DNA of 35,747 nt. Origin: Anaerolineaceae bacterium (lineage in GTDB: Bacteria > Chloroflexota > Anaerolineae > Anaerolineales > Anaerolineaceae). Position 1 is the stretch's first letter. Each line of letters opens with the position of its first letter. Location: contig JAFGLU010000138.1 of assembly GCA_016927865.1 (NCBI GenBank), positions 1 to 35,747 on the forward strand. Reading direction: 5' to 3'. Position numbers and translations under genes: made by a program. Below the pieces are notes generated by a model. That model was not told the origin of the DNA and did not search any database. It saw nothing but the letters and a program-made list of their open reading frames with translations. Below, piece after piece: positions 1-35,747 of this stretch.

Positions 1-264
1 AAGTGGTGCTACATCCGCATGGAAGGCACCACCTTTGGCGAGGTGCCCCTCAACCTGGAAGCCAAGCTCGAAGTGTGGGATTCCCCCAATTCCGCCGGTG
101 TCATCATCGACGCGGTGCGCTGTGTCAAGCTGGCCCTCGACCGCGGCATCAGCGGCCCCTTGTATGCGCCCGCCTCCTACTTCATGAAGACCCCGCCCAA
201 GCAGTTCAAGGACGACATCGCCCGCGAAATGACCGAAGCCTTCATCCGCGGCGATAAAGAGTAG
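1..264 (+). CDS. Inositol-3-phosphate synthase, C-terminal part (5' end cut by window)
   Basis: Only the last 87 codons are present; the frame is open from base 1 to a TAG at 262-264. The segment matches the C-terminus of myo-inositol-1-phosphate synthase, which converts glucose-6-phosphate to inositol-1-phosphate with NAD. Recognisable stretches are the [17 protein letters not shown] region, the following [18 protein letters not shown] strand-helix, and the MKTPPKQ segment near the end, which is typical of actinobacterial and Chloroflexi homologues. The product would feed inositol phospholipid or other inositol-compound synthesis. A terminator follows directly, so this is the end of its transcription unit. 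The family call is confident; nothing can be said of the N-terminal half. Confidence 0.88.
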
Positions 265-280
265 TCGCCCCTTAACTTCC

Positions 281-326
281 AAAAACAAGAAACCGGCGCG
301 CTTCATGCGCCCGGTTTTTTGTTTTT
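281..326 (+). terminator. Rho-independent terminator after inositol-3-phosphate synthase
   Basis: A long inverted repeat, starting AAAAACAAGAAACCGG and closing with CCGGTTTTTTGTTTTT around a CTTCAT loop, ends in T-runs. It lies 17 nt after the stop codon. The A-rich 5' arm could also serve termination from the other strand. Confidence 0.85.
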
Positions 327-354
327 GGACTCGACCTGCTTTCTTTGGTAGAAT
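325..354 (+). promoter_or_regulatory. Sigma-70-type promoter, predicted leaderless start for the deacetylase-like lipoprotein
   Basis: TTGGAC at 325-330 and TAGAAT at 349-354 are separated by 18 bp. The ATG at 361 begins only 6 nt after the -10 box, so the transcript would start at or within about one base of the start codon. No Shine-Dalgarno sequence can be present. Confidence 0.6.
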
Positions 355-360
355 AACCTC

Positions 361-1581
361 ATGCTTTACCGTTATATTGCAATACCTTTACTGCTGGTCA
401 TGCTCCTTTCCGCCTGCGCGCCGCAGCCGGCTGCCTCTCCCACCCCCTACCTGACCCTGACCGCCTTCTTCGACCAGGCCTTGCTGGATGCAACCCGCTC
501 CGTTCCCACGGTTACCCCCACGCCCGTGCCGCCCACCGCCACGGTCACCCCCACCCTCACGCCCACCCCCGTGCGCACGCCCCCCGCCCTGCCCCTGGCA
601 TTCCAATCCGACCGGCTCAATAAGCTGGATGTGCCCCAGCCGTATGTTGAGGACACCTGCCAGTACCTGCGCGCCAAATGGGACCCTAACAACAGCGCCC
701 CCGGCACGGTGGTCATGCCCATCATGTTCCACCGCATCACCGACGAGGTCAACCAGGTTTACCAGATCAGCGAAGCCTACCTGGACCTGCTTCTGCGCGA
801 CCTGCACAAGATGGGCTTTGAAACCATCTCCATGCAGCAAATGGCAGGCTTCTTGCAACGAAACGAGAAAATCCCAGCGCGCTCCGTGCTGCTCATCGTC
901 GACGACCTGCACACCGAAGCCTACTACCGCACCTTCTTCGAACCTTACTTCAAAGAATTTGGCTGGACCAGCGTCACCAACGCCTGGATTAGCGAGCCCG
1001 AAGCTAGCAAGCGGGTGCTGGAAGGCAATCGCCTGCTGCAAGACGAGGGCTGGGTCGATCACCAGGCCCACGGAGTCATTCACAACGTGAATATCTACGA
1101 AGCCAAGCCCGGTACAACTATCACCACCCCGCTGTACGGCACCGTATCCGCCGATGAATATGCCTACAACGAACTAAACGGTGCTTACGAGGCCATTAGC
1201 GAAGCCTTCGGGAAAGCGCCCATCGCCTACATCTGGCCTGGCGGAAGTTTCTCCAAGCGCGGAGTAGAAATCGCCCGCGAAGTAGGCTACCAGCTTGGTT
1301 TCACGGTCAATCCCCGCGGTCCCATCATGTACAACTGGGTTCCCCAGGCCGCTGCCGATGACCCCGCCCGACCCTCTTTCGCCTCCGAGGGATACATCAA
1401 TGACCCGCTCATGCTCTTGCCCCGCTACTGGGACGCCGACGCCCAGATCCACCTGGATACGGTGCGCCTGATTGGAAAAGAAGCCGCCGACTATGCTGAA
1501 GCCAACCGCCAGACAGAATTAGATTACTACGAGATCGTATGCAGCCCAAACCTCGGCCCCTTACCTACCCCCTTACCCTGA
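361..1581 (+). CDS. Polysaccharide-deacetylase-like (NodB/CE4 fold) lipoprotein
   Basis: This 406-residue protein has a lipoprotein signal peptide with lipobox LSAC (Cys19). A long Pro/Thr-rich linker follows to about residue 75. The C-terminal domain resembles the NodB homology fold. It has an MFHRI motif near residue 123 and an acidic pair D181-D182 at the end of a hydrophobic strand (LLIVDD). A metal-binding-type H237-x3-H241 and a WPGGS motif followed by a GY helix match the later deacetylase motifs. CE4 enzymes remove acetyl or N-acetyl groups from cell-wall or extracellular polysaccharides; the substrate here is unknown. The next gene starts inside this one (43-nt overlap), so the two are probably translated together as part of an envelope-modifying group. 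Confidence 0.72.
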   Translation: MLYRYIAIPLLLVMLLSACAPQPAASPTPYLTLTAFFDQALLDATRSVPTVTPTPVPPTATVTPTLTPTPVRTPPALPLAFQSDRLNKLDVPQPYVEDTCQYLRAKWDPNNSAPGTVVMPIMFHRITDEVNQVYQISEAYLDLLLRDLHKMGFETISMQQMAGFLQRNEKIPARSVLLIVDDLHTEAYYRTFFEPYFKEFGWTSVTNAWISEPEASKRVLEGNRLLQDEGWVDHQAHGVIHNVNIYEAKPGTTITTPLYGTVSADEYAYNELNGAYEAISEAFGKAPIAYIWPGGSFSKRGVEIAREVGYQLGFTVNPRGPIMYNWVPQAAADDPARPSFASEGYINDPLMLLPRYWDADAQIHLDTVRLIGKEAADYAEANRQTELDYYEIVCSPNLGPLPTPLP

Positions 1582-3086
1582 TCGTCCTCTTGCCTCTGGC
1601 ATTGGCGATCGCATGCGTTCGATCGTCTCCTGCCAGCCAGGGTTACATCCCGATCTTAACCACCCCCGCACCGGCTTCAACCCAACCGGCTCCCGCAGCT
1701 ACTCGCAACCCTTACCAGCTCTCCACCCGCGCGCCGGGCGCTCCCATCCTCACCCCCACCCCCGACGCGCCTCGCCTCATGCCAACGGCGCGCACCGAAA
1801 GCGAGTCTTATACCGTCCGATACGGCGATTCATTAGGGAAAATTGCCCAACGTTACGGCGTCACCCTGCAAACCCTGATCGAGGCCAATAACATCGCCAA
1901 TCCCAACCTGCTCGAGGTGGGCGTTATCCTAACGATCCCCGCACCCAATCCGCTGCCGCCCGGCCCCAATTTCAAGATCATCCCCGACTCCGAACTGGTC
2001 TACGGCCCCACCACCATCCAATTTTCTACCGCCGACTTTATCCAAAAGCAGGGCGGCTACCTGGCCCGCCATTACGAGGAAGTCGAGGACGTCTACCATT
2101 CCGGGGCCGATGTGGTCATCCGCGTGGCGCGCGAATACTCGGTCAACCCGCGCTTGCTCCTGGCGCTGCTCGAATACCAGAGCGGCTGGGTCACCCAATC
2201 CAATCCATCCGAGACCGCCCAAAATTATCCCATGGGTTACATCAACCCCTATTACGACAGCCTGTACATGCAGCTGGCTTGGGGCGCCAACAACCTCAAC
2301 CGTGGCTATTACCTGTGGAAAGCCAACGGCATCACAGGTTGGATTCTAGCTGATGGTCAGCTCGTTCCGCCCGCCCCCACCCTCAATCCCGGCACTGCCG
2401 GTGTGCAACATTTTTTCAGTCTGCTCTATGGCCAATCCGACTGGGAGAGAGCTGTGTCGGGCGAAGGTTTGTTCGCTGTATACCAGAGTTTCTACGGCTA
2501 CCCCTTCGACCTGGCCTTCGAACCGCTCATTCCAGACGGCTTGCAGCAACCAGAAATGCAGCTGCCCTTTGAACCCGGCAAGATCTGGTCCTTCACGGGC
2601 GGTCCGCACGGCGGTTGGGGCAACGGCTCGGCCTGGGCCGGCCTGGATTTTGCCCCGCCCGGCGACGCTCTGGGCTGCGTGTCCAGCAACGAGTGGGTAG
2701 TGGCATTGGCCGATGGACTCATCCTCCGCGCTGAAAACGGCGCGGTGGTGCAGGATCTGGACGGCGACGGCTTTGAGCAGACCGGCTGGACCATCCTCTA
2801 CATGCATATCGAGACCCGCGATCGAATCGCCGCGGGTCTCCCCGTTAAAGCCGGTGATCGCATCGGCCACCCCTCCTGCGAGGGCGGCATCTCCAACGGC
2901 ACCCACGTTCACATCGCCCGCCGCTACAACGGCGAATGGATCGCCGCCGACGCCAGTCTGCCCTTCGAGTTGGACGGCTGGGTCTCCTCCGGGGATGGCA
3001 TCGAGTATAATGGGTTCTTAACGCGCAACGGAGCTTCCATAGAAGCCTGGGATGCGCGGAAGGACGAGAATCAAATTGGGCGCTAA
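1539..3086 (+). CDS. LysM-M23 peptidase-like lipoprotein, paralogue 1
   Basis: This 515-residue lipoprotein has lipobox LAIAC (Cys26), a Pro-rich linker and a LysM peptidoglycan-binding domain at about 88-134 (YTVRYGDSL...LTIP). A helical middle region includes a SVNPRLLLALLEYQ segment. The C-terminal M23 (LytM-like) domain keeps D370 in LDFAPP, a YMHI motif and H456-V-H458, as expected for a zinc peptidoglycan endopeptidase. The residue four before D370, normally the first zinc-ligand His, is Trp366; H357 in a GGPH motif may replace it. The start overlaps the preceding gene by 43 nt with no clear Shine-Dalgarno, suggesting coupled translation. Two more copies follow at 3052 and 5643. Confidence 0.82.
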   Translation: MQPKPRPLTYPLTLIVLLPLALAIACVRSSPASQGYIPILTTPAPASTQPAPAATRNPYQLSTRAPGAPILTPTPDAPRLMPTARTESESYTVRYGDSLGKIAQRYGVTLQTLIEANNIANPNLLEVGVILTIPAPNPLPPGPNFKIIPDSELVYGPTTIQFSTADFIQKQGGYLARHYEEVEDVYHSGADVVIRVAREYSVNPRLLLALLEYQSGWVTQSNPSETAQNYPMGYINPYYDSLYMQLAWGANNLNRGYYLWKANGITGWILADGQLVPPAPTLNPGTAGVQHFFSLLYGQSDWERAVSGEGLFAVYQSFYGYPFDLAFEPLIPDGLQQPEMQLPFEPGKIWSFTGGPHGGWGNGSAWAGLDFAPPGDALGCVSSNEWVVALADGLILRAENGAVVQDLDGDGFEQTGWTILYMHIETRDRIAAGLPVKAGDRIGHPSCEGGISNGTHVHIARRYNGEWIAADASLPFELDGWVSSGDGIEYNGFLTRNGASIEAWDARKDENQIGR

Positions 3087-4617
3087 GCGTTTCCTTTCCT
3101 GCCTGCTCTTAGTGGTTTTGTTTTCAACGATGACCGGTTGCCAGGGTGGGGTCTTCCCCGGCCTGGAAGGCATCGCTCCGATCTACCCTGTTACCCCCGA
3201 GCCAACCAAACCGCCCTTCGGTCAAGCTCCAACCTCCGCTGGCCCTACGGCCACATTCGCCCCCAGCCCCACCCCGCAGCCTTCTGCCACCCCCACGCCA
3301 GAAGTCAGCCCCACTCCCGCCCCACCCATCCTCTACTACACGCAGGCAGGTGATACGCTCCGCGCCCTGGGCATCCGCTTCGGGGTCGACCCAGCTGAAA
3401 TCACCTCACCCGACTTCATTCCCACGGATAGTTTGTTCAACCCTGGACAGCTCCTGGTTATTCCCAGCCGCCTGGGCCAGGTCAGTTCACCAGAGTTACT
3501 CATCCCCGACAGCGAAATTGTCTATTCTCCTTCAGCGCTAGATTTTGACATCAAAACCTTTGTGAGTGATTCCGGCGGATACCTCAAAGAATACCAAAAA
3601 TGGTTCCTGGATGGCTGGAATGACGGCGCAAAGGTCATTAAGCGCGTGACCCTGGAAAACTCAGTCAACCCGCGGCTGCTATTGGCCATCCTGGAATACC
3701 AGGCCCATTGGGTCTATGGGCAGCCCGAAGATCAGTCCCTTATCGACTACCCCATCGGTTACGAAAATCTCGAGAGCAAAGAACTGTACGAACAGCTCAG
3801 TTGGGCTGTTTCACAACTCAACCTGGGCTATTACGGCTGGCGCGAGGGGTTGGTCACCGACTTAACCTTCCGCGACGGCGAAGTTCTTCGACTGGCTCCC
3901 GAGCTTAATGCCGGGACCGTGGCTGTTCTGTATCTATTCGCCCAGCTATACGACCGGGCCGGTTGGGAAGAAGTCATTTACGGCGAAAACAGCCTGCCCC
4001 AGTTATACCAAACCATGTTTGGCGATCCCTGGCAGCGCGCCCAATCGGTTGAACCTCTCTTCCCTGCCACCCTCACCCAACCCTTCATGGAGCTGCCCTT
4101 CCGCGCTGGCAGAACATGGAGCCACACGGGCGGCCCTCACTCTGCTTGGGGCCCTGGCGGCGCCCGCGCAGCCCTCGACTTCGCCCCCAGCGCTGCCGAG
4201 CGCGGTTGCATACCCAGTAGTGATTGGGTTACGGCAGTAGCCGATGGCCTGGTAGTGCGCTCCGAAACCGGCTTGATCGTCGTCGATCTGGACGGAGATG
4301 GTTATGAGCAAACCGGCTGGGCCATCCTTTATCTGCACATTGCGACGGTGAACAAAGTTCCCCTGGGCACCTGGGTGATGCAAAACGAAAACATTGGCCA
4401 CCCCTCCTGCGAGGGAGGCCGGGCCACCGGCACCCACGTCCACATTGCCCGTAAGTACAACGGCGAGTGGATCCTGGCAGATGGGCCGCTGGCGTTTGAA
4501 CTCAGCGGCTGGCGTTCCTACGCTGGCGAGAAAGATTACCAGGGCGGGATGATCCGCGGCGATGAGGTTGTGATCGCTTCAGTTTACAGCGAGTACACCG
4601 CCGCCATTCACCGCTAA
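3052..4617 (+). CDS. LysM-M23 peptidase-like lipoprotein, paralogue 2
   Basis: This 521-residue protein has the same architecture as its upstream neighbour. It has a lipobox MTGC (Cys30), a Pro/Thr linker and one LysM domain at about 100-145 (YYTQAGDTL...LLVIP). The middle helical region contains SVNPRLLLAILEYQ, and an M23 domain follows. D376 and H462-V-H464 are kept, while the canonical first His position is Arg372; GGPH supplies H363. The start is uncertain. ATG at 3052 overlaps the previous gene by 35 nt, and a TTG at 3076, preceded by GGAAGG, would give a shorter signal peptide. The stop codon overlaps the stop of the convergent serine hydrolase gene by sharing CTAA. Confidence 0.82.
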   Translation: MRGRTRIKLGAKRFLSCLLLVVLFSTMTGCQGGVFPGLEGIAPIYPVTPEPTKPPFGQAPTSAGPTATFAPSPTPQPSATPTPEVSPTPAPPILYYTQAGDTLRALGIRFGVDPAEITSPDFIPTDSLFNPGQLLVIPSRLGQVSSPELLIPDSEIVYSPSALDFDIKTFVSDSGGYLKEYQKWFLDGWNDGAKVIKRVTLENSVNPRLLLAILEYQAHWVYGQPEDQSLIDYPIGYENLESKELYEQLSWAVSQLNLGYYGWREGLVTDLTFRDGEVLRLAPELNAGTVAVLYLFAQLYDRAGWEEVIYGENSLPQLYQTMFGDPWQRAQSVEPLFPATLTQPFMELPFRAGRTWSHTGGPHSAWGPGGARAALDFAPSAAERGCIPSSDWVTAVADGLVVRSETGLIVVDLDGDGYEQTGWAILYLHIATVNKVPLGTWVMQNENIGHPSCEGGRATGTHVHIARKYNGEWILADGPLAFELSGWRSYAGEKDYQGGMIRGDEVVIASVYSEYTAAIHR

Positions 4618-5600
4618 CGCCCCGTTCCAAGAAACTCGCAGAACAAACCACCGAAATCGGCCATGCCTGCCTCCAGCGCCTCATAGGTCGTCTGCGGCTG
4701 CCCCTCCGGCATCTGGTAGGCAAACACCTCGGCAATGTACCACTTTCTGTCACGGGCAATAATCGCCACATCCCCCACAATCAGAAGATCATCGGTCAGA
4801 GTACCCCGCTTATTGAAGAACCGCTCACCCTTCAACTGGCATCCGCGCGCCACCCCCAGGCGCAAATCATCGTTCGGCGTATATTCCGCCATCAAGTCCA
4901 GGAGGATATTCCGTGCCTGGGCAGAAAGCCACCTACCCGCCCAAATTCCTTCCAGCAACATCGCCAACTCCGTAAGGGTTGACCGGCGCGGGGTCAACCG
5001 GGTATGTTCCAGCCCCCAACTTTTCAACACATCCTCAGGATTCACGCGCTCTTCCACCCACTTTTGCAGCGAATCAGCCGCGGGCTCCTCGGACTTCACC
5101 AGCATGGCCCGTAGAAGCTGCTCATAGCTGCGCCCATCCGTGCCGCGCTCTCGCAAGGCCTTGGGCAAATCCTCGATCATCCCTTCCTGCTCCAGCGTCG
5201 CAAAGAACAAAGCCGCAATCGCCACCTTGATCGACGAAGCCGGATGGACCACCTCATCTTCCCCACTGGCCAGAATCGTCTCGCCGCCTACCTCGCGGAG
5301 CAGATAATGCCACCGCCCCCCGCTACGCTCCGCAACTTCTTCTGCCGCCACCTGCCATTCAGCCCACCAGTCCGGCGTTGGAGAAGGACCAACCGTCCAT
5401 GTAGGGGCAAGCTCCGTGGCCGCGCTGGGCAATGGTGTAGGAAGAAGTTCCGTTGGTGCAGTTGTGGGAGCCGCCATAGTGGGTGCCTGCCCCTGTGGCG
5501 CAACCGTCGGGGCTAGCAGGGCTGGTAACGGGGTGCACCCAAATAAGCCACCTATCAAAGAAATTACAAGAAATGCAAGGATGAACCGGGATGTCTTCAT
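4614..5600 (-). CDS. Serine beta-lactamase-like / penicillin-recognising lipoprotein with altered active-site motifs
   Basis: From the ATG at 5600 the protein has 328 residues and a lipobox FGC (Cys22). An upstream in-frame ATG at 5627 would put polar residues before the signal peptide and is less likely. The C-terminal domain fits class A beta-lactamase-like hydrolases. S122-S-I-K125 is the SxxK nucleophile motif, S170-E-E aligns with SDN, and K264-R-G-T aligns with KTG. No clear omega-loop Glu is visible in the short segment before STLTELAMLLEG. The fold is therefore supported, but lactamase activity is doubtful. A role on peptidoglycan fits the flanking LysM-M23 genes. The gene is convergent with paralogue 2 and divergent from paralogue 3. 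Confidence 0.75.
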   Translation of the reverse strand: MKTSRFILAFLVISLIGGLFGCTPLPALLAPTVAPQGQAPTMAAPTTAPTELLPTPLPSAATELAPTWTVGPSPTPDWWAEWQVAAEEVAERSGGRWHYLLREVGGETILASGEDEVVHPASSIKVAIAALFFATLEQEGMIEDLPKALRERGTDGRSYEQLLRAMLVKSEEPAADSLQKWVEERVNPEDVLKSWGLEHTRLTPRRSTLTELAMLLEGIWAGRWLSAQARNILLDLMAEYTPNDDLRLGVARGCQLKGERFFNKRGTLTDDLLIVGDVAIIARDRKWYIAEVFAYQMPEGQPQTTYEALEAGMADFGGLFCEFLGTGR

Positions 5601-5615
5601 GGTGATTGTAGGATC

Positions 5616-5625
5616 GATTATAATC
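5616..5625. promoter_or_regulatory. Symmetrical -10 element shared by two divergent lipoprotein genes
   Basis: The 10-bp perfect palindrome GATTATAATC lies in the 42-bp gap between the serine hydrolase start (5600, minus) and the third LysM-M23 start (5643, plus). It provides TATAAT on both strands (5619-5624 plus, 5617-5622 minus). Predicted leaders are about 10 nt each way. Matching -35 boxes would fall inside or at the edge of each coding region and are not obvious. Confidence 0.5.
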
Positions 5626-5642
5626 ACTCTCGAGTAAGACCT

Positions 5643-7145
5643 GTGAAAGAATTAACTGTGCGACATCCCCAACGGATTTACCATTTGATCTTTACCTGCC
5701 TGTGCCTGGCAGTTTTCCTGTTGACGGGCTGCCTGCCCACCGACCTGGCTTCTGGTGAAGCCCCTGCGCCCTTCACCGCCCAGCCTACCCCCACCGCGGG
5801 CCCCACGCCCACCATCGAGCCCACTCGCCCCGTCTATAGTCCAGGAGAGTTGGTCGATTATATCGCCCAAACTGGTGACACCCTGCCCGTTCTGGCGGAA
5901 CACTTCAACACCACCGTGCGTGAAATTCGCCAAGCCAACACCTTCATCCCCCTCGACGCCACCACCATGCCGCCCGGCATGCCCATGAAAATCCCCATCT
6001 ACTACCAGCCACTGTGGGGCAGCGCATACCAGATCATCCACGACAGCCTGTACATCAACGGACCGGCGCAGCGCGGCTTTGACTCTACCACTTTCGTCAA
6101 TCAGCAGCCAGGTTGGCTCAAAAACTTTAGCGAATACGCTTCCGGGCAAGACCGTACCGGCGCCCAAATCGTAGACCTTATTGCCCTCAACCACTCCGTC
6201 AGCCCGCGCCTGTTACTGGCCCTTCTGGAATATGAACTAGGCGCGCTCACCGACCCCGCCATGCCCGCCGGCCTGGATGGTTTTCCGTTAGGCGAAGTAG
6301 ACCTTTCCACCAACGGACTGTACAGGCAGTTGAACTGGGCTGCCAACGCCCTCAACAACGGTTATTACGGCTGGCGCAGCGGCGGGTTGACTGCCCTGAA
6401 CTTGCCCGGCGATCTTTTGGAACGCCCCGACCCCTGGCAGAACGCCGCCACGGTGGCCTTGCAACATTACTTCACCCTTCATCACGCCGAGGAAGAGTAT
6501 CGCCGCGCCATTGGGCCCGAAGGGTTTGCCGCCACATATGCCGCCTTGTTCGGCGATCCCTGGGCCGTCGAAGCGCACATCCCAGGCAGCTTGCGCCAGC
6601 CTGACCTGCGCCTGCCGTTCCTGCCAGGCCTGCCCTGGGCCTATACCGGCGGCCCCCACTCCGCCTGGGGCACGGGCGAGCCGTTTGCAGCCATCGACTT
6701 TGCCCCGCCAAGCGAGGAAAGCGGCTGCGTCCTCACCGAAGAATACACCACTGCCGTGGCAGATGGCATCGTTGCTCGCACCGGCCCTGGCATCCTGGTG
6801 CTCGACCTGGACGGAGATTCAGACGAGCACACCGGCTGGACCATCTTCTACCTGCACATTGCCGGCGAGGACCGCGCCCCCAAAGGCCGCAAGGTGCAAG
6901 CCGGCGACCTGCTAGGCCACCCTTCCTGTGAAGGCGGCCTTGCCACCGGCACCCACATTCACATCGCCCGCAAGTACAATGGCGAATGGGTCCTGGCTGA
7001 TAGCACGCTGGCCTTCAACATGGAAGGCTGGGTGGTCAGAAACGGCCCCGTTGCCTATCAAGGCTTCCTGGTGCGTAATGGCCGCCAGATTATTGCCAAC
7101 ACCTCCTCCGAACAATCTAGCCAAATTCAGGCAGAAGCCCGTTAA
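5643..7145 (+). CDS. LysM-M23 peptidase-like lipoprotein, paralogue 3
   Basis: This 500-residue lipoprotein starts at a GTG codon and has lipobox LLTGC (Cys30). A Pro/Thr linker leads to a LysM domain at about 75-120 (YIAQTGDTL...MKIP). The middle helical region contains SVSPRLLLALLEYE. The M23 domain has D352, a YLHI motif and H438-I-H440. As in the other two copies the first zinc-ligand His is absent (Phe348) and GGPH provides H339, again exactly 13 residues before the Asp. It is separated from paralogues 1 and 2 by the opposite-strand serine hydrolase, so the three copies are not one simple tandem array. A long perfect palindrome follows the stop. Confidence 0.82.
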   Translation: MKELTVRHPQRIYHLIFTCLCLAVFLLTGCLPTDLASGEAPAPFTAQPTPTAGPTPTIEPTRPVYSPGELVDYIAQTGDTLPVLAEHFNTTVREIRQANTFIPLDATTMPPGMPMKIPIYYQPLWGSAYQIIHDSLYINGPAQRGFDSTTFVNQQPGWLKNFSEYASGQDRTGAQIVDLIALNHSVSPRLLLALLEYELGALTDPAMPAGLDGFPLGEVDLSTNGLYRQLNWAANALNNGYYGWRSGGLTALNLPGDLLERPDPWQNAATVALQHYFTLHHAEEEYRRAIGPEGFAATYAALFGDPWAVEAHIPGSLRQPDLRLPFLPGLPWAYTGGPHSAWGTGEPFAAIDFAPPSEESGCVLTEEYTTAVADGIVARTGPGILVLDLDGDSDEHTGWTIFYLHIAGEDRAPKGRKVQAGDLLGHPSCEGGLATGTHIHIARKYNGEWVLADSTLAFNMEGWVVRNGPVAYQGFLVRNGRQIIANTSSEQSSQIQAEAR

Positions 7146-7150
7146 AAGGC

Positions 7151-7202
7151 CCAATAAACAGATCGGCGAGGCATGATCATGCCTCGCCGATCTGTTTATT
7201 GG
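7151..7202. terminator. 52-bp perfect palindrome, probable bidirectional terminator
   Basis: Two 26-nt arms are perfect reverse complements with no spacer (CCAATAAACAGATCGG... and its mirror). It lies 5 nt after the stop of the third LysM-M23 gene and 21 nt from the stop of the convergent OsmC gene. It ends TTTATT on each strand rather than with a long T-run, so termination is inferred from position and stem strength. Confidence 0.6.
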
Positions 7203-7223
7203 CGAATTTCCAAACTTTTTCTG

Positions 7224-7640
7224 CTACGCTTCCACAAGCGTAATCTTATGCTCGATCTCCACAGCCTTGCTCAACATGGCCTGGGCTGAGCAGTACTTCG
7301 TCTCCGAAAGCTCCACAGCTCGCTCCACCGCCGCGCGGTCAATATTCTTGCCTGTCACCACAAACTCCAGCACCACGTGGGTGAACACTTTGGGGTGATC
7401 GGTGGCCCGGTCGGCGTGCGCGCGCACTTCAAACCCGGTCACTTCCTGGCGCTTCTTCTGTAGGATCGAAATCACGTCCATCGCTGTACAGCCCGCCAGC
7501 CCTACCAGCACCAGCTCCATCGGGCGCATTCCGTCATCCGCCCCCCCAAACTCAGCCGATGCCCCCATTCGGATGGTAAACCCTGAGTCCGCGGTGCCGT
7601 CAAACGACATCCCTTGTTTCCAAATCGCTTTCGCATCCAT
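7224..7640 (-). CDS. OsmC/Ohr-family protein
   Basis: This 138-residue protein has the OsmC domain over its whole length. Cys51 lies in LVGLAGCTAMDV and Cys117 in ETKYCSAQAML, the two conserved redox Cys positions of the family. Family members reduce organic or lipid hydroperoxides using thiol donors; the particular subgroup looks YhfA-like and its true substrate is unknown. The ATG lies 2 nt after the stop of the upstream selenocysteine-containing disulfide oxidoreductase, so the two form an operon. That oxidoreductase is a natural candidate for its reductant, by inference. The second codon region (MDAKAIWKQG) matches typical N-termini, supporting this start. Confidence 0.85.
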   Translation of the reverse strand: MDAKAIWKQGMSFDGTADSGFTIRMGASAEFGGADDGMRPMELVLVGLAGCTAMDVISILQKKRQEVTGFEVRAHADRATDHPKVFTHVVLEFVVTGKNIDRAAVERAVELSETKYCSAQAMLSKAVEIEHKITLVEA

Positions 7641-7642
7641 TC

Positions 7643-8314
7643 TTAATTCTCCAATGCCTTCTTAATCTCTGCCACCAGCATATCTTCCGGCGCAGCCCCC
7701 ACCACGTGGTTGGCGCCCAGATTGATCGCCGTATGCGGCACGCCCGAAACACCGTACTTATCAGACAGTTCGCCGAATTCCATTGCGTCCACGCCTTCCG
7801 CCTCCACCAGCGGGCTTTCCATTGCCATGCGGTACGCGAGCAGCACGGCTCGCGGGCAATAAGGTCAGGTAGGGGTGGCAAACACTTCCAGTTTAACCGG
7901 CTTCTTTAGCTCTCCCAGGAACTGACGCGTCTTATCTGAAAGCCCCGAATCCCGCTTGGATACAATCACCAGCGCGTTCACCAGAGTAGAGAACTCGTGT
8001 CCCGCTGGGATGCCCTTAAAGCGTACAGCGTAATCCGTCACACTATCGCCATCACGCCCCGCCAGCACAAACGTCGGGGCAGCGTCCACCTTATACTGAC
8101 TTGCCACCGCGCCGTCCTTTTCCAGGTCATACTGTTTCAAGCTGAGCTTATCTGAAAGCGAGGTGACCTCCTCAAGTAGTTGGCCGGTTTCCTTGCAGTA
8201 CTGGCAGCTTGCCTCATCCTCTGTTCCAAAAAAGAGCACTTCCACCGGCTGGTCGATTTCTGCGAACATTTCGCGCACCTGCTTGCGAATATCTTCATTG
8301 AGCATGTTTTCCAT
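7643..8314 (-). CDS. Two-domain protein disulfide oxidoreductase (PDO, glutaredoxin-like), probable selenoprotein with in-frame TGA
   Basis: Read through the TGA at 7867-7865, this gives 223 residues, the usual length of the archaeal/bacterial PDO family (tandem thioredoxin folds). The N-terminal unit has C37-Q-Y-C40 and an APTF cis-Pro segment. The C-terminal unit reads VFATPT-U150-P-Y-C153-P, followed by a normal thioredoxin-fold end with a GVPHT cis-Pro. Pyrococcus PDO has CQYC and CPYC at these places, so TGA sits precisely at the nucleophilic Cys. Frame and homology continue undisturbed for 73 residues after it. A SECIS-like hairpin follows the TGA, and selA is nearby. The start at 8314 is chosen for GGAGG 8 nt upstream; an earlier in-frame ATG at 8365 adds only 17 unlikely residues. 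OsmC follows 2 nt after the stop. A sequencing error or a nonsense mutation is the alternative. Confidence 0.88.
7835..7867 (-). promoter_or_regulatory. Predicted bacterial SECIS element with its UGA codon
   Basis: On the minus strand the UGA (7867-7865) is followed by 10 nt. Then comes a perfect 7-bp stem CGCGAGC/GCTCGCG (7854-7848 with 7841-7835) closed by the loop CGUGCU. The loop begins 17 nt after the UGA and has a G at its second position, consistent with published bacterial SECIS rules as I recall them. Such hairpins recruit SelB with Sec-tRNA to decode UGA. A few more pairs (UGC/GCA) may form below the stem. Confidence 0.75.
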
Positions 8315-8435
8315 AAGCTGTTCCTCCAAGATAATCTTATCCGAAAATGGCAAAACGAATTTCAAAATTCCGCCGGTGTCTATATCCGGCTTCTAATCAG
8401 ATGTGAGAACACCCGAAAAGTTACACCAATTCTTT

Positions 8436-8500
8436 GTAGGTTGGGTTAAGCGGATCCACCTAAGACGTAATGATCCAGACTGTTAAGTGAAGCCCAACAT
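8436..8500. repeat. GTAGGTTGGGTT-type dispersed palindrome (diverged copy)
   Basis: GTAGGTTGGGTTAAGC at the left and AAGTGAAGCCCAACAT at the right can pair imperfectly. The same layout occurs at 31633-31696 as GTAGGTCGGGTTGAGC with GCGAAACCCGACAT. This matches the general form of REP-like intergenic repeats seen in many genomes. It lies between the divergent/terminating redox and sigma-factor units and encodes nothing obvious. Confidence 0.5.
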
Positions 8501-8511
8501 TCGAACTCGAA

Positions 8512-8543
8512 ACAAAAACGCGGAAAAATCTCCGCGTTTTTGT
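8512..8543 (-). terminator. Rho-independent terminator of the sigma/anti-sigma unit
   Basis: A perfect 13-bp stem (ACAAAAACGCGGA with TCCGCGTTTTTGT) and a 6-nt loop lie 4 nt beyond the anti-sigma stop at 8548. On the minus strand the 3' arm ends in TTTTTGT, as expected for an intrinsic terminator. Confidence 0.85.
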
Positions 8544-8547
8544 CTGA

Positions 8548-8814
8548 TTATCCAGATTTCAGGTAATCTTCCAAATCCAATTTTGAAAACAACCGCTCAC
8601 GCACCGTGGGCGGCAGAGCTTCTTTCTCCGCCTCCATGTGATACAACTCCACCGTCTTGCGCAGCGTATCCACCACTACTCGACAGTTGGAACAGCCCCG
8701 TAGATGCTCTTCCAACTCAGCGCACAGCAATTCGCCCAACGTTCCATCCACATAATCCGAAAGGGAGCCCAGCAAATCCCGGCAATGTCCGTGCTCGTGT
8801 GTGTGTTCGTCCAT
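8548..8814 (-). CDS. Small soluble zinc-type anti-sigma factor
   Basis: From the ATG at 8814 the protein has 88 residues and no membrane segment. It carries the anti-sigma zinc motif H-L-R-G-C-S-N-C (HxxxCxxC), with an additional Cys/His-rich N-terminus (HTHEHGHC) that could give a further ligand. ZAS-family proteins bind and inhibit the ECF sigma factor encoded beside them; some (RsrA, ChrR) release it on thiol oxidation or other stress. The start codon lies 1 nt after the sigma factor's TAA, which makes translational coupling likely and rules against an upstream in-frame ATG at 8874. The signal sensed cannot be read from the sequence. Confidence 0.83.
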   Translation of the reverse strand: MDEHTHEHGHCRDLLGSLSDYVDGTLGELLCAELEEHLRGCSNCRVVVDTLRKTVELYHMEAEKEALPPTVRERLFSKLDLEDYLKSG

Positions 8815-8815
8815 C

Positions 8816-9421
8816 TTACTCACCTTCCACCTTCTGCGCCGCCACCCGCTCGCTCCAATAAGCCGAAAGCTCATCGCGCAGTTTGAGCCTGGCCCGCAGC
8901 AGACGCGTCTTCACCACTTGCTCGCTCACGCCCAGCGCATCCGCGGTTTCCCGTACCGACAGGTCTTCCACATCCCGCAGCAAGAACACCGCTCGCAGCG
9001 GGGGCGACAGAGTTTGCACGGCCCGGTTCAACTGCTGTTTGCCCTCGCCGCTCATCAGTTCGCTCTCTGGCAAGCAGCAAAAATCAGCCAATTCTACCGG
9101 CGCAGGCACATCTTCAGAATCGTCTCCATTATCCTCACCCAACGCCACCTGCGGTTTGCGCTTACGGATCTGCATCAAAGCCTCGTTGACCGCGATGCGA
9201 TATAGCCACGTAGAAAGGCTAGAACGCTCCTCAAAGTTCGGCAGCGAACGCAGCGCTTTAAGATACGCATCTTGCAGTGCATCCTCAGCGTCGGCCTCGT
9301 CTCCCAGCATCTTGAGCAGCAAACGGTAGATCTTCGGTGAGGTTTCCTCCACCAACCGTGCAAACTCGCTCCGGTCGCCGGCTTTCAACGCGGCAATGTC
9401 AAAGTTCAGCCTGTCATTCAT
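8816..9421 (-). CDS. ECF (group 4) RNA polymerase sigma factor
   Basis: This 201-residue protein shows sigma region 2 at about 22-85, with DAEDALQDAYLKALR and STWLYRIAVNEAL motifs. Region 4 follows at about 135-190, with LSPPLRAVFLLRDVEDLS and the helix-turn-helix GVSEQVVKTRLLRARLKL. It has no sigma 1.1 or region 3, as in ECF sigmas. The linker between regions contains a CC pair. It is immediately followed by its presumed anti-sigma factor (1-nt gap), the classical arrangement. It is preceded by tsaD with a 65-nt gap that could hold its own promoter. Its regulon is unknown; the Sec-oxidoreductase/OsmC pair downstream is a plausible target but no shared promoter motif was identified. Confidence 0.9.
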   Translation of the reverse strand: MNDRLNFDIAALKAGDRSEFARLVEETSPKIYRLLLKMLGDEADAEDALQDAYLKALRSLPNFEERSSLSTWLYRIAVNEALMQIRKRKPQVALGEDNGDDSEDVPAPVELADFCCLPESELMSGEGKQQLNRAVQTLSPPLRAVFLLRDVEDLSVRETADALGVSEQVVKTRLLRARLKLRDELSAYWSERVAAQKVEGE

Positions 9422-9486
9422 TTAGATGCACTCGCTTGCGAAAAGTTTCACCGCAGGGGCTCTTTCACGATGGATTATGTCACGCT

Positions 9487-10536
9487 TTACGAAAGCGGCC
9501 AGGTGGGCAGCACGTCCAGGTCCAGCGGGTCGGTGTGCCCCAGGGCGTAGCGGTAGTATCCCGCCGCGGCGATCATAGCGGCGTTGTCGGTGCAGTAGGC
9601 AAAGGCCGGGATGTGCACCGGGAACTGCTGCTGTTCCAGAAAAGCCGTGCGCAGCGCTTTGTTGGCAGAAACACCCCCCGCCAGTAATATTTCCTTGACC
9701 CCAAAGACTTGTGCAGCTCGGAGGGTCTTGCTTATAAGTACATCTACCACTGCCGCCTGGAAGCTGGCCGCCAGGTCTGCCACTGGCAACTCCTTGCCTT
9801 CCTCCTCCAACTTGCGCACCACACGCAGTACCGCCGTCTTCAAGCCGCTAAACGAGAAATTCCAGGTGCCGTCCAGGCGCGAGCGCGGAAAAGCAAATGC
9901 TTCCGGGTTCCCCGTTTCTGCCGCCTTCTGGATGGAAGGCCCGCCCGGATAAGGCAGCCCCAGCAAGCGGGCCACTTTGTCAAAAGCCTCGCCCGCTGCA
10001 TCGTCCAACGTGCTGCCCAGGCGTTTGTAAACCAGATGGTCGGTGATCAGGTTGAGCTCCGAGTGCCCACCCGAAACCAGCAGCGCCAAGAGCGGAAACT
10101 GCGGCTCTGGCGGCGCAATCGTCCCCGCCGGGTACACCCAGGCCGAGTAGATGTGACCTTCCAGGTGGTTGACGCCCACCAGCGGGATGCCCGCCGCCAG
10201 GGCCATGCCCTTGGCCGCGTTCACCCCCACCACCAGCGAGCCCGCCAACCCCGGCCCGCGTGTCACAGCAATCGCATCCACGTCGCTGATGCTAATATGC
10301 GCCTGCTGCAGAGCCTGCTCTACCACCGCGTAGATAGTACGCACGTGCTGCCGCGAGGCCACCTCGGGGAACACTCCGCCGTATTGTTTATGCAAATCTA
10401 TCTGCGATGCCACCACGCTGGATTGCAGCACGCGGCCATTTTCCAGAACAGCCGCTGCTGTCTCATCACAGGATGTTTCAATTCCTAATATCCGCCCAGG
10501 CGGAAAAGTTCGTTCGAATTCGTCGATCTCGTTCAC
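9487..10536 (-). CDS. tsaD: tRNA N6-adenosine threonylcarbamoyltransferase TsaD
   Basis: This 349-residue protein has the Kae1/TsaD signature. Visible are the ASKHA phosphate loop GIETSCDETAAAV, the metal-binding H124-L-E-G-H128, LLVSGGHSEL, the GEAFDK segment, LAGGVSANKALR and a C-terminal CTDNAAMIA motif carrying the metal-binding Asp. It transfers the threonylcarbamoyl group onto A37 of ANN-decoding tRNAs, with TsaB, TsaC and TsaE, which are not in this window. The start is a GTG at 10536. It lies 9 nt after the stop of the M24 peptidase gene, so it belongs to the selA/M24 operon. Family membership is certain. Confidence 0.96.
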   Translation of the reverse strand: MNEIDEFERTFPPGRILGIETSCDETAAAVLENGRVLQSSVVASQIDLHKQYGGVFPEVASRQHVRTIYAVVEQALQQAHISISDVDAIAVTRGPGLAGSLVVGVNAAKGMALAAGIPLVGVNHLEGHIYSAWVYPAGTIAPPEPQFPLLALLVSGGHSELNLITDHLVYKRLGSTLDDAAGEAFDKVARLLGLPYPGGPSIQKAAETGNPEAFAFPRSRLDGTWNFSFSGLKTAVLRVVRKLEEEGKELPVADLAASFQAAVVDVLISKTLRAAQVFGVKEILLAGGVSANKALRTAFLEQQQFPVHIPAFAYCTDNAAMIAAAGYYRYALGHTDPLDLDVLPTWPLS

Positions 10537-10545
10537 GATCTCTTT

Positions 10546-11781
10546 CTATCCTTTTACCGGAAGCACAAAATCCAGAGGGTAAGGCGCCAGCACTTCCATG
10601 ACACCGTCCGGGCGCACCCACACGGTATCTTCCAGTCGCACGCCCATGCCTCGCTCTGGGTAGTACAACCCCGGCTCGATGGTCATGACCGTACCTGGAA
10701 TAAGCAGGTCATCCTGTGCGCCCACCATACGGCTGAAGGGACGTTCGTGAATATGCAGTCCCAGCCCGTGACCCACGCTGTGCACGTAGCCTTCCTCAGT
10801 TTCCGGCGTGTTCAGCACAGACTTGTGGCCTTGGGCTTCAAACAGCTCGCAGGTCCGCCGCTGATACACCGAGAAATCCTCGCCCATCTTCAACTCGCCC
10901 ATCAAGGTGGTGAATACCTCTTTCACCTGCTCGTACAACTTCAACGCCTCGTCGGGAGCATAACCAAGACACCAGGAACGGGTGAAATCATAGAAATACC
11001 CGCCGCCCTCTTCGCAGGGGAAAATATCAAACACAATCGTCTGACCCAGCCGCAGCAAATCGCCCGCGTTGCCGCTGGAATGCGGCACGCCCGCATCCCG
11101 CCCAATGGCAAAGATGGTACCCTCGGGGTTTTCCGCGCCGCGCTCGGCTAGCCAGCGGTTGATCAGCCCTTTCACCTCGCCAATGGTCACCGGTTCGCCA
11201 TCGGCCTTCACCAGCACACCGTCTTTGGCGCGCTGGCTGCTCAGATAATCAGCTACCTGCCCCACCACGCCCGTCGTCACCTTACCCATATTGCGGATGC
11301 GCTCGATCTCGGCGGGTTCCTTCGTGGACATGGATTTTTTGATGATCTTGCCATCCAGGTCGCCGGTGAACACCAGCCCCGGCAGCAGTTCTTGCAGACC
11401 TGTAATCATTGGAAAAACATTCGCCATTTCGGCCACGCCGTAAAGAGCCACCCGACCTTTGCTCAAACCTGCGTCCGCGAACATATGCTTGTAACGCAGC
11501 AGAGCAGCCAGCATACGGTCTCCGTTGGCCTCTTTCAGCAGCTCTGTCAGCGGATAATTCGAATAACTGCGCGTCTCCAGGCCCGATTTGGCCGCCTCAT
11601 CGCGCTCCATCGGCCCGTGGAACAACAATCCCTTCCCATCGCGCGTGAAGATCAGGTCCGCGCCGGTCAGGTGTGCCCCGCCCGTCAGATAAACCATCGC
11701 CGGGTTATGCTGTCCCGGTCCAACCACCAGTAAACCATCCAGATCGTTCTCTTGCATCAATGCGGTCAGGTCGCTTTTCAT
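10546..11781 (-). CDS. M24-family metallopeptidase (Xaa-Pro aminopeptidase/dipeptidase-like)
   Basis: The 411-residue protein has a creatinase N-terminal domain (about 1-140) and a pita-bread catalytic domain. The five M24 metal ligands are visible in order: Asp in VFDIFP, Asp in FYDFTRSW, His in VGHGLGLHIHE, Glu in TIEPGLYY and Glu in VRLEDTVWV. Such enzymes cut N-terminal residues from peptides with Pro at position 2, or dipeptides. The exact specificity cannot be assigned. The gene sits 14 nt after selA and 9 nt before tsaD in an apparent operon. Its N-terminal GGAHLTGADLIF segment is typical of the creatinase-like subgroup. Confidence 0.88.
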   Translation of the reverse strand: MKSDLTALMQENDLDGLLVVGPGQHNPAMVYLTGGAHLTGADLIFTRDGKGLLFHGPMERDEAAKSGLETRSYSNYPLTELLKEANGDRMLAALLRYKHMFADAGLSKGRVALYGVAEMANVFPMITGLQELLPGLVFTGDLDGKIIKKSMSTKEPAEIERIRNMGKVTTGVVGQVADYLSSQRAKDGVLVKADGEPVTIGEVKGLINRWLAERGAENPEGTIFAIGRDAGVPHSSGNAGDLLRLGQTIVFDIFPCEEGGGYFYDFTRSWCLGYAPDEALKLYEQVKEVFTTLMGELKMGEDFSVYQRRTCELFEAQGHKSVLNTPETEEGYVHSVGHGLGLHIHERPFSRMVGAQDDLLIPGTVMTIEPGLYYPERGMGVRLEDTVWVRPDGVMEVLAPYPLDFVLPVKG

Positions 11782-11795
11782 GAAGTTTGCCTCGG

Positions 11796-13160
11796 TTATA
11801 TTTTTCCAAGAATGTTCTTCACCGCCACCAGCAGTGCGCCCTCTTCTTCCGGCAGCACCGTGCGCGGGTCAAAGACCACCAATTCATTTTCCACGCGGGC
11901 AATCACCGGCGGGTTGGCCGCGCGCAGTCGGGCCAGAAACTTGTTCGGTTGCGGCACGTTCAGCGCCAACACAAACGTGCGCAGGGTCTCTTCGGGCAGG
12001 CTGCCCCCGCCTACCGCAGAGTGGGCCTCGATCACTTCGCCCAGGTCCAACACCGCGCGCCAGCGCTGTGCTCGCGCTTCAATCTGCTCAGGCGTTGTGC
12101 CAATCATTCGCCAGATGGGAATTTCGCGTTCCGCCTCATTCTTGAGGTAATGCGTCAAGGTCACTGCCAGCACACCCAGAGCCAGCTTGTCGGCACGCAC
12201 TGCCCGCGCCAGAGGGTGCTTTTTCACCTTCGCCACCAGGTCCGCTTTGCCAATAATAATTCCCGCCTGCGGCCCGCCCAGAAGCTTATCGCCCGAAAAG
12301 CAGATGAGATCGGCCCCGGCCTTCATTGATTCCTGCACCGTCGGCTCGTGAGCCAGCCCGTATTGTTCGGTGTTCAGCAGTGCACCCGATCCCAAATCAT
12401 CCAGCACAATCACACCGCGAGCATGCGCCACCTCCACCAATTCTTCCAGCGAAGGCTCTGTGGTAAAACCCAATATCCGGAAGTTGGAATGGTGAGCACG
12501 CAGCACCAGCGCGGCGGGCTCGTTCAGGGCCTCCTCAAAATCACGGCGGTGCACCCGGTTGGTGGTGCCCACCTCCACCAGTTTAGCCCCCGATTGGTTC
12601 ATCACATCCGGGACGCGGAAACCGCCGCCAATTTCAACCAGTTGACTGCGCGCAATGACCACGCGCTGGCGGCGCGCCAGAGCACTCAAACACAGCAGCA
12701 GCGCCGCAGCGTTGTTGTTCACCACCAAGGCCGCCTCGGCGCCGGTCAGGTGCTTGAGCAGCTCCTCAGCATGCACCGAGCGTGAGCCGCGCACCCCTTT
12801 GGCCAGGTCGTATTCCAGGGTGCAGTAACCCGTCGTCAGGCTCTGCGCCGCGTTCATAGCAGCCCGGCTCAACGGCGCTCGCCCCAGGTTGGTGTGCAGC
12901 ACCACCCCCGTCGCATTGATCACCGGGACGAGCGTGGTGCGCAGCCAGCTTTCCAGGCGGTCAGAAGCCGCATCCAGAATCTGTCCCCGCTCTGGGATGG
13001 TCAGCTCGCCATTTTCCTTTAAACGCCGGCGCAAATCGGTCAGTTCGGCACGAATGGCTTCTAGAGTTAACGGGCGTCCGTATTCAGCCACCAGATTAGC
13101 CGCCTGTTGGGTTTGCAGCAGCGCTTCGACCGCAGGCAGTGCGCGCAGATCAGCGCTCAT
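11796..13160 (-). CDS. selA: L-seryl-tRNA(Sec) selenium transferase (selenocysteine synthase)
   Basis: This 454-residue protein aligns over its full length with bacterial SelA. It has the N-terminal ALPAVEALL domain, NATGVVLHTNLGRAPLS and LEYDLAKGVRGSR. The PLP-binding Lys292 lies in ICFSGDKLLGGPQAG (E. coli position 295), followed by RAVRADKLALGVL. SelA converts Ser-tRNA(Sec) to Sec-tRNA(Sec) with selenophosphate, using PLP. Its presence shows that this genome can make selenocysteine and supports reading the TGA at 7867-7865 as Sec. selB, selD and selC are not in this window. The start overlaps the end of the upstream membrane-protein gene by 11 nt. Confidence 0.96.
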   Translation of the reverse strand: MSADLRALPAVEALLQTQQAANLVAEYGRPLTLEAIRAELTDLRRRLKENGELTIPERGQILDAASDRLESWLRTTLVPVINATGVVLHTNLGRAPLSRAAMNAAQSLTTGYCTLEYDLAKGVRGSRSVHAEELLKHLTGAEAALVVNNNAAALLLCLSALARRQRVVIARSQLVEIGGGFRVPDVMNQSGAKLVEVGTTNRVHRRDFEEALNEPAALVLRAHHSNFRILGFTTEPSLEELVEVAHARGVIVLDDLGSGALLNTEQYGLAHEPTVQESMKAGADLICFSGDKLLGGPQAGIIIGKADLVAKVKKHPLARAVRADKLALGVLAVTLTHYLKNEAEREIPIWRMIGTTPEQIEARAQRWRAVLDLGEVIEAHSAVGGGSLPEETLRTFVLALNVPQPNKFLARLRAANPPVIARVENELVVFDPRTVLPEEEGALLVAVKNILGKI

Positions 13161-13581
13161 CTGGGGGCGACTCCTCGCGTGGAACCCACAGGCTCAATTC
13201 GCGAACACGGATCAGGGCTTCGATCAGCATGAAGCCCAGGGCCAACACCAGCGCCAACGCCGCGGTCAGCACCCGCCCGCGTTGCAACCAGGCCAACAGG
13301 CTTCCAAAAATACCAAACCAAATCGCCTGGCGGCCAATCACCGCGCCATCCGCCGGCGGATCAGACATAAAGCGCAGGTTCATGAAATACGTAACCGGCA
13401 TCGCCAGCCCGCTCAGACCAAGCACCAGCAAGAAGTAGAACAGCCAGCGCGGTCCCAACGTTGGTTTCGTGAGCACCACAAGGACAGCCAGGCCGCCCCA
13501 ACCCAACAAGGACAGCAGAATGCTCGCCCACATAAAATTCTTAAACGGAGGAAATTTCACTGGCTGAGAGGTTGGTACCAT
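13150..13581 (-). CDS. Small membrane protein of unknown function, upstream of selA
   Basis: This 143-residue protein is highly hydrophobic. Probable membrane spans lie at about 17-37 and 45-67, and two more follow between about 85 and 128. The C-terminal tail is charged (LWVPREESPPDER). I do not recognise a domain. It overlaps the start of selA by 11 nt, so it heads the membrane protein-selA-M24-tsaD unit. Its upstream region is shared with the divergent metH riboswitch leader. No cysteine or selenium-related motif is visible, so a direct selenium role is not supported by sequence. Confidence 0.75.
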   Translation of the reverse strand: MVPTSQPVKFPPFKNFMWASILLSLLGWGGLAVLVVLTKPTLGPRWLFYFLLVLGLSGLAMPVTYFMNLRFMSDPPADGAVIGRQAIWFGIFGSLLAWLQRGRVLTAALALVLALGFMLIEALIRVRELSLWVPREESPPDER

Positions 13582-13770
13582 AAGTTGATTATATCCTTTG
13601 CAGATGGTTAATCAAATGTTTTCTCTGCAAGTTTCACGCCAAATCTTTGCCGAACAAATTATATCAGACCCATAACACAGTCAGTTTCACGGTAATCGAG
13701 GTTCTCTGGGAGTTGCCGTGGCAATTTTCAGAGAACCAATATTATTTCCCCTGCAAAATTCATCCACTTA

Positions 13771-13779
13771 TGGTATGAT
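13771..13779 (+). promoter_or_regulatory. Extended -10 promoter of the metH operon
   Basis: TGGTATGAT gives a TGn extended -10 with TATGAT at 13774-13779. It lies about 40 nt before the SAM-I aptamer, so the transcript would start near 13786. The -35 region is weak. The stretch 13582-13770 between the divergent genes shows no other recognisable element. Confidence 0.5.
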
Positions 13780-13813
13780 TTGCCCACAATTCAATGGGTG
13801 CATCCTCTTGCGC

Positions 13814-13926
13814 CCACTCATCCAGAGAGGTGGAGGGACCGGCCCTGTGAACCCTCGGCAACCAGGCCAACCGCCCGGTGCCAATTCCGGCAGAAGCCGC
13901 ACGAGCGGCGTTCTGGAAGATGAGAG
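13814..13926 (+). ncRNA. SAM-I (S-box) riboswitch aptamer
   Basis: The conserved S-box core is clear: AGAGAGGTGGAGGGA, then CCCTGTGAACCCTCGGCAACC, GGTGCCAATTCC, and a closing GATGAGAG. P1 is formed by CTCATC (13817-13822) with GATGAG (13919-13924). SAM binding stabilises P1 and favours the downstream terminator. The element precedes metH and a homocysteine methyltransferase/MTHFR gene, fitting repression of methionine synthesis when SAM is abundant. Confidence 0.95.
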
Positions 13927-13944
13927 TTGCGCTGAGCAAATCGG

Positions 13945-13970
13945 CCTCTCCACTCCAGAGAGGATTTTTG
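13945..13970 (+). terminator. Riboswitch-controlled intrinsic terminator
   Basis: CCTCTC (13945-13950) pairs with GAGAGG (13958-13963), followed by ATTTTTG. The CTCTC can alternatively pair with GAGAG at 13922-13926, the 3' side of aptamer P1, giving a simple antiterminator that SAM binding would prevent. This is the standard S-box logic; the alternative pairing is inferred. Confidence 0.8.
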
Positions 13971-13997
13971 TTTAAATCAACCCTTATTGGAGGGACT

Positions 13998-16900
13998 ATG
14001 ACACGAAAATACACCAACCGAAAATATCTCGACCTGCTTGCCCAAAAAGTCCTGGTTTTTGACGGGGCGATGGGCACCAGCCTGCAAAAGCTAAACCTCA
14101 CCGCTGCCGACTTTGGCGGCGAGCGCACCAACGGCTGCAACGATTACCTGGTCATCACCGCCCCTCAGGCGGTCGAAACCGTGCACCGTTCCTTCTTGGA
14201 CGCGGGCGTGGATGTAATTGAAACCGACACCTTCCGCGCAAACCGCCTCACCCTGACCGAATACGGTTTGCAAGATCAGGTCGACGCCATCAACGGCGCC
14301 GCCGCGCAGCTGGCCCGCCGCCTGGCCGACGAATACACACAACAAACCGGGCAGCAACGCCTGGTAGCTGGATCACTTGGTCCCACCGGCAAACTGCCCT
14401 CCATGAGCGATCCCGAGCTATCCAATGTTGCCTTCGCCGAACTGGCCGACATCTTCCGCGAACAGGCCGCCGCTTTGATCTCTGGCGGCGTGGACCTGCT
14501 CCTGATCGAAACCTCTCAGGATATTCTGGAAGTCAAAGCTGTCATCGTAGGCATTCAAGCCGCTTTTGAGCAAACTGGCATCTACCTGCCCATCCAGGCC
14601 CAGGTCACCCTCGATACCACCGGGCGCATGCTGCTTGGCACCGACAGTTCCGCCGTCACCGCCATCCTGGAAGACTTCCCCATCGACGCCATCGGCCTCA
14701 ACTGCTCCACCGGCCCCGACTACATGCGCGAGCCGCTGCGCTATCTCACCGAAACCGCCCACCTGCCCGTGTCCTGCATACCCAACGCTGGACTGCCCCT
14801 GAACGTGGATGGCCAGGCAGTTTATCCACTGCAACCCGAGCCCTTTGCTGACACCCTGGCCTCCTACGTCGAAAAATTCGGCGTGCGCATTGTCGGCGGC
14901 TGCTGCGGCACCACCCCCGAGCACATGCGTCTGCTGGTGGACCGCCTGAGCGGAATAACCGCCCAGCCCAGCCCAGCCCCGCGCCAGCCGCGCCTGTCTT
15001 CGGCCACCGCCGCCCAGCCCATGATTCAAGAGCCCCCGCCCTTCCTCATCGGCGAGCGCATCAACACCCAGGGCAGCGCTAAGTTTAAAAAGATGATCCT
15101 GGCTGAAGACTTCGAAGGAGCCCTGGAAATCGCCCGCACTCAGGTTGAATCCGGCGCCCACGGTTTGGACCTGTGCACCGCCCTCACCGAACGCCCTGAC
15201 GAAGGCGAACTGATGCGCCGCCTGATCAAAGCGCTCGCTCCTTCTGTGCGCGTGCCCTTTATCATCGACAGCACTGAGCCCGAGGTGGTGGAAATCGCCC
15301 TGCAAACCGCCCCCGGCCGCTGCCTGATCAACTCCACCAATCTTGAAGCCGGGCGCGCCAAAGCAGACAAAATTTTCTCCCTGGCCCGCAAGTACAACGC
15401 CGCTGTCATCGCCCTCACCATCGACGAGCAAGGCATGGCCAAAACTGCCCAGCGCAAGCTGGAGGTCGCCCGCCGCATCCACGACATTGCCGTCGGGGAA
15501 TATGGCTTCCAGCCCCACGACCTGGTCTTTGACGACCTGACCTTCACGCTGGCCACCGGCGATCCCGAGTTTGCCCAATCAGCCCTGGAGACCATCGAGG
15601 GCATCCGCGTCATCAAGGCGGCTATGCCCGGCGTGCTCACCTCGCTGGGCGTGTCCAATGTCTCCTTCGGCCTCACCCCGCCCGCCCGCGCCGCCATCAA
15701 CAGTGTCATGCTTTACCACTGCGTGCAAGCCGGCCTGGATATGGCCATCGTCAACCCGGCCACCATCACCCCCTACGCCGACATTCCTGCCGAAGAGCGC
15801 GAACTGGCCGAGGATCTGATCTTCGCCCGCCGCGCCGATGCCCTCCAGCGCTTGATCGAGCACTTTGAGCACGCCGGCCCGGCTAAGGCCTCCAAAGCCG
15901 ACAACCTCCAGGCTGCCCTGCTCAGCATGACTGCCGAGGAGCGCCTGGGTTATCGTATTTTGCACCGTCTGCCCAATGGCATTGAGATCGACATCGACGA
16001 GCTTATCCACCGCCCCACGCCCCTCACCCGCCACGAAGCCGCCATCGAGGTACTCAACGGCATCCTCCTTCCCGCCATGAAAGAGGTCGGTGACAAGTTC
16101 GGCGCGGGCGAGCTCATCCTGCCCTTCGTGCTCCAATCCGCCGAGGTGATGAAGAAAGCCGTCTCGCACCTGGAAAACTACCTGGAAAAGAAAGAAGGCG
16201 TGGCCAAGGGTATCCTGGTGCTGGCTACGGTCTACGGTGACGTTCACGACATCGGCAAGAACCTCGTCAAAACCATCCTCTCCAACAACGGCTACCAGGT
16301 CATCGACATCGGCAAGCAAGTACCCGCCGACACCATCATCTCCCGCGCCGTAGAAGCCAACGCCGACGCCATCGGCCTCAGTGCGCTGCTGGTCAGCACC
16401 AGCAAGCAAATGAGCCTCATCGTCAACGAACTGCAGCGCCGCGGGCTGTCCTTCCCGGTGCTCATCGGCGGGGCGGCCATCAACCGCCGCTTCGGACGCC
16501 GCATTCTGCAAACTGAATCCGGTGATTCTTATGCGCCGGGGGTATTCTACTGCAAGGATGCCTTCGAGGGTCTCAGCACCATGGATGCCCTCATGAACCC
16601 CGCCTCGCACAGTGACCTGCTTGAACGCATCCACCGTGAATCGGAGATAGAGTTGGGCCGGGTACCATCCGGTAACGGAAGCAGCGTAACCCCGGCAGCC
16701 CGCTCCGATGTACCCACCCTCGAGAAATTGCCCGTGCCGCCCACCTGGGGTCCTCGCGTGGTGCGCGAAATGCCCCTGGAGGCCGTCTTCCAACACCTCT
16801 CCATTAACGAACTCTTCCGTTTGTCTTGGGGCGCCAAGAACACCCACGGCGACGCCTGGATCAAGCTGGAGGCCGAATACCAGCAGCGCCTGGATGAGAT

Positions 16901-17519
16901 GCGCCGCCAGGCCATTGCGGACGGCTGGCTGCGCCCGCAAGCCGTGTACGGCTACTGGCCTGTCCAGGCCCAGGGCAACGACCTCGTTGTTTACGACCCC
17001 GCCAGCCTGGCCGCCAAGGAACCCAGTGAGCTGTTGCGCCTGAACTTCCCGCGCCAGCCCGAAGGCGACCATCTTTGCCTGGCGGATTATTTCGCTCCGC
17101 AAGACTCGGGTAAGATGGACGTGGTCTCCCTCCAGGTGGTCACGGTTGGGCAGAATGCCACGGCATTGTTCGACAAAATGCAGGAGCAGGGCCAGTACAG
17201 CGAGGCTTACTTCATCCACGGGCTGGCCGTTCAAACCGCCGAAGCCACCGCCGATTACCTTCACGAGCACATCCGCCGCGAGTTAGGCTTGCCTGCCGGG
17301 CAGGGTAAGCGCTACTCCTGGGGCTACCCGGCCATTCCTGAGCTTTCCGACCACCAGAAGGTGTTCCAGTTGCTGCCCGTCGAATCCGAATTGGGCATGA
17401 CTCTGACCTCGGCCTTCCAACTGGTTCCCGAACAGTCCACCGCCGCCATCATCGTCCACCACCCCGCTGCCAAGTATTTCAACGTGGGCGAGAACCGCGT
17501 GGAACAACTGATGAGGTAA
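13998..17519 (+). CDS. metH: Cobalamin-dependent methionine synthase
   Basis: The ATG at 13998 follows GGAGG with good spacing and gives 1173 residues, the full MetH length. Earlier in-frame starts lie in the riboswitch and are rejected. Domains in order: homocysteine-binding barrel (about 10-330) with zinc ligands C236, C302 and C303; pterin-binding barrel (about 345-620) beginning at the GERINTQGS motif; and cap plus B12-binding domains (about 640-880) with D748-V-H750-D-I-G753, where His750 is the cobalt ligand. A C-terminal SAM-dependent reactivation domain (about 905-1173) has RYSWGYPAIPEL. It makes methionine from homocysteine and methyl-THF. It is regulated by the SAM-I riboswitch and coupled to the next gene, 2 nt downstream. 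Confidence 0.97.
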   Translation: MTRKYTNRKYLDLLAQKVLVFDGAMGTSLQKLNLTAADFGGERTNGCNDYLVITAPQAVETVHRSFLDAGVDVIETDTFRANRLTLTEYGLQDQVDAINGAAAQLARRLADEYTQQTGQQRLVAGSLGPTGKLPSMSDPELSNVAFAELADIFREQAAALISGGVDLLLIETSQDILEVKAVIVGIQAAFEQTGIYLPIQAQVTLDTTGRMLLGTDSSAVTAILEDFPIDAIGLNCSTGPDYMREPLRYLTETAHLPVSCIPNAGLPLNVDGQAVYPLQPEPFADTLASYVEKFGVRIVGGCCGTTPEHMRLLVDRLSGITAQPSPAPRQPRLSSATAAQPMIQEPPPFLIGERINTQGSAKFKKMILAEDFEGALEIARTQVESGAHGLDLCTALTERPDEGELMRRLIKALAPSVRVPFIIDSTEPEVVEIALQTAPGRCLINSTNLEAGRAKADKIFSLARKYNAAVIALTIDEQGMAKTAQRKLEVARRIHDIAVGEYGFQPHDLVFDDLTFTLATGDPEFAQSALETIEGIRVIKAAMPGVLTSLGVSNVSFGLTPPARAAINSVMLYHCVQAGLDMAIVNPATITPYADIPAEERELAEDLIFARRADALQRLIEHFEHAGPAKASKADNLQAALLSMTAEERLGYRILHRLPNGIEIDIDELIHRPTPLTRHEAAIEVLNGILLPAMKEVGDKFGAGELILPFVLQSAEVMKKAVSHLENYLEKKEGVAKGILVLATVYGDVHDIGKNLVKTILSNNGYQVIDIGKQVPADTIISRAVEANADAIGLSALLVSTSKQMSLIVNELQRRGLSFPVLIGGAAINRRFGRRILQTESGDSYAPGVFYCKDAFEGLSTMDALMNPASHSDLLERIHRESEIELGRVPSGNGSSVTPAARSDVPTLEKLPVPPTWGPRVVREMPLEAVFQHLSINELFRLSWGAKNTHGDAWIKLEAEYQQRLDEMRRQAIADGWLRPQAVYGYWPVQAQGNDLVVYDPASLAAKEPSELLRLNFPRQPEGDHLCLADYFAPQDSGKMDVVSLQVVTVGQNATALFDKMQEQGQYSEAYFIHGLAVQTAEATADYLHEHIRRELGLPAGQGKRYSWGYPAIPELSDHQKVFQLLPVESELGMTLTSAFQLVPEQSTAAIIVHHPAAKYFNVGENRVEQLMR

Positions 17520-17521
17520 GT

Positions 17522-19393
17522 ATGACACCCGCGAATCGCTTTCTCACTGCCCTGCAATCCCCTCGCCCGCTGCTCTCCGATGGCGCCATGGGAACCATGC
17601 TGCACCAGCGCGGTATCACTTTTGAGGATTGCTTCGACCGCCTTAACCTGACCCAACCCGCCGTGGTCGCCGAAGTGCACCGCGAATACATTGAAGCCGG
17701 CTCTAACATCATCCAGACCAACACCTTCGGCGCCAATCGCTTCAAGCTGGCCCGCCACGGTCTCGAAGACAAAGTTGCCGAGATCAACCGTGCCGGGGTC
17801 GAGTTGGCCCGCCGCGTGGCATTGGCCTCCTTCAAAGACGTGCTCATTGCCGGCGACGTTGGCCCGCTGGGTGTGCGGCTGGCTCCTTTTGGGCGTGTTC
17901 AGCCCGAAGAAGCCCGCGCGGCTTTCGCCGAGCAAATTGCCGTCCTGGCCGAAAGCGGTGTAGACCTGCTCATCATCGAGACCATGACCGACCTGTACGA
18001 GGTCGTGGAAGCCATCCAGGCCGCCCGCGAAACCGCTCCCCAACTACCCGTAGTCGCCTCCATGACCTTCACGCGCGACGACCGCACGCTGCTGGGCGAC
18101 AGTCCCGCCAAAGTGGCCCGTGGTATCCATGCGGCCGGGGCCGACCTGATCGGCGTTAACTGCTCTGGCGGCCCGCATCAAATTTTGCGTATTCTCAAGC
18201 AGATGCGCCAGGCCGTGCCCGAAGCCACCTTCTCGGTCATGCCCAACGCCGGGTGGCCCGAACAGGTTGGCGGGCGCATCATGTATGCCGCCGCGCCCGA
18301 GTATTTTGGCGAGTATGCCCTGGCTTTCTGGGAAGCCGGCGCGCGCCTGATCGGCGGCTGCTGCGGCACCACTCCCCAGCACATCCAGTTCATGGCTCAG
18401 GCTATACAATCCGCCGACCCCGCCGGCATCCAGCCTCAAGAGCCTGCCGTTGTAGCCCACAAAGAAGAAACTGCCCCCGCGGAGCAGCCTACTCAGTTGG
18501 CCCAAAAACTGGCCGCCGGGCGCTTTGTGGTCGCCGTGGAAATGGACCCACCCCGCGGGCTTTCCACCCACAAGCTGGTGGCCGGGGCCTCGCTGCTGGC
18601 TGAAGCCGGGGCCGACGTGATCAATGTGGCCGACTCGCCCATGGCGCGCATGCGCATGAGCCCCTGGGCCGTTTGCTCGCTGCTCCAACGCCGCGTCAAC
18701 GTCGAGACCGTATTGCACTTCCCCACCCGCGGACGCAACCTCCTGCGCGTGCAAGGTGACTTGCTCGCTGCCCACGCCCTGGATGTGCGCAATGTCTTCG
18801 TGGTCATGGGCGACCCCACCGCCATCGGCGATTATCCAAACGCCAATGATAATTACGACCTTGTGCCTTCCGGTCTGATCAAGCTCATCAAGCAGGGTTT
18901 CAACGCCGGGCTCGACCATTCCGGCGCCGACATCGGCCAGCCCACCAGCTTCTTCGTCGGCTGCGCCTTGAACCTGGCCCCCGCCGACCCCGAATCCGAG
19001 ATCAAGAACCTGCGCCGCAAGCTCAAAGCCGGGGCCGATTTCGTCCTCACTCAACCCACCTACAACCCCGCTGAAGCCCGCTCTTTCCTGCAAAAGGTGG
19101 AAGCCGACCTGGGCCAGCCCCTGCCCATCCCCCTCTTGGCAGGCATTTTGCCCCTCGCCAGCAATCGCCACGCCAACTTCCTGCACCAGGAAGTACCCGG
19201 CATCATCATTCCCGATGAGATTCGCGCGCGCATGGACAAAGCTGGAGACAAAGGCGCGCGCCAGGGCATCCAAATTGCCATCGAACTCATCAAAGAACTG
19301 CGCGACTTTGCCCAAGGCGTGTATATCATGCCCGCCTTCAACCATTTCGATTACGCCGCCGAAATCATCGAAGCCATCCGGTCCGTCGAGTAA
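17522..19393 (+). CDS. Bifunctional homocysteine S-methyltransferase / 5,10-methylenetetrahydrofolate reductase (YitJ-like)
   Basis: The 623-residue protein joins two domains. The N-terminal S-methyltransferase barrel (about 1-300) has DGAMGT, Cys214 in VNCSGG and the zinc pair C280-C281 in GGCCGTTPQH. The C-terminal MTHFR barrel (about 325-620) has VAVEMDPPRG, NVADSPMARMRM, VFVVMGDPTA and FVLTQPTYNP. The MTHFR part would supply methyl-THF to MetH just upstream. The methyltransferase part duplicates the first step of MetH or passes methyl groups from another donor. The start codon is 2 nt after the metH stop, so both are under the SAM-I riboswitch. No break or frameshift is seen. Confidence 0.94.
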   Translation: MTPANRFLTALQSPRPLLSDGAMGTMLHQRGITFEDCFDRLNLTQPAVVAEVHREYIEAGSNIIQTNTFGANRFKLARHGLEDKVAEINRAGVELARRVALASFKDVLIAGDVGPLGVRLAPFGRVQPEEARAAFAEQIAVLAESGVDLLIIETMTDLYEVVEAIQAARETAPQLPVVASMTFTRDDRTLLGDSPAKVARGIHAAGADLIGVNCSGGPHQILRILKQMRQAVPEATFSVMPNAGWPEQVGGRIMYAAAPEYFGEYALAFWEAGARLIGGCCGTTPQHIQFMAQAIQSADPAGIQPQEPAVVAHKEETAPAEQPTQLAQKLAAGRFVVAVEMDPPRGLSTHKLVAGASLLAEAGADVINVADSPMARMRMSPWAVCSLLQRRVNVETVLHFPTRGRNLLRVQGDLLAAHALDVRNVFVVMGDPTAIGDYPNANDNYDLVPSGLIKLIKQGFNAGLDHSGADIGQPTSFFVGCALNLAPADPESEIKNLRRKLKAGADFVLTQPTYNPAEARSFLQKVEADLGQPLPIPLLAGILPLASNRHANFLHQEVPGIIIPDEIRARMDKAGDKGARQGIQIAIELIKELRDFAQGVYIMPAFNHFDYAAEIIEAIRSVE

Positions 19394-19402
19394 CGCCTCG
19401 GT

Positions 19403-19530
19403 GTAGGGGCCGGGTTTGGAAACCCGTGGCGCTATCCACGAATAAAGACACGAATGGCGAAATTCGTTTATTCGTGTCCTTTTCGTGGACGGTTTTTCTT
19501 CGTAGCGCGGGTTTCTTACCCGCGATCTTC
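19403..19530. repeat. Composite of REP-like palindromes in a gene-free gap
   Basis: This holds three modules. The first is GTAGGGGCCGGGTTTGG with AAACCCG (19403-19426). The second is a nested palindrome with outer arms TCCACGAA (19435-19442)/TTCGTGGA (19482-19489) and inner arms GACACGAAT (19447-19455)/ATTCGTGTC (19470-19478). The third is GTAGCGCGGGTTTCTTACCCGCG followed by ATCTTC (19502-19530). Related modules occur at 34271-34422. The GC-rich stems may also end the metH operon transcript, as no other terminator is visible there. Confidence 0.65.
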
Positions 19531-19630
19531 ACCCCATCCACCCTCAAGCCCCGCCGCTATAATCCAAACAATCGACCTTCTCCTTTCACAAATGATAACC
19601 CTTCTCTCTCGGCAAGACCGGTTCTCGTGC

Positions 19631-19636
19631 TATACT
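19631..19636 (+). promoter_or_regulatory. -10 box directly before the DUF3048 lipoprotein gene
   Basis: TATACT ends 4 nt before the first ATG (19641) of an ATGATG pair. Initiation 6-8 nt after the box would fall on or inside these codons, suggesting a leaderless message probably using the second ATG at 19644. No good -35 box was seen. Confidence 0.4.
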
Positions 19637-19640
19637 ATCG

Positions 19641-20840
19641 ATGATGTTACGTGCCTTGATTCCTTTCGCGCTTCTGATGGTCGTGCTGGCAGCGGCTGCC
19701 AGTTGTGAAACCACGCCTCCGCAGCCGGTGGTATGGACTCCTGGCGCCAGCGACGTGACTGCAGAAGTTCCCCAAACAGGCCTGAACCTCGAGCCTGCCC
19801 CCGCCGATGACCAGCCCGCCCCCACTCCCACCGAACCCATGGAGCTGGCATTGCTCCCCGTGCTACCCGATAACGTCAACCCGCTCACCGGGCTGGTCGT
19901 CGCTAATCCCGACCTGCTCAACCGCCGCCCTGTGATGGTGAAGGTCTCCAACTATCCCCGAACCGGGCGGCCTCACGCCGGTCTCACTTATGCCGACATC
20001 GTTTTTGAATACTACATCGGCTACGGGTTCAACCGCTTCATGGCGGTTTATCTCGGGCAAGATGCCGACCGGGTCGGCCCGGTGCGCTCCGGGCGCCTCG
20101 TCGATGCCCAACTGACCGAAATGTACCAGGGCTTGCTCTTTTACGGCAACGCCGATGATAAGGTGGATGAGGTCTTACTCGCCGAGCTGGGTTCTCGGGC
20201 GTTGGCCGAAAAGTTCATCCCCTCCCCGCCCAAATACCGCATTGACGGCGAGATCATGGAAACCACCCTGTTCGTCAACACCGCCGAGCTAACCGATTAC
20301 GTCAACCGCCTCAACCAGGTCAGCAACAGCCGCCGCGACCTGCGCGGGATGATCTTCAGCGATGAAATTCACCCCATCAACGAACCGGCTTCCTTCTTAG
20401 CAGTGCAGTTCAGCCGCCAGGCGCGCGGTGAATGGCTCTACAATGACGACACCCGCCTCTATGAGCGCTGGATCGAATCCGGCGCCAACGAACAAACCAT
20501 CGACATGATCCCACTGGTCGACCGGCTCAACAACCAGCAGGTCACCGCCGCCAACGTGGTCATCCTCTACGCCACCTACACCGAATTTGCCCCCACCCTT
20601 CACGACATTGCCATCTTCGACCAAAATGTGGGCAAACGCGCCATCTTCTTCCGTGACGGCGTGCGCATGGAAGGCACCTGGAAAGCAGTTAGCAACGGTC
20701 GCCCCATCATGCTCTTCAACAGCTATGACCTGCCTTATCATTTGAAGCCGGGCAATACCTGGTTTATTCTCGTCGGCGATCTATCCACCTTTCGGGCTAC
20801 AGCGCCCGGCCAGTGGGAGCTGCGTTTCGATATTCCTTAA
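19641..20840 (+). CDS. DUF3048 (YerB-like) lipoprotein
   Basis: The 399-residue protein has a signal peptide with lipobox AASC (Cys22) and a Pro-rich linker. The N-terminal DUF3048 domain includes NPLTGL, RRPVMVKVSN and DRVGPVRSGR. A C-terminal DUF3048_C-like part has an RDGVRMEGTWKA segment and LKPGNTWFILVGD. The family is widespread in Firmicutes and Chloroflexi; its biochemical role is unknown to me. The protein should sit on the outer face of the membrane. It begins a run of three co-directional genes (metallophosphoesterase and DUF4349 protein follow), but spacing is loose and each probably has its own promoter. ATG 19641 and 19644 are equally possible starts. Confidence 0.85.
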   Translation: MMLRALIPFALLMVVLAAAASCETTPPQPVVWTPGASDVTAEVPQTGLNLEPAPADDQPAPTPTEPMELALLPVLPDNVNPLTGLVVANPDLLNRRPVMVKVSNYPRTGRPHAGLTYADIVFEYYIGYGFNRFMAVYLGQDADRVGPVRSGRLVDAQLTEMYQGLLFYGNADDKVDEVLLAELGSRALAEKFIPSPPKYRIDGEIMETTLFVNTAELTDYVNRLNQVSNSRRDLRGMIFSDEIHPINEPASFLAVQFSRQARGEWLYNDDTRLYERWIESGANEQTIDMIPLVDRLNNQQVTAANVVILYATYTEFAPTLHDIAIFDQNVGKRAIFFRDGVRMEGTWKAVSNGRPIMLFNSYDLPYHLKPGNTWFILVGDLSTFRATAPGQWELRFDIP

Positions 20841-20873
20841 TTCTTTAAACTAGCGGTGGGGATTAATTATTAT

Positions 20874-21602
20874 ATGAAAATATTGGTTATTTCCGACATC
20901 CATGCCAATTTACCCGCGCTCGAATCAGTACTAGAAAATTCCGGACCGGTAGACTCGATCTGGTGCCTGGGAGATGTCATCGGCTATGGCCCATATCCAA
21001 ACGAATGTATCGAGACGCTGCGCGAACTGCCCAACCTGGTGTGCCTGTTGGGTAATCATGATGCCGCGGCCCTCAACCGCATTCCCAGCGAAACCTTCAA
21101 CGATGAAGCTCGCCAGTCCCTGCTTTGGACGCGCGCCGTGCTCAAGCCCGCCAACCGTGCCTGGCTTGAGGAGCGCACCGAAACCGCCGTCATCGACGAC
21201 ACAACCCTGGCGCACGGCAGCCCGCGCAATCCCGTCTGGGAATATGTTCTCGATCAAAACACTGCTCGACAGAACTTCCGCTCCTTCAAAACCAACTATT
21301 GTATGGTCGGCCATACCCACATTCCCCTCGCCTTCCACATGGTGCCCCGTGGGCGGCTGTTGCACTTCGCCTTCCCGCCCCCCGGCGAGCCGTTCATGGC
21401 CCCGGTGCGCTCCATTCTCAATCCCGGGTCGGTTGGCCAGCCCCGCGACCACGACCCCCGCGCGGCATACGCCATTTTTGAAATCGAAACGGGCATCTGG
21501 ACGCCCATGCGTGCTTCCTATGACATTCGCTCTGTTCAAAGACGCATCCGCGAGGTCGAGCTTCCCGAACGCCACGCCGCCCGCCTGGCGGACGGCTGGT
21601 AA
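20874..21602 (+). CDS. Calcineurin-like metallophosphoesterase (YfcE/MJ0936-like)
   Basis: From the ATG at 20874 the protein has 242 residues and begins MKILVISDIHAN, the usual start of this family. A GTG at 20856 would add six residues and is less likely. Metal-binding motifs are complete: D-x-H in SDIHAN, GDVIGYGP, GNHD in LLGNHDAA and GHTHIP near the end, plus LNPGSVGQPRD. Members hydrolyse phosphodiesters or phosphomonoesters with two metal ions; the substrate is unknown. GGTGGGG lies 11-17 nt upstream as a possible ribosome site. It shows no signal peptide and should be cytosolic. Confidence 0.9.
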   Translation: MKILVISDIHANLPALESVLENSGPVDSIWCLGDVIGYGPYPNECIETLRELPNLVCLLGNHDAAALNRIPSETFNDEARQSLLWTRAVLKPANRAWLEERTETAVIDDTTLAHGSPRNPVWEYVLDQNTARQNFRSFKTNYCMVGHTHIPLAFHMVPRGRLLHFAFPPPGEPFMAPVRSILNPGSVGQPRDHDPRAAYAIFEIETGIWTPMRASYDIRSVQRRIREVELPERHAARLADGW

Positions 21603-21736
21603 TCTGCCGGGAACATACTGAAAATGGGAGCGTCTTATCCGCAATAAAGGCTGATCAAGGGTAATTACCTACGCAAAAGGGCAAAGCCCCACTTTCCCCA
21701 ACTTCAGCGAATACATACGATCAAGGAGAAGAAATC

Positions 21737-22702
21737 ATGTTTAAACGCCCCATCCTCATTGTTGTTTTGCTGGCTTTGGCCCTGGTAAGCATTGGCTGCG
21801 CTCCGGCAATGGCTACCCAATCGCCCTCCATGGATTACTACGGCGGCGAAGCTCCTGCCGCCGAACCTGCTTTCTACGCAGTGGACAAAGCAGCCGAATC
21901 CAGCGGCGCCCGAAACGCCACCGGGCAAGCCAGCGTCGAACGGCTGGTCATCCGCAACGCCGACCTGTCCATTGCCACCGCCGACCCTGGCGTCTCGCTG
22001 GATGCTATCGCCAAAATGGCCGAAGATATGACCGGTTTCGTTGTTTCTTCTCGGCTGTATAAGACCTACACTGAGGACGGCGTGGAAGTTCCCGCCGCCA
22101 ACATCACCGTGCGCGTGCCTGCCGAGCGCTTAAACGAAGCTCTTGATACCATCAAAGCCCTGGTCGCCGACCCCGCTAAAGACATCCTATATGAGAATGT
22201 CACCGGCGACGACGTCACCGATCAATATACCGATCTGCGCTCTCGCCTCACCAACCTGGAAAACACCGAAAAGCAGCTCCAGGAGATCATGGACGAGGCC
22301 AACAAGACCGAAGACGTGCTCAACGTTTACAACCAACTCGTCTCCATCCGCGAGCAGATCGAGGTCACCAAGGGCCAGATCAAGTACTATGAAGAGTCCG
22401 CGGCCCTCTCCGCCATCAGCGTGATGATCCAGTCGCTGGATGCAGTCTCGCCTCTGACCATTGGTAAGTGGCAGCCCGTGGGCGTGGCCCGCGACGCCAT
22501 CCAGGCACTCATCAACACGCTCAAGTTCCTGGCCAATGCCGCCATCTGGATCATTCTCTTCTTCTTGCCGGTAGGCCTGGTCATCTACTTCCCCTTGCGC
22601 TTCCTGTGGAAGGGCCTCAAGCGCCTGTTCAAGGGCAAACCCAAGAACAAGCCCGCCGCCAACCTGCCCGCCGTGCCTCCCTCCGAGCCGCCCGCGGCCT
22701 AA
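21737..22702 (+). CDS. DUF4349 lipoprotein with C-terminal membrane helix
   Basis: The 321-residue protein has lipobox SIGC (Cys21). A DUF4349 domain follows, starting RLVIRNADLSI near residue 71 and including VRVPAERLNEALD and VTDQYTDLRSRLTNLENTE. A coiled-coil-prone stretch covers about residues 165-225, and a hydrophobic helix follows at about 258-285. The tail is very basic (KGLKRLFKGKPKNK). The molecule is thus anchored at both ends, by lipid and by the helix, with the coiled-coil domain outside. Function is unknown; homologues are common cell-surface proteins. AAGGAGAAG before the ATG is a good ribosome site. A strong terminator follows. Confidence 0.87.
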   Translation: MFKRPILIVVLLALALVSIGCAPAMATQSPSMDYYGGEAPAAEPAFYAVDKAAESSGARNATGQASVERLVIRNADLSIATADPGVSLDAIAKMAEDMTGFVVSSRLYKTYTEDGVEVPAANITVRVPAERLNEALDTIKALVADPAKDILYENVTGDDVTDQYTDLRSRLTNLENTEKQLQEIMDEANKTEDVLNVYNQLVSIREQIEVTKGQIKYYEESAALSAISVMIQSLDAVSPLTIGKWQPVGVARDAIQALINTLKFLANAAIWIILFFLPVGLVIYFPLRFLWKGLKRLFKGKPKNKPAANLPAVPPSEPPAA

Positions 22703-22727
22703 ACAACCCCCGCAACCCCCTAAAATC

Positions 22728-22763
22728 AAACCCTAAGGGTCTCCAAGACCCTTAGGGTTTTCT
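22728..22763. terminator. Intrinsic terminator after the DUF4349 gene
   Basis: A perfect 15-bp stem (AAACCCTAAGGGTCT / AGACCCTTAGGGTTT) with a 3-nt CCA loop is followed by TTCTGTTT. It lies between convergent genes and has AAA on its 5' side, so it may work in both directions. Confidence 0.85.
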
Positions 22764-22792
22764 GTTTACTTCATGCCCGCCTCTATCTTCCT

Positions 22793-23161
22793 TCACTTAA
22801 TCAAAACAACCGCCGCCGCCACAAACGTGATCACTCCGCTGGCGATCAAATACAAAACGACAAACCGCTTTTCAAGGATTTCAGCCAGGGACTGCTCCGA
22901 CACACCTTCCCCGCCAATCCTGGCCGAACGCGCAAACGTAGCCATCTGACCGCCAGGCACCCCTGCCGGTGAGCCGATCATAACCATTAAACCAATGCCT
23001 AACTCAAACACGCCAATCAAAAACAATATGTCACTGAAGAACTTTCCCCAACTCAATTGATAGTGCAAATACCAGGCCAGCACAAAGACAACCGCCTGCC
23101 ACACCACAAATCCCAGCCCTGTACGCAACAATGCCGAACTAAGATGCCTTCTTGTATCCAT
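22793..23161 (-). CDS. Small membrane protein of unknown function
   Basis: The ATG at 23161 is preceded by GGAGG at ideal spacing and gives 122 residues; an upstream ATG at 23185 lacks this. Three hydrophobic spans are likely: about 14-34 (LGFVVWQAVVFVLAWYL), 43-64 (FSDILFLIGVFELGIGLMVMI) and 97-119 near the C-terminus (VLYLIASGVITFVAAAVVL). A polar loop with a GGEGVSEQSLAEILEKR segment separates the second and third. No domain is recognised. It follows the next gene upstream by about 100 nt on the same strand and may share its transcript. Confidence 0.72.
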   Translation of the reverse strand: MDTRRHLSSALLRTGLGFVVWQAVVFVLAWYLHYQLSWGKFFSDILFLIGVFELGIGLMVMIGSPAGVPGGQMATFARSARIGGEGVSEQSLAEILEKRFVVLYLIASGVITFVAAAVVLIK

Positions 23162-23261
23162 GCCAACCTCCAGCAGCCGCTTCATGTAATAACAATATCA
23201 CGGAGTCCACTGGATGTGCATCAAGAATTGATCAAAACCCACCCGCCTGGCATCCCTCTCG

Positions 23262-23918
23262 TTACTGACCGAACGTGCGCGTGGCCAGATCGAAATACCA
23301 GATCGATTCATCCGTCGCTTGCAGCTGGATTCGCCCGCCTTCGTCCGCCAGGATGCGCAGCGCTCCCGCTTGAGCCGCGTGGGGATAATGGACATACTCC
23401 ACCATCTCGCGCGCGCCGTTCAGCGACGCCACAATGATCAGCCCCTCCTGCTCATTTTGGGCAGAGCTTCCCGCGAACACCAGCAGCGAGGAACCATCCT
23501 CACCGTTGCGCTGCATGTAATTCAGAATGCGCCCTTCCTCAGGCCGCACCATGCCGTCGCTGCCCTCAAAAATCCCCGCGGGCAGGTCTCCTGCGCCTGC
23601 TCCCTGCGGAGCAGCCATGTCTGGAGCCTGCGCCTGGGAGGGGTCTTTGGAGGCGGGCGCAGCCAGTCCGCTCTGCCGCATGGCTTCAGCCGTTTTGTAC
23701 ATTTTGATCTTTTCCGCCAAGCTTTCTCGCCCCTGCGCGTCGATCGCCGGGTCAAACAGCTTCTCTTCCAGGCCCTGCAAATACTCGGGCACGGGCGTTG
23801 TGTCCGCCGTCACCGCAATCACTGCCGTTTTCGGCAAGCGCGGGCTGGTAGATACTACGATGCTCACCACCACAACCAGCACCAGGATTACCGCTGCCGG
23901 GATGATCCAATTTTTCAT
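23262..23918 (-). CDS. Membrane-anchored extracytoplasmic protein of unknown function
   Basis: The 218-residue protein has an N-terminal membrane helix (about 4-24) with no lipobox or clear cleavage site. A charged helical region runs to about residue 80, a Pro/Ala/Gly-rich linker to about 110, and then a C-terminal domain with SSLLVFAGSSAQNEQEGLIIVAS and WYFDLATRTF. The last part looks like a small beta-rich domain, but I recognise no family. GAGGTTGAT precedes the ATG. It starts 16 nt after the stop of the larger secreted protein upstream, so the two are very likely co-transcribed and may act together at the cell surface. Confidence 0.75.
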   Translation of the reverse strand: MKNWIIPAAVILVLVVVVSIVVSTSPRLPKTAVIAVTADTTPVPEYLQGLEEKLFDPAIDAQGRESLAEKIKMYKTAEAMRQSGLAAPASKDPSQAQAPDMAAPQGAGAGDLPAGIFEGSDGMVRPEEGRILNYMQRNGEDGSSLLVFAGSSAQNEQEGLIIVASLNGAREMVEYVHYPHAAQAGALRILADEGGRIQLQATDESIWYFDLATRTFGQ

Positions 23919-23934
23919 ATCAACCTCGCTTCTC

Positions 23935-25035
23935 TCACCAGCGGATGTCGGTCAAGTACCTGATGTAATGGCGCGTCTTGGCGTTGCCATTCACCAGGTC
24001 GCTCAACTGCTGCCAGCCTTGCTCGGGCGTATTGTCCAAATATTCGCAACTCGGATCGTCCACCTGCTGGCAGGCTCCGTATTGGGTCATCACCCCGCGG
24101 AATTCCACAGCCTGCCCGTGATGATCATAGGCATATACGCTCATCAAATACCACTGCTCGGCATTCACCCCACTGTTGGCATAAATCTCCGGCACCGGGT
24201 ACACCGGAGGCGAGCCCCAAATGGCAAACCAGACCTGCTCATAGCTCCAAATATAGGGGTAAGACCCGCAGGTCGCCCCTGGCGCAGAAAAACGTGGGCA
24301 GCCGGGCAGCGCGCCGAAATTCAACAGTTCAAAATTGTTAGCCGAGTCGTACCCATTCATCCAGGCAATGGTATCGGTAGGATAATTCCAACTCAGTTCA
24401 ATGTCGCTGGCCCCCACCGCGCTCACCTGCCCGGAATACCGCGAATTGACCAACCAGGTGTTCACCCCGTTGACCATCTGTGCCCAGGCCCGCCCATGAT
24501 CATAAGTTACCGCGCAGTTATCGCAGTCCTCGTAGGCGTAATTGCTCGTTCCAATGCCAATGGTAACGTGCGAAAGCAAATCGGCCCCCGTGCAAAAGTA
24601 GTAACCCTTGCCAAACGCTTGCACCGCTTCTGCAATTTGCTGCATGGTCACCAGCCCGCCGCCGTAAATCTTAGTCCCCAGAATGCCGTTTTCAATTCGC
24701 GGGCGGCCAAAGTACAAGAAAACCAACGAATCCTGCGTCCCAGCGGCTTGTAAATCCTTCGTTCCGTAAGTGCAGCCCAGGTTATACAGCGTGGTCGTGT
24801 TCACCGTGCTCAAATAACGGCTGATCGAGGCAGTCGGCGGCTCGCCAGGCACCGGCGTGATGGTGACCTTGGACGGCGGTTGATTGAGGATCAGCGGGAG
24901 ATATTGCTGCGGCGGAGGCGTTGGCGTTTGTTGCAGCGGCGCCGCCTGGACCAGTTGTGTCACGCACAACCCGGCCGCCAGGAGCAGGAATCCCAACCAG
25001 GCTTGCTTCCTGCGCGGTTGAGTCGATTGTTTCAT
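23935..25035 (-). CDS. Secreted protein of unknown function (glycoside-hydrolase-like appearance not proven)
   Basis: The 366-residue protein has a cleavable signal peptide (basic start, hydrophobic core, LVQA-A site near residue 32) and a Pro/Gln linker. A compact Trp/Tyr-rich domain begins near residue 80 (NLGCTYGTKDLQAAGTQDSLVFLYFGRP). Seven cysteines occur in this domain, among them CDNC and a CQQVDDPSC segment, so disulfide bonds are likely outside the cell. A segment IELSWNYPTDTIAWMNGYD and the barrel-like alternation recall DUF1906/GH25-type barrels, but no catalytic motif can be assigned. It has a strong own promoter and GGAGG 8 nt before the ATG. It heads a unit with the two genes downstream. 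Confidence 0.75.
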   Translation of the reverse strand: MKQSTQPRRKQAWLGFLLLAAGLCVTQLVQAAPLQQTPTPPPQQYLPLILNQPPSKVTITPVPGEPPTASISRYLSTVNTTTLYNLGCTYGTKDLQAAGTQDSLVFLYFGRPRIENGILGTKIYGGGLVTMQQIAEAVQAFGKGYYFCTGADLLSHVTIGIGTSNYAYEDCDNCAVTYDHGRAWAQMVNGVNTWLVNSRYSGQVSAVGASDIELSWNYPTDTIAWMNGYDSANNFELLNFGALPGCPRFSAPGATCGSYPYIWSYEQVWFAIWGSPPVYPVPEIYANSGVNAEQWYLMSVYAYDHHGQAVEFRGVMTQYGACQQVDDPSCEYLDNTPEQGWQQLSDLVNGNAKTRHYIRYLTDIRW

Positions 25036-25080
25036 ACCAAAGACCTCCAGGCCATGATAAAGCCAAATATGATGACTTTA

Positions 25081-25109
25081 ATCGTAGACGGTTCTGGTCA
25101 GTCTGTCAA
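25081..25109 (-). promoter_or_regulatory. Consensus-like sigma-70 promoter for the secreted-protein unit
   Basis: On the minus strand TTGACA (25109-25104) and TACGAT (25086-25081) are 17 bp apart. This is the best housekeeping promoter match in the window. Transcription would start near 25074, about 40 nt before the ATG at 25035. Confidence 0.75.
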
Positions 25110-25125
25110 CCTTTATGGTATGTTC

Positions 25126-25176
25126 CACATTTCAAGGAATGAGGGCGGCTTTGCCGCCCTCATTCCTTGAAATGTG
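25126..25176. terminator. Long perfect hairpin downstream of gltBD
   Basis: Two perfect 24-nt arms (CACATTTCAAGGAATGAGGGCGGC and its complement) surround a TTT loop. It lies 35 nt after the gltD stop on the minus strand and just upstream of the promoter of the next gene. It would end gltBD transcription and insulate the neighbour. No long T-run follows. Confidence 0.6.
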
Positions 25177-25210
25177 AGATCACTCGCGCCAATTTCTAAT
25201 AAACCAACCT

Positions 25211-26701
25211 CTATCCGTGCAAGTCGGTCTTGCCCATCAGGTAGCGGTCCACCTCGCGAGCCGCGCCCCGCCCCTCGTGAATGGCCCACACCACCAGGCT
25301 CTGCCCCCGGCGCATATCCCCCGCCGAGAAGACCCCCGGAACGCTGGTGGCGAACTGCCCAAATTCCGCCTTGACGTTGCTGCGCGGGTCGCGCTCCACA
25401 CCCAACTGCCCCAGGAGCTGATCTTCAGGCCCCAAGAAGCCCATCGCCAGCAGCACCAACTGCGCCGGCCACACCTTCTCGCTGCCCGGCACCTCCCGTG
25501 GAATCATACGACCATTCTCGCGCACCCATTCCACCTGCACGGTATGAATCTCTTTCACCTGCCCGTTCTCGTCGCCCACCAAGCGCTTGGTCTGGATCAG
25601 GAACGTGCGTGGATCATCGCCAAACACCGCGATGGCCTCTTCCTGCCCATAATCGGTTTTGAGCACCTTCGGCCACTCCGGCCACGGGTTATCCGGCTGG
25701 CGCGATGTGGGCGGGCGATCGAGGATTTCAAACTGGTTCAGGCTGCGGCAGCCGTGGCGCAGCGAGGTACCCACGCAGTCGGTGCCCGTGTCGCCGCCGC
25801 CAATAACGATAACGTCCTTGCCCCGCGCCGAAATCGTCGCCGCCTCGGCATCCAGCAGCGAGCTGCCCAGCAGGTTGCGCGTATTGGCCGTCAGGAACTC
25901 CATCGCAAAATGGATGCCCTTCAGCTCGCGCCCCTCCGCAGGCAGGTCGCGCGGTTTGGTGGCTCCGCCGCACAGCACCACTGCGTCAAAATCGCGCAGC
26001 AGCTTTTCTGCGGGCAGGTCCTTGCCCACCTCGGTCTTGGTCACAAAATTCACCCCCTCGGCGGCCATCAAATCGATGCGCCGCTGCACCACCTGCTTGT
26101 CCAGTTTCATATTAGGAATGCCGTAGATCAGCAGGCCGCCAATCCGGTCAGCCCGCTCAAACACCGTCACGCTGTGCCCGGCCCGGTTGAGCAGATCGGC
26201 GCAAGCCAGCCCAGAAGGCCCCGACCCCACGATGGCCACCGTTTTACCGGTGCGCACCGCGGGCGGCTCGGGCGTGATCCAGCCCTCCGCGAAACCCTTC
26301 TCAATGATAGCCAGCTCGATGTTCTTGATCGTCACCGGCTCGTTGTTCAACCCCTCGGTGCAAGAGCCTTCGCAGGGTGCCGGGCATACTCGCCCGGTGA
26401 ACTCGGGGAAGTTGTTGGTTTTCAGCAACCGCTCCAGCGCGGGCTGCCACATGCCCCGGTAGACCAGATCGTTCCACTCGGGGATCAGGTTGTGAATGGG
26501 GCAGCCCGCCGCCATGCCGTTGAGCAGCTTGCCCGTGTGGCAGAAGGGGATGCCGCAATCCATGCAGCGCGCGCCTTGCGTGCGCAGTTTCTCCTCGGCA
26601 AAAGGTTTGTGAAATTCCTTCCAATGTAAAATCCGCTCTTGCGGCGGCAGGTCCGCCGGAAGCTCGCGCTCAAATTCCATGAAGCCGGTTGGTTTTGCCA
26701 T
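25211..26701 (-). CDS. gltD: Glutamate synthase (NADPH) small subunit
   Basis: The 496-residue protein has the GltD layout. The N-terminal Fe-S region has cysteines in [20 protein letters not shown] and [16 protein letters not shown]-binding Rossmann motif [13 protein letters not shown] and [16 protein letters not shown] follow, and the NADPH-binding motif is [13 protein letters not shown]-terminal [19 protein letters not shown] motif closes the protein. It takes electrons from NADPH and passes them to GltB for conversion of glutamine plus 2-oxoglutarate to two glutamates. It starts 13 nt after the gltB stop, forming a gltBD operon. The family call is secure, although related small-subunit-like proteins exist; the gltB neighbour settles the role. 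Confidence 0.96.
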
Positions 26702-26714
26702 GATGCACCTCTAA

Positions 26715-31352
<4,638 letters not shown>

Positions 31353-31483
31353 AAGTAAATACGCTCCTCAGCGTGGAATGTCACATTGGGGGGATCAGTC
31401 TTGCGCCCTGGGAACGTCTGCCGGCCTGCCGAGAGAGTTCCTGGATACGCTATCGGGCATGTGCTTTTAAGAATAATTGGGGG

Positions 31484-31511
31484 ATTATATCACGTTTTTT
31501 TGGATTGCAAG
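31484..31511 (-). promoter_or_regulatory. Putative promoter of gltBD
   Basis: On the minus strand TATAAT (31489-31484) is preceded by CTTGCA (31511-31506) with a 16-bp spacer. The resulting leader of about 120 nt contains a possible hairpin with outer arms GGAAC and GTTCC (31441-31407 region). No known riboswitch was recognised in it. Confidence 0.5.
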
Positions 31512-31632
31512 GGTAAATTCGGAAGAATTTTACAAGAATATATCCGAAACCGGAAGAATAGAGCGCTCCCACCCCCGTTTATGTTCAAACACACCTCCCC
31601 GTGGCGGCACGGGGATTAGCCGACGGCCTGAC

Positions 31633-31696
31633 GTAGGTCGGGTTGAGCGAATCGCCCCTGCCCCACGCCTACCCACCTCGCAGCGAAACCCGACAT
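31633..31696. repeat. GTAGGTCGGGTT-type dispersed palindrome
   Basis: GTAGGTCGGGTTGAGCG and CAGCGAAACCCGACAT are the outer arms, with a short GC-rich interior. It resembles 8436-8500. A further CCGGGTTTCGAGCGC fragment (31710-31724) follows. This gap between gltB and the WD40-like gene (31353-31873) otherwise holds only the promoters noted and no convincing gene. Confidence 0.55.
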
Positions 31697-31822
31697 CTTT
31701 TCACAGATGCCGGGTTTCGAGCGCTGCCCACCTCTCTTCGTAGCGGCACGGGAAGGTGCTCAAAATGATTAGTGCAAGCGGAACCCGAACAGCCATTCCG
31801 CACACCTACTCGCTGGTTTGTA

Positions 31823-31828
31823 TATAAT
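31823..31828 (+). promoter_or_regulatory. -10 box for the WD40-like lipoprotein gene
   Basis: A perfect TATAAT inside TTTGTATATAATCA lies 45 nt before the ATG at 31874. The -35 region is not recognisable. Confidence 0.45.
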
Positions 31829-31873
31829 CATTTAGGGGCTGGACCTAATCTTTCTCGCTCTAAGGATCGCAAA

Positions 31874-34024
31874 ATGAGAACCTGCCACAGGAAAAACAGA
31901 CTCACCGCTTCTCTCGCCGCGCTATGCCTGTGCAGCCTGCTCTTATCCGCCTGCGCCGCCCCCCAAACGCCCACTAGCACGCCGCCGCCCACCGCCGCCT
32001 CCACCTTCACCCCCTTGCCCCAACCCACCGCCACCAGCACCCCTGCCCTTTCGCCATCTAAAACGCGCACCCCGCGGCCTACCCAAACCAGCACCCCCAC
32101 CCTTCCCCCCACTCAAACCCTCGTCCCCTCCCTCACGCCCCCGCCCAATGCATTCACCCTTTCGGTGAGCAACATTCGCAGCATCACCCAACTCGGCAAA
32201 TGGGGGAAAGGCACGCCCACCACCACCGCCTGGTCCCACGACGGGCGCGCGCTGGCTGTCGCAACCCACCTGGGGGTCTACCTGTTTGACGCAAACACCC
32301 TGACCCAATTGCGCTTCATCAACACCGGCGAAGCAGTACACCGCATCGCCTTCAGCCCCGATGGCCTCACCCTGGCCGCCGCCGGCCAACAGGTCAGACT
32401 CTGGGACGTGGCCACCGGACGCCTAATTCAAACCCTCGCCGGAGAAATCTACGGCTGGTTTCCCTGGGTGGCCTTCAGCCCAGGCGGAACTATGCTCGCC
32501 GCGCTCGGCATCGACGGCTCCCCCGGCGACCCGCCCTGCAATCTATACATCTGGAATGCCCAGACCGGAGACACGGAGTATCTCGACGCCAACGGTTTCT
32601 GCGGAAATTACGACAGCCTGTCTTTCAGCCCCGATGGCAAATACATCGTTCGCACAGATTACGAAAACCGCATTCTTCTCTTTCTGAACACCGCCACAGG
32701 CGAGCGCATCGAAGCCTCTCGAGAATTGCTGGGTGTCTTTGCCCCCACACCCACCTCCGATGGAAAGCTGCTCATCGCCGGCCCCTACATTCTGGATGCC
32801 ACGGCCCTCGAGCTGCACACCCGCGACTACTACAACAAGCCTTCCATCATCACCTCGGACGGAAAAACGTGGATTCGCGAAGGCGACTGGAATCAAGCAG
32901 CCCAGACCTATGAAACCCTCTTCTGGAACCTGGAAACCGATCAGGCGCGCTTTACGCTTTCCGAAGCAGGCGACTTTGGCGCGAATTCTCTAAGCCCCGA
33001 TGGCTCCGAACTGGTCACTTTCACTCAGAGCGGCATCCGCTTTTGGAACGCCGAAACCGGCGCCCCCACCCGCCAGATACCCTGGGACAGCCGTGTCACC
33101 GCCATCACCTTTGGGCCGCTGTCCATCCCGACGACAACCGTTCAATTCGCCCTGTTCGCCGCCAACTACCAGGGCCAAGTGCGCATCATCGACCCACAAA
33201 GCGGGCAGATTGTCACCGAGTACGCCATCACCAGCGCTCCAATCATCAATATCGCCATCCATCCCAACGGAAAGCTACTCGGCTTCACCGTGGCCGAAGA
33301 CAAAGCGGTGCGCCTCTCGATGTACAACCTGGAAGAAGAAGCAAAAGAAGATGTCGAAATCGTCATTCCCATCTTCCCCCCCGATCCCATTCACACATGG
33401 GGCCTGGCCTTCAGCCAGGACGGAGAGGCCGTCGCCGTAAACCCCATCCAGTTTGCCACCATACAGGCCTGGAACATCCACACCGGAGAAAGCCTGCCCA
33501 ACCCGGGCGCAAAAACCTGGTTCTACGGCGCAGACCTGGCGGCCTTCCCCAACAACCACCGCGTAGAGATGAAAGCCAACCAGACGCGAATCGTTGATGC
33601 CTTCACCGGCGACATTCTCTCCTCCATTGACGACTCCGCCTCCTTCGAGTGCTGCGACCGGGTAAACTACGCCGTCAGCGCCGATTACCGCTACCTGGCG
33701 GTTGGCTGCGGCCGCTTAGATTTGCCCATCTGGAACATCCCCGAAAACCGGCTGGAGTTCGTCCTGGAAGATCACGTCATGCCCGGAGGGGATGGGTGCT
33801 GTGGCAACATCGCCGATATCGCCTTCAGCCCGCACGGTCACCTGCTGGCCTCCGCAGGCTACGATGAAACCCTTCGCTTCTGGGACGCCGCTAAAGGCCA
33901 ATTGCTGCTCACCATCCTGGAGCACAACGCCCCCATCACCGATATCGTCTTCTCCGCCGACGGCCGCTACCTGGCTTCCACCAGCCACGACGGCACCCTC
34001 CGCCTGTGGGGCCTCGCGCAATAA
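31874..34024 (+). CDS. WD40-like beta-propeller lipoprotein
   Basis: From the ATG at 31874 the protein has 716 residues. An in-frame ATG at 31772 would bury the signal peptide and crosses the promoter. Lipobox LLSAC (Cys27) is followed by a Pro/Thr-rich linker to about 95. WD40-type repeats then run from about 110 to the end. The clearest are HRIAFSPDGLTLAAAGQQVRLWD, DIAFSPHGHLLASAGYDETLRFWD and DIVFSADGRYLASTSHDGTLRLW. The repeat spacing is irregular in the middle (about 260-560), where degenerate blades with CCD and CCG cysteine pairs occur. Such propellers act as protein-interaction platforms; a partner cannot be named. It is flanked by repeats and a tRNA gene and stands alone. Confidence 0.85.
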   Translation: MRTCHRKNRLTASLAALCLCSLLLSACAAPQTPTSTPPPTAASTFTPLPQPTATSTPALSPSKTRTPRPTQTSTPTLPPTQTLVPSLTPPPNAFTLSVSNIRSITQLGKWGKGTPTTTAWSHDGRALAVATHLGVYLFDANTLTQLRFINTGEAVHRIAFSPDGLTLAAAGQQVRLWDVATGRLIQTLAGEIYGWFPWVAFSPGGTMLAALGIDGSPGDPPCNLYIWNAQTGDTEYLDANGFCGNYDSLSFSPDGKYIVRTDYENRILLFLNTATGERIEASRELLGVFAPTPTSDGKLLIAGPYILDATALELHTRDYYNKPSIITSDGKTWIREGDWNQAAQTYETLFWNLETDQARFTLSEAGDFGANSLSPDGSELVTFTQSGIRFWNAETGAPTRQIPWDSRVTAITFGPLSIPTTTVQFALFAANYQGQVRIIDPQSGQIVTEYAITSAPIINIAIHPNGKLLGFTVAEDKAVRLSMYNLEEEAKEDVEIVIPIFPPDPIHTWGLAFSQDGEAVAVNPIQFATIQAWNIHTGESLPNPGAKTWFYGADLAAFPNNHRVEMKANQTRIVDAFTGDILSSIDDSASFECCDRVNYAVSADYRYLAVGCGRLDLPIWNIPENRLEFVLEDHVMPGGDGCCGNIADIAFSPHGHLLASAGYDETLRFWDAAKGQLLLTILEHNAPITDIVFSADGRYLASTSHDGTLRLWGLAQ

Positions 34025-34089
34025 ACGTCTCCCCCAAATCGCCCGCAAAAGACCACCATCTTCCCTCTTCAAAAATCGTCGACCTTTGG

Positions 34090-34095
34090 TATAAT
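34090..34095 (+). promoter_or_regulatory. -10 box of the tRNA-Gly gene
   Basis: TATAAT lies 11 nt before the mature tRNA 5' end at 34107. A convincing -35 box was not seen. Confidence 0.5.
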
Positions 34096-34106
34096 AACCA
34101 GCACAC

Positions 34107-34178
34107 GCGGGTGTGGCCAAGTGGTAAGGCAATAGCTTCCCAAGCTATTATTCGTGGGTTCGAATCCCATCACCCGCT
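34107..34178 (+). tRNA. tRNA-Gly (anticodon CCC)
   Basis: A full cloverleaf of 72 nt is visible. The acceptor stem is GCGGGTG/CACCCGC and the D arm is GCC...GGC. The anticodon arm is ATAGC-TTCCCAA-GCTAT with anticodon CCC, and the T arm contains GTTCGAAT-type TTCGAAT. The discriminator base is T. The 3' CCA is not encoded and must be added after transcription. It decodes GGG. It is much too short to be tRNA-Sec. Confidence 0.95.
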
Positions 34179-34185
34179 CAAATAT

Positions 34186-34211
34186 AAAGCGCTCCAGATT
34201 GGAGCGCTTTT
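34186..34211 (+). terminator. Intrinsic terminator of the tRNA-Gly gene
   Basis: A perfect 11-bp stem AAAGCGCTCCA/TGGAGCGCTTT with loop GAT is followed by one further T. It lies 8 nt after the tRNA. Confidence 0.88.
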
Positions 34212-34270
34212 CGCAATTTAAAATTGTTACCCTCCGCGCACTCTGCGCCTCAGCGGTTCCTCCCCTCCCC

Positions 34271-34422
34271 GTAGGCCGGGAATCCCTTCCCGGCATCTTC
34301 TCCCCCAACCCCCGCGGGAATGGATTCCCGCGCTACGAAGAAAAACCCTCCTCGAATTCTGCCATTCGTTCATTCGTGTCCTATTCGTGGACGGTCCTGT
34401 ACGGGCAATTCATGAATTGCCC
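34271..34422. repeat. Cluster of dispersed palindromic repeats
   Basis: Four modules stand side by side. The first is GTAGGCCGGGAATCCCTTCCCGGC with ATCTTC (34271-34300). The second is a minus-strand copy, GTAGCGCGGGAATCCATTCC (34336-34311). The third is a half copy of the ATTCGTGTCC...TTCGTGGACGGT repeat seen at 19435-19492 (about 34362-34395). The fourth is a 20-bp perfect palindrome GGGCAATTCATGAATTGCCC (34403-34422). No gene is seen in 34212-34512. Confidence 0.65.
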
Positions 34423-34512
34423 CCCACGGCATTGCGCCCCCCTTCCTCCCCGCCGCGTTTATAATAGACTCATCCAGGATCGCCCTTTCACCCCTTCCTG
34501 CCGGAGCTGTGG

Positions 34513-34803
34513 ATGCCCCCCTTGCGCATTGCCGCCTCTTGCGCCTTTGGCCCCAATTCCTCCCAGGTGCTCAAGCGCCGCATCGAAGCGGTCCTGCGCA
34601 AACACCACCTCACCGCCGAAGTCTTCGTCGCCGACCACATCCTCGATGACGACGATTATGACCTCGTCATCACCTCCCAGGAACTGGCCGGAGCCTATAT
34701 GATGAAGGACAAGCCCGTGGTGGTCATCAGCAACTTCTTCGCCACGCACGAAATCGAACGCAAAGGCATCCCCATCCTCCTGGAACTGCTGCAACGAAAC
34801 TAA
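34513..34803 (+). CDS. Orphan PTS EIIB-like protein (SgaB/GatB type)
   Basis: The 96-residue protein fits the small EIIB domain of lactate/ascorbate/galactitol-type PTS systems. A first strand LRIAASC ends in Cys10 and is followed by C-A-F-G-P-N-S-S, matching the phosphocysteine loop CxxGxxSS, then a helix LKRRIEAVLRKHHL. DYDLVITSQELA and KPVVVISNFF strands and a C-terminal helix complete the expected fold. In PTS, this Cys is phosphorylated by EIIA and gives phosphate to the sugar in EIIC. No EIIA, EIIC, HPr or EI gene is nearby, so partners are unknown and a non-transport role is possible. A HAD phosphatase gene follows 16 nt downstream in the same direction. Confidence 0.68.
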   Translation: MPPLRIAASCAFGPNSSQVLKRRIEAVLRKHHLTAEVFVADHILDDDDYDLVITSQELAGAYMMKDKPVVVISNFFATHEIERKGIPILLELLQRN

Positions 34804-34819
34804 CTTCAAAGGAACCCTC

Positions 34820-35620
34820 ATGCTCCCACCCCTCGAACGATTGAAACAAACCCGTTGCTTCCTCCTCGACATGGACGGCACCTTCTACCTCGGCGGCAAG
34901 CTCCTCCCCGGCGCCCTCGATTTTATCGCCCTCCTCGACCAGCGCCACATCCCCTACGTCTTCCTCACCAACAACTCCTCGCGCACCCGCCGCGAGTACG
35001 CCGAAAAAATCCGCGGCATGGGCCTGGACGTGCCCGAAGAGCGCATCTTCACCTCCGGCGAGGCCACCGCCCTCTACCTGCAAGCCCGCAGCCCCGCTGC
35101 CCGCCTCTACGTGGTCGGCACCCCCGCCCTCGAGCGCGAGTTCACCGATCACGGCTTCACCCTCACCCCCCACCAGCCCGATTACGCCGTGCTCGGCTTC
35201 GACACCACCCTCACCTACGAAAAACTGCGCATCCTCTGCGAACTGCTGGCCGCCGGCGTGCCCTACATCGCCACCCACCCCGACATCAACTGCCCCACCG
35301 AAACCGGCTACATGCCCGACACCGGCGCCATGATCGAACTGGTGGCCGCCTCCACCGGCCGCCGCCCTGATGTCATCATCGGCAAGCCCCACCCACCCAT
35401 CGTCGCCGCCATCGCCGCCCGCGCAGGGCTGCCCATCGATCAAATGTGCATGGTCGGCGACCGCCTCTACACCGACATCGCCCTGGGCCGCACTGGCATC
35501 CTCACCGTGCTGGTGCTCAGTGGCGAAACCTCTCCCGCCGACCTGCCCGGTTCGCCTCACCAGCCCGATTTCATCATGGAAAATCTGGGCCACCTGGCCC
35601 AAACATTGCAAAGAATTTAA
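34820..35620 (+). CDS. HAD-IIA family sugar-phosphatase-like hydrolase (NagD-like)
   Basis: The 266-residue protein has all HAD motifs: nucleophile motif LLDMDGTFYLGG near residue 19, motif II VFLTNNSS, the Lys in IIGKPHPP and the motif IV acidic pair in MVGDRLYTDIALG. The insertion between motifs II and III is the large C2 cap typical of NagD, AraL and p-nitrophenylphosphatases. These enzymes remove phosphate from nucleotides or sugar phosphates. AAAGGA lies well placed before the ATG. It follows the EIIB-like gene by 16 nt, so a joint function with phosphorylated sugars is possible but inferred. A very long hairpin follows. Confidence 0.9.
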   Translation: MLPPLERLKQTRCFLLDMDGTFYLGGKLLPGALDFIALLDQRHIPYVFLTNNSSRTRREYAEKIRGMGLDVPEERIFTSGEATALYLQARSPAARLYVVGTPALEREFTDHGFTLTPHQPDYAVLGFDTTLTYEKLRILCELLAAGVPYIATHPDINCPTETGYMPDTGAMIELVAASTGRRPDVIIGKPHPPIVAAIAARAGLPIDQMCMVGDRLYTDIALGRTGILTVLVLSGETSPADLPGSPHQPDFIMENLGHLAQTLQRI

Positions 35621-35680
35621 TTCGCTGCAAAATTGCCTTTCGCAATTCGCTAAGTACCTATCCGAAAATTCGGAAGGAAA

Positions 35681-35733
35681 GCGATTTTGAGGTTGTTGCG
35701 CGTGCGAAGCACGCGCAACAACCTCAAAATCGC
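35681..35733. terminator. Long perfect hairpin after the HAD hydrolase gene
   Basis: Two perfect 25-nt arms (GCGATTTTGAGGTTGTTGCG... and complement) enclose a GAA loop. It lies 60 nt after the stop at 35620. Like the elements at 7151 and 25126 it has no T-run, so termination is inferred from position. Short hairpins TCCGAAAATTCGGA (35661-35674) and AATTGCCTTTCGCAATT (35631-35647) precede it. Confidence 0.55.
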
Positions 35734-35747
35734 AAACCTCACCAATA

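Follow-up and report, generated by a model that had tools for sequence, protein, structure and literature searches.

Described selenocysteine-containing members of the PDO family

Selenocysteine (Sec) has already been recorded in the protein disulfide oxidoreductase (PDO) family TIGR02187, whose NCBIfam name is PDO_seleno_TRX. In the excerpts of the literature available to us, a Sec-containing "homolog of AhpF, amino-terminal domain" is tabulated for two genomes, those of Carboxydothermus hydrogenoformans and Symbiobacterium thermophilum (PMC1794560, from 2006), TIGR02187 is tied to a Sec family with a UxxC motif (PMC9312934, PMC13188914), and four Sec-containing TIGR02187 sequences are given from Asgard archaea (PMC11227280). 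The preliminary description of the DNA analysed here (35,747 nucleotides of contig JAFGLU010000138.1, assembly GCA_016927865.1, from an Anaerolineaceae bacterium; "the window" below is this whole stretch) had presented its PDO as an undetected selenoprotein and knew of no described Sec form; the sequences tabulated in these excerpts do not support either point. By the same excerpts the window's PDO belongs to the published family and has its Sec in UxxC, but it comes from a phylum other than that of the bacterial examples Carboxydothermus and Symbiobacterium. Titles and abstract openings in the literature on PDO and selenocysteine, and on selenoproteins and Anaerolineae, contain no description of an Anaerolineae Sec-PDO. 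As Sec members of TIGR02187 are published and none from Anaerolineae appears at that level of the literature, the window's PDO adds a member to a selenoprotein family that was already known, in a phylum other than that of the examples in these sources.

The PDO of Pyrococcus furiosus (1A8L) has in common with the window's protein two thioredoxin folds and the CQYC and CxxC motifs at aligned sites (TM 0.90), but has Cys at the C-terminal motif where Sec is predicted here, and shares 34% identity. The fold is likewise common to the N-terminal domain of AhpF (1ZYN, 5H29), from which the window's PDO differs in being a stand-alone gene and in keeping, by sequence and predicted structure, a CxxC-type motif in both thioredoxin folds, the second as UxxC. 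A related domain also occurs in AhpF and in TIGR03143, joined there to a thioredoxin-reductase part.

The reading frame and its active-site TGA

The gene has the following features:

7643..8314, minus strand: PDO (TIGR02187) gene, predicted Sec at one TGA, 223 aa (profile match, 1A8L alignment, AlphaFold2 model)
8195..8206, minus strand: CQYC, N-terminal redox motif, residues 37-40 (alignment)
7865..7867, minus strand, read 7867-7865: in-frame TGA, codon 150, predicted Sec (recurrence in relatives)
7856..7867, minus strand: UPYC, C-terminal redox motif, residues 150-153 (alignment)
7736..7738, minus strand: Pro193, in V-P, where the cis-Pro loop of the C-terminal domain is expected (invariant in 16 sequences)

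The frame from 8314 to 7643 runs from ATG to TAA. As the preliminary description had stated, it contains a lone internal TGA, which is codon 150. Open frames around a TGA are no evidence taken alone: the six frames of the window hold 27 TGA codons, that of the PDO included, which are preceded by 90 or more open codons and followed by 50 or more. Since such frames are common by chance in the window, it is homology that singles out the PDO TGA. Read through, the protein matches TIGR02187 with 261.5 bits (cut-off 185; residues 7-220 on model positions 2-209 of 209) and 1A8L with an E-value of 7.4e-38 (residues 10-221), which upholds the earlier assignment to the PDO family. The 1A8L alignment also bears out that the Pyrococcus enzyme has CQYC and CPYC at matching positions, and places the TGA codon on the first Cys of CPYC; the relatives agree with this placement, which had been claimed from the window's letters alone. 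An AlphaFold2 model, calculated with Cys for Sec from a 16-row alignment, has a mean pLDDT of 94.9 and 1A8L as its best PDB match. We consider it about 95% probable that the gene encodes a Sec form of PDO in which two thioredoxin folds are joined, the first carrying CQYC and the second Sec-Pro-Tyr-Cys. Disulfide reductase or isomerase activity is predicted for it.

Recurrence of the TGA in relatives

The search covered 121 genomes, the window's own and 120 relatives. TIGR02187 exceeded its cut-off in 55 of them with 57 matches, of which 43 contain no stop and 14 (own included) exactly one TGA, in each case at U-P-Y-C or U-P-H-C. The recurrence that the preliminary description had proposed to look for is thus present in 13 of the 120 relatives, and it extends to named genome contigs. 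There, a scan with a single protein as query found no relative; among the best 80 of 584 stretches confirmed by an alignment-based scan, 15 have the TGA, always at the same position, and three of these (L100, L111, L132) appear to be counted already among the 121 genomes. The non-redundant set drawn from the 121 genomes and the best 80 of 584 named-contig matches comprises 126 genes, 26 with Sec and 100 with Cys (TGC 67, TGT 33). Viral contigs contributed two loci, one with CPYC (L171, left out of the tree) and one with a partial match only (L172).

A nonsense mutation, leaving a truncated protein or a decaying pseudogene, would accord with TGA being a stop under table 11 and with the N-terminal domain alone forming a complete thioredoxin fold. 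We regard this as highly improbable. None of the 57 above-cut-off homologues has a TAA, a TAG or a second TGA, the identical TGA site occurs in distant species, and the start and the spacing to the downstream OsmC gene are kept. The random disruption of the C-terminal half in relatives, which the preliminary description had considered, is not what we observe: this half is intact, and pN lies well below pS downstream of the TGA in all nine pairs tested (in the Sec-Sec pair L118/L119, pS is 0.356 and pN 0.006 over 70 codons). By this substitution pattern, the stretch after the TGA is under purifying selection.

Three Sec-type PDOs (L057, L058, L059) have no N-terminal CxxC, which points to the C-terminal motif as the main active site. 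In L055, whose sequence includes ambiguous residues, the N-terminal motif is CELC. The PDO of this Anaerolineae-type bacterium very probably carries Sec in its main active site by way of a recoded stop codon; mere chance is a very unlikely source of the TGA.

A SECIS-type stem-loop at a fixed position

Downstream of the UGA we found a candidate for the bacterial SECIS whose search had been recommended:

7836..7853, minus strand: bacterial SECIS-type stem-loop, 6-bp stem GCGAGC/GCUCGC, 6-nt loop CGUGCU (PMC13188914 model and comparison of relatives)

The bacterial SECIS model, as given in the legend to Fig. 2 of PMC13188914, has a stem of 4-16 bp, a loop of 3-9 nt with a G among its first two nucleotides, a spacing of 16-37 nt and an MFE of at most -7.5. 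The window's stem-loop satisfies all limits of the model as stated in that legend: the stem has 6-7 bp and begins 11 nt past the UGA, the 6-nt loop has G second, then U, with a spacing of 17 nt, and the MFE is -18.3 kcal/mol (46 nt). The folding z-score is -2.73 over 46 nt and -1.99 over 53 nt. The seventh pair, C-G at 7835/7854, is conserved in only 6 of the 26 Sec genes. While the window's gene shows no departure from the model in that legend, the model's G rule is missed by two of the 26 Sec relatives (L053, L056), in which the loop-closing pair is broken and the first two loop positions therefore lack a G.

At this fixed place all six stem pairs are present in 22 of 26 Sec genes but in only 3 of 100 Cys genes, and the loop begins with CGTG in 24 of the Sec and 6 of the Cys genes. 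The incomplete Sec stems retain five pairs in three genes and three of six in L112, which has a shifted hairpin besides. Shuffling synonymous codons predicts a full stem in 2.7% of Sec genes; it was observed in 11 of 14. L074, with the motif CAFC, is absent from this count and from the folding-energy count because the motif search missed CAFC. On the strongly supported branches of the tree there are eight independent Sec/Cys pairs, in which, averaged, the stem accompanies Sec in 6.7 and runs against it in 0.0 (median p 0.0156, range 0.0156-0.0625). Pairing falls from 85.7% to 14-56% when the partner columns are slid. Covariation analysis found six cells in which both sides had changed (0 of 500 shuffles), these double-sided changes being confined to one stem pair, as in 346 of 500 shuffles.

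Less specific tests were rejected. By folding energy alone, Sec and Cys genes are not told apart (p 0.11; z-scores p 0.018), and a loose SECIS-like hairpin is also found in 70 of the 100 Cys genes. An Rfam search gave no match at the stem-loop. Across the genes compared here, the position-specific six-pair stem is the test that discriminates putative SECIS elements. The three Cys-type genes with all six pairs at the SECIS position (L043, L123, L169) may owe them to chance or may preserve relics of a former Sec codon.

The comparison also bears on whether TGC or TGT was turned into TGA by a sequencing or assembly error. Such an error would need one base only, and the window is a contig of a MAG (147 contigs, 84.5% complete). 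Against it, 26 distinct genes, drawn from many assemblies, share TGA at this codon, and the accompanying stem-loop is nearly absent from Cys genes; we hold it to be the least probable of the alternatives, with scarcely any weight.

Selenocysteine machinery of the genomes

One gene of the machinery lies inside the window:

11796..13160, minus strand: selA, L-seryl-tRNA(Sec) selenium transferase (540 bits, cut-off 267.9)

The preliminary description had named the absence of selB, selC or selD as an argument against Sec. Two of these are present over their cut-offs, as is selA: the tRNA-Sec (selC) scores 74.6 bits, and selD has its own TGA in SSCAG-U-ASKL. For selB there are only two pieces at contig ends, with 229.9 and 93.4 bits, both under the cut-off of 242.25; one spans 568 codons from base 1 of contig C50, the other, N-terminal, lies at the edge of C109, and they are best read as one gene split by assembly. 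With selA, selC and selD over cut-off and selB in pieces below it, the genome has the Sec decoding trait. The selD gene (G000:C97:29967-30902, locus L061), with one internal TGA, is a second predicted selenoprotein.

That homologues have Cys at this codon might indicate that TGA is decoded as Cys, or else Trp, through a changed genetic code or plain read-through. Against this stand the Sec machinery, the Sec-specific stem-loop and the one other known Sec site checked, in selD, which is likewise TGA; we deem such decoding very unlikely.

Among the 14 Sec-PDO genomes, selA is over cut-off in 11 (missing in G042, partial in G027 and G073) and tRNA-Sec is found in 10, with no match at E 1e-10 in G026, G040, G073 and G079. 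No Sec-PDO genome lacks matches to both, G073 having only a broken-up selA match. In that genome, selA is present as two overlapping pieces (G073:C6:30365-31518), possibly a frameshift or a loss of the Sec trait in progress. In the 41 genomes whose PDO is of the Cys form only, selA exceeds its cut-off in 33. Neither selA nor tRNA-Sec is present in five Cys-PDO genomes (G082, G084, G097, G107, G109).

Gene neighbourhood and possible function

Five further genes surround the PDO on the same strand:

7224..7640, minus strand: OsmC-family protein, Cys at both expected positions, 2 nt downstream of PDO (profile match)
8548..8874, minus strand: zinc-finger-type anti-sigma factor with HxxxCxxC (zf-HC2 over cut-off)
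8816..9421, minus strand: ECF sigma factor (profile match)
9487..10536, minus strand: tsaD, conserved neighbour (recurs in relatives)
10546..11781, minus strand: M24 metallopeptidase, conserved neighbour (recurs in relatives)

The OsmC frame thus lies where the preliminary description had put it. The order selA - M24 - tsaD - ECF sigma - anti-sigma - PDO - OsmC recurs in Sec and Cys relatives. In the 15 wide loci (13 Sec, 2 Cys), OsmC directly follows PDO in 12 and the anti-sigma gene precedes it in 12; over all loci with room, OsmC adjoins PDO in 32 of 94 and the anti-sigma gene in 44 of 87. HxxxCxxC is present in every upstream anti-sigma match except L157. The window's anti-sigma factor reaches 34.5 bits against TIGR03988 (RsrA), under the cut-off of 62.5, whereas its zf-HC2 domain is over cut-off. 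In ten relatives (L093, L095, L097, L099, L108, L114, L117, L121, L131, L133) a WCPPC thioredoxin-like gene, absent in the window, stands between PDO and OsmC; by eye these proteins have an apparent N-terminal membrane anchor, and two are AhpC-TSA/Redoxin by Pfam. We also considered OsmC as a second selenoprotein and rejected this, as its matches in the inspected loci contain no TGA. Elsewhere in the window, a SAM riboswitch (13815-13926, plus strand) precedes methionine synthase (13878-17519), for which the annotated start falls within the riboswitch match and has probably been set too far upstream.

Gene order suggests that the PDO is functionally coupled to OsmC. The recurrent gene order, the thioredoxin-like neighbours in relatives, the anti-sigma factor with HxxxCxxC and a thioredoxin reductase encoded elsewhere in the genome (C10:1418-2314) lead us to propose a thiol-redox operon around the PDO. 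By established knowledge, SelB with Sec-tRNA would bind the stem-loop and insert Sec at the UGA. Sec150 would then attack disulfides, or be attacked as a selenenylsulfide with Cys153, and could be re-reduced from NADPH by the thioredoxin reductase, directly or via the N-terminal CQYC. Judged by gene order, likely substrates would be the OsmC peroxidase next to it, at its resolving disulfide, and the anti-sigma factor with HxxxCxxC that belongs to the neighbouring ECF pair; in a thiol-stress operon, the PDO might serve both, in repair and in resetting the switch.

Switching between selenocysteine and cysteine

The window's genus contains both Sec and Cys forms of PDO. On a quick tree calculated with the U/C column masked, the Sec/Cys label requires 17 changes, versus 24.0 in shuffles, and at least eight of the 17 are forced by well-supported branches. 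A single clade for all 26 Sec genes was rejected on this tree (p 6.7e-137). Within the window's genus, however, the two Sec members (the window and L049) may be sisters, a grouping that is not rejected (p 0.891), so that switching within the genus is not forced.

The new aspect of the family is possibly this recurrent Sec/Cys switching in Anaerolineae PDOs, with the stem tracking Sec, within a thiol-redox gene cluster. A more far-reaching reading, which we offer tentatively and at somewhat less than even odds, is that the Anaerolineae PDO active site underwent many switches between Cys and Sec, and that with each of them the six-pair SECIS stem, spelled by synonymous codons at a single fixed position, was gained or lost. 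The gene would meanwhile have been kept in the selA / ECF sigma / anti-sigma / PDO / OsmC cluster, and the Sec enzyme would provide reduction and feedback in a thiol-stress switch.

Such genes are split in two when annotation takes TGA only for a stop. With the 26 distinct Sec genes in the 126-gene set, a selenoprotein family that has been described only sparsely gains a branch of some size in Anaerolineae. Since these genes have Cys counterparts close by, also in the window's own genus, the long-standing question of what makes enzymes employ Sec becomes directly testable, as does the gain and loss of SECIS elements within coding sequence. If the far-reaching reading is true, the family would offer a ready natural experiment on the benefit that an enzyme draws from Sec and on the origin of a SECIS within coding sequence.
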